DNA of 64,000 bases. Source: Streptomyces sp. ISL-1 (GTDB taxonomy: Bacteria > Actinomycetota > Actinomycetes > Streptomycetales > Streptomycetaceae). Shown piece after piece: positions 1 through 64,000 of this stretch (position 1 is the stretch's first letter; each line of letters opens with the position of its first letter). The notes beneath the pieces were generated by a model. It was not told the DNA's origin. It saw only the letters and a list, made by a program, of their open reading frames with translations, and searched no databases. Location: assembly GCF_018614585.1 (NCBI RefSeq), contig NZ_JAGGOI010000026.1, forward strand, positions 1-64,000. The letters are read 5' to 3'. The translations under genes and the position numbers were made by a program.

Positions 1-1173
1 CTGCCGGCCGGCGCGGCTCGGCGCCGGCGCACGCCGCGCACGGAGTTCCGCGGCATGTGGCTGGCGACCGTCGCCAATCGCGACTGGCCCTCCGCCGGCG
101 GGCTCACCGCCGCCGAGCAGCGCGCCGAACTCCTCCACCACCTCGACATCGCCGTCGCCCGCAAGCTGAACGCCGTCGTCCTCCAGGTCAGGCCCACCGC
201 GGACGCCCTGTGGCCCTCGCCGCACGAGCCCTGGTCGCAGTACCTCACCGGCGTACAGGGGCAGCACCCCGGCTGGGACCCGCTGGGCACTGCCGTGCGC
301 GAGGCCCATCTGCGCGGTCTTGAGCTGCATGCCTGGTTCAACCCGTACCGCGTCGCGACCCACACCGACCCGTCCCGTCTGGTCGCCGGCCACCCGGCCC
401 GGGTCCACCCGGAGTGGGTCCTGCCGTACGGCGGGAAGCTGTACTACAACCCCGGCATCCCCGAGGTCCGGACCTTCGTCCAGGACGCGATGATGGACGC
501 CGTCAGCCGCTACGACATCGACGCCGTCCACTTCGACGACTACTTCTATCCGTATCCGGTGGCCGGCCAGGTCTTCGACGACGACGAGACCTACGCCCGG
601 TACGGCGCGGATTTCGCGGACAAGGCCGCCTGGCGGCGGGACAACATCGACCGCCTGGTCAGCGAGATGGCCGACCGGATCAAGAAGGCCAAGAAGGCCA
701 AGAAAGACACCTCGTTCGGAATCAGCCCGTTCGGTGTATGGCGCAATGTCGCCACCGATCCGCTCGGCTCCGACACCTCGGCGGGCGTACAGACCTACGA
801 CGATCTGCACGCCGACGTCGTCAAGTGGGTCAAGCAGGGCTGGATCGACTACGTCGTACCGCAGCTGTACTGGCACATTGGTTTCGGCCCCGCCGACTAC
901 GCCAAGCTGCTGCCCTGGTGGAGCGATGTCGTACGGGGCACGGGCGTGTGTCTCTACGCCGGTGAGGCCCTCTACAAGGCGGGCGACCCCGCCCAGCCCG
1001 CGCCCTGGCAGGACCCGGCCGAGCTCTCCCGGCATCTCACTCTGGCGGCCACCTACCCGGAGGTGCGCGGCCACTGCTTCTTCTCGGCCAAAGAGGTCAC
1101 GACTGACCGGATCGGGGCGATGGCCACGGTGGTGGCCGACCACTATCCGACCATGGTGCTGCCGCCCGCCTAG
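1..1173 (+). CDS. GHL10/DUF187-type glycoside-hydrolase-like protein, 5' end missing
   Basis: The open frame runs in from the left edge, so the N-terminus (probably with a secretion signal) is outside the window; the ATG at 55 is internal, because the conserved family start (EFRGMWLATVANRDWPS) begins before it. The family adopts a TIM-barrel fold and is thought to act on cell-surface or extracellular polysaccharide. Visible hallmarks are the barrel strand and turn LHAWFNPYR, the acidic AVHFDDYFYPY motif carrying likely catalytic acids, GISPFGVWRN, and DYVVPQLYWHIG near the end. Length from the edge is 390 codons. Substrate cannot be told from sequence. A lone gene here; the next gene is convergent. 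Confidence 0.8.
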   Translation: MPAGAARRRRTPRTEFRGMWLATVANRDWPSAGGLTAAEQRAELLHHLDIAVARKLNAVVLQVRPTADALWPSPHEPWSQYLTGVQGQHPGWDPLGTAVREAHLRGLELHAWFNPYRVATHTDPSRLVAGHPARVHPEWVLPYGGKLYYNPGIPEVRTFVQDAMMDAVSRYDIDAVHFDDYFYPYPVAGQVFDDDETYARYGADFADKAAWRRDNIDRLVSEMADRIKKAKKAKKDTSFGISPFGVWRNVATDPLGSDTSAGVQTYDDLHADVVKWVKQGWIDYVVPQLYWHIGFGPADYAKLLPWWSDVVRGTGVCLYAGEALYKAGDPAQPAPWQDPAELSRHLTLAATYPEVRGHCFFSAKEVTTDRIGAMATVVADHYPTMVLPPA

Positions 1174-1211
1174 GGGCGAGCCGGCTCTGGGGACTGGTCA
1201 AGGGGTGCGGG

Positions 1212-1403
1212 TCAGGTCTTCTCGTGGTGGCGCACGACGGTGTCGGGGCCCGGAGACAGCAGCGCCTCATGCCCGTCGTCGAAGCGCACGCGGTACGGGG
1301 GGTTGCCCTTCTGCCCCAGTACCTCGACGACTTCGGCGGTCTTGTCGTGCTGTCCCACGATCCTGCCGTGTACCAGCAGCGTGTCGCCCACGTTTGCTTG
1401 CAT
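1212..1403 (-). CDS. DUF1918 domain protein
   Basis: A 63-residue protein with the typical DUF1918 layout: an N-terminal VGDTLLVHGRIVGQHD strand-turn segment followed by the PPYRVRFDDGHEALLSPGPD motif. These small proteins are common in actinomycetes and have an SH3-like barrel appearance; no function is established. The start ATG is preceded by an excellent ribosome-binding site, GGAGGT, about eight bases upstream, and a TAGACT hexamer at 1441-1446 (minus strand) could serve as -10. The gene is convergent with the glycoside-hydrolase-like gene and lies just downstream of the EamA transporter gene on the same strand, 67 bases away. Confidence 0.8.
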   Translation of the reverse strand: MQANVGDTLLVHGRIVGQHDKTAEVVEVLGQKGNPPYRVRFDDGHEALLSPGPDTVVRHHEKT

Positions 1404-1470
1404 CGGGAGTGACCTCCTCGAAGGCGGTGTCCGTGCTTCGAGTCTAAGGCCGGGGCCGGGAGTTGCACCC

Positions 1471-2367
1471 TCAGCTTTTGGCGCGCTGGGTCACCGCGAT
1501 GCACACCAGGACGGCCACCGCCGCAACCGGGGCGGCGGGGGAGAGCCGCTCGTCCAGCAGGGACACCGACCAGACGAGGGTGAGCAGCGGCTGGGCGAGC
1601 TGGAGCTGGCTGGCCTTGGCGATGCCGATGGAGGCCATGCCCCGGTACCAGACGTACAGGCCGAAGAAGGTTGAACCGGCCGCGACCCAGAGCAGTCCGA
1701 TCACGCCGTGGGCCGTCAGCCGGACCGGCTCGAAGGTGAGCGCGAGCGCCGATCCCGCAAGTGCGATCGGCAGGCAGAGCATCAGCGCCCAGCCGACTAC
1801 CTGCCAGCCAGGCATCTGGCGGGCCAGCCTGCCGCCTTCGGTGTAACCGGCCGCGCAGACCAGCAGCGCGCCGAAGAGATACAGGTCACCGGTCTGAAGC
1901 GCGCCGCCGCTCTGCTGCACGGTGAAGGCGATCACCACGGCCGCGCCCCCGAGCGCGGTCAGCCAGAAGGTGCGCGAGGGTCGGCGCCCGGTGCGTACGG
2001 CCGCGAAAGCAGCGGTGGTCAGCGGCAGCAGACCCACCACCACGGCGGCGTGCGATGTGGTGGAGGTCCGCAGCGCGAGCGTCGTCAGGAGCGGAAAACC
2101 CACCACCACACCGCCGGCCACCACAGCGAGGCCCGCCCAGTGCCGGCGGCCGGGGAGCGGTACCCGCATCACCAGCAGAAAGCCCCCGGCGATCAGGGCG
2201 GCGAGGACGCTCCGCAAGGCGACCAGGGACCAGGGGCCGAAGCTCTCCAGGCCCCAGACGGTGGACGGGAAGGTGAGCGAGAACGCGATGACGCCGAGTG
2301 CGGCGAGGAGGGTGCCGCTGCTGACCGCTATCGGTGTGATGGGGGTAGCGCTATCCTGTGCTGTCAT
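1471..2367 (-). CDS. EamA/DMT-family transporter (10 TM)
   Basis: A 298-residue, strongly hydrophobic protein with about ten transmembrane helices in two five-helix halves, the EamA (drug/metabolite transporter) architecture; each half contains the usual small-residue-rich helices (for example WGLESFGPWSLVALRSVLAA in the first half and ASIGIAKASQLQLAQPL in the second). The family exports amino acids and other small metabolites from the cytoplasm. The start codon (complement of 2365-2367) overlaps the start of the divergent MocR-type regulator, which is the likely controller of this gene; MocR proteins often regulate a neighbouring transporter. No SD sequence is possible if transcription starts at the ATG, which suggests a leaderless message. 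Substrate is unknown. Confidence 0.85.
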   Translation of the reverse strand: MTAQDSATPITPIAVSSGTLLAALGVIAFSLTFPSTVWGLESFGPWSLVALRSVLAALIAGGFLLVMRVPLPGRRHWAGLAVVAGGVVVGFPLLTTLALRTSTTSHAAVVVGLLPLTTAAFAAVRTGRRPSRTFWLTALGGAAVVIAFTVQQSGGALQTGDLYLFGALLVCAAGYTEGGRLARQMPGWQVVGWALMLCLPIALAGSALALTFEPVRLTAHGVIGLLWVAAGSTFFGLYVWYRGMASIGIAKASQLQLAQPLLTLVWSVSLLDERLSPAAPVAAVAVLVCIAVTQRAKS

Positions 2368-2378
2368 GCAAGAGCGTA
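2352..2378. promoter_or_regulatory. Overlapping divergent promoters for EamA and MocR genes (putative)
   Basis: The two start codons share the palindrome CATG at 2365-2368. A plus-strand TATCCT (2352-2357) lies eight bases before the regulator ATG and a minus-strand TACGCT (complement of 2373-2378) lies five bases before the transporter ATG. Both fit TAnnnT -10 boxes placed for leaderless transcripts. No convincing -35 boxes were found. This is inference from spacing only. Confidence 0.4.
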
Positions 2379-3805
2379 GCAGTGTGGCGGAGTTGGCAGA
2401 TTCGCTGAAGCGGGAGTTGGACCGCTACTCACCCGGTGGGAAGCTGCCGTCGAGCCGGGCGCTGGTAGAGCGGTACCGGGTCTCGCCCGTGACCGTCTCC
2501 CGAGCACTCGCCCGGCTCGCTGCCGAGGGCCTGGTCGTCACCCGCCCCGGCGCCGGTGCGTTCCGTGCGCAGCCCCGTACCGACACCGCCCCGGCGCCGG
2601 GGGACACCTCCTGGCAGGAGGTCACCCTCAGCGCGGACGCCGCCACCGAGCTGGTGCCGCGCGCCGTGGACGCGTCGGGGGTCCTGGCCACGCTGGCCGC
2701 GCCCCCGCCGGGCGTCGTGGAGTTCAACGGCGGCTATCTGCACGCCTCGCTCCAGCCGGAACGGGCGATGGCCGCCGCGCTGGCCCGGGCGGGACGGCGG
2801 CCCGGAGCCTGGGGGCGGCCGCCCACCGACGGGCTCCCGGAGCTTCGCGAGTGGTTCGCCCGTGGCCTGGGCGACAGCATCGGTGCCGCTGACGTACTGA
2901 TCACGGCGGGCGGCCAGTCCGCGCTGACCACCGCCCTGCGCGCGCTCGCACCGCCCGGCGCCCCCGTCCTCGTCGAGTCCCCGACCTACCCGGGCATGCT
3001 GGCCATCGCCCGCGCTGCCGGACTGCGTCCTGTGCCGGTCCCGGTCGATTCCCGGGGGGTACGTACGGAACTGCTCGCCGCCGCCTTCAAGGCCACCGGC
3101 GCCCGTGTCTTCGTCTGCCAGCCGCTCTTCCAGAACCCCACTGGCGCGGTGCTCTCGCCCGAGCGCCGCCCTGACGTGCTGCGCATCGTCCGCGAGGCCG
3201 GAGCCTTTGTCGTCGAGGACGACTTCGCCCGCCGCCTGGTGCACGAGGACGCGGGCCCCCTGGCGAGCCCGCTCGCCGCGGACGACCACGACGGCGTCGT
3301 CGTGCACGTCAGCTCGCTCACCAAAGCGACCTCACCCAGCCTGCGGGTGGGCATGCTGGCGGCTCGCGGCCCCGTACTCGAGCGGCTGCGCGCCATCCAT
3401 GTCGTCGACACCTTCTTCGTCCCCCGGCCGCTCCAGGAAGCGGCCCTGGAGCTGGTCGGATCACCGGCCTGGAACCGCCATCTGCGCGCCGTGGCTGCCG
3501 AGTTGAAGGCCCGCCGCGACACCACGACCGCGGCGCTGAGCCTCGCACTGCCCGAGCTGTCCCTCCCGTACATCCCGTCCGGCGGCTACCACCTCTGGCT
3601 GCGCCTCCCCGACGGCACGGACGAGGCCACCCTGCTCTCCGCGGCTCTGCGCGCGGGGGTGGCACTGGCCCCCGGCCGCCCCTACTTCTGCGCCGAACCT
3701 CCGGCCGGGTATGTCCGGCTGAGCTTCGCGGGAGTGGCGGGCCACGCCGAGATCGCCGAGGGCGTACGACGGCTGCGAAAGGCCTGCGACGAGGTGCTGT
3801 GCTGA
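2366..3805 (+). CDS. MocR-family GntR/aminotransferase-like transcriptional regulator
   Basis: A 479-residue two-domain regulator. Residues 1-75 form a GntR winged helix (SSRALVERYRVSPVTVSRAL recognition region); residues from about 110 form a fold-type-I PLP aminotransferase-like domain with PLP-anchoring motifs: ITAGGQSALT, FQNPTGAVLS, VEDDFARRLVHED and the Schiff-base lysine in SSLTKATSPSLRVGM. MocR proteins use PLP or an amino-acid adduct as effector and usually control a divergent gene, here the EamA transporter. The frame stays open far upstream, but the ATG at 2366 is chosen because the winged helix begins there and upstream sequence is the coding region of the other gene read in reverse. 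Confidence 0.85.
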   Translation: MQERSSVAELADSLKRELDRYSPGGKLPSSRALVERYRVSPVTVSRALARLAAEGLVVTRPGAGAFRAQPRTDTAPAPGDTSWQEVTLSADAATELVPRAVDASGVLATLAAPPPGVVEFNGGYLHASLQPERAMAAALARAGRRPGAWGRPPTDGLPELREWFARGLGDSIGAADVLITAGGQSALTTALRALAPPGAPVLVESPTYPGMLAIARAAGLRPVPVPVDSRGVRTELLAAAFKATGARVFVCQPLFQNPTGAVLSPERRPDVLRIVREAGAFVVEDDFARRLVHEDAGPLASPLAADDHDGVVVHVSSLTKATSPSLRVGMLAARGPVLERLRAIHVVDTFFVPRPLQEAALELVGSPAWNRHLRAVAAELKARRDTTTAALSLALPELSLPYIPSGGYHLWLRLPDGTDEATLLSAALRAGVALAPGRPYFCAEPPAGYVRLSFAGVAGHAEIAEGVRRLRKACDEVLC

Positions 3806-3890
3806 GCGCCGTCAGGCCTCCGGGATCGGACGATCATGAGCAACTCGGAGGCCATCCGCAGCATCCCGGCCACGATGGACAAATCCCCCC

Positions 3891-3919
3891 TTGACCTGCG
3901 GGGCTTTCGCATCCACGAT
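3891..3919 (+). promoter_or_regulatory. Putative sigma-70-type promoter, leaderless
   Basis: TTGACC at 3891-3896, a 17-base spacer and CACGAT at 3914-3919, six bases before the ATG at 3926. The spacing predicts a transcript starting at or next to the start codon, which agrees with the absence of a ribosome-binding site. Confidence 0.45.
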
Positions 3920-3925
3920 CGCGCC

Positions 3926-4501
3926 ATGAGTGTCCGGATCACGCTGGTCGCCGCCGCGCGCAGTTCCTCCCTGCTCACCGAGCGCTTCGACGACGACCGG
4001 CCCCTCGACCAGGCGGGCTGGCACGAGGTGCAGCTCAACGCGTACCGACTGGTGCCGCTCAGCTACGCCGAGTTGCGCTACTGCTCGCCGACCGCCCGCA
4101 GCCGGGCGACCGGCGAGGCACTCGGCTTCGCCCCGCTCGCCCAGCCCGCGCTTCGCGACTGCGACATGGGCCGCTGGCGCGGTCTCACGTTCGCGGAGGT
4201 CACGGCCCGTGAACCGGCGGCCGTCGACGCCTGGCTCGCCGACCCGCGCTCCGCGCCGCACGGCGGCGAGCCGCTGCTGGCGTTCATATCGCGCATAGGG
4301 GGATGGCTGGACACGAGGCCCGTCGGCGACGGCGACTCCATCGTCGCGGTCGCCGAACCCGCGGTCGTGCGAGCGGCACTGGTCTACGCCCTGAAAGCGC
4401 CGCCCTCCTCGTACTGGAACGTGGACGTCCGCCCACTGTCGACCGTGGCCCTGACCGGTCAGGCGGGCCGCTGGAGCCTCTGCCTGGAGACGGCGGCCTG
4501 A
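3926..4501 (+). CDS. Histidine-phosphatase-fold protein, probable pseudoenzyme
   Basis: A 191-residue member of the histidine phosphatase (phosphoglycerate-mutase-like) family by its middle motifs: TARSRATGEALG (phosphate-pocket arginine helix) and LRDCDMGRWRGLTFAEV. The hallmark RHG motif expected at the end of the first strand reads ARSS (VAAARSSSLL), and the second catalytic histidine, normally in a SHG segment, is replaced by AEPAVVRAAL. Without either histidine phosphotransfer through phosphohistidine is unlikely, so a binding or structural role is more probable. In streptomycetes related genes are found near cobalt/cobalamin genes, which is not the case here. Start ATG 3926 was preferred over the longer in-frame ATG at 3836 because a promoter ends just before it. 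Confidence 0.7.
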   Translation: MSVRITLVAAARSSSLLTERFDDDRPLDQAGWHEVQLNAYRLVPLSYAELRYCSPTARSRATGEALGFAPLAQPALRDCDMGRWRGLTFAEVTAREPAAVDAWLADPRSAPHGGEPLLAFISRIGGWLDTRPVGDGDSIVAVAEPAVVRAALVYALKAPPSSYWNVDVRPLSTVALTGQAGRWSLCLETAA

Positions 4502-4531
4502 TCCTGCGCGTTACGGATCGCGGGGTTCGGA

Positions 4532-4564
4532 GCGTCGATGATCCGGCGCGTCGATGATCCGGCG
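4532..4564 (+). repeat. Tandem direct repeat, 2 x 16 bp
   Basis: The unit GCGTCGATGATCCGGC occurs twice in direct succession with a 16-base period between the convergent phosphatase-fold and sigma-factor genes. No function is evident. Confidence 0.7.
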
Positions 4565-4634
4565 AGTGGGCCGCACTGAGCGAGAGGGACATGCGCAGCA
4601 GGTCAGGCCGCCAAGGACCAGCCCGCGAGGGGGT

Positions 4635-5873
4635 TTACGACCCGCCGTCACTTCCGGGGAGCGCCTCGCGCCGGCGCCGCAGAAACGCGCGTTCCGCCTC
4701 GTTCGCGGTGCGGGCGAGCGCCGCCTCGTAGGCCCGGGCCGCCTCCTCGTCGCGGCCCAGCCGGCGGAGCAGATCGGCGCGGATGGCGTGGAACAGATGG
4801 TGCCCGGCGAGGTCGATGTCGTCGAGCAGGGCCAGTGCCGCGGCCGGGCCGTCGAGCTCGGCCACCGCGACCGCGCGGTTGAGGGCCACGACCGGGTTCG
4901 GGGACAGGGCGAGCAACTGGTCGTACAGCCGGAGGATCTGGCCCCAGTCGGTGTCCGCCGCGACCGGCGCGTCACTGTGGACCGCGTTGATCGCCGCCTG
5001 GATCTGGTACGGGCCGGGCCGATCGCGCCTCAGGCACTGGCGGACCAGCGCCTGGCCCTCGGCGATGAGCGCGTGGTCCCACCGGGCGCGGTCCTGGTCG
5101 GCCAGCAGGACGAGGTCGCCGTCGGGCGTGGTGCGGGCGGCCCGGCGCGACTCGGTGAGCAGCATCAGCGCGAGCAGCCCCTTGACCTCCGGTTCGTCGG
5201 GCATCAGCCCGGCCAGCAGCCGGCCGAGGCGAATGGCTTCCGCGCAGAGGTCCTCGCGGACCAGGCGCTCGCCCGAACTGGCTTTGTAGCCCTCGTTGAA
5301 GATGAGGTAGACGACGGCGAGCACGGCCCGCAGGCGGTCCGGGAGGTCGGCCTCGCGCGGGACCCGGTAGGGAATGCGGGCGTCGCGGATCTTGCCCTTG
5401 GCGCGGACCAGCCGCTGGGCCATGGCCGGTTCGGTGACCAGAAAAGCGGACGCGATCTCCGCGGTGGTGAGCCCGCCGAGCAGGCGGAGGGTCAGGGCGA
5501 CCCGGGAGGCGGGGGCGAGCGCCGGGTGGCAGCAGGTGAAGATCAGGCGCAGCCGGTCGTCGTGCACGGGATCCTCCTCCTGGGCCGGGGCGTCGGGGGC
5601 GTGCAGCAGCGCGGCCTGGGCATGCCGGTCCTGACGGGACGCCTCCCGGCGCAGGCGGTCGATCGCCCGGTTGCGTGCGGTGGTGATGATCCACCCGGCC
5701 GGGCTCGGCGGCAGCCCGGCCGACGGCCACCGTCGCAACGCCGTGGTGAACGCGTCCTGGACCGCCTCCTCGGCGATGTCGATGTCACCGAAGACGCGGA
5801 CCAGGACGGCGACCGCGCGTCCGTACTCCTCGCGGAACACGCGCTCCGTCACGGACGCGGGCACGTCCGGCAT
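4635..5873 (-). CDS. ECF sigma factor with DUF6596/TPR-like C-terminus (ECF42-like)
   Basis: A 412-residue extracytoplasmic-function-type sigma factor. Region 2 is at the N-terminus ([18 protein letters not shown], then [19 protein letters not shown]), region 4 follows ([19 protein letters not shown] with [13 protein letters not shown]), and a long helical C-terminal extension of about 200 residues (DUF6596, TPR-like; [16 protein letters not shown] and later [18 protein letters not shown]) replaces a classical anti-sigma factor. This architecture marks the group that pairs with YCII/DGPF-domain proteins, and exactly such a gene lies eight bases upstream. ATG 5873 has a GGGTGA SD-like sequence eight bases before it; a GTG at 5885 overlapping the upstream stop is an alternative. 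Signal sensed is unknown. Confidence 0.85.
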
Positions 5874-5881
5874 GCCGGACG

Positions 5882-6235
5882 TCACCCACAGGACCCGTGC
5901 TGCAGCGGCCTGACCTCGATCGGGAGCGTGATCGCCCGGGCGAGCTTGCCGCCCCACTCGAGCGCGGCGTCGAGATCGGGCGCCTGGATGACGGTGAACC
6001 CGCCGATGTGCTCCTTGCCTTCGATGTACGGGCCGTCGGTGGTCAGCAGCTCACCGTCCATGAGCCGCACCACGGTGGCAGTGCTCGGCGGGTGCAGACC
6101 GCCGGCGAACACCCAGGCGCCGGCCGCCCTGAGCTCGGCATTCACGGCCTCCAGGTCCCGCATGATCGGTTCCAGGACCTCGGGCGGCGGCGGGTCTCCG
6201 TCCGGCTGGTAGATGCTGAGCAGGTACTGCTGCAT
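5882..6235 (-). CDS. YCII/DGPF-domain protein
   Basis: A 117-residue YCII-related protein. The diagnostic [17 protein letters not shown] segment (DGPF-type motif) and the downstream [12 protein letters not shown] helix are clear; the N-terminal strand reads [10 protein letters not shown]. The family has a dimeric alpha-beta barrel-like fold with a conserved His/Asp pair and possible catalytic activity, but no defined substrate. It is the first gene of a two-gene operon with the ECF42-like sigma factor, a partnership seen widely in actinobacteria, so it is probably linked to the regulation of that sigma factor or is its target. The start is an ATG preceded by the purine-rich GGAGAGACGCC. Confidence 0.85.
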
Positions 6236-6355
6236 GGCGTCTCTCCTCGGTGCGGTGGCCGGCGTCGTGCCTGCCTCTCACCCTCTATACGAACGGCTTC
6301 CGGCCGGATCGACATCGCACACGGCCGGGCCGGACATTTTTTTGCGCGCCACCGC

Positions 6356-6398
6356 GGGCGGCCATGCGTTCAGCCGCGGCGGGCGGCCATGCGTTCAG
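6356..6398. repeat. 18-bp direct repeat
   Basis: GGGCGGCCATGCGTTCAG occurs exactly twice with a 25-base period, separated by CCGCGGC. The copies are perfect. They sit between the YCII gene and the coding remnant. Confidence 0.8.
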
Positions 6399-6446
6399 GT
6401 GCCGGGGCGCGTCGCCCGGGACCGGGGGTGAGGTACCGGGTGAGGT

Positions 6447-6740
6447 TCAGCCCGTGAGCGGCAACCCCGTGCAGTTCTCCGCCAGTTCGGCCGCGGCGTG
6501 CGGCGAGGTCGCCACGCGGTTGAGTGGGAGAGCTGCAGACGGGTATCGAACGCGGACCGGGCCGGATCGGTGTGCAGCATCGTGGTCATGGAGTACGAGA
6601 AGTGCTCGGCCCGCCGGACGCGGCGCAGGCACGTGTCGGAGAAGGCCTCGAGCAGCCCGGTCGAGCCGGTGTCCGGCCGGAACTGTCGCTCACCGCCGTC
6701 GGCGAAGCCGCGCTTCACGCATATCCCGACGGCCTGATGT
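6447..6740 (-). pseudogene. Unidentified coding remnant with a frameshift
   Basis: On the minus strand, codons from about 6740 down to 6550 have almost exclusively G/C third positions and read, among others, [16 protein letters not shown] and [17 protein letters not shown]; near 6545 the coding-like signal moves to another frame that continues [20 protein letters not shown] and ends with a TGA at 6447-6449. Neither part has its own start signal, and the upstream end runs into the icd terminator. This looks like the 3' remnant of a degraded gene with a one- or two-base indel. I do not recognise the family. The alternative is a chance high-GC3 segment. Confidence 0.35.
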
Positions 6741-6757
6741 CCGGGAACGAAGACGGA

Positions 6758-6793
6758 ACCGCCCCGGCCGGGCAGGATGCCGACCGGGGCGGT
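6758..6793 (-). terminator. Terminator hairpin downstream of icd
   Basis: Perfect 10-bp inverted repeat ACCGCCCCGG / CCGGGGCGGT with a 16-base loop, 45 bases after the icd stop codon. Confidence 0.65.
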
Positions 6794-6837
6794 ACAGGTA
6801 CACGTGCGGAGGGCGCGCCCCTTCCGCGGCTGTCGCG

Positions 6838-9384
<2,547 letters not shown>

Positions 9385-9441
9385 TCAATTCCTTCCGCTG
9401 CACGGTGATCAAGGCGTGGGAGTGGCCGTGCGAGTCGTCGC

Positions 9442-9470
9442 TTGCGTGGCGGCGGCGACTGTCCCATAGT
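9442..9470 (+). promoter_or_regulatory. Putative promoter of the PLP decarboxylase gene
   Basis: TTGCGT (9442-9447), 17-base spacer, CATAGT (9465-9470), seven bases before the start codon at 9478, so the transcript would be almost leaderless. Confidence 0.4.
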
Positions 9471-9477
9471 CCGAGGT

Positions 9478-10834
9478 ATGGACGCGCGCGAGACGGCGCT
9501 CCGACAGGCATACGGCCATGCCGTCCGCTGGCTGGCGAGCCTGCCCGATCGCCGGGTTCCCGCCCGTGCCTCGGTCGAGGAGATCGTGCGCGCGCTCGGT
9601 GTCGAACTGCCCGACGGTCCGAGCACGCCCGCCGAGGTCGTCGACCTGCTGGCCACGGCCTGCGAGCCGGGGCTCACCGCGTTTCCCAGTGGCCGCTTCT
9701 ACGGGTTCGTGGTCGGTGGCACCGAACCGGCCGCGCTGGCCGCGGACTGGCTGGTCAGTGCCTGGGACCAGAACTGCGTGATGCGCGCCGTCTCGCCCGC
9801 GTACACGGCGGCGGAAGACATCGCCGGGGCGTGGTTGCTCAATCTGCTCGGCCTGCCGAGCGACAGCGCCGTCGGCTTCACCACAGGTGCCACGATGGCG
9901 AACTTCACCTGCCTCGCCGCCGGGCGCGACGAGGTACTGCGGCGCACCGGTTGGAACGTCGCCCGCGACGGACTCACAGGTGGGCCGGCTGTACGCGTCA
10001 TCGTCGGCGAGGACCGTCACATGGCCATTGACCTGGCGCTGCGCTACCTGGGGCTCGGCAAACCGGAGCTGGTGAAGGCTGACGATCAGGGACGCATCGA
10101 GACGGAGGCACTGCGGCACACCCTGGCGGCCGACTGGCAGAGCCCCACGATCGTGATCCTCCAGGCCGGAGACATCCACTCCGGCGCCTTCGATCCCTTC
10201 GTGGAGACGATCCGTGCCGCTCGTGAGGCAGATGCATGGGTGCACATCGACGGCGCCTTCGGACTGTGGGCGGCGGCCTCCCCGGTTTACGCACACCTGA
10301 CGGCGGGCTGCGCGGACGCCGACTCCTGGGCGACGGATGCCCACAAGACCCTGAACGTCCCCTACGACTGCGGCCTCGCCATCGTGCGCGACCCGTTCGC
10401 GGTCCGGGCGGCGATGGGCCTGCAGGGCGACTACCTCATCCAGGACGAACACGGCGACCCCGTCGACAAGGTCCCCGAGCTCTCCCGGCGCGGCAGAGCC
10501 TTCACCGTGTGGGCCGCACTCAGGTCCCTCGGCCGATCAGGTGCGGCCGACCTTGTCGAGCGGCTGTGCCGACACGCCTCCGCGTTCGCCGCCGGCATCG
10601 CCGGGATCGACGGCGCGACAGTCCTCAACGAAGTGGTATTCACCCAGGTCTGCGCCGAGTTCGGCAATGACGAACGCACGGAACAGGTACTCACCGGGCT
10701 GCTCGACGACGGCACGGCGTGGATCAGCGGCTCCACCTGGCACGGCCGTCGCGTCATGCGGATCTCGGTGAGCAACTGGTCGACGACCGACGACGACGTG
10801 ACGCGGGCGCTCGACGCGATCCGCCGCGCATCGA

Positions 10835-10842
<8 letters not shown>
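9478..10842 (+). CDS. Group II PLP-dependent decarboxylase/aminotransferase-like protein
   Basis: A 454-residue fold-type-I PLP enzyme of the group II decarboxylase family (aromatic amino acid or glutamate decarboxylase-like). Landmarks are GFTTGATMANFTCLAAGR (phosphate cradle), EDRHMAIDLALRYLG, the aspartate in HIDGAFGLWAAASP, and the Schiff-base lysine in SWATDAHKTLNVPYDCG. The C-terminal RRVMRISVSNWSTTDDDV is typical. It is cytoplasmic; the amine or amino-acid substrate cannot be told. The ATG at 9478 has a short CGAGG before it and a promoter immediately upstream. It stands alone, 45 bases before argC, whose promoter overlaps its last codons. Confidence 0.85.
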
Positions 10843-11971
<1,129 letters not shown>

Positions 11972-11986
11972 GAACAAGGAGATGCA

Positions 11987-13141
11987 GTGAGCGTCACAGC
12001 AGCCAAGGGATTCTCGGCGGCGGGCATCGCCGCCGGGATCAAGGAGAACGGCAATCCGGACCTGGCCCTCGTGGTCAACAACGGTCCGCGCCGCGCCGCC
12101 GCGGGCGTCTTCACCTCCAACCGTGTCAAGGCCGCCCCCGTCCTGTGGTCCGAGCAGGTCCTGCGCGGCGGCGAGGTCACCGCCGTCGTCCTCAACTCCG
12201 GTGGCGCCAACGCCTGTACAGGCCCCAAGGGCTTCCAGGACACCCACGCCACCGCCGAGAAGGCCGCCCAGGTCCTCGCCGGGCACAGCGCGGGCGAGGT
12301 CGCCGTCGCGTCGACCGGCCTGATCGGCCTACTGCTGCCCATGGACAAGCTGCTGCCCGGCATCGAGCACGCCGCCGCCGAACTCTCCCCGCATGGCGGC
12401 GAGAAGGCCGCCATCGCCATCAAGACCACCGACTCCGTGCACAAGACCGCCGTTGTCGACGGCGAGGGCTGGACCGTCGGCGGGATGGCCAAGGGCGCGG
12501 GCATGCTCGCCCCCGGCCTCGCCACCATGCTCGTCGTCCTCACCACCGACGCCGACCTGGAGGCCGCGACCCTCGACAAGGCCCTGCGCGACGCCACCCG
12601 GCTGACCTTCGACCGGATCGACTCCGACGGCTGCATGTCCACAAACGACACCGTGCTGCTCCTCGCCTCCGGAGCCGCCGCGATCACGCCCCGGTACGAG
12701 GAGTTCGCCGAGGCCGTCAGAAAGGTCTGCGACGACCTCGCCCGGCAGCTGATCGGCGACGCCGAAGGCGCCTCCAAGGACATCCGCATCGAGGTGATCA
12801 ACGCGGCGACCGAGGACGACGCCGTCGAGGTGGGCCGCTCCATCGCCCGTAACAACCTTCTCAAGTGCGCCATCCACGGCGAGGACCCCAACTGGGGCCG
12901 GGTGCTGTCCGCCATCGGCACCACGAAGGCCGCCTTCGAGCCCGACCGGCTCAACGTCGCCATCAACGACGTATGGGTCTGCAAGAACGGCGGCGTCGGT
13001 GAGGACCGTGAGCTCGTCGACATGCGATACCGCGAGGTGAAGATCACCGCCGACCTCGCCGCCGGGTCCGAGTCCGCCGTCATCTGGGCCAACGACCTCA
13101 CCGCCGACTACGTCCACGAGAACAGCGCGTACTCCTCCTGA
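11987..13141 (+). CDS. argJ: Bifunctional glutamate N-acetyltransferase / ornithine acetyltransferase
   Basis: A 384-residue ArgJ. It transfers the acetyl group from N-acetylornithine to glutamate, closing the cyclic arginine pathway; bifunctional forms also use acetyl-CoA. The precursor cleaves itself at an Ala-Thr bond: the conserved segment MAKGAGMLAPGLATMLVVL contains that ATM site, giving alpha and beta chains. NSGGANACTG and the C-terminal HGEDPNWGRVLSA are further family signatures. Start GTG 11987 has AAGGAGA upstream at good distance. Located between argC and argB, separated from argB by only six bases. Confidence 0.97.
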   Translation: MSVTAAKGFSAAGIAAGIKENGNPDLALVVNNGPRRAAAGVFTSNRVKAAPVLWSEQVLRGGEVTAVVLNSGGANACTGPKGFQDTHATAEKAAQVLAGHSAGEVAVASTGLIGLLLPMDKLLPGIEHAAAELSPHGGEKAAIAIKTTDSVHKTAVVDGEGWTVGGMAKGAGMLAPGLATMLVVLTTDADLEAATLDKALRDATRLTFDRIDSDGCMSTNDTVLLLASGAAAITPRYEEFAEAVRKVCDDLARQLIGDAEGASKDIRIEVINAATEDDAVEVGRSIARNNLLKCAIHGEDPNWGRVLSAIGTTKAAFEPDRLNVAINDVWVCKNGGVGEDRELVDMRYREVKITADLAAGSESAVIWANDLTADYVHENSAYSS

Positions 13142-13147
13142 GGACTC

Positions 13148-14047
13148 ATGAGCACTCGTAAGCACACCGCACTGCCCAAGGCACAGATCCTCATCGAGGC
13201 GCTGCCCTGGCTGACCCGGCACAACGGCAAGACCGTCGTCATCAAATTCGGCGGCAACGCCATGATCGACGAGGACCTCAAGGCGGCCTTCGCCCAGGAC
13301 GTCGTCTTCCTTCGGCACGCCGGGCTCAAGCCCGTCGTCGTGCACGGCGGCGGCCCTCAGATCAGCGCGCAGCTCGACAAGCACGGCCTGGTCAGCGAGT
13401 TCAAGGCGGGCCTTCGGGTCACCACGCCCGAAGCCATGGACGTCGTACGGATGGTGCTGGCCGGCCAGGTCCAGCGCGAGCTCGTCGGGCTGCTCAACCA
13501 GCACGGCCCGCTCGCCGTCGGCATGACCGGCGAGGACGCCCACACCATCACCGCCACCAAGCATCAGCCGCGGATCGACGGCGAACTGGTCGACATCGGC
13601 CGGGTCGGCGAGATCACCAGGATCGACCCGGGTGCCATCGAGGCGCTGCTGGAGGACGGCCGTATCCCGGTCATCTCCTCCATCGCCCGCTCCGCCGACG
13701 ACCACCACGTCTACAACGTCAACGCCGACACCGCCGCAGCCGCACTGGCCGCCGCGCTGGGCGCCGAGACGCTGATGGTTCTCACCGATGTGGAGGGCCT
13801 CTACGAGGACTGGCCGAACAGCGACGAGGTGATCAGCAGGCTCACCGCGAGCCAGCTGGAGAAGCTGCTGCCCGACCTCTCCAGCGGCATGGTCCCCAAG
13901 ATGGAGGGGTGCCTGTTCGCCGTACGCAACGGGGTCAACACCGCCCGCGTGCTCGACGGCCGCGTCCCGCACTCGATCCTGCTGGAGATCTTCACCGACT
14001 CCGGCATCGGCACGATGGTCGTGCCCGACGGACAGGGGGAACCATGA
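13148..14047 (+). CDS. argB: Acetylglutamate kinase
   Basis: A 299-residue amino-acid kinase family enzyme phosphorylating N-acetylglutamate, the usual arginine-inhibited step. Motifs: KFGGNAMID (ATP phosphate-binding lysine and glycine), [11 protein letters not shown], and [18 protein letters not shown] before VLTDVEGLY. An N-terminal helix of about 25 residues ([20 protein letters not shown]) is characteristic of the arginine-sensitive hexameric form, so feedback inhibition is likely. Start ATG follows the argJ stop by six bases with TCCTGAGGACTC upstream; its own stop overlaps the argD start in ATGA. Confidence 0.97.
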
Positions 14048-15252
14048 GCAACCAGGAACTGGTGCGGCGCTGGCAGGGCGTGATGACCGACAACTACGGC
14101 ACGCCGAAGCTGTCTCTCGTCCGCGGCGAGGGCGCCAGGGTCTGGGACGCGGACGGCGTCCAGTACACCGACTTCGTCGGCGGCATCGCAGTGAACGCGC
14201 TCGGCCACGCCCACCCCGCCGTCGTGGAAGCCGTCTCCCGGCAGATCGCCTCTCTCGGCCATGTCTCCAACCTGTACGTCGCCGAGCCGCCCCTCGCACT
14301 CGCGGAGCGCCTCATCCAGCTCTTCGGCCGCCCCGGACGCGTCTTCTTCTGCAACTCGGGCGCGGAGGCGAACGAAGCCGCCTTCAAAATCGGCCGGCTC
14401 ACGGGCCGTCAGCACATGGTCGCCGCCGTCGGCGGCTTCCACGGCCGCACCATGGGGTCGCTGGCGCTCACCGGCCAGCCGGGAAAGCGGGAGCCGTTCC
14501 TGCCGCTGCCCGGGGACGTCACGCACGTCCCGTACGGGGACGCCGAAGCGCTGCGGGCGGTGGTCACCGAAGAGACCGCGCTTGTGATCATCGAGCCGAT
14601 CCAGGGCGAGAACGGCGTGGTCGTCCCGCCCAAGGGCTATCTGGAGGCCGCCCGGGAGATCACCCGGGCCACCGGCACGCTGCTCGTGCTCGACGAGGTC
14701 CAGACGGGCATCGGCCGCACGGGACACTGGTTCGAGCACCAGGCCCACCAGGGCGTCGAGCCCGATCTGGTCACGCTCGCCAAGGGGCTCGGGGGCGGGC
14801 TCCCGATCGGCGCGACCATCGCGTTCGGCGAGGCCGCCGAGCTGCTGAAGCCCGGCCAGCACGGCACCACCTTCGGCGGGAACCCGGTCGCCTGCGCCGC
14901 CGGGCTCGCCGTACTCGACACCCTCGCGGCCGACGGAACCCTTGACGAGGTCAAGCGCCTCGGCGAGAAACTGCGGGACGGAATCGAGGGCGCCGACGGC
15001 AAGCACAGCCACCCTCTGGTCTCCCATGTCCGCGGCGCGGGCCTGCTGCTGGGTATCGTGCTCAACGAGCCCCTCGCGCCGCAGGTGCAGCAGGCGGCTC
15101 AGAGCGCCGGCTTCCTGGTGAACACGCCTGCCCCCGATGTCGTACGGCTGATGCCCCCCCTGGTCATCGGCGAGGCCGAGGTGGACGCGTTCCTCCTGGC
15201 CCTGCCCGGCGTTCTCGACGCAGCAAGCGGGGATGGACGATCCGGAGAATGA
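14044..15252 (+). CDS. argD: Acetylornithine aminotransferase
   Basis: A 402-residue class III PLP aminotransferase converting N-acetylglutamate semialdehyde to N-acetylornithine with glutamate as donor. Seen: [33 protein letters not shown] (PLP phosphate site), [29 protein letters not shown] and the PLP lysine in [16 protein letters not shown]. The start ATG shares ATGA with the argB stop, implying translational coupling. The longer in-frame opening upstream lies inside argB and is rejected. The stop is seven bases before the argR start. Confidence 0.97.
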
Positions 15253-15259
15253 GACGACG

Positions 15260-15796
15260 ATGACCGAGGCGCAGGACACCGAGCATGGCGGACCCGCAGT
15301 ACCGCAGACCCGCACGGCCCGCCACCGCCGGATCGTGGACATCCTCAACCGGCAGCCGGTGCGCTCGCAGAGCCAGCTCGCCAAGCTCCTCGCGGACAAC
15401 GGACTGAGCGTCACCCAGGCGACGCTCTCCCGCGACCTCGACGAGCTGGGCGCGGTGAAGATCCGCAACACCGGCGGCGAGCTGATCTACGCGGTGCCCA
15501 GCGAGGGCGGCTTCCGCACCCCGCAGGCCCCGCTCGGCGAGTCGGCGAAGGAGGACCGCATGAGCCGCCTCTCCGGCGAACTGCTGATCTCGGCCGAGGC
15601 GTCGGCCAACCTCGTGGTGCTGCGTACGCCGCCGGGCGCGGCCCAGTTCCTCGCATCGGCCATCGACCAGGCCGAACTGCAGGACATCCTCGGCACCATC
15701 GCGGGCGACGACACACTGCTGCTCATCAGCCGCGACCCGGTCGGCGGCCAGGCGCTCGCCGACCACCTGCTGCGCCTGGCCCAGAACGATCGCTGA
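15260..15796 (+). CDS. argR: Arginine repressor
   Basis: A 178-residue ArgR. The N-terminal winged helix ([20 protein letters not shown], then [17 protein letters not shown] recognition helix) is followed by the oligomerisation and arginine-binding domain, with the hallmark [12 protein letters not shown] near the C-terminus. With arginine it forms hexamers that bind ARG boxes; candidate sites lie at the argC and argG promoters of this window. An upstream in-frame ATG at 15233 would overlap argD; ATG 15260 fits the conserved N-terminus ([13 protein letters not shown]) better. Last gene of the arg operon. Confidence 0.95.
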
Positions 15797-15850
15797 GGCC
15801 GCCGACCGGTGGCGACCGTCGAGGCCGCCGACCGGTAGCGACCGCCGAGG
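15795..15850. repeat. Tandem repeat, two 26-bp units plus partial
   Basis: GAGGCCGCCGACCGG followed by TGGCGACCGTC or TAGCGACCGCC repeats in tandem directly after the argR stop, with a third degenerate start. It fills the convergent gap to the ApbE gene; no clear terminator hairpin is present. Confidence 0.7.
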
Positions 15851-15867
15851 CCGTCCGCGGTCGGGCG

Positions 15868-16647
15868 TCAGGCAGTCAACTTCGCCGTGTGGCGGGCGAA
15901 TCCGCTGGTCTGCCAGGTGCTGCCGTCGGCATTGACCGCAAAGCCCTCGGTATCGGGCAGCTCCTCCAGCCAGTCCCGGGCCCGCCCGCCCATGGCGTAC
16001 GCGGCGGTCGCCCGGGCGTCCGCACGGGTCAGCCCCGGGCAGACGACGGTCATCGACGCCAGGACCTCGGCGGGTGGGCGGCCGGTGTGCGGGTCGAGAA
16101 TGTGACAGCCGCGCTCGGCCGGGCCCGATGTGGCGACGGCGAGGCCCTCGTCGGCCTCGATCACCGTAACGAGCTCGCCAGGGTGCAGCGGGTCACTGAC
16201 GCCCACCCGCCAGTGGCCGCCGTACAGCTGGATGTCGCCGCCTCCATTGAGGCACACCGAATCCGCACCGGACGAGGCGAGCATGCGGACCGCGCACTCC
16301 ACCGCCCAGCCCTTGACCAGACCGGTCGGATCGAGCCGGCCGGCGTAGTGGGCGGTGAACCAGCCGTCGCTCTCCCGCTCCGCGTCCGCGCACAGATCGA
16401 GCACCTCGGCGACCTCGGTGACACAGTCTCCGAGGGAGAGTTCGCCGCGGGCCAGTCGGCTGAGCTGGCTGCTGGGACGGTACGTCGAGAAGATCTCGTC
16501 CACGCGGTGCAGACCGGCCACGGCGGCGGCGAGTCCGGCGCGCACCCTGGGGGAAGTGCCGCTGTCTCCGATCCGGATGTCGAACGAGAAGACCGTCCCC
16601 ATGGAGTGCTCGACATGGCGCAGGCGTTCTTGGCCGGCCGGCATCAC
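15868..16647 (-). CDS. FAD:protein FMN transferase (ApbE family)
   Basis: A 259-residue ApbE-family flavin transferase, which attaches FMN from FAD covalently to a threonine or serine of FMN-binding domains. Typical motifs: HVEHSMGTVFSFDIR at the start, LDPTGLVKGWAVE, SVCLNGGGDIQLYG, and the metal-binding ADARATAAYAMG. No lipobox or signal is visible, so the protein may act in the cytoplasm or be exported otherwise. It overlaps the upstream FMN-binding gene: GTG at 16647 shares GTGA with its stop, and an ATG follows immediately at 16644, so either may be used. The obvious substrate is the neighbouring double FMN-binding protein. Confidence 0.9.
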   Translation of the reverse strand: MMPAGQERLRHVEHSMGTVFSFDIRIGDSGTSPRVRAGLAAAVAGLHRVDEIFSTYRPSSQLSRLARGELSLGDCVTEVAEVLDLCADAERESDGWFTAHYAGRLDPTGLVKGWAVECAVRMLASSGADSVCLNGGGDIQLYGGHWRVGVSDPLHPGELVTVIEADEGLAVATSGPAERGCHILDPHTGRPPAEVLASMTVVCPGLTRADARATAAYAMGGRARDWLEELPDTEGFAVNADGSTWQTSGFARHTAKLTA

Positions 16648-17567
16648 AGGCCCGCTTTGTCGAGGGCGCTCTGCAGGGACTTGATGTAGCCCTCGCTGGT
16701 GTAGCTGGCGCCGGAAACGGCGTCGATCTGCGCACTCTGTGCCCTGACCGCCGCCTGGTTCAGTTTGGGCACAGCGTTGGCGGCGATCTGCTTGCTGTTG
16801 GGGTCGGAGGAAGGTGTCTTGACGGCGTCGGCCGCGGTGACCTTGCCGCCGCCGACCGTGATCCTGACCTGCACCGGGCCGTACTGGGTGTCGGCCACAT
16901 CGCCGAGGACGGTCTTCGCCGCCGGGGCGTCGTCGGAGCCGGAACCCGAGCCCGAGCCGGTACCCGATCCGGTACCGGAGCCCGAACTCGAACCGGAGCC
17001 TGAGCCCCCTCCGGGCTGAGTCCCTGCCCCGGGTTGTGCCCCGGCCTGCGCGCCGGATCCATCGCTGCCGGATTCGCCGGCAGCAGAGCCTGCCGCCTCT
17101 GCCGCCCCGGCCTTGTCGAGTGCGCTCTGCAGGGACTTGATATAGCCCTCGCTGGTGTAGCTGGCCCCGGAGACCGTGTCGATCCGCGCGCCCTGCGCCG
17201 TCACCACGGCCTGGTTGAGCTTGGGGATCGCGTCGGCGGCGATCTGCCGGCTCCTGGCGTCGGCGCTGGGCGCCTTCACCGCCTGCGCCCCGGTGATTCT
17301 GCCGCCGCTGAGGGTGAGCTGGACCTGGACGTCGCCGTACTGCGTGCCGGCGACGTCACCGAGCACGGTCTGTGCCCCCGCGGCCGCGGCCCCGGTCCCG
17401 GCGGACGCCGAGCCGGCGGGCGGCACCTGAGAGCCGGCCTGCACCGCCCCCGCCACGGTGTTACCCGGTTGCTTCAGTGCGAGCAGCAGGACGACACCTG
17501 ACACGGTGGCGGCTGCGCCGATCATGATCCGGCGAATCGGATGTTTCCTCTTCAAGGACGGCCTCAC
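16644..17567 (-). CDS. Exported protein with two FMN-binding domains
   Basis: A 307-residue protein: an N-terminal membrane anchor or signal (RRIMIGAAATVSGVVLLLAL), then FMN-binding domain 1 (about 65-150), a 60-residue Gly/Ser/Ala-rich linker, and domain 2 (about 213-307). Both domains end in the same sequence, VSGASYTSEGYIKSLQSALD, containing the predicted flavinylation site (threonine of SGASYT). The two copies are nearly identical even at DNA level, so the duplication is recent or maintained by conversion. It sits between a ferric-reductase-like gene and ApbE with ATGA-type overlaps, so it probably carries covalently bound FMN and relays electrons outside the membrane. Confidence 0.88.
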   Translation of the reverse strand: MRPSLKRKHPIRRIMIGAAATVSGVVLLLALKQPGNTVAGAVQAGSQVPPAGSASAGTGAAAAGAQTVLGDVAGTQYGDVQVQLTLSGGRITGAQAVKAPSADARSRQIAADAIPKLNQAVVTAQGARIDTVSGASYTSEGYIKSLQSALDKAGAAEAAGSAAGESGSDGSGAQAGAQPGAGTQPGGGSGSGSSSGSGTGSGTGSGSGSGSDDAPAAKTVLGDVADTQYGPVQVRITVGGGKVTAADAVKTPSSDPNSKQIAANAVPKLNQAAVRAQSAQIDAVSGASYTSEGYIKSLQSALDKAGL

Positions 17568-18937
17568 ATCTCGAAGGACTCATGGTGGATCCGGCGGGAC
17601 GGCACTCCTGCTTCGCGCAGTGCCTGGTACGACTCCTCGGCGAGACCGGGCGGCCCGCAGAGGTAGACGTCGTGCTCGTCGATGTCGGGCAGCACCTCCG
17701 TCAGCCGCTGCGCGGTGATCTCGGGCCGGGCCCCGTCGGGACCGTTCACGGCGTACATCAGCTGTGCGTCCCGGCGCTCAGCGATCTGCTTCAACTCGTC
17801 CCAGAGGGCCAGGTCCCGCGTCTTGCTGGCCCGGTAGAGCAGCGTCAGGTCGCCAGGGCCGCCGGGCAGTGTCTCGAACAGCGCCCGCAGCGGGGTGATC
17901 CCGGCGCCGCCCGCGATCAGCAGCACCTTGTTGCGGCTCCGGCGCCCGGCGGTCATGGCTCCGTACGGCCCCTCCGCCCAGACCCGCGTCCCCGGCTCGA
18001 GCCGGGAGAGGGCCGTGCTGTGCTCGCCGACCGCCTTGACGGTGATACGCATCAGAGTGGGGCGGGGCGCGGCGGAGAGCGAGTACGGATTGGCGCTCCA
18101 GCGCAGCCCCTTGGTGAGGAACCGCCAGCGGAAGAACTGACCCGCCTCGGCGCCGAGCCGGTGCAGCCGTCGCCCGGTGATCAGCACGGAGACCACGCCC
18201 GGAGCCTCGTCCACGACGGATTCCACCCGCATCCGGTGCCAGAGGTTGAGCCGCACGGGCGCCAGGATCCGGTACCAGAGGAGCAGCGCGCCGACCGCGG
18301 CGTACAGCACGTACCAGACCGTGCGGGCGGTCGAGCCGGCCACGAACTCGGCGCCGGTGGCCAGTTGGTGCCAGAAGGTCAGGTATACGGCGGCATAGGT
18401 CAGGAGGTGCAGGTAGTACCAGGTCTCGTAGCGCATGCGGCGGCGCACGGCGCCGGCCGAGACGAAGCCGACCACCAGCAGGAGCGCCGTGCCGATCGCC
18501 GCCTTGATCATTTCGGGGAAGTCGACGACGACGATGACGGTCTGCTCGACGAGGCCGGTACGGGCCTGGACCGCGTATCCCCAGACGGTCAGCACGACGT
18601 GCGTGACGATCAGGCTGATCGCGTAGCGGCCGCTCATCGCGTGCCAGCGGGTCACCCGGTCGGAACCCACCCGCCGTTCCAGAGCCGGGACGCGTGCCAT
18701 CAGCAGCACCACCAGCGCGATCACGTATCCGCCCAGCAGCCCGGTGATCCGGCCGGCACCGATCAGCCACTCGGCGGTGGTCATGTGCACCACCGCCGTG
18801 TTCTGCCACCACAGTGACAGCACGGCCACCGCCCCTGCCCAGGCGATGGCCAGCAGCGCCACCGCCGGGTCACGCCGGGGCCGGATCGCCCGCATGGTCT
18901 GGCGTCTCGCGGCCCGACCGGTCTGCAACATCGCCAC
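17564..18937 (-). CDS. Ferric-reductase-like transmembrane protein with FAD/NAD-binding domain
   Basis: A 457-residue membrane oxidoreductase. Six or so hydrophobic helices at the N-terminus form a ferric-reductase-like haem-binding domain (histidines in TRWHAMSGRYAISLIVTHVVL and MRYETWYYLHLLTYAAVYL), followed by an FAD-binding barrel (RWSANPYSLSAAP) and an NAD(P)-binding domain (NKVLLIAGGAGITPLRALFE, CGPPGLAEESYQALREAGV). It would move electrons from cytoplasmic NAD(P)H across the membrane. GTG 18937 is chosen because GAGGAG lies five bases upstream; an ATG at 18961 has no ribosome-binding site. First gene of the three-gene redox operon, overlapping the next by four bases. Confidence 0.88.
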   Translation of the reverse strand: MAMLQTGRAARRQTMRAIRPRRDPAVALLAIAWAGAVAVLSLWWQNTAVVHMTTAEWLIGAGRITGLLGGYVIALVVLLMARVPALERRVGSDRVTRWHAMSGRYAISLIVTHVVLTVWGYAVQARTGLVEQTVIVVVDFPEMIKAAIGTALLLVVGFVSAGAVRRRMRYETWYYLHLLTYAAVYLTFWHQLATGAEFVAGSTARTVWYVLYAAVGALLLWYRILAPVRLNLWHRMRVESVVDEAPGVVSVLITGRRLHRLGAEAGQFFRWRFLTKGLRWSANPYSLSAAPRPTLMRITVKAVGEHSTALSRLEPGTRVWAEGPYGAMTAGRRSRNKVLLIAGGAGITPLRALFETLPGGPGDLTLLYRASKTRDLALWDELKQIAERRDAQLMYAVNGPDGARPEITAQRLTEVLPDIDEHDVYLCGPPGLAEESYQALREAGVPSRRIHHESFEM

Positions 18938-19061
18938 GACTGCTCCTCGGCTGTGCATCATTCGCGTACGGGGATACGCATGCGAGGCGCGTGGAGTTCA
19001 ACTCGGGGGACGCTTGTGCAATCTGTGAGTCGCCGGCCCTGTCGGTATCGGGTGATATGGC

Positions 19062-19646
19062 TCAGGGCGTCGGCGGCAGCGGAAGCGGCAGCCCCGGGAG
19101 CCCGTCGATGCTGCTGGCGATGTGCTCCTTCTTGTGGAAGTAGCCGTCGAGACTCTCGTCGTCCTCGCGCTCGAACCGCCTGGCGTGCAGATCCCGGTCC
19201 TCGTCGTACGTCATGAAGGGCACTGCGTATCCGCAGGTGTCGCGGACGAGTTCGGCTGTCACCACGATGATCGCGCGCAGCCCGTGCCTGCTCGGATCGA
19301 CGTCGGGGAAGCAGGCGAGGAGTTCCTTGAAGCGCGGGTCGTCACGGAAGACGGGCTCACCGCGGCCGTGCACGCGCACAATGTTCGGCGGCCCCTGGAA
19401 GGCGCACCACATCAGGGTGATGCGGCCGTTCTCCCGGAGGTGGGCGATGGTCTCGGCGTTGCTGCCGGCGAAGTCGAGGTAGGCCACGGTCTGCTCGTCG
19501 AGGACGGCGAACGAGCCCGTGAGGCCCTTGGGGGACAGGTTGATCGTGCCGTCACCGCCGAGTGGTGCGGTGGCGGTGAAGAACATCTGCTGCTCTTCGA
19601 TGAAGGTGCGCAGTCGGCCGTCTATCCGCTCATGAATCTTTCCCAT
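19062..19646 (-). CDS. Pyridoxamine 5'-phosphate oxidase-like flavoprotein
   Basis: A 194-residue PNPOx-fold protein: FIEEQQMFFTATAPLGGDGTINLSPKG at the N-terminus is the split-barrel flavin-binding start, followed by YLDFAGSNAETIAHLRENGRIT and MWCAFQGPPNIVRVHGRG. Such proteins bind FMN or F420 and reduce diverse substrates; the true role is unknown. The ATG at 19646 is preferred over an open upstream extension because the fold begins there; a TAATCC sequence just upstream could be a -10 for a leaderless transcript. It is divergent from argG and has no operon partner. Confidence 0.8.
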   Translation of the reverse strand: MGKIHERIDGRLRTFIEEQQMFFTATAPLGGDGTINLSPKGLTGSFAVLDEQTVAYLDFAGSNAETIAHLRENGRITLMWCAFQGPPNIVRVHGRGEPVFRDDPRFKELLACFPDVDPSRHGLRAIIVVTAELVRDTCGYAVPFMTYDEDRDLHARRFEREDDESLDGYFHKKEHIASSIDGLPGLPLPLPPTP

Positions 19647-19689
19647 GCCATGGATTATTGGTGATCGGGGACGTCCGCCGCGTTCGATT

Positions 19690-19824
19690 TCACCCGGTGA
19701 TACCCAACTCCTGCCGCAGCCGTGCCAGTACGTAGTCGCTGAACAGATGCGTGCAGCGGTCCAGGAGCGCATGGCCCGGCGCCCCCGAATATGTGCACGC
19801 CCACAGAGCGCGTTGACAAAACAT
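19690..19824 (-). CDS. Small ORF or gene remnant upstream of the PNPOx gene
   Basis: A 44-codon minus-strand frame ending [20 protein letters not shown] and five more residues. Third positions over the last 27 codons are nearly all G/C, as in real genes here, and the peptide looks like an amphipathic helix from the C-terminus of a larger protein. The start (ATG at 19824) falls inside the argG promoter region and has no SD. It may be the tail of a deleted gene. I do not recognise a family. Confidence 0.3.
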
Positions 19825-19841
19825 ACGGAGGTCTGCATAGT
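19813..19841 (+). promoter_or_regulatory. argG promoter with overlapping ARG-box-like site
   Basis: A consensus TTGACA (19813-19818), 17-base spacer and CATAGT (19836-19841). The -10 is embedded in TCTGCATAGTTATACCCAT, where TGCATA and TATACC resemble inverted ArgR half-sites. Repression by ArgR at the -10 is inferred. Confidence 0.65.
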
Positions 19842-19877
19842 TATACCCATCACCGAATGCACCGTAAGGAGAAACCC

Positions 19878-22576
<2,699 letters not shown>

Positions 22577-22606
22577 CCGTCCCGGCCCCGTCAGAGGTCC
22601 TCCAGC

Positions 22607-22633
22607 GCCGCCGCCCGGTTGACGGGCGGCGGC
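22607..22633 (+). terminator. Terminator of argGH
   Basis: Perfect 11-bp stem GCCGCCGCCCG / CGGGCGGCGGC with a five-base loop, soon followed by GTTTTG, 31 bases after the argH stop. Confidence 0.8.
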
Positions 22634-22670
22634 CCTGAGTTTTGCCCTTCGGGCGGCGTCCTCACAGCCC

Positions 22671-22694
22671 ACATGAGACATTCGTGTCTCATGT
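22671..22694. promoter_or_regulatory. TetR-family operator (palindrome)
   Basis: A perfect inverted repeat, ACATGAGACA - ttcg - TGTCTCATGT, 17 bases before the regulator ATG. A further half-site TGTCTCATGACA (22705-22716) covers the start codon, and TATGGT at 22699-22704 could be the -10. The layout fits autorepression of the regulator-transporter operon. Confidence 0.75.
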
Positions 22695-22710
22695 GGGTTA
22701 TGGTTGTCTC

Positions 22711-23262
22711 ATGACAGTCGATCGTGACCAGGTGCTGCGCACCGCCGCCGCCCTGCTCTCCCGCAAAGCGACCGCGACCATGGACGAAGTCGCGCGCGCC
22801 GCGGGCATCGGACGCGCCACGCTGCACCGGCACTTCGCCGGGCGGCACTCCCTCGTCAAGGCCCTCGAAGACCTCGGCATCAAGGAGTTCGAGGCCGCAC
22901 TCGAAGCCGCCCGCCTCGACGACGGCACCGCCGAGGACGCTCTGCGCCGGCTCATCGCCGAAGTGGAGCCCGCCGCCCCGCTGCTCGCCTTTCTCGTCAC
23001 CGAGAACCAGCTCTTCGAGGGCGACCAGATGCACGAGGGCTGGAACCGCCTCGACGCCCGTGTCTCCGCGCTCTTCCGGCGCGGACAGGAACAGGGCGAG
23101 TTCCGCATCGACCTCACGCCCGCCTGGCTGACCGAGGCCCTTTACGGGCTCGTCGGCGCCGGCGCCTGGTCGGTGCAGGAGGGCCGCGTCGCGGCCAAGG
23201 ACTTCCAGTACATGATCGCCGAGCTGCTGCTCGGCGGCGCACGACGGAGCGTGGAGCAATGA
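22711..23262 (+). CDS. TetR-family transcriptional repressor
   Basis: A 183-residue TetR-type regulator. The N-terminal helix-turn-helix is clear (TMDEVARAAGIGRATLHRHF), followed by an all-helical ligand domain. It overlaps the following MFS transporter by ATGA and so very likely represses its own operon, being released by an exported compound. ATG 22711 lies directly behind the palindromic operator; an upstream in-frame ATG at 22642 would run through that operator and is rejected. The -10-like TATGGT six bases before the ATG suggests a leaderless transcript. Confidence 0.88.
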   Translation: MTVDRDQVLRTAAALLSRKATATMDEVARAAGIGRATLHRHFAGRHSLVKALEDLGIKEFEAALEAARLDDGTAEDALRRLIAEVEPAAPLLAFLVTENQLFEGDQMHEGWNRLDARVSALFRRGQEQGEFRIDLTPAWLTEALYGLVGAGAWSVQEGRVAAKDFQYMIAELLLGGARRSVEQ

Positions 23263-24803
23263 CCAGTACCGACCAGCAGGCGACGGCAACCGAAGCCACG
23301 CGCAGCCCCGGCCGGTGGCTCGCGCTCGCCGTCCTTGTCCTGGCGGTGCTGCTGGTCGCCGTCGACGCGACCGTCCTCGGCCTCGCCACGCCGTTCCTCA
23401 GCGAGGACCTCAAGCCGTCGGGCACCCAACTGCTGTGGATCGGCGACGTCTACTCGTTCGTCATCGCCGGTCTGCTCGTCTCGATGGGCAGCCTCGGCGA
23501 CCGTATCGGCCGCAAGAAGCTGCTGCTGGTCGGCGCGGTCGCGTTCGGCGCCGTGTCCGTGCTCAACGCGTACGCCACAAGCCCCGAGTTGATGATCCTC
23601 GCGCGGGCCATGCTCGGCGTGGCCGGCGCCACCCTGATGCCGTCCACCCTCGCGCTGATCCGCAACATCTTCCACGACCCCAAGGAACGCAGCCTCGCCG
23701 TCGGAATCTGGGGCGCGGCCGCCTCCGCGGGCGCCGCCGTCGGGCCCGTCGTCGGCGGCTTCCTGCTCGAGCACTTCTGGTGGGGCTCGGTCTTTCTGAT
23801 CAACCTGCCCGTCATGGCCGTGCTCGTGCTCGTCGGAATCAAGCTCCTGCCTGAGTCCCGCGACCCCAGCCCCGGCCCCTGGGACCTGACCAGCGTCGCC
23901 CTCTCCCTGATCGGCATCGTCAGCGTCGTCTACGCCGTCAAGGAAGCGGCGGTGCACGGCGTCCGCGCGGACGCCGCTGCGGCCGCGGCCATCGGGCTCG
24001 CCGCGCTGTACTGGTTCGTCCGGCGGCAGTTGACACTCGCCTCGCCCCTGCTGGACATGCGGCTCTTCCACCACCGCGGCTTCTCCGGCGCCGTGCTCGC
24101 CGACCTGCTGACCATCTTCGGCCTGTCCGGCCTGGTCTTCTTCCTCTCGCAGTTCCTGCAGCTGGTCCAGCTGCGTTCGCCGTTGGAGGCAGGACTGATC
24201 GAACTGCCCGCCGCGATCGGCGCGGTGGGCGCGGGACTGATGGCCGGCCATCTCGCCCGCAGAGCCTCCGTACGCAGCGCCGTGTCCGGCGGACTGACGG
24301 CCGTAGGTCTCGCCCTCGCCGCCTGTACGGCGATCAGCGCGTCCACCGGCGTCGCGGCGCTCGGTATCGCACTGTTCGCCGGAGGCGTGGGAGCGGGCCT
24401 GGCGTTCACCGTGACGGCGGACGTCATCCTCTCCAGCGTGCCCAAGGAGCAGGCGGGCGCGGCGTCCGCGGTGTCCGAGACGGCGTACGAACTGGGCGCG
24501 GCCCTCGGTATCGCGCTGCTCGGCTCGATCGTGACGGGCATCTACCGCGGCTTCACCGCACCGCCGGGCGTTCCGGCCGAGGCGGCTGCCGCGGCACACG
24601 ACTCCCTCGGCGGCGCGGTCGATTCGGCGAGGGATCTGCCGCGGGAACAGGGCGCCGCGATGCTGTCGGCCGCGCAGGACGCCTTCACCGACGGCTTCCA
24701 GGCGGCGGCCGCGATCGGCGCGGCGGTGCTGTTCGCAACGGCGGTCGCGGCGTGGTTCCTGCTGCGGGGGCAGAAGCTCGAGGAGGGCGTCGCGCACCCG
24801 TGA
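23259..24803 (+). CDS. MFS multidrug efflux transporter, DHA2 (14-TM) type
   Basis: A 514-residue major facilitator protein with about fourteen transmembrane helices. Features of the DHA2 drug:proton antiporters: LVAVDATVLGLATPFLSEDL in helix 1, LWIGDVYSFVIAGLLVSMGS, the loop motif GDRIGRKKLLLVG (motif A) and WGAAASAGAAVGPVVGGFLLE (motif C-like). Its start overlaps the stop of the TetR gene, so the two are translationally coupled; likely role is export of a toxic compound or antibiotic. Downstream is a bidirectional terminator. Confidence 0.9.
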   Translation: MTSTDQQATATEATRSPGRWLALAVLVLAVLLVAVDATVLGLATPFLSEDLKPSGTQLLWIGDVYSFVIAGLLVSMGSLGDRIGRKKLLLVGAVAFGAVSVLNAYATSPELMILARAMLGVAGATLMPSTLALIRNIFHDPKERSLAVGIWGAAASAGAAVGPVVGGFLLEHFWWGSVFLINLPVMAVLVLVGIKLLPESRDPSPGPWDLTSVALSLIGIVSVVYAVKEAAVHGVRADAAAAAAIGLAALYWFVRRQLTLASPLLDMRLFHHRGFSGAVLADLLTIFGLSGLVFFLSQFLQLVQLRSPLEAGLIELPAAIGAVGAGLMAGHLARRASVRSAVSGGLTAVGLALAACTAISASTGVAALGIALFAGGVGAGLAFTVTADVILSSVPKEQAGAASAVSETAYELGAALGIALLGSIVTGIYRGFTAPPGVPAEAAAAAHDSLGGAVDSARDLPREQGAAMLSAAQDAFTDGFQAAAAIGAAVLFATAVAAWFLLRGQKLEEGVAHP

Positions 24804-24813
24804 GGGGAGCATC

Positions 24814-24858
24814 GCGCGCCCGTGACCGAAGCATCGCGCGCTCGTGACCGAAGCGTGC
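24814..24858. repeat. Short tandem repeat after the MFS gene
   Basis: The unit GCATCGCGCGCCCGTGACCGAA occurs in two near-identical copies (second with CTCG) and a degenerate third (AAGCGTGCGG). It begins directly after the stop region and repeats the last codons of the MFS gene in altered form (CGTCGCGCACCCGTGA). No function evident. Confidence 0.55.
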
Positions 24859-24865
24859 GGCACGA

Positions 24866-24899
24866 CGAAGGGCCGGCCCCGTGCGGGTCCGGCCCTTCG
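24866..24899. terminator. Bidirectional terminator, MFS / acyltransferase
   Basis: Inverted repeat CGAAGGGCCGG / CCGGCCCTTCG (11 bp, perfect) between two convergent genes. Confidence 0.75.
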
Positions 24900-24915
24900 C
24901 CCGTGCTCGCGTCCG

Positions 24916-25587
24916 TCAGGCCGCCTTCGCCTTCGTGGCGTACATGTCCACGTACTCCTGCCCCGACAGCTGCATGACCTCCGCCATCACCGAGTCCGTG
25001 ACCGCCCGCAGCACATAGCGGTCGCGGTCCATGCCCTCGTATCGCGAGAACTCCATCGGCTCGCCGAAGCGGAGCGTCACCCGGCCCGGCCGCGGCAGCC
25101 CCGCCCCGCCCGGCTGGAGCTTGTCCGTGCCGATCACCGCGAAGGGGACCACCGGCGCGCCGGTCATCAGCGTCAGCCGGGCGATGCCCGTACGGCCGCG
25201 GTAGAGCCGGCCGTCGGGGGAGCGGGTGCCCTCCGGGTAGATGCCGAAGATCTTGCCCTCCTCCAGCACCCGACGGCCCGTCATCAGCGCGGCCACGCCG
25301 CCGTTCGCGCCGTCGCGGTCCACCGGGATCATTCCGCTGCCGGTGAAGAACCAGGCCATCAGCCGGCCCTTGAGGCCCTTGCCGGTGACGTACTCGTCCT
25401 TGCCGATGAAGTACACCGGACGGGCGCACACCAGCGGCATGATCATCGAGTCGATGAACGTCAGGTGGTTTCCGGCCAGGATCACAGGACCGGTCCCCGG
25501 GATGTTCCCGACGCCCTCCACGCGGAGGCGGAACATCAGGCGCAGGATCGGGCCGAGCACTGCCTTGATGAGCGACAAGCGGGACAA
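24916..25587 (-). CDS. 1-acylglycerol-3-phosphate O-acyltransferase-like (PlsC family)
   Basis: A PlsC-type acyltransferase of about 223 residues. Block I is GNHLTFIDSMIMPL (the family NHxxxxD motif), block III is FGIYPEGTRSPDG (EGTRS), with an intermediate PVDRDGANGGVAAL and a final APVVPFAVIG. It transfers an acyl chain to lysophospholipid at the membrane, possibly to lysophosphatidate. TTG 25587 is proposed as start because GGAGG lies five bases upstream; an ATG at 25605, six codons earlier, lacks any SD and is the alternative. Single gene, convergent with the MFS gene. Confidence 0.87.
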   Translation of the reverse strand: MSRLSLIKAVLGPILRLMFRLRVEGVGNIPGTGPVILAGNHLTFIDSMIMPLVCARPVYFIGKDEYVTGKGLKGRLMAWFFTGSGMIPVDRDGANGGVAALMTGRRVLEEGKIFGIYPEGTRSPDGRLYRGRTGIARLTLMTGAPVVPFAVIGTDKLQPGGAGLPRPGRVTLRFGEPMEFSRYEGMDRDRYVLRAVTDSVMAEVMQLSGQEYVDMYATKAKAA

Positions 25588-25837
25588 CGGGTCCTCCGGC
25601 GTCATGGACGGTGTCGTGGGGGCGGACGGTGACGGCAGGCGAAGTCTCTGCAGGTGAGGACGATACTCGTGGGTCACACGTGATCGCACATCGGGTTCAC
25701 GGAGCGGATACGCAGTGTTGATGTGTGTTTTCGCTGCGTTCGCCCAGCGTCTGCCGCGGGTAAGGCGCTGCCGCCTAGCATCAGGCGTCGCTCGACAGGT
25801 GCGGGACATCACACGCGGGACAGACGGAGGAATGTCA

Positions 25838-26995
25838 ATGACTCAGGGTGCGGACAGAAGTCCGGGACGCCGGACCGTCATAGGAGCGGCGGTGCTCGGC
25901 ACGGCCGCTCTCGGCGTCGGCGGCGCCACCGCGGCGCCCGCCGAGGCCGACGAGCGCCACGGCGGCCATGGATCCTCCTACCGGGATCTGCCCCACCCGA
26001 CCGTCATCGCCCATCGCGGCGCCAGCGGCTACCGGCCCGAGCACACCATCGGCTCCTACCAGCTGGCCCTCGACATGGGCGCGCACGTCATCGAGCAGGA
26101 TCTGGTGCCGACGAAGGACGGCCATCTCGTATGCCGTCACGAGAACGACATCACCGGTACGACGGATGTCGCCGCGCACCCGGAGTTCGCCTCCCGCAGG
26201 ACCACCAAGTCCGTCGACGGCGTCAGCCTCACCGGCTGGTTCACCGAGGACTTCACGCTCGCCGAGCTGAAGACGCTGCGCGCCAAGGAGCGGATCCCCG
26301 GCAACCGTCAGGAGAACACGCTCTACGACGGGCGCTGGGCCGTGCCCACCTTCGAGGAGGTGCTTCGCTGGGCGGAGAAGGAGGGCCGCCGGCGCGGTCG
26401 TCCCGTCTGGCTCCATGTCGAGACCAAGCACCCCACGTACTTCCGGGGGCTGGGGCTCGGTCTGGAGGAGCCGCTCGCGAAGCTGCTCCGCCGGTACGGA
26501 CGCGACCGCCACGGCTCGCCGGTCTTCCTGCAGTCGTTCGAGCCGACCAGCATCCAGCGGCTGGCGAAGCTGGTGTCCTCGCCGCGCGTGGTGCTGCTGT
26601 CCGGCGCGAGCACGCGCCCCTGGGACTTCGTCCAGGCCGGCGACCCACGCACGGTCGCCGACCTCGTCAAGCCCGCCGGCCTGAAGTGGATCGCGTCCTT
26701 CGCGCAGGGCATCGGCCCGACCCTCGACCTGATCATCCCGAAGGACGCGAGCGGCAAACTGGGCACGCCGACGACGCTGGTGCGGGACGCGCATGCGCAG
26801 GACCTGATCCTGCACCCGTACACAATGCGCAACGAGAACACCTTCCTGCCCGCCGACTTCCGGCGCGGCACCGACCCGAACGCCTACGGTGACGCCTTCG
26901 GCGCGTTCAAGGTCTACTTCGAGACAGGCATCGACGGCATCTTCACCGACAACGCCGACACCGGGCTGCTCGCCGCCGCCGACTTCCGCGGCTGA
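25838..26995 (+). CDS. Glycerophosphodiester phosphodiesterase, Tat-exported
   Basis: A 385-residue GDPD-family enzyme hydrolysing glycerophosphodiesters to an alcohol and glycerol 3-phosphate. The N-terminus is a Tat signal (PGRRTVIGAAVLGTAALGVGG, cleavage near APAEA), so it acts outside the cell. Catalytic elements: VIAHRGASGYRPEHT (His-Arg and Glu), EQDLVPTKDGHLVCRHEN (acidic metal ligands and second His) and the C-terminal GIDGIFTDNADT. ATG 25838 is preferred over ATG 25832, because GGAGG lies seven bases before it. Phosphate control is plausible but no PHO box was identified. Confidence 0.92.
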   Translation: MTQGADRSPGRRTVIGAAVLGTAALGVGGATAAPAEADERHGGHGSSYRDLPHPTVIAHRGASGYRPEHTIGSYQLALDMGAHVIEQDLVPTKDGHLVCRHENDITGTTDVAAHPEFASRRTTKSVDGVSLTGWFTEDFTLAELKTLRAKERIPGNRQENTLYDGRWAVPTFEEVLRWAEKEGRRRGRPVWLHVETKHPTYFRGLGLGLEEPLAKLLRRYGRDRHGSPVFLQSFEPTSIQRLAKLVSSPRVVLLSGASTRPWDFVQAGDPRTVADLVKPAGLKWIASFAQGIGPTLDLIIPKDASGKLGTPTTLVRDAHAQDLILHPYTMRNENTFLPADFRRGTDPNAYGDAFGAFKVYFETGIDGIFTDNADTGLLAAADFRG

Positions 26996-27030
26996 CAGCT
27001 TCCGGCGTCCGTCCGCCCGTACGGGTGAGT

Positions 27031-27067
27031 GTGCTGTCGCGCGGCAACCATCGCCGCGCGACAGCAC
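27031..27067 (+). terminator. Strong hairpin downstream of the GDPD gene
   Basis: Perfect 15-bp stem GTGCTGTCGCGCGGC / GCCGCGCGACAGCAC with a seven-base loop, 35 bases after the stop codon. There is no T run; it lies 13 bases before the next gene. Confidence 0.75.
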
Positions 27068-27079
27068 GTCACGGTGGGT

Positions 27080-27619
27080 ATGAGCCTTCGCCACGAAAGC
27101 CCCGCCCAGGTGGTCAGCGCGCTGGGCTCGCTGGTGAGCGCCGAGGCGACGGCGGAGGCTCCGGCCGCCGCGACAGAGGCCCGGGACCTCGAACAGGCCG
27201 TGTGGGTACGGCTCCTCGAGCGGCTCGGCCGGGACGGTCCGCCGTCCGACGCCGCGCGCTGGGTCAGGTCGGCGGTACGCGCGGAAGCCCGCCGCGCCCG
27301 TCGCAGGGCTGCCCGGGAACTCCCGTACGGTCATGCCCTCGCTGACCCCGCTGACCCGGCGGGCAGCCCCGAGGGGGCCGTGCTGAGGTCCGAGCGGCGC
27401 CGCCTCATTCGTGCGGCGGTCGCCCGCACTCCGGGGGACTGTCCCCGGCTGTTGACCGCGATACTGTCCCCCGACGACCCCACCTACCGCGAAATCGCAG
27501 GGGAGTTGGGAATCTCACAAGGGAGTCTGGGGCCGATGCGTTCCCGCTGCCTGGGATGCCTGCGCAGAATGCTGACGGCAGAGGTTGCGGCTCCTGAACT
27601 CGGGGGAAAGGAGCGGTAG
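27080..27619 (+). CDS. Small sigma-70-like (ECF-type) protein
   Basis: A 179-residue protein with a region-2-like segment (DLEQAVWVRLLERLGRDG, then ARWVRSAVRAEARRARRRAA) and a region-4 helix-turn-helix (LLTAILSPDDPTYREIAGEL, then GISQGSLGPMRSRCLGCLRR). It resembles short sigma-factor-like proteins of streptomycetes; whether it binds core polymerase is not known. Start ATG 27080 lies right after the preceding hairpin with GGTGGG upstream; the longer frame from 27029 would include the hairpin. Followed 36 bases later by an acetyltransferase gene on the same strand, possibly one operon. Confidence 0.75.
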   Translation: MSLRHESPAQVVSALGSLVSAEATAEAPAAATEARDLEQAVWVRLLERLGRDGPPSDAARWVRSAVRAEARRARRRAARELPYGHALADPADPAGSPEGAVLRSERRRLIRAAVARTPGDCPRLLTAILSPDDPTYREIAGELGISQGSLGPMRSRCLGCLRRMLTAEVAAPELGGKER

Positions 27620-27655
27620 ACAACCGGCGGACAGGTGAGCGGGAGGCATGCGCAC

Positions 27656-28159
27656 ATGGGCATGAGCGTGACCATCTCAGCGGCAAGCGCACAGGACGCG
27701 GAGCACATCCTGAAGCTGCAGTATCTGTGCTATCAGACCGAGGCCGGGCTCTACGGCGACTACGGAATAGAGCCCCTCACCCAGTCACTCGACGATCTGA
27801 AGGCCGAACTGGCCCAGGGGCAGGCCCTGGTGGCCAGGCTCGGCGACGAGGTGGTCGCCTCCGTACGCGGCAGGGTCGACGAGGGCGGCACGGCCCGGCT
27901 CGCCAGGCTGATCGTGCATCCGCGGTTGCAGCGCCACGGTTTGGGCGGGCGGTTGCTCGACGCGATCGAGGAGCGATTCGCCGGCGAGTCGGGCGCCAAG
28001 CGGTTCCAGCTCTTCACCGGGCACCGCAGCGAGAGCAATCTGCGGCTGTACCGCAGCCGCGGCTATGTGCCGGTGGCCAGCGAGCAGGTCGGCCCGAAAC
28101 TCACACTCGTCACGCTGGAGAAGGAGGCGCCGACGCGGGCATACGTCGCCACCGCCTAG
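27656..28159 (+). CDS. GNAT-family N-acetyltransferase
   Basis: A 167-residue GNAT protein. Motif A, the acetyl-CoA pyrophosphate loop, is LIVHPRLQRHGLGGRLLDAI, and motif B is in NLRLYRSRGYVPVASEQV. Acceptor is unknown. ATG 27656 has GGGAGG nine bases upstream; ATG 27662 and GTG 27635 are in frame. It follows the sigma-like gene and converges with two membrane-protein genes; both stop codons lie in the arms of a small inverted repeat CTAGT / ACTAG. Confidence 0.85.
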   Translation: MGMSVTISAASAQDAEHILKLQYLCYQTEAGLYGDYGIEPLTQSLDDLKAELAQGQALVARLGDEVVASVRGRVDEGGTARLARLIVHPRLQRHGLGGRLLDAIEERFAGESGAKRFQLFTGHRSESNLRLYRSRGYVPVASEQVGPKLTLVTLEKEAPTRAYVATA

Positions 28160-28190
28160 TACTCCTACGGCTGGAGTGCTGGAGCACTAG
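28156..28190. terminator. Inverted repeat between convergent stops (weak terminator)
   Basis: Outer arms CTAGT (28156-28160) and ACTAG (28186-28190) contain the two convergent TAG stop codons; an inner AGTGCT / AGCACT hairpin lies at 28175-28188. No T run, so termination efficiency is uncertain. Confidence 0.4.
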
Positions 28191-28621
28191 GACTTGCCCC
28201 GGCCCTGCCGGGACCGGCGCAGCCAGAGCATTCCGGTGACCGGAAGCAGCACCGGGATGAAGATGTAACCCATCCCGTATGCCGACCAGACCGTCGAGTC
28301 GGGGAAGGCGGACGGCTCGACAACCGTCCAGGTCCCCACGATCAGTACGCCCGCGAGCTCGGCGGCGCAGCACACCAGCGCCGCCTTGCGGGCCCTCTCC
28401 CCGCCGCGTACGAGGGTGTACGTGATGAACGCGTACACCACGGCCGCCACAGCCGAGAGTGTGTGGGCCAGCGGAGCCGAGCCGTAGTCGGTGAGGATCT
28501 GGTACACCGAGCGCGAGACGGCGCCGACGGACATCACTCCGTACAGCCAGACCAGCAGGAGTCCGGGCCCCTGAACCAGCCTGGCCCGGCCCTTGTGGTC
28601 CTCGGTGGCGGACTCGGCCAT
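28187..28621 (-). CDS. Small integral membrane protein, conserved hypothetical
   Basis: A 144-residue protein with four predicted membrane helices (LVWLYGVMSVGAVSRSVYQI, LSAVAAVVYAFITYTLV, AALVCCAAELAGVLIVGTW, YIFIPVLLPVTGMLWL) and a basic C-terminal tail. I do not recognise a named family. The start ATG is two bases after the stop of the upstream gene, another four-helix membrane protein, so the pair is co-translated and may form a complex. No enzymatic motif is visible. Confidence 0.75.
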   Translation of the reverse strand: MAESATEDHKGRARLVQGPGLLLVWLYGVMSVGAVSRSVYQILTDYGSAPLAHTLSAVAAVVYAFITYTLVRGGERARKAALVCCAAELAGVLIVGTWTVVEPSAFPDSTVWSAYGMGYIFIPVLLPVTGMLWLRRSRQGRGKS

Positions 28622-28623
28622 CG

Positions 28624-28983
28624 TCAGCCTCCCCAGATGTCGTAGAGCCGTACTTCCAGCACCGCGAGAACCACGGCGCCCGCGGCGACTGTCGCGGACC
28701 CCCAGCGGGTCCGCTCGGCCAGCGACAGGAAGCCGGCCGCCGGGACCGCCGCGAACGAGCCGATCAGGTACGCGAGGAAGATCGCGGTGCCCTCGTGGGC
28801 CTTCTCGCCGCGCGCCAGCTGCGCGATCCCGACCACCAGTTGCCCAAGCGCCAGCACCGACACCACGGCCATGCCGATGAAGTGCCAGTCCTTGGTGGGC
28901 TGGTCGCGGTAGGCGGCGAAGCCGCACCAGGCGGCGAGGGCGAGCGCGGTCACGGCGACCGCGACCGTCAGGGCGTCAAGCAT
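28624..28983 (-). CDS. Small integral membrane protein, conserved hypothetical
   Basis: A 119-residue, four-helix membrane protein (ALTVAVAVTALALAAWCGF, FIGMAVVSVLALGQLVVGIA, AIFLAYLIGSFAAVPAAGFL, ATVAAGAVVLAVLEVRLYDI). No family is recognised. It starts with ATG at 28983 after CTCAGGGCC and is divergent from the HAD phosphatase gene 70 bases away. The next gene begins two bases after its stop, which points to a joint function of the two proteins, perhaps as subunits of one membrane complex. Confidence 0.75.
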   Translation of the reverse strand: MLDALTVAVAVTALALAAWCGFAAYRDQPTKDWHFIGMAVVSVLALGQLVVGIAQLARGEKAHEGTAIFLAYLIGSFAAVPAAGFLSLAERTRWGSATVAAGAVVLAVLEVRLYDIWGG

Positions 28984-29053
28984 GGCCCTGAGCGTATTAC
29001 GGGCCAAAAGGCCTGATGCGCGCGGCCCCGTGCGGCCCGTAGGGTCGACGACC

Positions 29054-29701
29054 ATGAAGATCCACGCCGAAGCACTGCTGTTCGACAATGACGGAACCCT
29101 CATCTCCTCGCTGGAGTCCGTCCACCGCTGCTGGACCAGGTGGGCCCAGGAGTACGGAATCACGGCGGAGGACTTCGCCCGCGTCGAGCTGCACGGCCGC
29201 CCCGCCGCCGAGATAGCCGCCGATCTGCTGCCCGCGGACGTGGTGCCCGAGGCGGTGGCCCGTATCGAGCAGCTCGAGGTCGACGATGTGCCCGGGGGAG
29301 TCGTCCTGCTGCCGGGCACCGCCGAACTGCTGGCGCAGCTGCCCGCCGACCGCTGGGCCGTGGTCACCTCCGCGAGCCGGAGGCTGGCCGAGGCCCGGCT
29401 CGAAGAGGTCGGCATCCGGCCCAAGAACCTGATCACGGCCGACGACATCACACGCGGCAAGCCCGACCCGGAGCCCTTCCTGCTCGGGGCGCGGCGACTC
29501 GGCGTGGACCCGGCGCGCTGCGTGGTCTTCGAGGACGCCCCGGCGGGGCTGACCGCGGGGCGCGCCGCCGGCATGCGAACCGTGGCCTTGGCCACAACAC
29601 ACGAGTCCACCGAGCTGCTCGCCGATGTGGTCGTCCATGACCTCTCGGCAGTATCCGTGCAGGCCACAGCGTCGGGAGTGGAGATCGTCACGGCCGGCTG
29701 A
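29054..29701 (+). CDS. HAD-superfamily phosphatase, beta-phosphoglucomutase-like
   Basis: A 215-residue HAD-IA hydrolase. Motif I is LLFDNDGTLISSLESV (nucleophile and acid Asp with one residue between: DNDGT), motif II is WAVVTSASRR, motif III the lysine in DDITRGKPDPEPF, and motif IV the acidic FEDAPAGLTAGRAAGM. The helical cap follows motif I. It resembles sugar-phosphate phosphatases (glycerol- or deoxyglucose-phosphate type). ATG 29054 is chosen because the HAD fold begins directly after it; an upstream in-frame ATG at 28982 overlaps the divergent gene start. Confidence 0.85.
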   Translation: MKIHAEALLFDNDGTLISSLESVHRCWTRWAQEYGITAEDFARVELHGRPAAEIAADLLPADVVPEAVARIEQLEVDDVPGGVVLLPGTAELLAQLPADRWAVVTSASRRLAEARLEEVGIRPKNLITADDITRGKPDPEPFLLGARRLGVDPARCVVFEDAPAGLTAGRAAGMRTVALATTHESTELLADVVVHDLSAVSVQATASGVEIVTAG

Positions 29702-29726
29702 GCCTGGCCACATGGCGTTTCAGGGA

Positions 29727-29743
29727 TGTCCGCTATTCGGACA
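29727..29743. promoter_or_regulatory. Palindrome upstream of the metN leader (putative operator)
   Basis: TGTCCG - ctatt - CGGACA, a perfect six-base inverted repeat 42 bases before the leader-peptide ATG. It could be a regulator site for metNIQ (an IclR-type NdgR/AreB-like regulator of amino-acid genes is one idea) or the tail hairpin of the HAD gene. Confidence 0.4.
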
Positions 29744-29784
29744 ATGCTGATCGCTCCGTACTCCTGTCTGTTTTACTGGCCGAC

Positions 29785-29871
29785 ATGACCACGATGAGCA
29801 GCCGCACCCTTGCGACCGAGGCGATCACGACGCCCGGTGCTCGTTGTATGTGTCGAATGTGCGCCTTCTGA
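29785..29871 (+). CDS. Cys-rich leader peptide upstream of metNIQ
   Basis: A 28-codon ORF starting ATGACCACGATG and ending RCMCRMCAF-stop: three cysteines and two methionines among the last nine residues, with a basic/hydroxyl-rich N-terminal half. Actinobacteria carry short Cys-rich leader peptides in front of sulfur genes, thought to sense cysteine through ribosome stalling; this fits that class (an Ms4527A-type leader is the nearest I recall). The Cys/Met run lies at the end, as expected for attenuation control. metN starts about 205 bases downstream. A second in-frame ATG at 29794 is possible. The assignment rests on composition and position. Confidence 0.55.
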   Translation: MTTMSSRTLATEAITTPGARCMCRMCAF

Positions 29872-30076
29872 GGGCCCCTGCCTGAGCCTCGCGCCCCGAA
29901 GCGAGACCCGACGGCCGAGCCGAACCCGATGCACCGCCCGGACCGCATCGGGCCGAGCCTGCCCCGCGCACGCGTTGCCCCCGGCCACCAGCCGTGTCAG
30001 CCGTGCGCGTCGGAACCCGAATGCCCCGTGCCCGGCGCACACCCGCGCCGTGCACTCGACAGTGACGGAAACCCCT

Positions 30077-31159
30077 GTGATCACCACAACAGGCCTGACC
30101 AAGGTCTATGAGTCGCGAGGCCGCAAGGTCACCGCCCTGGACGGTGTCGACCTGCACGTCCGTGAGGGCGAGGTCTTCGGAGTCATCGGCCAGAGCGGCG
30201 CCGGAAAGTCCTCGCTCATCCGCTGCGTCAATCTGCTGGAGCGTCCCACCTCCGGCACCGTGACCGTCGCCGGCCAGGACCTCACCGCACTGGCTGGTCG
30301 CGGCCGGCGCGCCACCAAGGAACTGCGCGAGGCGCGCAGCCGCGTCGGCATGGTCTTCCAGCACTTCAACCTGCTGTCCTCGCGCACCGTCGAGGACAAC
30401 GTCGAACTGCCCCTGGAGATCCTCGGGATCTCGGGCGCCGAGCGCTCGCGCAAGGCCCTGGAGCTCCTCGACCTGGTGGGCCTCGCGGACAAGGCCAAGG
30501 CGTACCCCGCACAGCTCTCCGGCGGCCAGAAGCAGCGCGTCGGCATCGCCCGGGCGCTCGCCGGCGACCCCAAGGTGCTGCTGTCCGACGAGGCGACGAG
30601 CGCCCTGGACCCCGAGACCACCCGCTCGATCCTCCAGCTGCTGCGCGACCTCAACCAGCAGCTCGGACTGACCGTTCTGCTCATTACGCACGAGATGGAC
30701 GTCGTCAAGACGATCTGCGACTCGGCGGCCCTGATGAAGAAGGGGAAGATCATCGAATCCGGCACGGTGAGCGGACTGCTCGCGACCCCCGGCTCCGAAC
30801 TGGCGCGGGAGCTGTTCCCGGTGGACGGCGAGGCCTCCGGGCCCGAGAGCACGGTCATCGACGTCACTTTCCACGGCGAGGCCGCCACGCAGCCGGTGAT
30901 CTCCCAGCTCTCGCGCACGTACAACATCGACATCTCGATCCTCGGCGCCGCGATGGACACCGTCGCCGGCAAGCAGATCGGCCGGATGCGCATCGAGCTC
31001 CCGGGCCGGTACGAGGACAACGTCGTCCCGGTCGGCTTCCTGCGCGAGCAGGGCCTTCAGATCGACATCGTGGACCCCGATGAGGCTGCCGCCCCCGCCG
31101 AGCCGGTCGCCCTCCCCGCGCAGGGCGGCGCCGCGCTGCTCGAGGAAGGTGCCAAGTGA
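30077..31159 (+). CDS. metN: Methionine ABC transporter ATP-binding protein
   Basis: A 360-residue ABC ATPase with Walker A (GVIGQSGAGKSSLIRCVN), Q-loop (GMVFQHFNLLSSRTV), signature LSGGQKQRVGIARALAG, Walker B (VLLSDEATSALDP) and H-loop histidine (LLITHEMD). The last about 80 residues form the NIL domain (QPVISQLSRTYNIDISI), which binds methionine and shuts the transporter down (trans-inhibition). It energises uptake of methionine with MetI and MetQ. GTG 30077 is preceded by GGAAA; GTG 30062 is in frame and possible. Its stop overlaps the metI start (GTGA). Confidence 0.95.
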   Translation: MITTTGLTKVYESRGRKVTALDGVDLHVREGEVFGVIGQSGAGKSSLIRCVNLLERPTSGTVTVAGQDLTALAGRGRRATKELREARSRVGMVFQHFNLLSSRTVEDNVELPLEILGISGAERSRKALELLDLVGLADKAKAYPAQLSGGQKQRVGIARALAGDPKVLLSDEATSALDPETTRSILQLLRDLNQQLGLTVLLITHEMDVVKTICDSAALMKKGKIIESGTVSGLLATPGSELARELFPVDGEASGPESTVIDVTFHGEAATQPVISQLSRTYNIDISILGAAMDTVAGKQIGRMRIELPGRYEDNVVPVGFLREQGLQIDIVDPDEAAAPAEPVALPAQGGAALLEEGAK

Positions 31160-31827
31160 CCTGGTCGGAGATGCAGCCGCTGCTGAGCCAGGGCACCCTC
31201 GACACCCTCTACATGGTGCTGTGGTCCACCCTCGTCACCGTCGCCGGCGGACTGCCGCTCGGTGTGCTGCTCGTCCTGACCGACAAGGGCGGGCTGCTGC
31301 AGAACACCCCGGTGAACAAGGTCGTCGGCGTGATCGTGAACATCGGCCGCTCGCTGCCGTTCATCATCCTGCTGATCGCCCTGATCCCCTTCACCACGCT
31401 GGTCGTCGGCACCTTCATCGGGCCCACCGCGATGATCGTGCCACTCGCCGTCGGCGCCATTCCGTTCTTCGCGCGGCTTGTCGAGACGGCGATCCGCGAG
31501 GTCGACCACGGACTGGTCGAGGCCGTCCAGTCGATGGGCGGCTCCATTGCGACGATCGTCCGCAAGGTGCTGCTGCCGCAGGCCCTGCCCTCGCTCGTCT
31601 CCGCCGTCACTACCACGGTGATCGTGCTCGTCGGCTACTCGGCGATGGCCGGCGCGGTCGGCGGCGAGGGGCTCGGATCCAAGGCCGTCACCTACGGATT
31701 CCAGCGCTTCGAGACCCAGTTCATGCTCATCACGGTCGTCATCCTGGTCGGCATGGTCACCGCCGTGCAGCTCGTCGGTGACGGCGCCGTTCGACTCCTG
31801 GCGCGCCGGGGCCGTACCGCTTCCTGA
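31156..31827 (+). CDS. metI: Methionine ABC transporter permease
   Basis: A 223-residue permease with five to six membrane helices, as usual for MetI. The ABC-coupling (EAA) loop is VEAVQSMGGSIATIVRKVLLP, with the conserved glycine and the following proline. NIGRSLPFIILLIALIPFT and GYSAMAGAVGGEGLG are further family landmarks. It forms the membrane channel for methionine import together with two copies of MetN. Start GTG overlaps the metN stop by four bases; metQ begins 70 bases downstream. Confidence 0.95.
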   Translation: MTWSEMQPLLSQGTLDTLYMVLWSTLVTVAGGLPLGVLLVLTDKGGLLQNTPVNKVVGVIVNIGRSLPFIILLIALIPFTTLVVGTFIGPTAMIVPLAVGAIPFFARLVETAIREVDHGLVEAVQSMGGSIATIVRKVLLPQALPSLVSAVTTTVIVLVGYSAMAGAVGGEGLGSKAVTYGFQRFETQFMLITVVILVGMVTAVQLVGDGAVRLLARRGRTAS

Positions 31828-31897
31828 AACCTCGTCCCGCACAGCCCGCACTCCTTGTCCGGGCGCTGTTCCGCTCCACCAGAAAGAGGCACTCTTC

Positions 31898-32758
31898 GTG
31901 CGTAAGAACATCAAGCTCACCGCTGCCGCCGCCGCTGCCGCCGCTCTCTCCCTCGGCCTCACCGCCTGCGGTACTGCGTCCGACCCGGCCGCCAAGTCCG
32001 ACTCCGGCGCCAAGGCCGACGAGTCCAAGGCGCTGGTCGTCGCCGCGTCGCCGACGCCGCACGCCGACATCCTGGGCTACATCAAGGACAACCTGGCGAA
32101 GAAGGCCGGACTGAACCTCGAGGTCAAGGAGTTCACGGACTACGTCCTGCCGAACACCGCCACCGACAACGGCCAGGTCGACGCCAACTTCTTCCAGCAC
32201 AAGCCGTACCTGGACGACTTCAACAAGAAGAACAAGACCCACATCGTCCCGGTCGTCAACGTGCACCTGGAGCCCCTGGGCCTCTACTCCAAGAAGTCCA
32301 AGGACATCAAGGAGATCAAGGCCGGCCAGACCGTCGCCGTCCCGAACGACACCACCAACGAGGGCCGCGCGCTGAAGCTGCTCGCGGACAACGGCCTGAT
32401 CACCCTCAAGGACGGCGCGGGCACCGACGCCAAGCTCTCCGACATCAAGGACAGCAAGGGCCTGAAGTTCAAGGAGTTGGAGGCCGCCACGCTGCCCCGC
32501 GCCCTGAACGACGTCGACGCCGCGGTCATCAACGGCAATTACGCCATCGAGGCCGACCTCAAGCCCGCCCGGGACTCCCTGGCACTGGAGAAGGCGGACG
32601 GCAACCCGTACGCCAACTTCCTCGCCGTCAAGGAGGGCAACGAGAAGGACGCCCGCGTCGAGAAGCTCGCGAAGCTCCTCAACTCCCCCGAGGTGAAGAA
32701 GTTCATCGACGACAAGTACGCCGGCTCCATCGTCTCGGCCTTCGGCCCCGTCAAGTAG
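31898..32758 (+). CDS. metQ: Methionine-binding lipoprotein
   Basis: A 286-residue NlpA-family substrate-binding lipoprotein. The signal peptide ends in the lipobox LTAC (Cys at residue 22), placing it on the outer face of the membrane. The mature part shows VVAASPTPHADILGYIKDNL, FTDYVLPNTATDNGQVDANFF (ligand region), FQHKPYLDDFNKK and VAVPNDTTNEGRALKLL. It delivers methionine (D or L) to MetNI. GTG 31898 follows AAAGAGG at eight bases and begins the signal peptide. A strong terminator follows at 32781. Confidence 0.95.
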   Translation: MRKNIKLTAAAAAAAALSLGLTACGTASDPAAKSDSGAKADESKALVVAASPTPHADILGYIKDNLAKKAGLNLEVKEFTDYVLPNTATDNGQVDANFFQHKPYLDDFNKKNKTHIVPVVNVHLEPLGLYSKKSKDIKEIKAGQTVAVPNDTTNEGRALKLLADNGLITLKDGAGTDAKLSDIKDSKGLKFKELEAATLPRALNDVDAAVINGNYAIEADLKPARDSLALEKADGNPYANFLAVKEGNEKDARVEKLAKLLNSPEVKKFIDDKYAGSIVSAFGPVK

Positions 32759-32780
32759 CCCTCGCCGCAAGCCCCTTGAA

Positions 32781-32819
32781 CGAGGCCCCGCGTACCGCCC
32801 TCCGGTGCGCGGGGCCTCG
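32781..32819 (+). terminator. Terminator of metNIQ
   Basis: Perfect 12-bp stem CGAGGCCCCGCG / CGCGGGGCCTCG with a 15-base loop, 23 bases after the metQ stop. Confidence 0.8.
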
Positions 32820-32917
32820 TCGCAGGCCCACCCGGCCATGCACATCCGCCACCCGATGCTGCATGCTGTGCCTTTACGGCTACGACCCTTACGACGGTCT
32901 TCGGCATGGAGCTGCGC

Positions 32918-33556
32918 ATGACTACCACCTTCCCGGACGTGTCCATCAGCACGGAGCGGTTGGTGCTGCGCCCCTTCGAGGAAGCCGATGTCCCGGCGCA
33001 CACCGAGATGATGAACGACGAACAGGTCACCGCCTGGACCTCGGTGCCGCAGCCGTACACCGCCGCCGACGCCGAGGAGTGGGTCCGCAGTATCGCTCCT
33101 GCTGAGCGCGCGGAAGGCCGTGGAATCGTGCTGGCCGTCACCGAGTTCCTCACCCAGCGGCTCGTCGGCACCGTGCATCTGCAGAACACCAACTGGCGCA
33201 CGCTCGCCACCGAGGCCGCGTACGTCACCGCCCCCTGGGCGCGCGGTGAGGGCTACGCCACCGAATCGGTGCTGGCCGTCGCCCAGTGGCTGTTCCGCGA
33301 CCAGAAGTTCGAGCGCCTGGAAATCCGCACGGCCGCTGACAACACCGCCTCCCAGCAGGTCGCGCAGAAGATCGGCTGCATCAGCGAGGGCGTCCTGCGC
33401 AATGCCTGGATAGCCCGTACGCAGACGGAGGACGGCAGCTGGGCCGACATCCGCACCGATCTGATCGTCTGGAGCCTGCTGCCCGAGGACCTCGAGGGCG
33501 TCGCCGAGCAGATGGCGGATGCGGGGGGCTACGCCTCCTTCACCGACTGGAACTGA
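32918..33556 (+). CDS. GNAT-family acetyltransferase, RimJ/RimL type
   Basis: A 212-residue GNAT protein of the RimJ/RimL type: ISTERLVLRPFEEADVPAHT at the N-terminus, the acetyl-CoA loop in TAPWARGEGYATESVLAVAQ, and the C-terminal NTASQQVAQKIGCISEGVLR. These enzymes acetylate protein N-termini or small amines. ATG 32918 has GGAG six bases upstream; ATG 32906, four codons earlier, overlaps that SD. A lone gene, 105 bases before the cobalamin methyltransferase gene. Confidence 0.85.
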   Translation: MTTTFPDVSISTERLVLRPFEEADVPAHTEMMNDEQVTAWTSVPQPYTAADAEEWVRSIAPAERAEGRGIVLAVTEFLTQRLVGTVHLQNTNWRTLATEAAYVTAPWARGEGYATESVLAVAQWLFRDQKFERLEIRTAADNTASQQVAQKIGCISEGVLRNAWIARTQTEDGSWADIRTDLIVWSLLPEDLEGVAEQMADAGGYASFTDWN

Positions 33557-33660
33557 CGGCAGCCGGTCGGGGCCGGCCACCGCCGCGCCAGGTACTCTCA
33601 CCGTGCCCGCACTCATACGGGGCTGCCCCGACCTGCGACAACACCAGGAGACTGACGACG

Positions 33661-34950
33661 ATGGCCGACCGGGTCACGGTGATCGGCTGGGACGGTTCGC
33701 CGCTCACAGCCGCGGCCAGGTCCGCCCTGGCCGCCGCCACCCTGGTGGCAGGGGCGGCCCACCACCTGGCGCTGCCCGAGGTGCCGAAGGGCGCCGAGCG
33801 CATCCGGCTCGGCAGTGTCGACCTCGCCGCCCGCCGGATCGCGGGCCACCGTGGCAGCGCCGTAGTCCTCGCCGACGGCGACCCCGGCTTGTTCGGCGTA
33901 GTGCGCACCCTGCGCGCCCCGGAGCACGGCCTGGAGGTAGAGGTCGTACCGGCCGTCTCGTCCGTCGCCACTGCCTTCGCCCGGGCGGGCATGCCGTGGG
34001 ACGACGCCCAGATCGTTGTCGCCCACGGCCGTACGCTGCGCCGCGCCGTCAATGTCTGCCGGGCGCACCCCAAGGTCGCCGTCCTCACCTCCCCGGGCGC
34101 CGGGCCCGCCGAGCTCGCCCTGCTCCTCGAAGGCGTGCACCGCACCTTCGTCATCTGCGAGGAACTCGGCACGGAGCGTGAGCGGGTCACCGTCCTCACC
34201 TCCGACAAGGTCGCCGACCACGTCTGGCGCGACCCGAATGTCGTGATCGTCATCGGCGGCGCGGTGACCGCCGCGGTGCCCGGCGGGGGCTGGATCGCGG
34301 GTCGCGAACCCGGCTATCCGCCCGCGGCGCGCGGCTGGGCACTGCCCTCCGAGGTGTACGGACATTCGTACGAAGGCCCCGGCGAAGGTCCCGGCGAAGG
34401 CGTGGCACAAGGCTTCGGCAAAGGCCTCGGACGGGGCGTCGGCGAAGGCGAGTCGCTGCAATTGCGCGCCGCCCAACTGGCCCGGCTCGGCCCCCGCATC
34501 GGTGACCTGGTGTGGGACATCGGCTCCGGCAGCGGCGCGCTCGCGGCGCAGGCGGCCCGCTTCGGCGCCGCCGTCATCGCCGTCGACGCGGACCCGGCAG
34601 CCTGCGGTCGTACCGACGCCACGGCCCGGCAGTCGGGAGTCCAGCTCCAGGTCGTCCAGGGACGCGCGCCGCATGTGCTGGAGCGGCTGCCCGAACCGGA
34701 TGTCGTACGGATCGGAGGCGGGGGGGTACCGGTGGTGACCGCCTGCGCCGACCGGCGCCCGCAGCGCATCGTGACCCATGCCTCCACCCGGGACGACGCC
34801 GAGGCGATCGGCGCGGCACTGGCCGCGGGCGGCTACGCGGTCGAGTGCGCCCTGCTGCAATCCGTCGAACTGGACACCGAGGACTGGTCGGAGCGTGAGC
34901 GTTCCGTCGTCTTTCTGCTCTCCGGCAGGCGCCTGGACCGCGCCCCCTGA
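33661..34950 (+). CDS. cobL: Precorrin-6Y C5,15-methyltransferase (decarboxylating), CbiE-CbiT fusion
   Basis: A 429-residue bifunctional corrin methyltransferase. Residues 1-200 are the CbiE tetrapyrrole-methylase half (RVTVIGWDGSPLTAAARSAL, VVLADGDPGLFGVVRTL); residues from about 270 are the CbiT half with a SAM-binding motif (VWDIGSGSGALAAQAARFG). It methylates C5 and C15 and decarboxylates C12 in cobalamin synthesis. The join is unusual: a glycine/glutamate-rich linker (about residues 237-262) encoded by imperfect repeats of GAAGG-CCCGGC type. ATG 33661 follows AGGAGACTGACGACG. No other corrin genes are adjacent except the BluB-CobT gene downstream. Confidence 0.9.
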   Translation: MADRVTVIGWDGSPLTAAARSALAAATLVAGAAHHLALPEVPKGAERIRLGSVDLAARRIAGHRGSAVVLADGDPGLFGVVRTLRAPEHGLEVEVVPAVSSVATAFARAGMPWDDAQIVVAHGRTLRRAVNVCRAHPKVAVLTSPGAGPAELALLLEGVHRTFVICEELGTERERVTVLTSDKVADHVWRDPNVVIVIGGAVTAAVPGGGWIAGREPGYPPAARGWALPSEVYGHSYEGPGEGPGEGVAQGFGKGLGRGVGEGESLQLRAAQLARLGPRIGDLVWDIGSGSGALAAQAARFGAAVIAVDADPAACGRTDATARQSGVQLQVVQGRAPHVLERLPEPDVVRIGGGGVPVVTACADRRPQRIVTHASTRDDAEAIGAALAAGGYAVECALLQSVELDTEDWSERERSVVFLLSGRRLDRAP

Positions 34951-34972
34951 CCCCGCGCCGCGCGGCGCGGGG
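34951..34972. terminator. Palindromic terminator after cobL
   Basis: A 22-base perfect palindrome, CCCCGCGCCGC / GCGGCGCGGGG, begins directly after the cobL stop codon. Confidence 0.65.
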
Positions 34973-35024
34973 TAGGCTGGCCGATCGTTGTACCGCACCC
35001 GGTCGTTCGTCGCTTCGTTCGTCA

Positions 35025-35207
35025 ATGTCCGGAAAAAGGGGGCGCTTTGGCTCCCATTTGTGGTACGTCGGAGCCGGGGGAAGCGCAACGTGGCGCAGCC
35101 CACAGCGAACCGTGGCGGATCTCCGTGCCGCGGTGGTGAACGGCCGCGAGAATGCTTGGGGTCCGTGGGTCATCGTGCCGCTCGGCGCACACGCTCGTTC
35201 TTGTTGA
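35025..35207 (+). CDS. Small hypothetical protein
   Basis: A 60-codon ORF that reads like a protein rather than a shadow: FGSHLWYVGAGGSATWRSPQ, then RTVADLRAAVVNGRENAWGP and WVIVPLGAHARSC. The tryptophan/valine-rich C-terminal part looks like a small beta-structured domain. Codon third positions are only moderately GC-rich, less than in neighbours. No SD is clear upstream of the ATG. It fills most of the 330-base gap between cobL and the BluB-CobT gene. I do not recognise a family. Confidence 0.35.
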   Translation: MSGKRGRFGSHLWYVGAGGSATWRSPQRTVADLRAAVVNGRENAWGPWVIVPLGAHARSC

Positions 35208-35282
35208 CGGGCGTCAGGTGTGCCGCGATCGGGCGTCCCGGGCGATGGGCGAAGGAGCACAAGCGATGGGCGAGGGGTACGC

Positions 35283-38200
35283 ATGACTGACACCGGCCAG
35301 ATCCCGGGCGAGGGGCTGCCGGAGAACGCAGGCATGGTGGCGCAGCCGGGCATCCCCGCTCCGGGCGCGTACACCTACCTCGAACCCTCCGAGAACGGTC
35401 CGGAAGAAGACGATCTGCTGCTGATGCCGGGGGCGCAGGGAGCGTGGAGCGACCCGCAGCCGGCGCAGCCCGTACAGCAGGGCCCCGTTGGGCTCGGGCA
35501 TGGCGGTCAGGCTCCGGTGGCGATGCCGGCGCCGGTCGCTCAGGCTCCTGGGCCTCCTGGGGCGGAGTATGTCGCTGCTGAGTACCACGCTTCCGGGCAA
35601 TTCGTTCCTGAACACGCCGTCTCTGGACACCACGGGTCCGGGGCCTTCGTCTCCGAATCCCATGCCGAGGTGCCCGCGCAGGTGCAGGCGCCTGTGGCCC
35701 AGGAGTTCGCAGCTCCCGGTTTCGCCGCGCCCGCCTTCGCGCAGGAGCAGTTCGCTCCGGCGCAGGAGCCCGTCGCCGAGCCGGTCGCGCCCGTCCACGA
35801 CGTGAACGAGGCCGGCGCGCACGAGTCAGGCGCGCACGAGGCCGGGGGCCGTCACTCCGGCTCCGTCGACCTCAGTGCCGTACGGGTCCCGGCTGAGGCG
35901 TCGGCCGCGCCGACGCCTCAGCCAACGCGACGCCCGCTGCACATGGGCCCGCCGATGCCCGACAGCACCGGCGGCGTGGTGCGCTCTCTCGCGGACCGCG
36001 GTCCTGCGGGTACGACGCCGCCGCACGCCATGCGCGTTCACACCCCCGGGCCGCCCACATCGGGCCTGGAGTACCTCGACATTCCGCGCGACGAAGCGGG
36101 CGCCGTGCTGCCCGGGCCGCAGCTGGGCGAGATCCCGCCGCAGGCCGGGACCCCCTGGGACCCGCAGCCTCCGCAGTTCCAGACGCCGCCTTCCGTACCA
36201 GCAGAAACGGTCGTCCCAGAGTCCGCGTCGGTCGCTCCAGTCGCACTGGTCACACCTGAAGCGCCAGTCACTCCGGAAGCCGCCGCGGTAGCTGCCCCGG
36301 CACCCGAGCCGCAGCCGGAGGCTGAGCCGGGAGAGTCTGCCCCTGCCGGGCAGTTCGTCCCCGGCGAGGGATCGCTCCCCAGCCCCCACCTGACGCCGAC
36401 GCCGGTAGCCGTGCTGGTCGAGCCGGAGCCCGCGCCGGAAGCGGTGCCGGAGCCCGCAGCGGTGCCCGAGCCCGTACAGCCCGTACAGGAAGTGGCGGCA
36501 GCGGTCGCCGAGCCCGAGCCCGCGCCCGAAGCCGTCGCGCCCGAGCCGGTGCCTCCGGCCGTCGCGCCCGAGCCGGCCGCGTCCGTACATGTGCCCGCGC
36601 CACGCCACGGCGGCTCGGAGCCGCTCGCTGAGCCCACCGCCGAGCCGGCTGCGGAGGCCGAACCTGTCGTAACTCCCCAAATCGCCGAGGTCGTCGAGGT
36701 CGCCGAGGAGGCAGTCGTGGCCGAAGTCTCCGCGCCGGAAGCCGAACCGGAGCCCGAGCCCGAGCCGCTCGCGGTCGACGGGGCGCCCGCACCCGGTTAC
36801 GACGACGCCGAACGCGAAGCCGTACTCCGCGTCATGCGCGAGCGCCGGGACATCCGTAACGGCTTCCGCAGCGACCCCATCCCGCACGACGTGCTGCTCC
36901 GCGTCCTCGAGGCCGCCCACACGGCTCCCAGCGTCGGCCACTCGCAGCCCTGGGACTTCGTCGTCATCCGCTCCGCCGAGACCCGGCGCACGATGCACGA
37001 GCTCGCGCAACGTCAGCGAGAGGCGTACGCCAAGTCGCTGCCGAAGGGCCGGGCGAAGCAGTTCAAGGAACTGAAGATCGACGCGATCCTCGACACCCCG
37101 GTGAACATCGTGGTCACCGCCGATCCGACGCGGGGCGGCCGCCACACGCTGGGCCGGCACACCCAGCCGCAGATGGCCCCGTACTCCTCCGCACTCGCCG
37201 TCGAGAACCTGTGGCTCGCCGCCCGCGCCGAAGGCCTCGGCGTCGGCTGGGTCAGCTTCTTCGACGAGCGTGAGATGGTGCGTGCGCTGGGGCTGCCGGA
37301 GCACCTCGAGGCAGTGGCGTATCTCTGCGTGGGTTACGTCGACGAGTTCCCCGAGGAGCCCGAGCTGATGCAGGCGGGCTGGTCCAAGCGCCGTCCGCTG
37401 TCGTGGGTCGTCCACGAGGAGACGTACGGCCGGCGCGCGCTGCCCGGTGAGGAGCCGCACGATCTGCTCCAGGAGACCGTGTCCAACATCCGCCCGCTGG
37501 ACGCGAAGGCGCTCGGCGAAGCGTGGGAACGGCAGAAGCGGATGACCAAGCCGGCGGGCGCGCTCGGCATGCTGGAGATCATCTCCGCGCAGCTGAGCGG
37601 TCTGTCCCGGATGTGCCCGCCGCCGATCCCGGAGCCCGCAGCTGTCGCGATCTTCGCGGGCGACCACGGGGTGCACGCGCAGGGGGTCACATCGTGGCCG
37701 CAGGAGGTGACGGCCCAGATGGTGGCCAACTTCCTCGGCGGGGGCGCGGTCTGCAACGCGTTCGCCAATCAGGTGGGCGCGGAGGTCTGCGTGATCGACG
37801 TGGGTGTGGCCGGAGACCTGCCCGCCACACCGGGCCTGCTGCCGCGCAAGGTCCGCGCGGGTACGGCGGACTTCACAACCGGCGCCGCGCTGACCCGCGA
37901 GGAGGTCCTCTCGGCGATCGAGGTCGGCATCGAGACGGCGCGGGACCTCGTGGCGGCAGGCAACAAGGCGCTGCTGACCGGTGAGATGGGCATCGCGAAC
38001 ACCACGGTGTCGGCGGCGTTGATCTCCGTCTACACCGGCATGGACCCGGGCGAGGTCACCGGCCGCGGCACGGGCATCAACGACGAGATGCACGCGCGCA
38101 AGGTCGACGTGGTGCGACGCGCGCTGCAGCTTCACGCGCCGGACGCGGCGGACGCGGTCGGCGTCCTGTCCATGGTCGGTGGCCTGGAGCACGCGGCGCT

Positions 38201-38513
38201 GGTCGGCTTCATTCTGGGCGGCGCGTCGCTGCGTACGCCGGTGGTGCTGGACGGCGTTTCGGCGGGCGCGGCCGCGCTGGTCGCCCGCGCGATCGCCCCC
38301 GAGGCGCTGGCGGCCTGCATCGCGGGCCACCGCAGCGCCGAGCCCGGCCATGTGGCAGCCCTCAACAAGCTGGGCCTGCGCCCGCTGGTCGACCTGGACC
38401 TGCGGCTGGGCGAGGGCACGGGCGCCCTGCTGGCGCTGCCGGTGGTGCAGAGCGCGGCGAGGGCGATGCACGAGGTGGCGACGTTCGACTCGGCGGGCGT
38501 GACGGAGAAGTAG
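35283..38513 (+). CDS. cobT: BluB-CobT fusion protein with long disordered N-terminus
   Basis: A 1,076-residue three-part protein. Residues 1 to about 500 are Pro/Ala/Glu/Val-rich, with repeats such as EPEPAPEAV, and predicted disordered. Residues about 507-716 are a BluB-type flavin destructase (RDIRNGFRSDPIPHDVLLRV, APSVGHSQPWDFVVIRS), which cuts FMNH2 with oxygen to dimethylbenzimidazole (DMB). Residues about 736-1,076 are CobT (IFAGDHGVHAQGVTSWPQEV, TGEMGIANTTVSAALI, GRGTGINDEMHARKVD), which joins DMB to nicotinate mononucleotide to form alpha-ribazole phosphate. The two domains catalyse consecutive steps of the lower cobalamin ligand. ATG 35283 has GAGGGG five bases upstream; the frame runs open before it. 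Confidence 0.92.
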   Translation: MTDTGQIPGEGLPENAGMVAQPGIPAPGAYTYLEPSENGPEEDDLLLMPGAQGAWSDPQPAQPVQQGPVGLGHGGQAPVAMPAPVAQAPGPPGAEYVAAEYHASGQFVPEHAVSGHHGSGAFVSESHAEVPAQVQAPVAQEFAAPGFAAPAFAQEQFAPAQEPVAEPVAPVHDVNEAGAHESGAHEAGGRHSGSVDLSAVRVPAEASAAPTPQPTRRPLHMGPPMPDSTGGVVRSLADRGPAGTTPPHAMRVHTPGPPTSGLEYLDIPRDEAGAVLPGPQLGEIPPQAGTPWDPQPPQFQTPPSVPAETVVPESASVAPVALVTPEAPVTPEAAAVAAPAPEPQPEAEPGESAPAGQFVPGEGSLPSPHLTPTPVAVLVEPEPAPEAVPEPAAVPEPVQPVQEVAAAVAEPEPAPEAVAPEPVPPAVAPEPAASVHVPAPRHGGSEPLAEPTAEPAAEAEPVVTPQIAEVVEVAEEAVVAEVSAPEAEPEPEPEPLAVDGAPAPGYDDAEREAVLRVMRERRDIRNGFRSDPIPHDVLLRVLEAAHTAPSVGHSQPWDFVVIRSAETRRTMHELAQRQREAYAKSLPKGRAKQFKELKIDAILDTPVNIVVTADPTRGGRHTLGRHTQPQMAPYSSALAVENLWLAARAEGLGVGWVSFFDEREMVRALGLPEHLEAVAYLCVGYVDEFPEEPELMQAGWSKRRPLSWVVHEETYGRRALPGEEPHDLLQETVSNIRPLDAKALGEAWERQKRMTKPAGALGMLEIISAQLSGLSRMCPPPIPEPAAVAIFAGDHGVHAQGVTSWPQEVTAQMVANFLGGGAVCNAFANQVGAEVCVIDVGVAGDLPATPGLLPRKVRAGTADFTTGAALTREEVLSAIEVGIETARDLVAAGNKALLTGEMGIANTTVSAALISVYTGMDPGEVTGRGTGINDEMHARKVDVVRRALQLHAPDAADAVGVLSMVGGLEHAALVGFILGGASLRTPVVLDGVSAGAAALVARAIAPEALAACIAGHRSAEPGHVAALNKLGLRPLVDLDLRLGEGTGALLALPVVQSAARAMHEVATFDSAGVTEK

Positions 38514-38521
38514 CGCGGCGT

Positions 38522-38552
38522 GGGCGTTGGGGGCACGGTGCCCTCAACGCCC
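38522..38552 (+). terminator. Terminator of cobT
   Basis: 15-bp stem GGGCGTTGGGGGCAC / GTGCCCTCAACGCCC with a single G-T pair, nine bases after the stop codon. Confidence 0.7.
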
Positions 38553-38659
38553 CCGGCCCGTAAGGTGGACGCCGGGACTTCGCACCCCACCCCACCAGCC
38601 GCTTCACCGCCGCAGCGGCTCCGTACACGCACCACCCCGCCCGAGGAGCCCGCACCGTC

Positions 38660-39898
38660 ATGGCCGAGCACGCCGAGCACCCCGCTTATCCCGTCGGACT
38701 CCGCCTGACCGGACGCCGCGTCGTCGTACTCGGCGGTGGCCAGGTCGCCCAGCGTCGGCTCCCCGCGCTCATCGCGGCCGGCGCCGACATCGTCCTCGTG
38801 TCACCGGACGCGACCCCCTCCGTCGAGGCGATGGCCGAGGCCGGCGAGATCCGGTGGGAGCGCCGTCCGTACGCCGAGGGCGACCTCTCCGACGCCTGGT
38901 ACGCACTCATCGCCACCCCCGACGCCGAGGCGAACGAGTGTGCCTCCGCCGAGGCCGAGCGCAGCCGCACCTGGTGCGTACGCTCCGACGACGCGAGCGC
39001 CGCCACCGCCTGGACCCCGGCCACCGGGCGGTCCGAGGGCGTGACCGTCGCGGTGCTGACCGGGCGCGACCCCCGCCGGTCCGCCGCGGTGCGCGACGCC
39101 ATCGTCGAGGGCCTGCGCGACGGCACGCTCGCCGCCCCCCACCACCGCACCAGGACGCCCGGCGTGGCCCTCGTCGGCGGCGGTCCCGGCGACCCGGACC
39201 TGATCACCGTCCGCGGCCGCCGCCTCCTCGCCGAGGCGGACGTCGTCATCGCCGACCGCCTCGGCCCGCGCGACCTTCTCGACGAACTCCCGCCCCACGT
39301 TGAGGTGATCGACGCCGCGAAGATCCCATACGGCCGCTACATGGCCCAGGAGGCCATCAACAACGCCCTGATCGAGCATGCGAAGGCGGGCAAGGCCGTC
39401 GTACGCCTCAAGGGCGGCGACCCCTTCGTCTTCGGCCGTGGCATGGAAGAGGCCCAGGCCCTCGCCGAGGCCGGCATCCCGTGCACGGTCGTCCCCGGCA
39501 TCTCCAGCTCCATCAGCGTCCCCGGCGCCGTCGGCATCCCGGTCACCCACCGTGGTGTCGCGCACGAGTTCACGGTGATCAGCGGCCATGTCGCCCCGGA
39601 CGACGAGCGTTCGCTGGTCGACTGGGCGTCCGTCGCAAGGCTCCGTGGCACGCTCGTCGTCCTGATGGGAGTCGACAAGATCGGCGCGATCGCGCAGACC
39701 CTCATCGCCCACGGCAAGAGCCCCGAGACCCCCGTGGCCCTCGTCCAGGAGGGCACCACCGCCGCCCAGCGCCGCGTCGACGCCACCCTGGCGACCGTGG
39801 CCGAGACGGTGCGGACCGAGGACGTACGCCCGCCGGCGGTCATTGTGATCGGCGAAGTCGTCACTGTCGGCCCGCAGGGCGCACGGCGCGACGCCTGA
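38660..39898 (+). CDS. cysG: Siroheme synthase / uroporphyrinogen-III C-methyltransferase
   Basis: A 412-residue bifunctional CysG. The N-terminal half (to about residue 160) is precorrin-2 dehydrogenase/ferrochelatase-like: VVLGGGQVAQRRLPALIAAG (NAD site) and VTVAVLTGRDPRRSAAVRD. The C-terminal half is SUMT: VALVGGGPGDPDLITVRGRR, RLKGGDPFVFGRGMEEAQAL, VPGISSSISVPGAVGIPVTH. It makes precorrin-2 and siroheme, feeding both cobalamin and sulfite/nitrite reductases. It is shorter than the 457 residues of E. coli CysG, mainly in the central chelatase domain. ATG 38660 begins the conserved N-terminus. Confidence 0.93.
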   Translation: MAEHAEHPAYPVGLRLTGRRVVVLGGGQVAQRRLPALIAAGADIVLVSPDATPSVEAMAEAGEIRWERRPYAEGDLSDAWYALIATPDAEANECASAEAERSRTWCVRSDDASAATAWTPATGRSEGVTVAVLTGRDPRRSAAVRDAIVEGLRDGTLAAPHHRTRTPGVALVGGGPGDPDLITVRGRRLLAEADVVIADRLGPRDLLDELPPHVEVIDAAKIPYGRYMAQEAINNALIEHAKAGKAVVRLKGGDPFVFGRGMEEAQALAEAGIPCTVVPGISSSISVPGAVGIPVTHRGVAHEFTVISGHVAPDDERSLVDWASVARLRGTLVVLMGVDKIGAIAQTLIAHGKSPETPVALVQEGTTAAQRRVDATLATVAETVRTEDVRPPAVIVIGEVVTVGPQGARRDA

Positions 39899-39968
39899 CA
39901 TGTAACCGCAAGTAACCGAACTGCGCCCAGCCGTTGGCACCACACCCAGGAGAAGGCAGTATCACCCT

Positions 39969-40817
39969 GTGGCCGATCTCATCACTGTCGAGGACCCCGA
40001 CGACCCACGCCTGCGCGACTACACGGGCCTGACCGACGTCGAGCTCCGGCGCAGGCGTGAGCCCGCGGAAGGCCTGTTCATCGCCGAGGGCGAAAAGGTC
40101 ATCCGACGGGCCAAGGACGCCGGTTACGAGATGCGGTCGATGCTGCTCTCGGCCAAGTGGGTCGATGTGATGCGCGATGTCATAGACGAGCTCCCGGCGC
40201 CCGTGTACGCGGTGAGCCCCGAGCTCGCCGAACGCGTCACCGGCTACCACGTGCACCGCGGCGCGCTCGCCTCCATGCAGCGCAAACCCCTCTCTACGGC
40301 CGACGATCTGCTCCAGTCGGCCCGTCGCCCGATCGCCATGGAGTCGGTCAACGCAGGTCAGCGCGTTGCCGTGTTCGAAGATATCGTCGATCACGCCAAT
40401 CTCGGGGCCGCCTTCCGCAATGCGGCAGCCCTCGGAGTCGACGCGGTGCTGCTTACTCCGCGATGCGCCGACCCCCTCTACCGGCGGGCTGTGAAGGTCT
40501 CAATGGGGGCCGTCTTCCAGGTCCCGTGGACCCGGCTGGAGTCCTGGCCGAAGGACGTCGAGCTTCTCCGGACCCACGGATTCACCACCGCCGCACTCTG
40601 CCTCAGTGGCCAGTCGATCACCATCGACGAACTCGCCTCGCGGAACATCGAGAAGCTGGCCCTCATCTTCGGCACCGAGGGAGACGGACTCACGCCCGAG
40701 GCTCTCATCGCGGCCGACGAGCATGTCCGCATCCCGATGGACGCCGGGGTCGACTCCCTGAACGTGGCCGCCGCCTCTGCCGTCGCCTTCTACGCCACGC
40801 GGTGGAGGTCTGCCTGA
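39969..40817 (+). CDS. TrmH/SpoU-family RNA 2'-O-ribose methyltransferase
   Basis: A 282-residue SPOUT methyltransferase. The N-terminal substrate-binding part reads LFIAEGEKVIRRAKDAGYEM; the knotted SAM domain has motif 1 FEDIVDHANLGAAFRNAAAL, motif 2 LALIFGTEGDGLTPE and motif 3 IPMDAGVDSLNVAAASAVAF. It methylates a ribose in tRNA or 23S rRNA; the exact site, or possible thiostrepton-resistance-type specificity, cannot be told. GTG 39969 follows AGGAGAAGG. It stands 70 bases behind cysG on the same strand and may be co-transcribed with it. Confidence 0.9.
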   Translation: MADLITVEDPDDPRLRDYTGLTDVELRRRREPAEGLFIAEGEKVIRRAKDAGYEMRSMLLSAKWVDVMRDVIDELPAPVYAVSPELAERVTGYHVHRGALASMQRKPLSTADDLLQSARRPIAMESVNAGQRVAVFEDIVDHANLGAAFRNAAALGVDAVLLTPRCADPLYRRAVKVSMGAVFQVPWTRLESWPKDVELLRTHGFTTAALCLSGQSITIDELASRNIEKLALIFGTEGDGLTPEALIAADEHVRIPMDAGVDSLNVAAASAVAFYATRWRSA

Positions 40818-40922
40818 CCCCGGAAGACCGAGGGCTGTTCGACGTGCCCGCCGCGTCCGCGACCATCGGCGCCGGACGGGAATGAGTCAGGAACAGCTCG
40901 CCGAAGCGGCGCGCCGGCCGGC

Positions 40923-42095
40923 CTACAGCTGCTGGGCCGCCGCGATCCCCAGGGCCACGATGAGCGTCACCACGAAGAAGACGATGATGCGCTGCCGCAG
41001 CAGCCGCGGGTTGGCGGGCCGCCGCCCGACCGATGTGGTGCGGACGCCGGGCCTGGTGCCCTGACGCCCGTTCGTACGGGAGGTGTTGCGCGGCGGCTGG
41101 GGGCGGGTGCCGCCGGTGCGCGAGGGCCGCGGGCGAGGCGCGGGCGTACCCGCCGTACGCCGCTCCGTCCGCCCTGTGCGTTCGGTCCGCTCCGTCCGTT
41201 CCGTGTAGCGCGAGGTCGGACGGTCCTGCTCGATGCGCTCCCGCTGGACCGGAGGCCGCCCCTCGGACAGCCCCTGGGCCTCCCGTGCCGCGATCTCCTT
41301 GAGCCGCATTGACAGTTGCAGCGTGCTCGGGCGTTCCTCGGGATCCTTCGCCAGACAGGCCTGGACGAGCGGAGCCAGCGCGTCCGGGACCCCGTACAGC
41401 TGCGGCTCCTCATGCACGACCCGGTACAGCATGACCTCCGAACTGCCGTGTCCGAAGGGCGAGTCGGCCGTCGCCGCGTACGCGAGGGTGGCGCCCAGCG
41501 CGAAGACGTCCGTGGCCGGCGTGACCGCGGCGCCGCGCACCTGCTCCGGCGCGAGGAAACCGGGCGAGCCCACCGCGGTGCCGACATGGGTCAGCGTGCT
41601 CGCGCCGGTCGCCCAGGCGATGCCGAAGTCGATGATCCGGGGGCCTTTGGGGGAGAGCAGGATGTTCGACGGTTTCAGATCCCGGTGTACGACACCGGCC
41701 TCGTGCACGGCGACCAGGCCCTCGGAGAGCGCGGCGCCGATCGAGGCCACCTCGGCGGCCGGCAGCGTGCCGTCCTCGGCGACCTTGTCGTGCAGGGAGG
41801 GACCGGGTACGTACTGGGTGGCGAACCACGGGCGGTCCGCCTCGAGATCGGCGGCCACCAGCCGTGCCGTACAGCCGCCGCGGATCCGCCGTGCGGCGGA
41901 CACCTCGCGTGCGAACCGCGATCTGAACTCCTGGTCCTCGGCCAGATCCGGCCGGATCACCTTCAGCGCGACGCGCTGTCCGCGGCGGTCCGAGCCCAGG
42001 TAGACAACGCCCATGCCACCCGCGCCGAGCCGCCGGTGAAGCCTGAACGAGCCGACGACACGCGGATCCTCGCGCCGGAGCCGCATCATCGCCAT
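40923..42095 (-). CDS. Membrane-anchored Ser/Thr protein kinase (Hanks type)
   Basis: A 390-residue kinase. Catalytic domain 1-265: glycine loop LGAGGMGVVYLG, VALKVI lysine, HRDLKPSNILL catalytic loop, DFGIAWATG, and SPGFLAPEQVRG activation segment. A basic linker of about 90 residues follows, with TER repeats (RTERTERTERTGRTER) and many Arg/Pro, then a single C-terminal membrane helix (IIVFFVVTLIVALGIAAA) with almost no outside part, so there is no PASTA or other sensor domain. It probably phosphorylates cytoplasmic targets. ATG 42095 is the family start; an ATG two codons later is possible. Single gene. Confidence 0.93.
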   Translation of the reverse strand: MAMMRLRREDPRVVGSFRLHRRLGAGGMGVVYLGSDRRGQRVALKVIRPDLAEDQEFRSRFAREVSAARRIRGGCTARLVAADLEADRPWFATQYVPGPSLHDKVAEDGTLPAAEVASIGAALSEGLVAVHEAGVVHRDLKPSNILLSPKGPRIIDFGIAWATGASTLTHVGTAVGSPGFLAPEQVRGAAVTPATDVFALGATLAYAATADSPFGHGSSEVMLYRVVHEEPQLYGVPDALAPLVQACLAKDPEERPSTLQLSMRLKEIAAREAQGLSEGRPPVQRERIEQDRPTSRYTERTERTERTGRTERRTAGTPAPRPRPSRTGGTRPQPPRNTSRTNGRQGTRPGVRTTSVGRRPANPRLLRQRIIVFFVVTLIVALGIAAAQQL

Positions 42096-42328
42096 GTCCG
42101 TCCCCTACCTACGGTGGGGAGACCCCACTCCCGCTGCCACGGTCGTCCGTTTGACGTGGCACAGCTTACGTACCCCCGACCCGGTGTGCTCATAGGCCGC
42201 GCCCTCGCGGCCCGACCGATTGTCAGTGCCGGGTGGGAAACTTGAAGAGTGGTCAGGGGATGGCGGATCCGTCGCCCCCGGGCCCGTGCGAGATCTCAAA
42301 GGTCCGTCGCAGAAGGGGGATTGGATCA

Positions 42329-42586
42329 GTGAAGGGTGACCGCGTGGAGATAGTCGTGGACGCGGGAGACACGACTCGTACCTACGAAGTGGTGGCAAGC
42401 CGGGCGGGTCGCAGGGTCGAGACCGCGGTGCGCAGGGGGGTGGTGGAAGTGAGCGAAGTCACCCGCAGCGGTGGGGTGGTGCGCACGGCCCGCTTCATGG
42501 CCACCCGGGTGCTGGCGCTGGTCGAGCAGCCGGTACCGCGGGAGGACTCCTCGGAACGTCCCCTCCGGGAAGACCCCAAGGCATAG
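42329..42586 (+). CDS. Small conserved hypothetical protein
   Basis: An 85-residue protein with alternating beta-like sequence: VEIVVDAGDTTRTYEVVASR, VVEVSEVTRSGGVVRTARF, then TRVLALVEQPVP and an acidic tail. It looks like a small beta-barrel-type domain common in Streptomyces; no function is known. GTG 42329 follows GGGGGATT about nine bases upstream; the open frame before it has no SD. It lies between the divergent kinase gene and the next small membrane protein gene. Confidence 0.7.
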   Translation: MKGDRVEIVVDAGDTTRTYEVVASRAGRRVETAVRRGVVEVSEVTRSGGVVRTARFMATRVLALVEQPVPREDSSERPLREDPKA

Positions 42587-42775
42587 GGCGGCGTCTCCAC
42601 CCTGGGGAGTACGTCGCTGGGTGGTGGCTCATCCTCCGGGAGGCCCGGCAATCGGTACGCGGGCATGACGACCGGGCCCTGTCGCTTCCCTAATCTTGAA
42701 GTCAAGCGGCGGGTGGAGCACTCGTCCCCCGAGGTCAGACACCCGCCGCTGCCCATACAAAACAGGAGAGGGACC

Positions 42776-42982
42776 ATGGCGGACACGGCATCGCGGACCA
42801 TCATCCGCACGCAGGGGCGCAAGGCATTCGCCGCGTTCGGCGACCGCCCGTCAGGCAGGCGTCACCCGTTGGTGGCGACGGCCATGGTCCTTCCTCTGGC
42901 GGCACTGCTCGTGGTCGCCTTCGGCGGCTGGGAAGCGGTAGTCACACAAGCGTCGTCCGTGGGCGTGATGCTGGGGCGCTGA
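42776..42982 (+). CDS. Small membrane protein, hypothetical
   Basis: A 68-residue protein with a basic, cytoplasmic-looking N-terminus (about 30 residues, RTQGRKAFAAFGDRPSGRRH) and one hydrophobic helix (LVATAMVLPLAALLVVAFGG), ending GVMLGR. ATG 42776 has a very good SD, AGGAGAGGG. The upstream in-frame region is rejected on that ground. Nothing in sequence suggests a catalytic function. A hairpin terminator follows. Confidence 0.7.
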   Translation: MADTASRTIIRTQGRKAFAAFGDRPSGRRHPLVATAMVLPLAALLVVAFGGWEAVVTQASSVGVMLGR

Positions 42983-42993
42983 GCGGCGCCCTG

Positions 42994-43016
42994 GGCCCGG
43001 AAGAGCGGTCCGGGCC
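42994..43016 (+). terminator. Terminator hairpin
   Basis: GGCCCGGA / TCCGGGCC (8 bp, perfect, seven-base loop), 12 bases after the small membrane protein gene. Confidence 0.55.
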
Positions 43017-43071
43017 GGGGACATCCGGCCAACAACCCCGTGGGGACGGGGGTGCGGCGGACGGCAGCGTT

Positions 43072-43101
43072 TGGCCGGTCAGCTGGGGAGCTGACCGGCC
43101 A
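43072..43101. terminator. Strong inverted repeat, likely terminator
   Basis: Perfect 13-bp stem TGGCCGGTCAGCT / AGCTGACCGGCCA with a GGGG loop in the gap before the APH-like gene; no coding function. Confidence 0.65.
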
Positions 43102-43223
43102 TCGCGCTGCCCGCTTTCATTCGCGCCTTCGCGCGATGCGGCCGTCCTGGAGGTCAGAGGAAACACCCCCCGCCCCACCGCGTACTCTCCAGCCGGACCG
43201 CACCGCAACCCCGGGGGGACACC

Positions 43224-44189
43224 GTGACCGCATCCGTCGTACGCGCGCTCGCCGACGCCGCCCGCGACGCCGCGCATCTGCCAGGTCCGCGCGCGGCCTG
43301 CCGGGCCTGCGGGCGGGACGAGGCCGTGCTCGCGGACCGGGCCGACGGCGCCGTCGTACGGCACGGGGAAGCCGTCGCCAAGGCGCACGCACCCGGCACC
43401 GACCCGAACGGACACCGCGCCCGCATCGCCGTCGCCGCGCACCCCCGCCTCGCCGGGATCCTGCTTCCACCGCTCCCGCTCCGGGTACGGGATGTGTGCG
43501 GCCGCCCCGTCACGGCCTGGCCGTACGGCGTGCCCGTGGACGCCGCGGACCCCGACGCCGCCCCCTGGGAGGACGCCGCGGTGTTGCTGGCCCGGCTCCA
43601 CCGCGTCGAGCCCGCCGCACTCCCCGGCCCCATCCCGCCCATGCGCGGCCCCGCCAAGGCCGCCCGGGCCCTCGCGCGGATGCGCGCCGCCGCGGCGGAC
43701 CACCCCGCGGCCGCCACCGTCGAACGGGCCTGGGAGCGGCTCCCCGCCTGGGCCCGCGACGAGGCCGAATCGCCCCGCAGAAGCGCCCTTTGCCACGGCG
43801 ACCTCCACCTCGGCCAGCTCGTCCGTCACCCCGCCCCCGCCGGCCCCTGGCTGCTGATCGACGTCGACGATCTCGGCCTCGGCGATCCCGCCTGGGACCT
43901 GGCCCGCCCCGCCGCCTGGTACGCCGCCGGTCTGCTGCCCCCAGAAATCTGGCAGCGGTTCCTCGGGGCGTACAGCGCCGCAGACGGCCCGGCGGTCCGG
44001 GCAGGCGCCGACCCCTGGCCCCAACTCGACGTCCCCGCCCGCGCGCTGACCGTCCAGACCGCCGCCCTCGCCCTGGCGAAATCCGCCGCGGAACATCGCG
44101 ATCCGGACGACGTCGAGCAGGCCGTGATCGACGCCTGCGCCCGAATCGCGTGCCTCCCACCCGAGTTGGAGTTCGAGCCTCCGTCGTAG
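43224..44189 (+). CDS. Aminoglycoside-phosphotransferase-fold protein
   Basis: A 321-residue APH-fold protein. The catalytic Brenner motif is ALCHGDLHLGQLVRH and the metal-binding segment IDVDDLGLGDPAWDLARP. N-terminal lobe signals such as AVVRHGEAVAKAHAP provide the ATP lysine region. The family includes antibiotic, choline, fructosamine and homoserine kinases; the substrate here is unknown and resistance should not be assumed. Pro/Ala-rich loops are frequent. GTG 43224 follows GGGGGGACACC. It lies upstream of the zinc-finger gene on the same strand, 68 bases apart. Confidence 0.82.
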   Translation: MTASVVRALADAARDAAHLPGPRAACRACGRDEAVLADRADGAVVRHGEAVAKAHAPGTDPNGHRARIAVAAHPRLAGILLPPLPLRVRDVCGRPVTAWPYGVPVDAADPDAAPWEDAAVLLARLHRVEPAALPGPIPPMRGPAKAARALARMRAAAADHPAAATVERAWERLPAWARDEAESPRRSALCHGDLHLGQLVRHPAPAGPWLLIDVDDLGLGDPAWDLARPAAWYAAGLLPPEIWQRFLGAYSAADGPAVRAGADPWPQLDVPARALTVQTAALALAKSAAEHRDPDDVEQAVIDACARIACLPPELEFEPPS

Positions 44190-44257
44190 TCTGAACTCCT
44201 CGTCACCGGGCATGCATCCCGGCGACGTCGACCGAACGGCGAGGAGCTGAGCAGACC

Positions 44258-44539
44258 ATGCAGTGTCCCAAGTGCCATGCAGCGATGCACACGTACAACC
44301 GCAACGGCGTCCAGATCGAGCAGTGCAGCGGCTGCCGGGGGATATTCCTCGACTACGGCGAGCTGGAGTCCCTCACCCGCCTCGAGTCGCAGTGGACCCA
44401 GGCTCCGCCCCCGCCGTCCGCCCCGCAGGCCTACCCGTCCGCCCCCGCGCCCGCTTGGGGCGCCCCGCAGCACCATGGCGGACACCACGGCGGGCACCAC
44501 CGCCAGAAGAGCTTCGGCCGGATGCTCTTCTCCTCCTGA
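44258..44539 (+). CDS. TFIIB-type zinc-ribbon protein
   Basis: A 93-residue protein with a zf-TFIIB domain in the first 40 residues: MQCPKCHAAMHTYNRNG, then EQCSGCRGIFLDYGELE, with four cysteines as zinc ligands. The rest is Pro/Ala/Tyr-rich, followed by a histidine-rich stretch (HHGGHHGGHHRQ) that may also bind metal, and a short tail FGRMLFSS. Function unknown; related proteins are widespread in Streptomyces. ATG 44258 follows GAGGAGCTGAGCAGACC. A terminator follows at 44620. Confidence 0.85.
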   Translation: MQCPKCHAAMHTYNRNGVQIEQCSGCRGIFLDYGELESLTRLESQWTQAPPPPSAPQAYPSAPAPAWGAPQHHGGHHGGHHRQKSFGRMLFSS

Positions 44540-44619
44540 ACCGCCTGCTGATCCGCCACGTGACGGCGACCTGAGCCGCCACGTCTGACGGCCACCTGAA
44601 CCACTCCTGAATCCCCGCT

Positions 44620-44648
44620 GCGGGCCCGGGCACTCCACCCGGGCCCGC
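44620..44648 (+). terminator. Terminator after the zinc-ribbon gene
   Basis: GCGGGCCCGGG / CCCGGGCCCGC, 11-bp perfect stem with a seven-base loop. Confidence 0.6.
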
Positions 44649-44726
44649 GGCGGCCGGCTGCTCACCGCCGGTCCGCCGCCGGTAGCTCGTCACGGGGTGA
44701 GGGACGGGCCGACCCCCGTAACGACA

Positions 44727-44760
44727 AAACCCCCGGCCGTGGATGCGGCCGGGGGTTTTG
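44727..44760 (-). terminator. Terminator of the tRNA cluster
   Basis: Perfect stem AAAACCCCCGGCCG / CGGCCGGGGGTTTT with a six-base loop and a U run in either direction; it ends three bases before the last tRNA gene and terminates the minus-strand cluster. Confidence 0.85.
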
Positions 44761-44762
44761 GC

Positions 44763-44837
44763 TGGTGCGCGATACTGGGATTGAACCAGTGACCTCTTCC
44801 GTGTCAGGGAAGCGCTCTCCCGCTGAGCTAATCGCGC
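44763..44837 (-). tRNA. tRNA-Val (GAC)
   Basis: Cloverleaf on the minus strand with acceptor GCGCGAT/ATCGCGC, D-arm GCTCAGCGGGAGAGC, anticodon loop CTGACAC (anticodon GAC) and T-arm ACTGGTTCAATCCCAGT. The CCA end is encoded. Last of five tRNA genes. Confidence 0.95.
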
Positions 44838-44861
44838 GGGACGATCTTGTGTTGTATTGCG

Positions 44862-44933
44862 TGCGCGATACTGGGATTGAACCAGTGACCTCTTCCGTGT
44901 CAGGGAAGCGCTCTCCCGCTGAGCTAATCGCGC
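44862..44933 (-). tRNA. tRNA-Val (GAC)
   Basis: Body identical to the neighbouring copy at 44763-44837 (acceptor GCGCGAT/ATCGCGC, anticodon GAC) but without an encoded CCA. Confidence 0.95.
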
Positions 44934-44980
44934 CGGGTTCCCCGTGCCGAAGACCAGGGAGAGAATCCTCGCGGATCCAG

Positions 44981-45052
44981 TGGACGATACTGGGATTGAA
45001 CCAGTGACCTCTTCCGTGTCAGGGAAGCGCTCTCCCGCTGAGCTAATCGTCC
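44981..45052 (-). tRNA. tRNA-Val (GAC)
   Basis: Third copy with anticodon GAC; the acceptor stem differs, GGACGAT/ATCGTCC. The other arms are identical to the two downstream copies. One base separates it from the tRNA-Cys gene. Confidence 0.95.
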
Positions 45053-45053
45053 T

Positions 45054-45127
45054 TGGAGGTGGAGACGGGATTTGAACCCGTGTAGACGGCTTTGCAGGCC
45101 GTTGCCTCGCCTCTCGGCCACTCCACC
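45054..45127 (-). tRNA. tRNA-Cys (GCA)
   Basis: Acceptor GGTGGAG/CTCCACC, anticodon loop CTGCAAA (GCA), T-arm ACGGGTTCAAATCCCGT and an encoded CCA. Confidence 0.95.
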
Positions 45128-45160
45128 CTGAATGCAGGGGTTCGGGATGATCCCCCATCG

Positions 45161-45233
45161 AGCGGACGACGAGATTCGAACTCGCGACCCTCACCTTGGC
45201 AAGGTGATGCTCTACCAACTGAGCCACGTCCGC
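45161..45233 (-). tRNA. tRNA-Gly (GCC)
   Basis: Acceptor GCGGACG/CGTCCGC, anticodon loop TTGCCAA (GCC), T-arm GCGAGTTCGAATCTCGT. First gene of the minus-strand tRNA cluster. Confidence 0.95.
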
Positions 45234-45378
45234 ATGTCGGTTCCGGCCCGCTCCCGCGTGCCGGCGACGTGGTGAACTCTAGCGGATTAGTGGGCCAGCA
45301 CAAAAACGCGTTTCCGCAGCGTGCTGAGGTGTGTTCACGCCGCAGCGGCTCATCGGCGCCCGCCATAGACTCGCAGAC

Positions 45379-46434
45379 GTGCATGACCTCGCTCCTTTGG
45401 CCCGCTTCGGCAGCCTCGTCGCATCAGACCTCCGGGATGTCACCAGCGACCCCGAAGCGCTCGACTCCGCCGGCTTCTGGGCCGTCGCCGCAGACTTCGA
45501 GGGTGGTCTGACCTGCGCACGCTTCGGCGATGTGCGTACGGAGCCGGTGCCCGATCCCGTCCCGGGGCGCTGGCGGGGCCCGTCGGCGGACGACTGGACG
45601 TCAACGCTGGACCGCGCCGCGTACTGCGCCGGCGTCCGGCGCATTCGTGAGCTCATAGCGGCGGGCGAGGTCTATCAGGCGAACCTCTGCCGAATTCTCT
45701 CCGCGCCGCTGCCCGACCGGGACGCCACCGACGTCGACGCGCTGACCGCCCTGCTGGCACGCGGCAACCCCGCCCCGTACGCCGGAACCATCCGGCTGCC
45801 CGAGCACGGAGTGGAGATCGCCAGCGCCTCGCCAGAGCTGTATCTGCGCCGGGACGGGCACACCGTCGAGTCCGGGCCGATCAAAGGCACCGGACGCACC
45901 GTCGAGGATCTGCTGGAGAAGGACCACGCGGAGAACGTGATGATCGTGGACCTGGTCCGCAACGACCTGGGGCGGGTCTGCGCCACGGGCACGGTGACCG
46001 TCCCCGCGCTGTGCGCGGTCGAGGCGCATCCAGGCCTTGTGCACCTCGTCTCCACCGTGCGCGGGGAGCTGGGGCCCAAGGCGGGCTGGCAGCAGCTGCT
46101 GGCCGCCACCTTCCCGCCGGGCTCGGTGACCGGCGCGCCCAAGTCCAGTGCCCTGAAGATCATCGAGTCGCTGGAGACGGCGCCCCGCGGACCGTACTGC
46201 GGAGGCATCGGCTGGGTCGACGCCGACCGCGGCACCGGCGAGCTCGCCGTCGGCATACGCACCTTCTGGATCGACCGGACCCGGGCCGGCGGGCCGGTGC
46301 TCCGCTTCGGCACCGGCGCCGGGATCACCTGGGGCTCCGACCCCGAGGGCGAGTGGGAGGAGACCGAGCTGAAGGCTTCCCGGCTGCTCGCGGTAGCGTC
46401 GGGAGTGTACGAAGCGAGCGGAAGGACCAGCTAG
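45379..46434 (+). CDS. pabB: Chorismate-binding protein, aminodeoxychorismate synthase component I-like
   Basis: A 351-residue chorismate-utilising enzyme of the PabB type. Catalytic-domain motifs: AAGEVYQANLCRILSA, ASPELYLRRDGHTVESGPIKG, EKDHAENVMIVDLVRNDLGR, LLAATFPPGSVTGAPK and RGPYCGGIGWVD. With a glutaminase subunit (not encoded here) it makes 4-amino-4-deoxychorismate for folate. It lacks a long N-terminal half, and the amidotransferase PabA must be elsewhere. GTG 45379 is chosen because conserved sequence (HDLAPLARFGSLVASDL) starts there and TAGACT sits seven bases upstream, suggesting a leaderless message. pabC follows directly (TAG-ATG). Confidence 0.88.
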   Translation: MHDLAPLARFGSLVASDLRDVTSDPEALDSAGFWAVAADFEGGLTCARFGDVRTEPVPDPVPGRWRGPSADDWTSTLDRAAYCAGVRRIRELIAAGEVYQANLCRILSAPLPDRDATDVDALTALLARGNPAPYAGTIRLPEHGVEIASASPELYLRRDGHTVESGPIKGTGRTVEDLLEKDHAENVMIVDLVRNDLGRVCATGTVTVPALCAVEAHPGLVHLVSTVRGELGPKAGWQQLLAATFPPGSVTGAPKSSALKIIESLETAPRGPYCGGIGWVDADRGTGELAVGIRTFWIDRTRAGGPVLRFGTGAGITWGSDPEGEWEETELKASRLLAVASGVYEASGRTS

Positions 46435-47265
46435 ATGAAGCTTTGGGTCAATGGCGCACTCACGGACGCTGACGACGCCCGGGTGTCGGTGTTCGACCAC
46501 GGTCTGACCGTGGGCGACGGCATCTTCGAGACGGTCAAGGCCGTCCACGGGCAGCCCTTTGCCCTCACCCAGCACCTCGACCGGCTTACCCGCTCGGCCC
46601 GCGGTCTCGGCCTGCCGGACCCGGACCATGACGAGGTGCGCCGCGCCTGCGCGGCGGTGCTGGAAGCCAACCCCGCGGCCCTTGGCCGGCTGCGCATCAC
46701 GTACACCGGCGGCACCTCGCCCCTCGGCTCCGACCGCGGCACCGCGGGTCCGACCCTCGTCGTCGCGCTCGGCGAGACCAAGCGCCGCCCCGACGCCACG
46801 GCCGTGATCACTGTTCCCTGGACGCGCAATGAGCGTGGTGCGCTGGCCGGGCTGAAGACGACGTCGTACGCGGAGAATGTCGTCGCACTCGCCAGGGCGA
46901 GCGAACAGGGCGCGTCCGAGGCGCTCTTCGCCAACACCGTCGGACAGCTCTGCGAGGGCACCGGCGCCAATGTCTTCGTCGTACTCGACGGCGAGCTGTA
47001 CACCCCGCCCGTCTCCTCCGGCTGTCTGGCGGGCATCACCCGCGCGATGACCGTGGAATGGACGGGGGCCAGGGAGACCGACCTGCCGTTCGACGTGCTG
47101 GACCGGGCCGATGAGGTCTTCCTTACGTCCACCCTCCGCGACGTACAGGCGGTGCGGCGGATCGACGGGCGACAGCTGGCGGACGCGCCGGGACCGGTGA
47201 CCGCCAAGGCGATGCGGATCTTCGACGAGCGCTCGGCCGCCGACAGCGATCCGAAGGCTCCGTAG
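46435..47265 (+). CDS. pabC: Aminodeoxychorismate lyase
   Basis: A 276-residue fold-type-IV PLP enzyme (branched-chain aminotransferase family). Seen: VSVFDHGLTVGDGIFETVKA at the N-terminus (PLP arginine region), LKTTSYAENVVALARASEQG (PLP lysine in the LKTTSY motif), and LFANTVGQLCEGTGANVFVV. In this context it should split pyruvate from aminodeoxychorismate to give 4-aminobenzoate. Its ATG abuts the pabB stop codon, implying translational coupling and a shared pathway. Substrate assignment rests on that linkage, since the family also contains D-amino-acid transaminases. Confidence 0.9.
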   Translation: MKLWVNGALTDADDARVSVFDHGLTVGDGIFETVKAVHGQPFALTQHLDRLTRSARGLGLPDPDHDEVRRACAAVLEANPAALGRLRITYTGGTSPLGSDRGTAGPTLVVALGETKRRPDATAVITVPWTRNERGALAGLKTTSYAENVVALARASEQGASEALFANTVGQLCEGTGANVFVVLDGELYTPPVSSGCLAGITRAMTVEWTGARETDLPFDVLDRADEVFLTSTLRDVQAVRRIDGRQLADAPGPVTAKAMRIFDERSAADSDPKAP

Positions 47266-47379
47266 CCGAGGTTTCCCCAGGGGCGCTTTGGCCCAGAGGC
47301 GCTCCGCGGCGGGCCGGACTCCCGGCCGGACCGGCAAAACCGCGTGACGTGGGGCCGCAGGGCAGGTACAACACCCCTG

Positions 47380-48219
47380 ATGACCACCACTCTGCGGCCG
47401 ACCGGGCCGCTTCAGCGCGAGGCGGACGGCGCACGATCGCGTTCGTACGAGGTCTGTGTGAACAGCCGCCCCGTCGGCACGATCGAGATCGCCACCTTCC
47501 CCGCACTCAGCGCCACGGCCGGCACCATCCGCTCGCTCCGTATCGACGAGGCTGACCGTCGGCGCGGGCGGGGGACCGTCGCCGCGCTCGCCGCCGAGGA
47601 AGTGCTGCGCGGCTGGGGCTGCACCCAGGTGCTGGTCTCCGTGCCGCCGGAAGCCACCGCCGCCACACGTCTCGCGACCGCCCTCGGCTACACCGAGCGC
47701 AGCCGCAACATGCTCAAGGAGCTGCCGGAAGAGCCGCCTGCCCTGCCTGCGCAGGTCGAGGGCCGCCCGATGACCGAGGCGGAGTTCGGGCGGTGGTTGG
47801 CCACGGCTGTCGAGACGTACGCGCGGAGCTGGATCGACCGCGGAGTTCCGGCGGACGAGGCGCGCGCCAAGTCGGCGGCCGAACACCGCAAGGGCCTGCC
47901 CGACGGCCTCGCCAGCCCCGGGACCTGGCTCGGTGTCCTGGTCCACGACGGCGTTGCCGTGGGCCACCTGTTCGTCGGCCGGCGCGAGGTGCGCCCCGGC
48001 GAGCTCGGTGCGTACGTGTACGACGTCGAGGTCGCCGAAGGACAGCGCGGGCACGGACACGGGCGGTCCCTGATGCTGCTCGCCGAACGCGTCGCGCTGG
48101 ACGCCGGGCTGCGTCTGCTCGGACTGCATGTCTTCGCGGACAACACGCCAGCGGTCAGGCTCTACGAGTCACTCGGCTACGGAACGACCGACGTCAATTC
48201 CTTCAAGCAACTGCTCTGA
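47380..48219 (+). CDS. Double-domain GNAT acetyltransferase
   Basis: A 279-residue protein with two GNAT-like halves. The first (1-125) has SLRIDEADRRRGRGTVAALA and TRLATALGYTERSRNMLKEL; the second (130-279) has DVEVAEGQRGHGHGRSLMLL as acetyl-CoA loop and the usual C-terminal NTPAVRLYESLGYGTTDVNS. The first half has degenerate features and may have a structural role. Acceptor unknown. ATG 47380 is chosen (no SD, possibly leaderless). The stop lies in a 19-bp perfect tandem duplication. Confidence 0.82.
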   Translation: MTTTLRPTGPLQREADGARSRSYEVCVNSRPVGTIEIATFPALSATAGTIRSLRIDEADRRRGRGTVAALAAEEVLRGWGCTQVLVSVPPEATAATRLATALGYTERSRNMLKELPEEPPALPAQVEGRPMTEAEFGRWLATAVETYARSWIDRGVPADEARAKSAAEHRKGLPDGLASPGTWLGVLVHDGVAVGHLFVGRREVRPGELGAYVYDVEVAEGQRGHGHGRSLMLLAERVALDAGLRLLGLHVFADNTPAVRLYESLGYGTTDVNSFKQLL

Positions 48220-48240
48220 AAGCAAGCAACTGCTCTGAAA
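48203..48240. repeat. 19-bp perfect tandem duplication covering a stop codon
   Basis: CAAGCAACTGCTCTGAAAG occurs twice in direct succession; the first copy contains the last codons and TGA of the acetyltransferase gene. Confidence 0.85.
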
Positions 48241-48246
48241 GATGCC

Positions 48247-48777
48247 TCAGGCGCCGGATCCGGAGTCCGCCTCGGCGAGCAGCCGGTCGGCGATCTCCTC
48301 GATGCGCGCCCGCAGCCCCTCCTGGCTCTTGCCGCCGTCGAGGCGCTGATCGTCGATGACGTACGTCGGCGTACCGGTGACGCCGATCGCCTTGCCCTCG
48401 GCGTGGTCCGCGTCGACGACCAGGATGTGCCGCCCGTCGACCAGGGCGGTGTCCAACTCCTCCGCGTCCAGGCCCAGTTCACGCGCGACCTCCAGCAGGA
48501 ACGGCTCGCCCTTCGCCGCCAGCTCCTCGGTACGCGCGAGCGTGGCCTCCACATACGGCCAGCCCTTGCCCTGCTCGGCAGCCTCTTCCGCCGCCTGGGC
48601 GGCGGCGAAGGAATGCTTGTGCTTTTCGAGGGGGAAGTGCCGCAGCCGCAGCTCCAGCCGGTCGCCGTAGCGCTCACGCAGGGCTCGCAGATCCTCCAGG
48701 GCGCTGCGGCAGTCGGGGCACTGGAGCTCGCACCAGACGTCGAGTACGACGGGGCGGGCGGTCGTGGAGTCGCTCAT
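48247..48777 (-). CDS. DsbA-family thioredoxin-fold oxidoreductase
   Basis: A 176-residue DsbA/FrnE-like protein with an N-terminal active site in LDVWCELQCPDCRSALEDL (CPDC; the first cysteine of the CxxC is QCPDC) and the cis-proline loop GVTGTPTYVIDDQRLDGG. The helical insertion HSFAAAQAAEEAAEQGKGWP is typical. No signal peptide is visible, so it acts in the cytoplasm, probably as a thiol oxidoreductase or isomerase. ATG 48777 begins the fold; the open frame upstream is not supported. It converges with the GNAT gene. Confidence 0.87.
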   Translation of the reverse strand: MSDSTTARPVVLDVWCELQCPDCRSALEDLRALRERYGDRLELRLRHFPLEKHKHSFAAAQAAEEAAEQGKGWPYVEATLARTEELAAKGEPFLLEVARELGLDAEELDTALVDGRHILVVDADHAEGKAIGVTGTPTYVIDDQRLDGGKSQEGLRARIEEIADRLLAEADSGSGA

Positions 48778-48943
48778 GGGACCAGTCTCCCAGCCTTCCG
48801 GCGCGGTCCCCGACCGGGACCTGCGGAGGAGGCCGTCCCGGAGATCTCCCTGAGGTCTGCGGGACCATGGCCCGTATGCCGCCGGACGGTGCACGATGGA
48901 TGGGGACGTACCCGCCCATGCCCGCCGAAGCCTGGAGGACCGG

Positions 48944-49387
48944 ATGATTGCAGAGACGATTTTGTCCGCGGTGTCCGCGGCGGGCCTGGGCATCGCCGCG
49001 GTGACGGCGTACCGCAAGCGTTTCCTTGCCGCGACCCGGATAGCCGCCTACTCCCTGATCCCGATCGGCCTGGTGCTGACCGGCGTCGTGGAATGGGCCG
49101 TCGACACGGCATTCAGTCCGTCCGCGTGGCTCGGCTTCGGCCTGCTGGGCGGCGCGTGGCTACTCTTGATGACGACCCGTGCCGTCGAACGGCGCGGCGG
49201 CGGGACCCGCAAGGAGCGCAAGGCCGCGAAGTCGGCGCAGCGCGAGGCGGTCGCGCCCGGGGCGTCGGCGCCCTCGGCCGGGCAGGCCGTCCTTCCGGCA
49301 GGACAGCCCGTGGCGAAGCCGAAGGCGGCCGGTTCCGGCGACGACTTCAGCGACATCGAGGCGATCCTGAAGAAGCACGGCATCTAG
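48944..49387 (+). CDS. Small membrane protein with charged C-terminal tail
   Basis: A 147-residue protein with three predicted membrane helices in the first 85 residues (TILSAVSAAGLGIAAVTAY, IAAYSLIPIGLVLTGVVEWA, SAWLGFGLLGGAWLLLMTT), then a basic segment (RGGGTRKERKAAKSAQRE), an Ala/Pro-rich linker and a conserved-looking end DDFSDIEAILKKHGI, which resembles a short binding motif. Function unknown. ATG 48944 has GGAGG five bases upstream. It is a single gene, divergent from the DsbA-like gene. Confidence 0.8.
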   Translation: MIAETILSAVSAAGLGIAAVTAYRKRFLAATRIAAYSLIPIGLVLTGVVEWAVDTAFSPSAWLGFGLLGGAWLLLMTTRAVERRGGGTRKERKAAKSAQREAVAPGASAPSAGQAVLPAGQPVAKPKAAGSGDDFSDIEAILKKHGI

Positions 49388-49406
49388 CACGGCGTCCAGC
49401 ACGCAT

Positions 49407-49442
49407 CCGGCGCGAGGTCCGGCGCGAGATCCGGCGCGAGAT
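49407..49442. repeat. Three 12-bp tandem repeats
   Basis: CCGGCGCGAGGT, CCGGCGCGAGAT and CCGGCGCGAGAT follow one another, 20 bases after the membrane protein stop. Confidence 0.85.
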
Positions 49443-49539
49443 CCGGACGGGATCCAGTGCGAAATGCGAATGAACTCCCGCAGTCGCGGGGCGTGTTGGT
49501 CGATCATGACGGGCCGGGCTGCGACATCATCACCCCGAG

Positions 49540-49692
49540 ATGCTCGATACCTCCCGGGGCCAGGCCCCCGCACCGACCGAAGAGCCGCGTGGCTGCCTCT
49601 TCGCGCTCTCCCAGCCACCCCTGATGATCTTTCTCGCGGTGATCGGCTTCTTGCTGCTGATGGCCGCGGTACACGATCTCTTCCTGCTGTGA
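49540..49692 (+). CDS. Very small membrane protein (50 aa)
   Basis: A 50-codon ORF with strong coding character: GC-rich third positions, a polar N-terminus (TSRGQAPAPTEEPRGC), and one hydrophobic helix near the end, PPLMIFLAVIGFLLLMAAVH, followed by DLFLL. ATG 49540 lies behind CACCCCGAG. It ends three bases before the stop of the convergent CGNR gene. No function can be named; small one-helix proteins like this often modulate a larger membrane partner. Confidence 0.55.
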   Translation: MLDTSRGQAPAPTEEPRGCLFALSQPPLMIFLAVIGFLLLMAAVHDLFLL

Positions 49693-49695
49693 GCC

Positions 49696-50253
49696 TCAGC
49701 CGGCCGCTTCCTTGCGGCGCGCGCGGTACGCGGCGACATGCAGGCGATTGCCGCAGGTGCGGCTGTCGCAGTAGCGGCGCGAGCGGTTACGCGACAGATC
49801 GACGAACGCGCGCCCGCAGTCCGGCGCCTCGCACCGCCGCAGCCGCTCCTGCTCGCCCGCCACAACGATGAAGGCCAGGGCCATCCCGCAGTCCGCGGCG
49901 AGATGGTCGGCGACCGACGCGCCCGGTGCGAAGTAGTGCACATGCCAGTCGTAGCCGTCATGGTCGGTGAGCTGCGGGGTGGTCCCCGCGGCCGCCACCA
50001 GCTCATTGACCAGCTCGGCCGCGGTGCGGCCGTCGGGCGCCGCGAAGATCTCCGCGAACCGGGTCCGTACGTCCTGCACCGCCTTGAGGTCCCGCTGGCT
50101 CAGTTCGCCCACGCCGCTGACGGCGTGGCTGTGCACGAAGTCGTGCAGTGCGACGACGTTCGCGAGCCGGTCGCCCTGTTCGCTCTCCGGCGCGGTGTTC
50201 ACCAGATCGACGACGGTGTCGAGGGCGATCCGGGTGTCGTGGGGAATCAGCAC
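49696..50253 (-). CDS. CGNR zinc-finger protein (ABATE domain)
   Basis: A 185-residue protein with an N-terminal ABATE (stress-induced, DUF1470) domain (IALDTVVDLVNTAPES, WHVHYFAPGASVADHLAADC) and a C-terminal CGNR zinc finger: RRCEAPDCGRAFVDLSRN, then RRYCDSRTCGNRLHVAAYRA with the CGNR sequence and paired cysteines. Such proteins are probable DNA-binding transcription regulators. ATG 50253 follows GGGAGCGAATCGTGCTG. It may be controlled separately from ssgB, which lies upstream on the same strand beyond two hairpins. Confidence 0.87.
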   Translation of the reverse strand: MLIPHDTRIALDTVVDLVNTAPESEQGDRLANVVALHDFVHSHAVSGVGELSQRDLKAVQDVRTRFAEIFAAPDGRTAAELVNELVAAAGTTPQLTDHDGYDWHVHYFAPGASVADHLAADCGMALAFIVVAGEQERLRRCEAPDCGRAFVDLSRNRSRRYCDSRTCGNRLHVAAYRARRKEAAG

Positions 50254-50329
50254 GATTCGCTCCCTGGCCTGCTGCGGGCCGGTGCCCGCCGAATTGCGCT
50301 GACTCTAGCGCTTCGCGCCGAGAGCGCAT

Positions 50330-50369
50330 CGGCGCCGTCGCCGCGATGGAATCCGCGGTGACGGCGCCG
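50330..50369 (-). terminator. ssgB terminator hairpin II
   Basis: 16-bp stem CGGCGCCGTCGCCGCG / CGCGGTGACGGCGCCG with one G-T pair and an eight-base loop, downstream of ssgB. Confidence 0.7.
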
Positions 50370-50395
50370 GTGTGTGCCGTATGTGGTTGTCCGCG

Positions 50396-50426
50396 CGGCG
50401 CCGTCTCCCCGAGTAGGACGGCGCCG
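50396..50426 (-). terminator. ssgB terminator hairpin I
   Basis: 10-bp stem CGGCGCCGTC / GACGGCGCCG, 11-base loop, 19 bases after the ssgB stop. The arm sequence is the same as in the second hairpin, so alternative pairings are possible. Confidence 0.7.
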
Positions 50427-50444
50427 TGCAGCTCGCGGCCTGGC

Positions 50445-50858
50445 TCAGCTTTCGGCCAGGATGTGCGAGAGCTCCGTGTCGAGATCGAAGTGACGATGCT
50501 CGGTGCCGGGTGGCACCGCGGCGTCGGTCCGCTTCAGGAACGACTCCAGGGCCCGCGCCGGGGCCTCGAGCAGGGCTTCGCCCTCCGGGGAGCTCAGAGC
50601 GATGCAGACGACGCCCTGGCCGTGGCTGCGGGACGGCCAGACTCTGACGTCGCCCGTGCCAGTGGGCCGGTGCAGCCCCTCGGCGAGAAGGTCGCGGGCG
50701 AAGACCCACTCGACCGTCTCTTCGGCTCCGGTATGGAAGGTGGCGTGCACGGCATAGGGATCGGCCGTGTCATACCGCAGGCCCGCGGGTACAGGCAGTG
50801 AAGACTCGCTCGATACAACGAGGCGCAGGTGCAGCTCGCAGCTGACCGTGGTGTTCAT
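50445..50858 (-). CDS. ssgB: Sporulation and cell-division protein SsgB
   Basis: A 137-residue SsgA-like protein that, from memory, matches SsgB nearly residue for residue: NTTVSCELHLRLVVSSESSL at the N-terminus, LRYDTADPYAVHATFHTGAE, EWVFARDLLAEGLHRPTGTG and the C-terminal HRHFDLDTELSHILAES. SsgB recruits FtsZ to future septum sites during sporulation-specific division of aerial hyphae and marks a morphologically complex actinomycete. ATG 50858 is the established start. On the minus strand, GTTTACAACG and GTAGGT upstream weakly resemble a sigma-H-type stress/sporulation promoter. Monocistronic, with two terminator hairpins. Confidence 0.97.
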   Translation of the reverse strand: MNTTVSCELHLRLVVSSESSLPVPAGLRYDTADPYAVHATFHTGAEETVEWVFARDLLAEGLHRPTGTGDVRVWPSRSHGQGVVCIALSSPEGEALLEAPARALESFLKRTDAAVPPGTEHRHFDLDTELSHILAES

Positions 50859-51047
50859 AAGCGCCAGGGCCTTTCGCTCAGTGTGCGCTCGGGGATTCGC
50901 ACGTCGGCGAAATCGACATGCCACCTACGGTGCCGTTGTAAACCCCTCTGACCGTTTTGTGATCCTTCATGTCGCTCGTATGGCGGTGTCTCGCTTTGCG
51001 TCATACGGCCATTCCGGTGACGACGCTCAATCCGGTAGGTTGGGTCC

Positions 51048-51503
51048 ATGAATGCGGAGAGTGACGAGCGGGGTGAGGCTGTCGCCGCGACGGCCCCGGC
51101 CCGCGCGACGGGGGACATGGCGGCGCCGGAGCCGGAGCTCGGCTCGAAGGCGCCCCACTTCATCAAGCGGTCCAGGACACTGCACCTGAGCTGGCAGGTC
51201 GGCATCTTCATCGTCGGCCTCGGGGTGGTCGGCGCGGGCATCGTGATGCTGCCGCTGCCGGGTCCCGGCTGGCTGGTGATCTTCGGTGGTATGGCGATCT
51301 GGGCGACCGAGTTCGTCTGGGCGCAGTTGGTGCTGCGCTGGACCAAGCGCAAGGTGACCGAGGCGGCGCAGCGAGCGCTCGACCCCAGGGTGCGGAGACG
51401 GAACATCATCCTCACCACGGTCGGCCTCGTGATCATCGCGGTGTTGGTCGGAATCTACCTGTGGAAGTTCGGGATGGAGATGCCCTGGAAGATCCAGGAG
51501 TGA
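51048..51503 (+). CDS. TIGR02611-type membrane protein (PGPGW motif)
   Basis: A 151-residue membrane protein: about 45 polar residues, then a helix ending in the signature GIVMLPLPGPGWLVIFGGMA (PGPGW), and a third helix IILTTVGLVIIAVLVGIYLW near the C-terminus, with a basic loop between (RWTKRKVTEAAQRALDPRVR). This matches the actinobacterial TIGR02611 family, whose function is unknown. ATG 51048 follows GTAGGTTGGGTCC. It stands alone, divergent from ssgB, with a tRNA gene 54 bases downstream. Confidence 0.87.
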   Translation: MNAESDERGEAVAATAPARATGDMAAPEPELGSKAPHFIKRSRTLHLSWQVGIFIVGLGVVGAGIVMLPLPGPGWLVIFGGMAIWATEFVWAQLVLRWTKRKVTEAAQRALDPRVRRRNIILTTVGLVIIAVLVGIYLWKFGMEMPWKIQE

Positions 51504-51557
51504 CCGGAAAATGGTCTGGGGGACTCGCTGACATGGGGTAATGTTTGCGATGCGCCG

Positions 51558-51629
51558 GGGCGATTAGCTCAGTGGGAGAGCGCTTCGTTCACACCGAAGA
51601 GGTCACTGGTTCGAAACCAGTATCGCCCA
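51558..51629 (+). tRNA. tRNA-Val (CAC)
   Basis: Acceptor GGGCGAT/ATCGCCC, anticodon loop TTCACAC (anticodon CAC), T-arm ACTGGTTCGAAACCAGT; CCA not encoded. Nearly identical to the gene at 55048. Confidence 0.95.
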
Positions 51630-51636
51630 CCCGGAC

Positions 51637-51671
51637 CGAAGGCCCGGAGACTTGATGTCTCCGGGCCTTCG
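51637..51671. terminator. tRNA-Val terminator, shared with the membrane-protein gene
   Basis: Perfect 15-bp stem CGAAGGCCCGGAGAC / GTCTCCGGGCCTTCG with a five-base loop, between the tRNA gene and the convergent large membrane-protein gene. Confidence 0.85.
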
Positions 51672-51686
51672 GCGTTCTCACGGCCC

Positions 51687-54470
51687 TCAGCGCATGCGGC
51701 CGAGGCTGTCGCGGAGCCTGCGGGCGTCACGCAGCCGCTGCTCGTAGGTCGCGCCGACGGCGAGGAGCAGCAGTCCGGCGAGCGCGGGCGGCAACCAGCG
51801 GGGGAGTGCGCCGACGACCTGCACGACGTACGGCGCGAGCTCGTGCAGCGCGTCGAGGGCGAGCACGGTGCCGCCGAGCACCAGCAGCGCCTGGAGGCGC
51901 AGCCGGGCGCCGGTGAGCGTGAGGGCCAGGGCCGCGAGGCCGAGCAGCAGTGGGCGCAGCCAGTGCTCGTCGCCCCAGGCGGCGAAGAGGCTCGGGAGCA
52001 GGGTCGCGGCGAGGCCGGGGCCGTACGCCGTCCAGGACGACGCCTCCGGGTCGCGGCGGCGGCGCAGCACACCGACGGCGAGCGCGGGGAGGGTCACCGG
52101 GAGGGTGTACGCCTCGGGGCTCGCGACGTCCGAGGCGTACAGCCGCACCCAGCCGGCCAGGACGAACAGCGCCGTCGCGAGATACCCGGCCGCGGGGCGT
52201 CGCTCGGCCCGCACCGCCGTGCCCGCGGCGATCACGCCGCAGAGCGCCAGCACCAGGGCGAGCGTCGGGCGGTCCCCGGCGGCGAGGCCGACCGCGAGCA
52301 GGCCCGCGGCGGCGGCCGTGAGCTCCATCGGGAGGGCGACGGGGTGCCGGCGGAGCCGGGCGGCGAGGAGAGCCACGGCGGCGGGGATGGCGAGCATCAC
52401 CCACGCGGCCTGGTGGGGCGGGAGTTCGACCGCCCCTGCGATGGCACCGAGGAGGGCGGTCGCAAAGCCGGTGGCGGCGCAGGCGAGGACGGCCTGCACG
52501 GCGCGTCCGGCCCGTGTCGCGACCGCGGCGGCGGTGAAGGAGGCGGCCAGGGTGGCAAGGACCGCGAACGTGGCCGGGCGCGTGGCCAGGGACAGCAGCG
52601 CGACGCTGACGCCGCCTGCGAGGGCACAGCCGAGGCCGACGACAGGGCCCGCCGGGGCGTGCCGCGCGAGCCACGCGGGCCGCACGGTGAGGCCCAGCGC
52701 GGCGATGGTCAGGAACACGTGGAGCGCCGCTGTCACGGCGTACCCGAGATCGAGCGCGGGCGGCACCACGAGCAGGGCGGCCCACACGAGCCCGAGGGCC
52801 AGGGGAGCGGCGAGGTTACGCAGCCCGGGGCCGGGGACTACCGGGCCGCGGGAAGCCGGCCCCCAGGCGGGCTGGGCGGCTGAGGCCGGGCCGGTTGGCG
52901 TGGCCGGGCCAGGGTGCGTCTCCCCGGCGGGCTGGGAGGCTGCGGCCGGGCCGGAAGGCGAGGGCCCGGCGGCCGGGCCGGGGTGGCCCTCCGGGGTGGG
53001 CACGCCCTCGGGGCCGGTGGCGTCGCTCGCCCGGCCGGTGGGCGTGGCCGAGGGCTCGGCGGCGTACCCCTCCGGGGATGGGGCCACGGCTGTTCCGGCA
53101 GGCGGGGTGGGGCCCTCCGCCGCGGCCGGTCGATGCGCGGCCGTGCCGGCTGCGGCCTGCGGGGCGGTCCCGGCGGGCGCTGCGGGAGGCCCGGTGGGCG
53201 GGCCCTCTGCCGTGGGTGACCAGCGGGAGGCCGCCGTCAGCGTCGCTGCCACGATCAGCAGGACCAGTGGTGTCGCCGACAGGACAGACTCCGGGAGGTC
53301 CAGGCCCAGTGCCCCGCGGGCGTCGGTCTGCGTGCCCGACCAGATGGAGTCCAGGACCGTCAGCGGGCCCGCCAGGGTGAGGGCGACCAGGGGCAGCGCC
53401 GAAAGCGCCGCAGCGGCGTGGACCGCGGCCGACGCGCTGATCAGGCCCGGCTGCAGACGCCGCGGTATCCCCATCCGTACAAGCCCCGACAGGGCCACCG
53501 CACACAGCAGATACCCCAGCACCGACCACCTCTCCGGCACCCCTGCCCGAGCCACGCCGCCGACCGCGGCGATCGCCGCGAGGCCCGCTGCAACGGACGC
53601 GGCGGTAGCAGCCTCGGGCGACCGCGAAGCCGCGAACAGCGCCACGCCCGCCGCCGTGAGCAGCAGCACGGCCGGGGCCACCGCGGCGAGCGGCGTGGCC
53701 GCCGTCACCGACTGCGAGGCGCCGATCAGCAGCGCTGAGCCGCCCGCCGCCGCGGCACCGGTTGTGGCGATTCCCCGGAGACCCGCCCGATTCGCCGACA
53801 GCGCGACCACGACATCGAACGCGGCCGTCGCCAGCAGCGCCCACTCCATCGGCGGCGCGCCCGCGGAAGCGGTCAGCGCCCAGAGCACAAGCGGGAGTTG
53901 CGCGGTCAGCACGGCAACCGGCAGGGGCGTGCGCAGCCGGTCAAGCGAGAGACCGTACGCGGACCACAGCCCGGCGAGCGCGGCCGAAGCGACGGCCGTG
54001 TAGCCCAGCCCGCCGGTGTCCGGCAGCGCCACCCGGTGCAGGGCGTACGCGTCGAGCGCCATCAGGACCAGGCCGAGGCCCGCCACCGCCTCCGCCGTCG
54101 AGGCCAGCCCCCGGCGCAGCAGCAGGACCGGCGCGGAGAGTGCCGCGACCGTCACCGCGCCGAGCACCGCTGAGCGCCCGCCGATACCCAAGTGCCCCCA
54201 GCTGACCAGCGTGAATGCGATCGCCGCGATGGTCAGCAGAATCCCGCCGAGGGTGAGCAGCAGGTTCTGGACATTCGGCGGGGACGTCTCGGGCGGCGGC
54301 GCGCCGAGGGGCCGCGCGACCGGCGCCGGCCGTGCGGCGGGCTGTGACTGCCGTATCGAGGTGAGCAACCAGGCTCTGCGCGCCAGCAACTGGGCCCGGC
54401 GGGCATCCAGTTGGACCAGCTCGCGATCGAGGATCGCCAGTTCTTCGGCGGGTGGCGGAACGGTCTCCAT
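51687..54470 (-). CDS. Very large polytopic membrane protein (SCO7613-type)
   Basis: A 927-residue protein with some twenty-five or more hydrophobic helices. The N-terminus is a short coiled-coil-like segment (EELAILDRELVQLDARRAQL), then a Pro-rich stretch, and membrane segments interrupted in the middle (about residues 425-570) by a long Gly/Pro/Ala/Thr-rich loop. The C-terminal half resembles the SCO7613 C-terminal domain of streptomycetes. No catalytic motif is visible and the function is unknown; architecture reminds of transporters or glycan-polymer enzymes but that is guesswork. ATG 54470 is preferred over an upstream ATG at 54500. Confidence 0.8.
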   Translation of the reverse strand: METVPPPAEELAILDRELVQLDARRAQLLARRAWLLTSIRQSQPAARPAPVARPLGAPPPETSPPNVQNLLLTLGGILLTIAAIAFTLVSWGHLGIGGRSAVLGAVTVAALSAPVLLLRRGLASTAEAVAGLGLVLMALDAYALHRVALPDTGGLGYTAVASAALAGLWSAYGLSLDRLRTPLPVAVLTAQLPLVLWALTASAGAPPMEWALLATAAFDVVVALSANRAGLRGIATTGAAAAGGSALLIGASQSVTAATPLAAVAPAVLLLTAAGVALFAASRSPEAATAASVAAGLAAIAAVGGVARAGVPERWSVLGYLLCAVALSGLVRMGIPRRLQPGLISASAAVHAAAALSALPLVALTLAGPLTVLDSIWSGTQTDARGALGLDLPESVLSATPLVLLIVAATLTAASRWSPTAEGPPTGPPAAPAGTAPQAAAGTAAHRPAAAEGPTPPAGTAVAPSPEGYAAEPSATPTGRASDATGPEGVPTPEGHPGPAAGPSPSGPAAASQPAGETHPGPATPTGPASAAQPAWGPASRGPVVPGPGLRNLAAPLALGLVWAALLVVPPALDLGYAVTAALHVFLTIAALGLTVRPAWLARHAPAGPVVGLGCALAGGVSVALLSLATRPATFAVLATLAASFTAAAVATRAGRAVQAVLACAATGFATALLGAIAGAVELPPHQAAWVMLAIPAAVALLAARLRRHPVALPMELTAAAAGLLAVGLAAGDRPTLALVLALCGVIAAGTAVRAERRPAAGYLATALFVLAGWVRLYASDVASPEAYTLPVTLPALAVGVLRRRRDPEASSWTAYGPGLAATLLPSLFAAWGDEHWLRPLLLGLAALALTLTGARLRLQALLVLGGTVLALDALHELAPYVVQVVGALPRWLPPALAGLLLLAVGATYEQRLRDARRLRDSLGRMR

Positions 54471-54561
54471 GGTCGGAGTGTGGCCCGCGCCACACCGCAC
54501 GGCATGGGTGCGGATACTCAGATCGCGGGTGAGTACGCCCCTGGGGGCGCAGACTTGGAGT

Positions 54562-55008
54562 ATGGACTGGTGTCGCTACCGCTTCCGCAACGTGTGGGAT
54601 CTGACCGCCGGGCCCGCGGCCGTGTACGAGGTGCTGGAACGGGCCGAGGAGTACCCCCGCTGGTGGCCGCAGGTTCGCGAGGTCACCGCGCTCGATGAGA
54701 TCACCGGCACCGCGCGCTTCCGCTCCTTCCTCCCGTACGAACTGCTCGTCACCGCCCGCGCCCAGCGGCGCGACCCGGCGGCCGGGGTGCTCGAAGTGGG
54801 GATGAAGGGCGACCTGGAGGGCTGGGCGCGGTGGACGCTGACGGAGCGTGGCGGTGGCACCCGGGCGCTGTACGAACAGGAGGTGGAGGTGCGCAAGCCG
54901 CTGATGAGACGGCTGGCGCTGCCCTGCCGGCCGGTCTTCCGCGCCAATCACGCGGCGATGATGCGCGGGGGGCGGCGGGGTCTTGCCGCGTACCTCGGAG
55001 GAGTTTGA
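54562..55008 (+). CDS. START/SRPBCC-superfamily (polyketide-cyclase-like) protein
   Basis: A 148-residue SRPBCC protein: YRFRNVWDLTAGPAAVYEVL at the N-terminus, EEYPRWWPQVREVTALDE (the EYPRWWP motif after the first helix), and the strands ARFRSFLPYELLVTARAQ and GWARWTLTERGGGTRALYEQ. The fold binds a hydrophobic ligand in a central cavity; related proteins include polyketide aromatase/cyclases and lipid binders, but no polyketide genes are near. ATG 54562 follows CTTGGAGT with very short spacing. A tRNA-Val gene follows 39 bases downstream. Confidence 0.82.
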   Translation: MDWCRYRFRNVWDLTAGPAAVYEVLERAEEYPRWWPQVREVTALDEITGTARFRSFLPYELLVTARAQRRDPAAGVLEVGMKGDLEGWARWTLTERGGGTRALYEQEVEVRKPLMRRLALPCRPVFRANHAAMMRGGRRGLAAYLGGV

Positions 55009-55047
55009 AGGAAACCTGCGGGGGCCTGTATGGTTCAGGTCGTTCCC

Positions 55048-55119
55048 GGGCGATTAGCTCAGTGGGAGAGCGCTTCGTTCACACCGAAGAGGTCACTGGT
55101 TCGAACCCAGTATCGCCCA
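55048..55119 (+). tRNA. tRNA-Val (CAC)
   Basis: Acceptor GGGCGAT/ATCGCCC, anticodon CAC, T-arm ACTGGTTCGAACCCAGT; differs from the copy at 51558 by one base in the T-loop. CCA not encoded. Confidence 0.95.
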
Positions 55120-55126
55120 CCGGGAG

Positions 55127-55155
55127 AGGCCGGTCCGTCAATGACGGGCCGGCCT
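55127..55155 (+). terminator. tRNA-Val terminator
   Basis: 13-bp stem AGGCCGGTCCGTC / GACGGGCCGGCCT with one G-T pair and a three-base loop, then TCTTTTAT. Confidence 0.8.
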
Positions 55156-55209
55156 TCTTTTATGGGCCTCGGCTTTCATGGCCTCTTTTATGGCGTCGAC
55201 GTGCACGCG

Positions 55210-55935
55210 TCAGGCGGCCGCGGGCAGTTCGGGCCGCAGCGGCCATGCGGGGTCCACCGCCTCCGGAGTGCCGCTACGGGCGAACCACGCCTGCAGGCCG
55301 CGCGCCTGAGCCGCGTGCCACACCGCCTGCAGGGTGTGCAGCTCCGCCGGCGAGAGGCGTTCCATCCGGGAGGCGAAACGGCGCCCCACCGCCCGGGTGA
55401 CCTCCAGTGCCGCCGTCGCGTCCGCGGCCGCGTCATGCGCTCCGTCCAGCACGACCTCGTACTGCGTGCACAGATCGGTGAGCGTGCGGCGGCCCTTGCG
55501 GTACCGGTCCAGGTGCTTGTCCAGGACCCTCGGGTCCAGCACGCACAGCGGGACGTTCTCCAGATAGCGGCCGAGCGACGCGGCGCGGTGGCGGCGCAGT
55601 TCGCGGTCGAGGATGGTCAGGTCGAAGGGCGCGTTCATGACGACGAGCGGGCGGGCCGCGCCGCACTGCTCGGCCAGCGCCCTCGCTATCTCCTCCATCA
55701 CCGGCGCCGGCCAGCGGCCGTTGCGCTGAAGATGTTCGTCGGTCAGCCCGTGCACCTCAGTGGCGCCCGGCGGCACGGGCACCCCCGGATTGACCAGCCA
55801 GCGAGTGACACGCGGCCGGCCTCCCGCCATGTCCTGGACGACGACGGCGGCCGAGACGATCCGGTCCTCCTCGACGTCGACTCCTGTGGTCTCTGTGTCA
55901 AATGCGGCCAGGGGGCCGTCATACCAGCGCGTCAT
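55210..55935 (-). CDS. 3'-5' exonuclease, DNA polymerase III epsilon-like (DEDDh)
   Basis: A 241-residue DEDDh exonuclease. ExoI is FDTETTGVDVEEDRIVSAAV (Asp and Glu), ExoII is VVMNAPFDLTILDRELRR (Asp), and ExoIII is GAHDAAADATAALEVTRAVG (His and Asp). EVHGLTDEHLQ is another family segment. It removes 3' nucleotides from DNA (proofreading or repair) or RNA; there is no polymerase or BRCT/helicase domain attached. ATG 55935 begins the domain. It is divergent from the DUF4365 gene pair, with 172 bases between the starts. Confidence 0.9.
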   Translation of the reverse strand: MTRWYDGPLAAFDTETTGVDVEEDRIVSAAVVVQDMAGGRPRVTRWLVNPGVPVPPGATEVHGLTDEHLQRNGRWPAPVMEEIARALAEQCGAARPLVVMNAPFDLTILDRELRRHRAASLGRYLENVPLCVLDPRVLDKHLDRYRKGRRTLTDLCTQYEVVLDGAHDAAADATAALEVTRAVGRRFASRMERLSPAELHTLQAVWHAAQARGLQAWFARSGTPEAVDPAWPLRPELPAAA

Positions 55936-56107
55936 CCCCGAACTCCTCGCACATGCCTGGCAGATGGCTTTGTCCCCCTGCCCGAATCGGTGATACCCGG
56001 GCTGTTTGCGCCGTACGCCGGGCGGTGACAACACAGATGGGGTGTACGGAAATTGACGCCCCGTCGCGGGGACAATGACCGGTACAGCCCGGAAGGCACG
56101 AGGAGCC

Positions 56108-56674
56108 ATGGCGCTCGCGCAGCCCGAATCGGGAGGGCTGCTGCCGCAGCGGACAGCACCGCTGCGGGGCGCGCTCGCCACCACCGCCTGCATGGAGACA
56201 CTTCAGGTGGGCTATCTGCACGCGGTCGCCGCCGCGGCCGGCTGTTCGTTGTCACAGCCGTTTCCGGACAACGGCATCGACTGGCATGTCAGCCACAGCT
56301 CGGCCGGTCACACAGTCGACGACGAGGTGACCATCAAGGTGCAGCTCAAGTGCACATACCAGATTCCCCCGCACCCGCCGGGTCCGGCCTTCTCCTTCAC
56401 GCTCGACAACGACCACCTGGTGAAGCTGGCCCGTACCCCGGTCTCCGTGCACAAGATCCTGGTCGTGATGCTCGTCCCCCGGACACAGGACGAGTGGCTG
56501 CGGGCCAGTCACGACCGGCTCGATCTGCGGCACTGCTGTTACTGGACCAACCTGGCCGGCCACCCGGTGACGGGCAGGCGCAGGACCACCGTTCGGATCC
56601 CGACCTCGCGCATATTCGACGACCGGGCGCTCTGCGAGATCATGACCCGGGTCGGGGTGGGAGGGAGACCCTGA
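56108..56674 (+). CDS. DUF4365 protein with PD-(D/E)XK-like nuclease motif
   Basis: A 188-residue protein. The centre shows a restriction-endonuclease-like pattern: DNGIDWHVSHS (Asp58), then VTIKVQLKCTYQ (Gln79-Leu-Lys81), that is D-(20)-QxK, the variant of PD-(D/E)XK used by several nucleases; an acid at Glu30 lies in the preceding helix. FSFTLDNDHLVKLARTPVSV and RTQDEWLRASHDRLDLRHCCYW follow. DUF4365 has no established function. ATG 56108 fits the conserved start and has GAGGAG just upstream; the ATG at 56075 is an alternative. The stop overlaps the next start by one base (TGATG). Confidence 0.8.
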   Translation: MALAQPESGGLLPQRTAPLRGALATTACMETLQVGYLHAVAAAAGCSLSQPFPDNGIDWHVSHSSAGHTVDDEVTIKVQLKCTYQIPPHPPGPAFSFTLDNDHLVKLARTPVSVHKILVVMLVPRTQDEWLRASHDRLDLRHCCYWTNLAGHPVTGRRRTTVRIPTSRIFDDRALCEIMTRVGVGGRP

Positions 56675-57894
56675 TGCATCGGCCTTTCGACGAGTCTGTA
56701 CGACCACATCCGACCGGTGATGTGCCAGGACCCTGGTACGGGGGCGGCGAGCTGGACCCCGCCCAGGTCGACCCCGTCGTCCTGGGCGCGCTGCTCGACC
56801 GGCACGGGTGGCGGCGTCGCGGGGGAGCGGCCGGGCGCTATGCGCGCTGGACGCCTCCGGGGCATGCGGCGGGCGGGACGAGTCTGCTTGTCCCCGAGAG
56901 CCTGTCCTTTCCCGACTGTGAGGATCTGCTGGGCGAGGCGCTGACCGCGCTCGCGCGCAGCGCGGCGCCGTCGGCCCGCGAGGTGCTCGTCGGGCTGACA
57001 GTGCCGAGCGACGAGATCAGGTGGTGGCGCGATGTCCCGCAGGGCCCTTCGGGCGCGGCGTCGTGGACCGTACAGGAACAACTGCGGGCGGCCGCCCGGC
57101 AGATGCTGATGGCCGCGGCGCTCGCGGCGCGCGGCCGCGCGGGCTACTACGGCGCGCGGCATCGGCGGCAGGCGCAGGCCGCACTGGAAGGAGTCCTGGT
57201 GGGACCCGCTCCCGGCGGGCGCAGCCTGACCGCGTTCGTGCCGGTGCAGACCGGCCGGGCCGTCGTGGTCCGGCTCTACCACGCGCTGCAGGCGGCCCGG
57301 GATGCCGCCGACTACCAGCGGGCGACCGGTGGGATGGAGGCCTTCGACGCGGCCGTCGAGGCCGGCGTGAGCCGGGAGCTCACGGAGGCGGTCATCGCGC
57401 TCGTACGCGGCGCGGAGGGCGCGCGGATCGCGCTGGAGTGGTCGCCTGCCGCGGGGGTGCCGCAGGGGTGCGCGCCGCGGAACGAGCCGGTGGAGTTCTC
57501 GCCCGGTGACCTGCCCGCGCTGCGCGAGGCGGGCGCGCGCTATCTGACGGACGAGCCCTCGGTGCCGGTCCGGATCACGGGCACGGTGGTCCGGATGCGC
57601 CGCTCGGGCCCGCGCGGGGCGGGGACAGTCCGGCTGCGGGTGCTGGCGGGGGCGGAGGTGCCGCACGTACGGGTGGCGCTGGACGAGGACGCGTACCGCA
57701 CGGCGGGCCATGCGCACCTGGTCGGACTGCCGATCCGGGTGGTCGGACGGCTGGAGAGCCGTGGCGGCTTCCGGCGGCTGACAGACGCGTCGAACGTGGT
57801 GCCGGTGCAGGTGGATGACGCGGAGCGGGACAGGCTGATGAAGTCGCTGCAGGAGAATTTGGACTTCTTTGAGGAGGCGTGCCAGGGGGAGTGA
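56674..57894 (+). CDS. Hypothetical protein with C-terminal OB-like domain, partner of DUF4365
   Basis: A 406-residue protein of unknown function. The first 60 residues are polar with GWRRRGGAAGRYARWTPPG; the middle (about 60-290) is mainly helical (VQEQLRAAARQMLMAAALAA, ARGRAGYYGARHRRQAQAAL); the C-terminal about 100 residues look beta-rich and OB-fold-like: VPVRITGTVVRMRRSGPRG, then HVRVALDEDAYRTAGHAHL, VGLPIRVVGRLESRGGFRRL. Start ATG overlaps the DUF4365 stop by one base, so the two are translated together. The OB-like end suggests nucleic-acid or nucleotide binding. No match to a named family that I know. Confidence 0.75.
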   Translation: MHRPFDESVRPHPTGDVPGPWYGGGELDPAQVDPVVLGALLDRHGWRRRGGAAGRYARWTPPGHAAGGTSLLVPESLSFPDCEDLLGEALTALARSAAPSAREVLVGLTVPSDEIRWWRDVPQGPSGAASWTVQEQLRAAARQMLMAAALAARGRAGYYGARHRRQAQAALEGVLVGPAPGGRSLTAFVPVQTGRAVVVRLYHALQAARDAADYQRATGGMEAFDAAVEAGVSRELTEAVIALVRGAEGARIALEWSPAAGVPQGCAPRNEPVEFSPGDLPALREAGARYLTDEPSVPVRITGTVVRMRRSGPRGAGTVRLRVLAGAEVPHVRVALDEDAYRTAGHAHLVGLPIRVVGRLESRGGFRRLTDASNVVPVQVDDAERDRLMKSLQENLDFFEEACQGE

Positions 57895-57947
57895 GGGGGG
57901 AGCGGGTGCGGGTTGCCTGCGGCGCTGTTCCCCTACCCGCCCTCCCC

Positions 57948-57970
57948 CCCACGCCCCCTGCGGGCGTGGG
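57948..57970 (+). terminator. Terminator of the DUF4365 operon
   Basis: CCCACGCCC / GGGCGTGGG, nine-bp perfect stem with a five-base loop, 53 bases after the stop codon. Confidence 0.65.
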
Positions 57971-58065
57971 TAGGACTCCCTTCCAGGCTGTATCGATGTG
58001 CGGCTCCGCCGCGTGGGAGGCCTGCCCCCAGACCCCGTACGCCCTTCGGGCGTTGACCTCAATTA

Positions 58066-58117
58066 CCGGACGGGCTTGAGTCTTCCGCCGCCCGGCGGAA
58101 GACGAGCCCGTCCGGTG
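58066..58117. repeat. Long nested palindrome (Streptomyces intergenic repeat)
   Basis: Outer arms ACCGGACGGGCT / AGCCCGTCCGGT enclose inner arms GTCTTCCGCCG / CGGCGGAAGAC with a two-base loop. The outer motif (CCGGACGGGCT) is a repeat unit I recall from many Streptomyces intergenic regions. Confidence 0.75.
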
Positions 58118-58173
58118 AGGCTTTCAAGCCTCTTGGGGGCCTCCCCCGCGGACGAAGTCCGGCGGATTTCGAG

Positions 58174-58195
58174 GCGTGGGGGGACCCCCACGCCC
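58174..58195. repeat. Perfect palindrome
   Basis: GGCGTGGGGG - GA - CCCCCACGCC; ten-bp arms, part of the repeat-rich region. Confidence 0.75.
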
Positions 58196-58317
58196 GCAGT
58201 GCGTACGCGGAGCCCCGGTACGGGAACAAACCGTTTCGCGGCGGACCCCACCGGCTCGGTACGATTCGTAGCGCGCGCAGTACGAATGCGGCGCACCCCT
58301 TCAGTCAGGAGAGACCG

Positions 58318-60294
58318 GTGTCAGACGTCCGTGTGATCATCCAACGCGATTCCGAGCGGGAAGAACGCGTGGTGACCACGGGCACCACGGCAGCCGAACT
58401 CTTCGCCGGCGAGCGCACCGTCGTCGCCGCCCGCGTCGCCGGTGAGCTCAGGGACCTCGCGTACGAGATCAAGGACGGCGAGGAGGTCGAGCCCGTCGAG
58501 ATCTCCTCCGAGGACGGGCTGAACATCCTGCGCCACTCCACCGCGCACGTCATGGCGCAGGCCGTGCAGGAGCTCTTCCCCGAGGCCAAGCTCGGCATCG
58601 GCCCGCCGGTCAAGGACGGCTTCTACTACGACTTCGATGTCGAGAAGCCCTTCCACCCCGATGACCTCAAGGCCATCGAGAAGAAGATGCAGGAGATCCA
58701 GAAGCGGGGCCAGCGCTTCTCGCGGCGTGTCGTCACCGACGAGGCCGCCCGCGCGGAGCTCGCCGACGAGCCGTACAAACTGGAGCTGATCGGGATCAAG
58801 GGCTCCGCGTCCTCCGACGACGGCGCGGACGTCGAGGTCGGCGCGGGCGAGCTGACGATCTACGACAACCTTGACCCCAAGACCGGCGACCTGTGCTGGA
58901 AGGACCTCTGCCGCGGTCCGCACCTGCCCACCACCCGCAACATCCCGGCGTTCAAGCTGATGCGCAACGCCGCCGCGTACTGGCGCGGCAGCGAGAAGAA
59001 CCCCATGCTGCAGCGCATCTACGGCACCGCGTGGCCCTCCAAGGAAGAGCTCAAGGCGCACCTCGAATTCCTCGCCGAGGCCGAGAAGCGCGACCACCGC
59101 AAGCTCGGCAGCGAGCTGGACCTCTTCTCGATCCCGGAGCAGATCGGCTCCGGCCTCGCCGTCTTCCACCCCAAGGGCGGCGTCGTACGCCGCGTCATGG
59201 AGGACTACTCCCGCAAGCGGCACGAGGAAGAGGGGTACGAGTTCGTCTACACCCCGCACGCCACCAAGGGGAAGCTCTTCGAGACCTCCGGCCACCTGGA
59301 CTGGTACGCCGAGGGCATGTACCCGCCCATGCAGCTCGACGAGGGCACGGACTACTACCTCAAGCCCATGAACTGCCCGATGCACAACCTGATCTTCGAC
59401 GCGCGCGGCCGGTCCTATCGTGAACTGCCGCTGCGCCTCTTCGAGTTCGGGACCGTGTACCGGTACGAGAAGTCGGGCGTCGTGCACGGCCTGACCCGGG
59501 CCCGCGGCTTCACCCAGGACGACGCGCACATCTACTGCACCAAGGAACAGATGGCGGACGAGCTCGACTCGACGCTCACCTTCGTGCTGAACCTGCTGCG
59601 CGACTACGGACTCACCGACTTCTATCTGGAGCTGTCCACCAAGGACCCGGAGAAGTTCGTCGGTTCGGACGAGGTCTGGGAGGAGGCCACCGAGACCCTG
59701 CGCAAGGTGGCCGAGAAGCAGGGCCTGCCGCTGGTCCCGGACCCGGGCGGCGCGGCGTTCTACGGGCCGAAGATCTCCGTGCAGGCGAAGGACGCCATCG
59801 GCCGCACCTGGCAGATGTCCACCGTCCAGCTGGACTTCAACCTGCCGGAGCGCTTCAACCTGGAGTACACCGGTCCGGACGGCTCCAAGCAGCGCCCTGT
59901 CATGATCCACCGCGCGCTGTTCGGCTCGATCGAGCGGTTCTTCGCGGTGCTGCTCGAGCACTACGCGGGCGCGTTCCCGGCCTGGCTCTCGCCGGTGCAG
60001 GCGGTCGGCATTCCGGTCGGAGACGCCCACGTTCCGTATCTGCAGGAGTTCGCCGCCGAGGCGAAGAAGAAGGGTCTGCGGGTCGAGGTCGACTCTTCCT
60101 CGGACCGGATGCAGAAGAAGATCAGGAACCAGCAGAAGTTGAAGGTCCCGTTCATGATCATCGTCGGCGACGACGACATGAACGCGGGCACGGTGTCCTT
60201 CCGCTACCGCGACGGTTCGCAGGAGAACGGGATTCCGCGCGACCTAGCCCTGGCGAAGCTCGTTGATGTGGTGGAGCGCCGGGTCCAGGTGTGA
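58318..60294 (+). CDS. thrS: Threonyl-tRNA synthetase
   Basis: A 658-residue class II aminoacyl-tRNA synthetase that charges tRNA-Thr. Order of domains: TGS (1-65), editing domain with the zinc-type motif [19 protein letters not shown] and CRGPHLPTT, catalytic core (about 240-540) with motif 2-type [33 protein letters not shown] (zinc cysteine) and motif 3 [19 protein letters not shown], and C-terminal anticodon-binding domain ([20 protein letters not shown]). GTG 58318 follows CAGGAGAGACCG. Essential gene; transcribed alone. Confidence 0.97.
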
Positions 60295-60295
60295 C

Positions 60296-60386
60296 GTACG
60301 CCCTGCGTATGCGGGGGTGACCGCGGGATTCCGCGGTGCGACGCGCTGGCGAATCTCTGCTCCCCGCGCACGCGGGGATCGGTCCC
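60296..60386. CRISPR. Possible two-repeat CRISPR remnant (type I-E-like)
   Basis: Two 29-base units, 60296-60324 (GTACGCCCTGCG, then TATGCGGGGGTGACCGC) and 60357-60386 (CTGCTCCCCGCGCACGCGGGG, then ATCGGTCC), are separated by exactly 32 bases, the repeat/spacer geometry of type I-E arrays. Both resemble actinomycete I-E repeats with a CCCC/GCGGGG stem. The first copy is degenerate (about 20 of 29 positions shared). No cas gene lies in the window. A chance run of GC-rich hairpins is the alternative, since the gap also holds an ACCGCGG / CCGCGGT hairpin. Confidence 0.35.
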
Positions 60387-60411
60387 CGGGAACATCAGTT
60401 TCCCGGGGACC
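60381..60411. terminator. Terminator between thrS and the channel gene
   Basis: Perfect 12-bp stem GGTCCCCGGGAA / TTCCCGGGGACC with a seven-base loop. It covers the last codons of the convergent channel gene (stop at 60395). Confidence 0.75.
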
Positions 60412-61060
60412 TCTTCTCGTCCTCCCGCGCGAAGACCTGCAGCAGCCAGGACGAGAACGACCCCGTCACCGCGCCCAGCAGCGCCAGCCCGCAGCCCATC
60501 AGCACCACCGCGATGACCCGGCCGAGGGGGGTCACCGGCGTGACATCCCCGTATCCCACCGTGGTCAGTGTCGCGCAGGCCCACCACAGCGAGTCACCAA
60601 AAGTGCGGATGGTGGAGCCCGGGGCGGAGCGCTCCTGCTGGTAGACGGCGAGCGCGCTCGAGTAGCCGAGCAGTACCGCCGACATGCTCGCGTAAGCGAT
60701 CACGCGCGCGTGCAGGCTCAGCCGCGGCTCGCCGCGCCGCCGCTGCACCGCGTTGTAGGCCCGCACCATGCGCACCGGCCGCAGCAGCGGCAGTACGACC
60801 ACAACGGTGTCCAGCCAGTGGGTGCGCACGAAGCGCAGTCCCTCTCCGCTCAGCTTCAGCCGCACCGCGTAGTCGAGCGCGAACATCAGCCACATGAGCA
60901 GCGTCAGTACGAGGGCGAGGTTCCGCAGCACCGGGTCGGCGTCCTGCGCCAGCACGACCACCGTGTATCCGCCCAGGAAGAGCAGCGAGGCCACGAAGAG
61001 GGGCACCTCGATGCGCTGCTCCCAGCGCTGCTGCCGGTCGGCGGCATCGTTGACGTCCAT
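60395..61060 (-). CDS. Potassium channel-family protein (voltage-sensor-like)
   Basis: A 221-residue channel with about six helices. The selectivity filter TTVGYGDVTPVTPLGR is a canonical K+ filter, and the pore helix precedes it (FGDSLWWACATL). The preceding part is voltage-sensor-like, with an S4-type helix carrying spaced arginines (VLPLLRPVRMVRAYNAVQRR). It probably forms a homotetramer mediating K+ flux across the cytoplasmic membrane. No RCK/TrkA domain is attached. ATG 61060 begins the protein. Convergent with thrS. Confidence 0.92.
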   Translation of the reverse strand: MDVNDAADRQQRWEQRIEVPLFVASLLFLGGYTVVVLAQDADPVLRNLALVLTLLMWLMFALDYAVRLKLSGEGLRFVRTHWLDTVVVVLPLLRPVRMVRAYNAVQRRRGEPRLSLHARVIAYASMSAVLLGYSSALAVYQQERSAPGSTIRTFGDSLWWACATLTTVGYGDVTPVTPLGRVIAVVLMGCGLALLGAVTGSFSSWLLQVFAREDEKRSPGN

Positions 61061-61127
61061 CGGCCCAGCATCGCGGCCCCACTGTGCGTCTCAGCCCCGA
61101 CGACACGCCGCGTACGGGCGAAGTCAT

Positions 61128-61685
61128 ATGCTGCACAACATGACGCTTGAGCCTGAGCAGCAGATCGGAGTGGGGACGCAGGACGCGTTCCAGCGCCTGT
61201 GGACGCCCCACCGCATGGCGTACATCCAGGGGGAGAACAAGCCGACCGGACCGGGGGCCGACGACGGCTGTCCCTTCTGCGCGATCCCCGCCATGTCGGA
61301 CGAGGACGGTCTCGTCATCGCCCGCGGATCACGCGTCTACGCGGTGCTCAACCTCTACCCGTACAACGGCGGGCACTTGATGGTGGTCCCCTTCCGCCAT
61401 GTCGCCGACTACACCGAGCTGGACGACGCGGAGACGGCCGAGCTCGCGACGTTCACCAAGCGCGCGATGACCGCGCTGCGCAAGGCCGCCGGCGCGCACG
61501 GCTTCAACATCGGCATGAACCAGGGCGCGGTCGCCGGCGCCGGCATCGCCGCGCATCTTCACCAGCACGTCGTGCCGAGATGGGGCGGGGACACCAACTT
61601 CATGCCGGTCGTCGGACACACCAAGGTGCTGCCCCAGCTCCTTGCCGATACGCGCAAGATGCTGGCAGAGGCCTGGCCCGCCTGA
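61128..61685 (+). CDS. HIT-family hydrolase/transferase (Ap4A phosphorylase-like)
   Basis: A 185-residue HIT protein. The histidine triad is AGIAAHLHQHVVPRWGGDTN (HxHxH); upstream are CPFCAIPAMSDEDGLVIARG (zinc CxxC), VLNLYPYNGGHLMVVPFRHV and FNIGMNQGAVAG. This is the actinobacterial AP-4-A phosphorylase-like branch; it cleaves nucleotide di- or polyphosphate. The start is uncertain: ATG 61128 or ATG 61140 (a CATATG -10-like sequence precedes the latter). It lies divergently from the channel gene. Confidence 0.88.
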   Translation: MLHNMTLEPEQQIGVGTQDAFQRLWTPHRMAYIQGENKPTGPGADDGCPFCAIPAMSDEDGLVIARGSRVYAVLNLYPYNGGHLMVVPFRHVADYTELDDAETAELATFTKRAMTALRKAAGAHGFNIGMNQGAVAGAGIAAHLHQHVVPRWGGDTNFMPVVGHTKVLPQLLADTRKMLAEAWPA

Positions 61686-61706
61686 GGCGACGGGCCAGAT
61701 CTCCGC

Positions 61707-63386
61707 TCACGCGTCGTAGACGTCGGCGTTGCGCGGCGTCGGGTCCTGTACGAAGCTGCTGACGACCATGGAGCGGTTCCCGAAGCGCTCGGTGTCCACG
61801 CCGTTCTCCTCGAGCACCTTCAGGGCCGCGGCGTGCGTCACCCGCAGCACGGGCGTGGCCGCGCGCATCGCGTCGTCCGCCATGAACCGGTGCCGCCAGG
61901 GCTTCTCCGCCCAGGCATGGCGCAGTCCGAAGGGCTCGGGCAGGACCAGCTTGCCGCCGAGGAAGTCCAGCAGCGGCGGGTACCAGGTGAAGGGCGCGCG
62001 CACCGCGAGGCGTACCACCTCGGGAGTCTCCACCAGCGGCAGCTGCCGGTCGACGGTCTCCCAGAAGCGGATCGTCTTGTTCACGGTCACGGTCTTGGGC
62101 GCGGGCTTCGTGGTGAACAGGGAGTGCACCGGGCCGAGGGCGTGCCCGGTCACCTCGATGCGCAGCGTCTCGTGGAGCACGGTGACGGTGATCATCATGG
62201 TGATCACCAACTGGCCGTCCCAGAGCGTGAACTGGACGCCGAGATAGTGGCGGTTGCCGCCGCCGAACTGCTGGTGGTTGCAGATCCGCTGTATCTCGTG
62301 GCCCTTGACCTGGAAGGCTTCCACGTCCTGGCCGTCCGGCCGGGCCACCTCCGCGGCGTTCTCACCGACCGGAGCCACGATCCAGTGCTTGACGGACGGG
62401 GTGGGGAAGCCGCCGGAGTTCAGCGGGCCGCGCTCCAGCATCTTGAGCTTGTCGTGGACCACCCGGATCACGTCCCAGCTGCGGAACTGGTTGATGTCCC
62501 TGCCCGGCTCCTTGGAGACCAGGTCCTCGGCCATCTGCCAGCTGCCCCAGCGGGTGCCCATCCCGAGTATGCCCTTGGGGCCCGCGTAGAAGACCGAGTT
62601 GGACTGCTGCTCGGCGGTGAGCTTGTGCAGACCCTGGCGCAGTTGCTCGCGCGCGGTCTCATTGGGGTGGCCCGGCACCGCCTCGGGCACCTTGGCGCCG
62701 ATGCCGCCGCCCGCGAGCAGGGAATCCCAGCGGGCGCGCATGTCCTTCGCCGTGGACTCGCAGATCCGCTTGGCCAGCACCCAGCCGATGACCGGGGCGA
62801 CGATCATGCCGCGTATGTAGTACCCCCAGATTCCGCCCAGCGGCAGCATGATCAGGAAGATCGCGGCCAGGCCGCCGATGCCGACCAGCAGCATCGTGCC
62901 CAGCGCACCGGCACCCTTGTTCTGCGCGCCCGCAATCGTCCGGCGCAGCTGGAAGACGATCAGCCACAGCAGCAGCCCGGGCAGGAACAGCAGTCCGAAC
63001 ACCGCCATGACGGCGGTGAGCCTGGTGTCCCGCTCCTTACGGATACGGGTGGCGGCCAGGCAGTGCTCGACCACCGACTGCGGCTCCGTGCCGAAGGACT
63101 GGATCAGCGCCTTGCGCGCGCCTCCGAGCGTCCTCATCTGTACGGCCCGCGAGAAGGCCTCGCCCAGATTCGGCTCGAAGAGCGAGAACTTGCCCTTCTT
63201 CACCTCGGACTTGTGCCACTCGCTGTTGGCCTTGAGGATCTCGGCGACTGGTCCGTCGCGGTACGCGGCCGAGGCGAGCGCATGCGTCGCCGCCGTCTGC
63301 CCGGCCGCGCCCAGGAGCGGGACCTGAGCCCCCGGAGTGAAGTCGAAACCGTTGTTCGCCACTACCGCCCCCATCGCCGCAAGCAT
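61707..63386 (-). CDS. Large conserved membrane protein, unknown function
   Basis: A protein of about 559 residues: an N-terminal soluble part (ANNGFDFTPGAQVPLLGAAG), a membrane region with about three or four helices (AVMAVFGLLFLPGLLLWLIV, GTMLLVGIGGLAAIFLIML, YYIRGMIVAPVIGWVLAK), and a long soluble C-terminal part ending FGNRSMVVSSFVQDPTPRNA. Segments such as ICNHQQFGGGNRHYLGVQFT look conserved. No family is recognised. ATG 63386 is chosen; GTG/ATG further upstream at 63446 is open but lacks an SD. Convergent with the HIT gene. Confidence 0.72.
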   Translation of the reverse strand: MLAAMGAVVANNGFDFTPGAQVPLLGAAGQTAATHALASAAYRDGPVAEILKANSEWHKSEVKKGKFSLFEPNLGEAFSRAVQMRTLGGARKALIQSFGTEPQSVVEHCLAATRIRKERDTRLTAVMAVFGLLFLPGLLLWLIVFQLRRTIAGAQNKGAGALGTMLLVGIGGLAAIFLIMLPLGGIWGYYIRGMIVAPVIGWVLAKRICESTAKDMRARWDSLLAGGGIGAKVPEAVPGHPNETAREQLRQGLHKLTAEQQSNSVFYAGPKGILGMGTRWGSWQMAEDLVSKEPGRDINQFRSWDVIRVVHDKLKMLERGPLNSGGFPTPSVKHWIVAPVGENAAEVARPDGQDVEAFQVKGHEIQRICNHQQFGGGNRHYLGVQFTLWDGQLVITMMITVTVLHETLRIEVTGHALGPVHSLFTTKPAPKTVTVNKTIRFWETVDRQLPLVETPEVVRLAVRAPFTWYPPLLDFLGGKLVLPEPFGLRHAWAEKPWRHRFMADDAMRAATPVLRVTHAAALKVLEENGVDTERFGNRSMVVSSFVQDPTPRNADVYDA

Positions 63387-63487
63387 TCGCACTGCGGCCT
63401 GTTCCCAACTACCTCGCCCCGCACACCTTCTGAGCTGGGGCACCACAGCGTATCGGGGGCGGGCCGTCCGCGTCAGTGGGCGATGAA

Positions 63488-63523
63488 ATGCCGCCCGCCA
63501 CAGGGCGATCGGGCGGGCGGCAT
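63488..63523 (-). terminator. Terminator of the EF-G-like gene
   Basis: Perfect 12-bp stem ATGCCGCCCGCC / GGCGGGCGGCAT, seven bases after the EF-G-like stop codon (minus strand). Confidence 0.75.
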
Positions 63524-63529
63524 CCTCAA

Positions 63530-64000
63530 CTACGACCCGTTTCCGGCCTGTTCGCGGAGCTTCTCGGCCAATTGTGATGGCATCGCTTCATGACGCGCGT
63601 ACGAGCGGCTGAACTGCCCGGTCCCGTGCGAGATGGACCGCAGATCGACCGCGTACCGCCCGATCTCGATCTCCGGCACCTCTGCCCGTACGAGCGTGCG
63701 AGACCCGGCTGTCTGCTCGGTGCCGACCACCCGGCCGCGCCGCCCCGACAGATCGCTCATCACCGGACCCACATACTCGTCCGACACCAGCACCCGCACC
63801 TCGGCCACCGGCTCCAGCAGATTGATACGCGCGTCCCCGGCGGCCTCGCGCAGCGCCAGCGCGCCCGCCGTCTGGAAGGCCGCGTCGGAGGAGTCCACCG
63901 AGTGCGCCTTGCCGTCCAGCAGCGTGATCCGTACGTCGACGAGGGGATACCCGGCCACGACGCCGCGCGCCGCCTGGGCGCGTACGCCCTTCTCCACCGA
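63530..64000 (-). CDS. Elongation factor G-like GTPase, C-terminal fragment
   Basis: The reading frame enters from the right edge, so only the last 157 codons (domains IV-V) are in the window; the GTG near 63997 is internal. The text AARGVVAGYPLVDVRITLLDG, then AFQTAGALALREAAG and the domain V region VSDEYVGPVMSDLSGRRGRV, matches EF-G. The ending ISHGTGQFSRSYARHEAMPS suggests the EF-G2-type paralogue rather than the main fusA. It translocates, or modulates, the ribosome. The GTPase domain cannot be judged. Confidence 0.88.
   Translation of the reverse strand, partial: SVEKGVRAQAARGVVAGYPLVDVRITLLDGKAHSVDSSDAAFQTAGALALREAAGDARINLLEPVAEVRVLVSDEYVGPVMSDLSGRRGRVVGTEQTAGSRTLVRAEVPEIEIGRYAVDLRSISHGTGQFSRSYARHEAMPSQLAEKLREQAGNGS

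Follow-up and report, generated by a model that had tools for sequence, protein, structure and literature searches.

A solitary one-spacer CRISPR unit behind thrS in Streptomyces: decayed member of a family of putative guides against other alleles of the neighboring gene

What is a pair of CRISPR-like repeats, with a single spacer between them, doing directly behind the essential gene for a threonyl-tRNA synthetase? The question is raised by a stretch of 64,000 nucleotides from Streptomyces sp. ISL-1 (assembly GCF_018614585.1, contig NZ_JAGGOI010000026.1, positions 1 to 64,000 of the forward strand), here called the window, to which coordinates refer unless another contig is given. In it, thrS lies on the plus strand at 58318-60294 (Pfam tRNA-synt_2b, HGTP_anticodon and tRNA_SAD) with its TGA at 60292-60294, and one base further on begins the first repeat, R1 (60296-60324), a degenerate repeat of type I-E. 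It is followed on the same strand by a single 32-nt spacer (60325-60356) and a second I-E repeat, R2 (60357-60385). The phase from R1 to R2 is 61 bp, and an initial annotation of this DNA had these coordinates right, i.e. units at 60296 and 60357 in 61-bp phase around a 32-base spacer. The folding of R2 beats that of 200/200 shuffles; the folding of R1 is weak and was equaled by 21/200. A separate hairpin stands downstream and overlaps the 3' end of R2. It consists of a perfect 12-bp inverted repeat and a T/C-rich stretch (60381-60411, plus strand), is likely the terminator of thrS, and bears both of the only two matches of an Rfam scan, each below threshold. Beyond lie a convergent ion-channel gene (60395-61060, minus strand, Pfam Ion_trans_2), which is context and outside the element, and a HIT-domain gene (60894-61685, plus strand, Pfam HIT), which in some relatives (L107, L150) is the target of the mini-array. 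The locus is not virus- or plasmid-borne, the unit being situated between thrS and the ion-channel or HIT gene, and a 601-bp query around it has matches in 149 of 150 congeners, many of them covering both flanking genes. No cas genes were recognized by eye in the list of open reading frames from 57.5 to 64 kb. In another genome (L040, G025:C1:6132500-6136100) an insert of about 2.9 kb is present between thrS and the ion-channel gene, and it opens with a solo I-E-like hairpin past the thrS stop.

The repeats of the window unit are of the I-E type, yet there is only one spacer and this spacer resembles thrS. It matches thrS at 60229-60260 in 24 of 32 bases, the runner-up place reaching 18. Regarded as a protospacer on the plus strand, this site agrees with the spacer throughout the seed (7/7) and at 20 of 25 paired positions, and the PAM position before it (60226-60228, plus strand) holds AAC, with AA present in 56/56 thrS genes of non-carriers. 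A memory of phage or plasmid was dropped as an explanation of the spacer on its resemblance to thrS. A second copy of thrS as the target is excluded in this genome, where thrS is single and a protein search returned two other matches, both weak (27-34% over part of the length). The initial annotation spoke of an orphan or decayed remnant, which holds for the window, where the unit is solitary and decayed; it overlooked that the spacer is thrS-like and that the unit is one of many solitary one-spacer guides aimed at neighboring genes. The window guide agrees with the best non-carrier thrS at 22/25 paired positions and with its own thrS, whose PAM and full seed are intact, at 20/25; this thrS has 4 differences at the guide site compared with a non-carrier mean of 3.71. 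Judged by its sequence, the window copy is a decayed family member, with a guide that matches no thrS closely. It distinguishes weakly between its own allele and others, and the claim made below rests on the evidence from the family, not on this copy.

Ordinary I-E arrays are present elsewhere in the same genome. A BLAST search with R2 recovers them on contig C26 (G000:C26, at about 194 kb and about 204 kb, E down to 3.8e-6), and their repeat is identical to R2 at 25/29 and to R1 at 18/29 positions, in accordance with the earlier assignment of both units to type I-E. Relatives carry similar repeats too, so the alignment that had been proposed as a check found kin of the unit both in its own genome and outside it, and not the lack of similar repeats that was named as speaking against a CRISPR origin. 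The two arrays, at 6361-6700 and 15967-16700 of region L039 (G000:C26:188000-206500), count 6 and 12 repeats when matched loosely, and their phase is 61 bp except for single steps of 60 and 77. Before the first stand cas1 and a fragment of cas6e, and the approximately 9 kb between them hold, as judged by eye, non-cas genes, including those for an alanine-rich coiled-coil protein and a VCBS-like trypsin protein. Genome-wide, Cas6e was found only as a C-terminal fragment, on C26; Cse1 and Cas7e had no match in the assembly, which is 91% complete, and a stretch close to the C26 array that had been taken for a piece of cas3 has no match in Pfam and is not claimed as such. The I-E locus of this genome seems to be split or broken, because Cas1 is kept, Cas6e is a C-terminal fragment and Cse1 and Cas7e are without match, and since the genome is 91% complete an absent cas gene might simply be unassembled. 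The suggestion that the unit is still used by Cas proteins encoded elsewhere found no support in this genome, which, at that completeness, yielded a cas6e fragment and cas1 only.

The repeat pair in the window is not a product of chance, because relatives show such a pair at the corresponding place, and this candidate was dropped. A pure terminator, with a conserved terminator having been the alternative offered by the annotation, was dropped as well: the unit recurs in relatives, and the terminator is the separate hairpin downstream. By a pattern search, an I-E-like hairpin exactly behind the thrS stop was found in 41 of 392 congeners. Forty of these 41 genomes were read (G010 was left out), with a convincing second repeat in 17 of the 40 loci; G090 and G311 gave no thrS by the motif used. 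A loose two-repeat rule accepted 23 of 39 loci. We set aside L112, L117, L129, L130, L132 and L134, in which the core of the second "repeat" has 3-5 mismatches and the "spacer" runs into the terminator, as well as L107 (HIT target) and L126 (decayed, no clear target), which left 15 thrS guides. Scanning the named genome collection for the pattern yielded 25 loci, 24 from Streptomyces and one from Actinacidiphila, which overlap partly with the congener set, and added 11 thrS guides, all distinct, as well as a HIT guide (L150); the spacer of L149, whose own PAM is lost, equals that of L144 and was counted once. Deduplication leaves 26 distinct thrS guides, two HIT guides (L107 and L150) and the decayed unit L126. 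These thrS guides correspond to 11 sites in thrS; 22 guides fall on the coding strand and four on the opposite one. More thrS-linked units, e.g. in G454 and G414, were seen by eye among 293 genomes sampled from the order, where the sole one recognized outside the genus was in G583, with the Actinacidiphila spacer. Solo I-E-like hairpins were also observed at the exact position of the mini-array with the terminator directly after (L099, L100, L103-L105, L115, L118-L120, L124, L125, L133 and L136), and their appearance suggests that R1 and R2 recombined and the array collapsed.

The spacers of this family were compared with a panel of 55-56 thrS genes from non-carriers, 40 without a repeat at the spot and 16 with a solo repeat. 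In the consensus of this panel, AA stands directly before the protospacer at 11/11 sites, while the background of this dinucleotide in thrS is 2.2%. In type I-E systems every sixth base of the guide is left unpaired with the target. Mismatches between spacers and non-carrier consensus amount to 72/130 at positions 6, 12, 18, 24 and 30 and to 69/650 elsewhere; by position modulo 6, phases 1-5 have 7, 15, 30, 8 and 9, each out of 130. Codon wobble, which itself has a period of three, fails to account for this pattern, because mismatches at coding-strand sites occur in 62/110 cases at 6n and in 25/110 at 6n+3, both of them wobble positions, at similar panel diversity (0.241 and 0.188, respectively). 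Seven units upstream of ffh, compared with a panel of 30 non-carrier genes, have mismatches at 24/35 sixth positions and 31/175 others. Such a pattern would be expected if the thrS units are guides for type I-E Cascade. It is hardly credible that we are dealing with an ordinary short orphan array or a structural terminator whose resemblance to thrS is accidental: the I-E repeats, the 61-bp phase and the terminator hairpin overlapping R2 would suit such a view, but the resemblance recurs in 26 distinct arrays and at 11 sites with a PAM. Chance resemblance is refuted for the family, while the window copy by itself would be ambiguous.

Sequence comparison indicates that the guides fit the thrS of other species rather than the copy to which they are linked. 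In the 24 carrier genes counted (L144 and L162 are not included), at paired positions where the carrier thrS departs from the consensus, the spacer has the consensus base in 77 cases, the carrier base in 19 and a third base in 8; within the seed the counts are 25 for the consensus and 2 for the carrier. The AA of the PAM is lost in 8/24 carriers. The alteration of the linked gene is specific to the site, with 5.0 carrier differences at the guide's own site and 2.45 at the ten remaining sites in these genes (a contrast this large arose in 0 of 100,000 permutations), and, for PAM and seed, 1.79 and 0.61 (2 of 100,000 permutations). Divergence from the consensus at the guide site is above the non-carrier mean in 24/24 carriers, though barely so in the window copy and in L158, which has 1 difference against a mean of 0.85. 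If a thrS is called targetable when it has an AA PAM, at least 6/7 of the seed and at least 21/25 paired positions, this holds for 1/24 carriers (L158) and for a mean of 58% of non-carriers, the latter share being 53% and 38% at stricter cut-offs; L158, with its fully targetable thrS, belongs to a genome without a Cas7e hit. A Poisson-binomial value for this contrast takes no account of kinship; in a kin-aware check, against the nearest relative without that guide, the score was 14 to 0, ten comparisons being tied (sign test, p = 1.2e-4). Carriers whose guides share a site spare one another, only 2/51 pairs being targetable, compared with 272/568 for carriers of guides to different sites. By these criteria the linked allele would be resistant and the other alleles sensitive.

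These results bear on autoregulation, in which the guide would let Cascade repress its own neighbor, or repress it by partial complementarity in the manner of CreA. A unit directly behind the thrS stop could be excised from the thrS transcript, the window copy, L114, L123 and L131 retain the PAM and most of the seed with mismatches in the middle or distal part only, and CreA, in the portion of PMC8501985 considered here, does act through partial complementarity. We nevertheless find autoregulation improbable, given the loss of the PAM in a third of the carrier genes (the 8/24 above), a seed reduced to 2-4 of 7 in L116, L128, L143, L148 and L161, spacers that track the non-carrier consensus and not the carrier sequence (77 vs 19), and a Cas7e hit absent from half of the carriers. 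Self-regulation as the general role was dropped on the lost PAMs and seeds and on spacers that follow the consensus.

Guides at this spot are also replaced. On the thrS tree the carrier state has changed at least 19 times and the site state at least 26 times. In the four sister species L121, L122, L128 and L154 the units occupy this one spot, each aimed at a different site. The guide of L122 fits thrS in the other three species and spares its own; L121 and L122 are fitted by the L128 guide, which leaves L128 itself and L154 alone. The guide from L121 matches L128 and L154, not L122; that from L154 matches, among the four, L122 only. Spacer turnover at the thrS spot is apparent from these comparisons. 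It tells against two further explanations. The first is that the guide serves the host as a barrier, destroying incoming foreign alleles so that the local gene is not replaced, in which case no selfish gain is needed. This draws on the same sequence evidence as the explanation that we prefer, i.e. guides that match other species and spare self, but gives no account of why the guide adjoins its target instead of residing in an ordinary array, nor of guide turnover at one spot between sister species, and we judge it unlikely. The second, which we think quite unlikely, is accident and escape: an ectopic spacer was taken from the carrier's own neighboring gene, the target was altered in the survivors, and the unit is now a functionless relic. 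It accounts for an AA PAM in the consensus at the time of capture, for the sparing of the linked allele, for the solo repeats as collapsed arrays and for the lack of Cas gene enrichment. A relic, however, has no cause to keep pairing with alleles that it does not meet while its sixth bases are near-randomized, and repeated capture from the adjoining gene at one spot in many lineages, as the minimum of 19 carrier-state changes implies, is left unaccounted for.

Cas7e was found in 14/30 carriers, 16/40 non-carriers and 13/22 genomes of the solo-repeat group, and the enrichment of Cascade in carriers that could be expected is absent in this search of one genome per species. Greater decay of guides in Cas7e-negative genomes, also expected, was not found, 10 of 18 better-matching guides being situated there. 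From these counts and the equal upkeep of guides we therefore conclude that carriers, as sampled with one genome per species, are independent of Cascade.

Similar units stand beside other genes. The two-repeat pattern detected units in 30 of 47 genomes scanned, out of 49 without a Cas7e hit. We picked by eye 34 places away from thrS, some of which may be parts of arrays; in 8/34 of these isolated units the spacer matches a gene within 1.5 kb beyond 200/200 shuffles (ffh in three, recN-like in two, DUF3817 in two and cobN in one), and in 26/34 no nearby gene is matched beyond shuffles. The places were ranked by paired positions, which favors mismatches at the sixth base, and a phase comparison of the eight units is biased because they were chosen by the same score. 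The phase counts given above for thrS and ffh are free of that ranking, the position of the sites having been set by the total number of matches with any member of the panel. To our knowledge the recN, cobN and DUF3817 genes are not known as essential, so a target need not be essential. Related guides in three species (L240, L252 and L259) cover the start-codon region of the recN-like gene; the PAM position of the carrier is ATG, and a part of the seed differs in each. Some isolated units (L248, L254, L260, L244 and others) fit the two-repeat pattern in both orientations, and L248 and L254 have CCCCGCCGACGCGGGG-like repeats and spacers without a nearby match.

Among the seven ffh carriers, the AA of the PAM is lost in three, L245, L246 and L249, where the share of AA in the panel is 43%, 100% and 90%, respectively. 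Pairing is well under that of the consensus in L251 and L260, and the carrier pairs better than the consensus in L241, L245 and L246. Where carrier and consensus differ, the spacer has the consensus base 20 times, the carrier base 12 times and neither 6 times, and in the seed the consensus base 4 times and the carrier base 5 times. Self-sparing at ffh thus appears partial and mixed by sequence. Just before ffh in another genome (G041:C212:192695-192859) there are two fragments similar to the start of ffh, one 94% over 85 bp and the other 79% over 91 bp on the other strand.

From all of this we consider it probable that the unit in relatives is a one-spacer I-E crRNA guide against the common allele of the adjoining gene, with the linked copy altered and spared. 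The alteration of the linked copy lies at the PAM, in the seed or in the middle of the guide match, and the window holds a decayed copy of such a unit. Against this reading speak the weak contrast in the window copy, the lack of Cas7e enrichment in carriers, the targetable thrS of L158, the mixed picture at ffh and the 26 isolated units that match no nearby gene. The comparisons suggest the role of an RNA-guided, self-sparing element acting against other alleles by homing or exclusion, and not that of a regulator or of ordinary immunity. We infer transcription, processing, cutting and an advantage in transmission as follows. The mini-array would be transcribed with or beside the neighboring gene, Cas6e would trim both repeats, and the guide would load into whichever Cascade-Cas3 the cell possesses. 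Another allele in the same cell, met through conjugation, other uptake of DNA or entry of the unit into a new strain, would be cut, and repair from the linked altered allele, or survival of it, would favor the block of altered gene and guide. Such action would be akin to that of a free-standing homing endonuclease, or of a natural cleave-and-rescue element on borrowed host CRISPR machinery. Homing or exclusion with a selfish gain has in our estimation about an even chance of being the true role; less falls to a host barrier or a functionless relic, and little to regulation.

By analogy, the closest precedent is probably that of the mini-CRISPR arrays of the Sulfolobales viruses SPV1 and SPV2, which, in the parts of PMC6858448 considered here, are virus-borne, have 1-2 spacers and no cas genes, and rely on host repeats. 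They target related genomes near the array, the orthologous sites of the carrier are mutated, and different spacers at the same position were taken as active spacer turnover (PMC6858448). The thrS family as a whole is like them in that relatives are targeted near the array and the carrier's own site is altered. The differences are that the SPV1/SPV2 arrays, as described there, are viral and have leaders, whereas the thrS units are found in bacterial chromosomes at core genes with one spacer and no array leader seen, and that in the thrS units the every-sixth-base signature and the site-specific alteration were measured genus-wide. CreA of CreTA, in the sections of PMC8501985 and PMC9458426 considered, has ectopic degenerate repeats around one guide and uses Cascade, and it shares with the thrS units a partial complementarity to nearby sequence. 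The gene that it represses, one for a small toxin RNA, belongs to its own module (PMC8501985, as far as considered), whereas thrS guides aim at a core protein gene and, unlike CreA as portrayed there, fit other alleles better than the linked one. The free-standing homing endonucleases of T4-like phages, as presented in the excerpt of PMC2988022 considered, are intergenic, sit hundreds to thousands of bases away from where they cut, and bring about the exclusion of the other allele. Both they and the thrS units adjoin the gene whose other allele is attacked; in the former, going by that excerpt, a protein nuclease acts and homing was demonstrated, while in the latter an RNA guide would act with host Cas and homing is put forward here. 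Among the open-access papers searched, no account of self-sparing mini-arrays in chromosomes beside core genes came up. Synthetic cleave-and-rescue gene drives combine a guide with a linked recoded copy of the target and have Cas inside the element. Units of the thrS type differ from them in being natural, in the absence of Cas from the element and in some targets that are not known to be essential.

Whether Streptomyces chromosomes harbor a whole class of RNA-guided selfish mini-CRISPRs, which would hijack resident I-E Cas proteins against other alleles of the adjoining gene, home into new strains with an immune linked copy and have their guides replaced repeatedly as alleles gain immunity, a natural parallel to homing or cleave-and-rescue gene drives, is a broader proposal that we advance tentatively and hold to be somewhat doubtful. 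If true, CRISPR guides would be weapons between alleles of core genes in bacterial chromosomes, beyond immune memory or regulation, and a natural process resembling gene drive, guided by RNA, would become directly testable. An answer would be offered to the remark in PMC6858448, in the part considered, that the origins and consequences of the proximity of array and target in mini-arrays of archaeal viruses are unclear. Some solitary repeats and apparently self-targeting spacers would be explained, and there would be a mechanism for the site-particular alteration of thrS and ffh and for limited gene flow between species.
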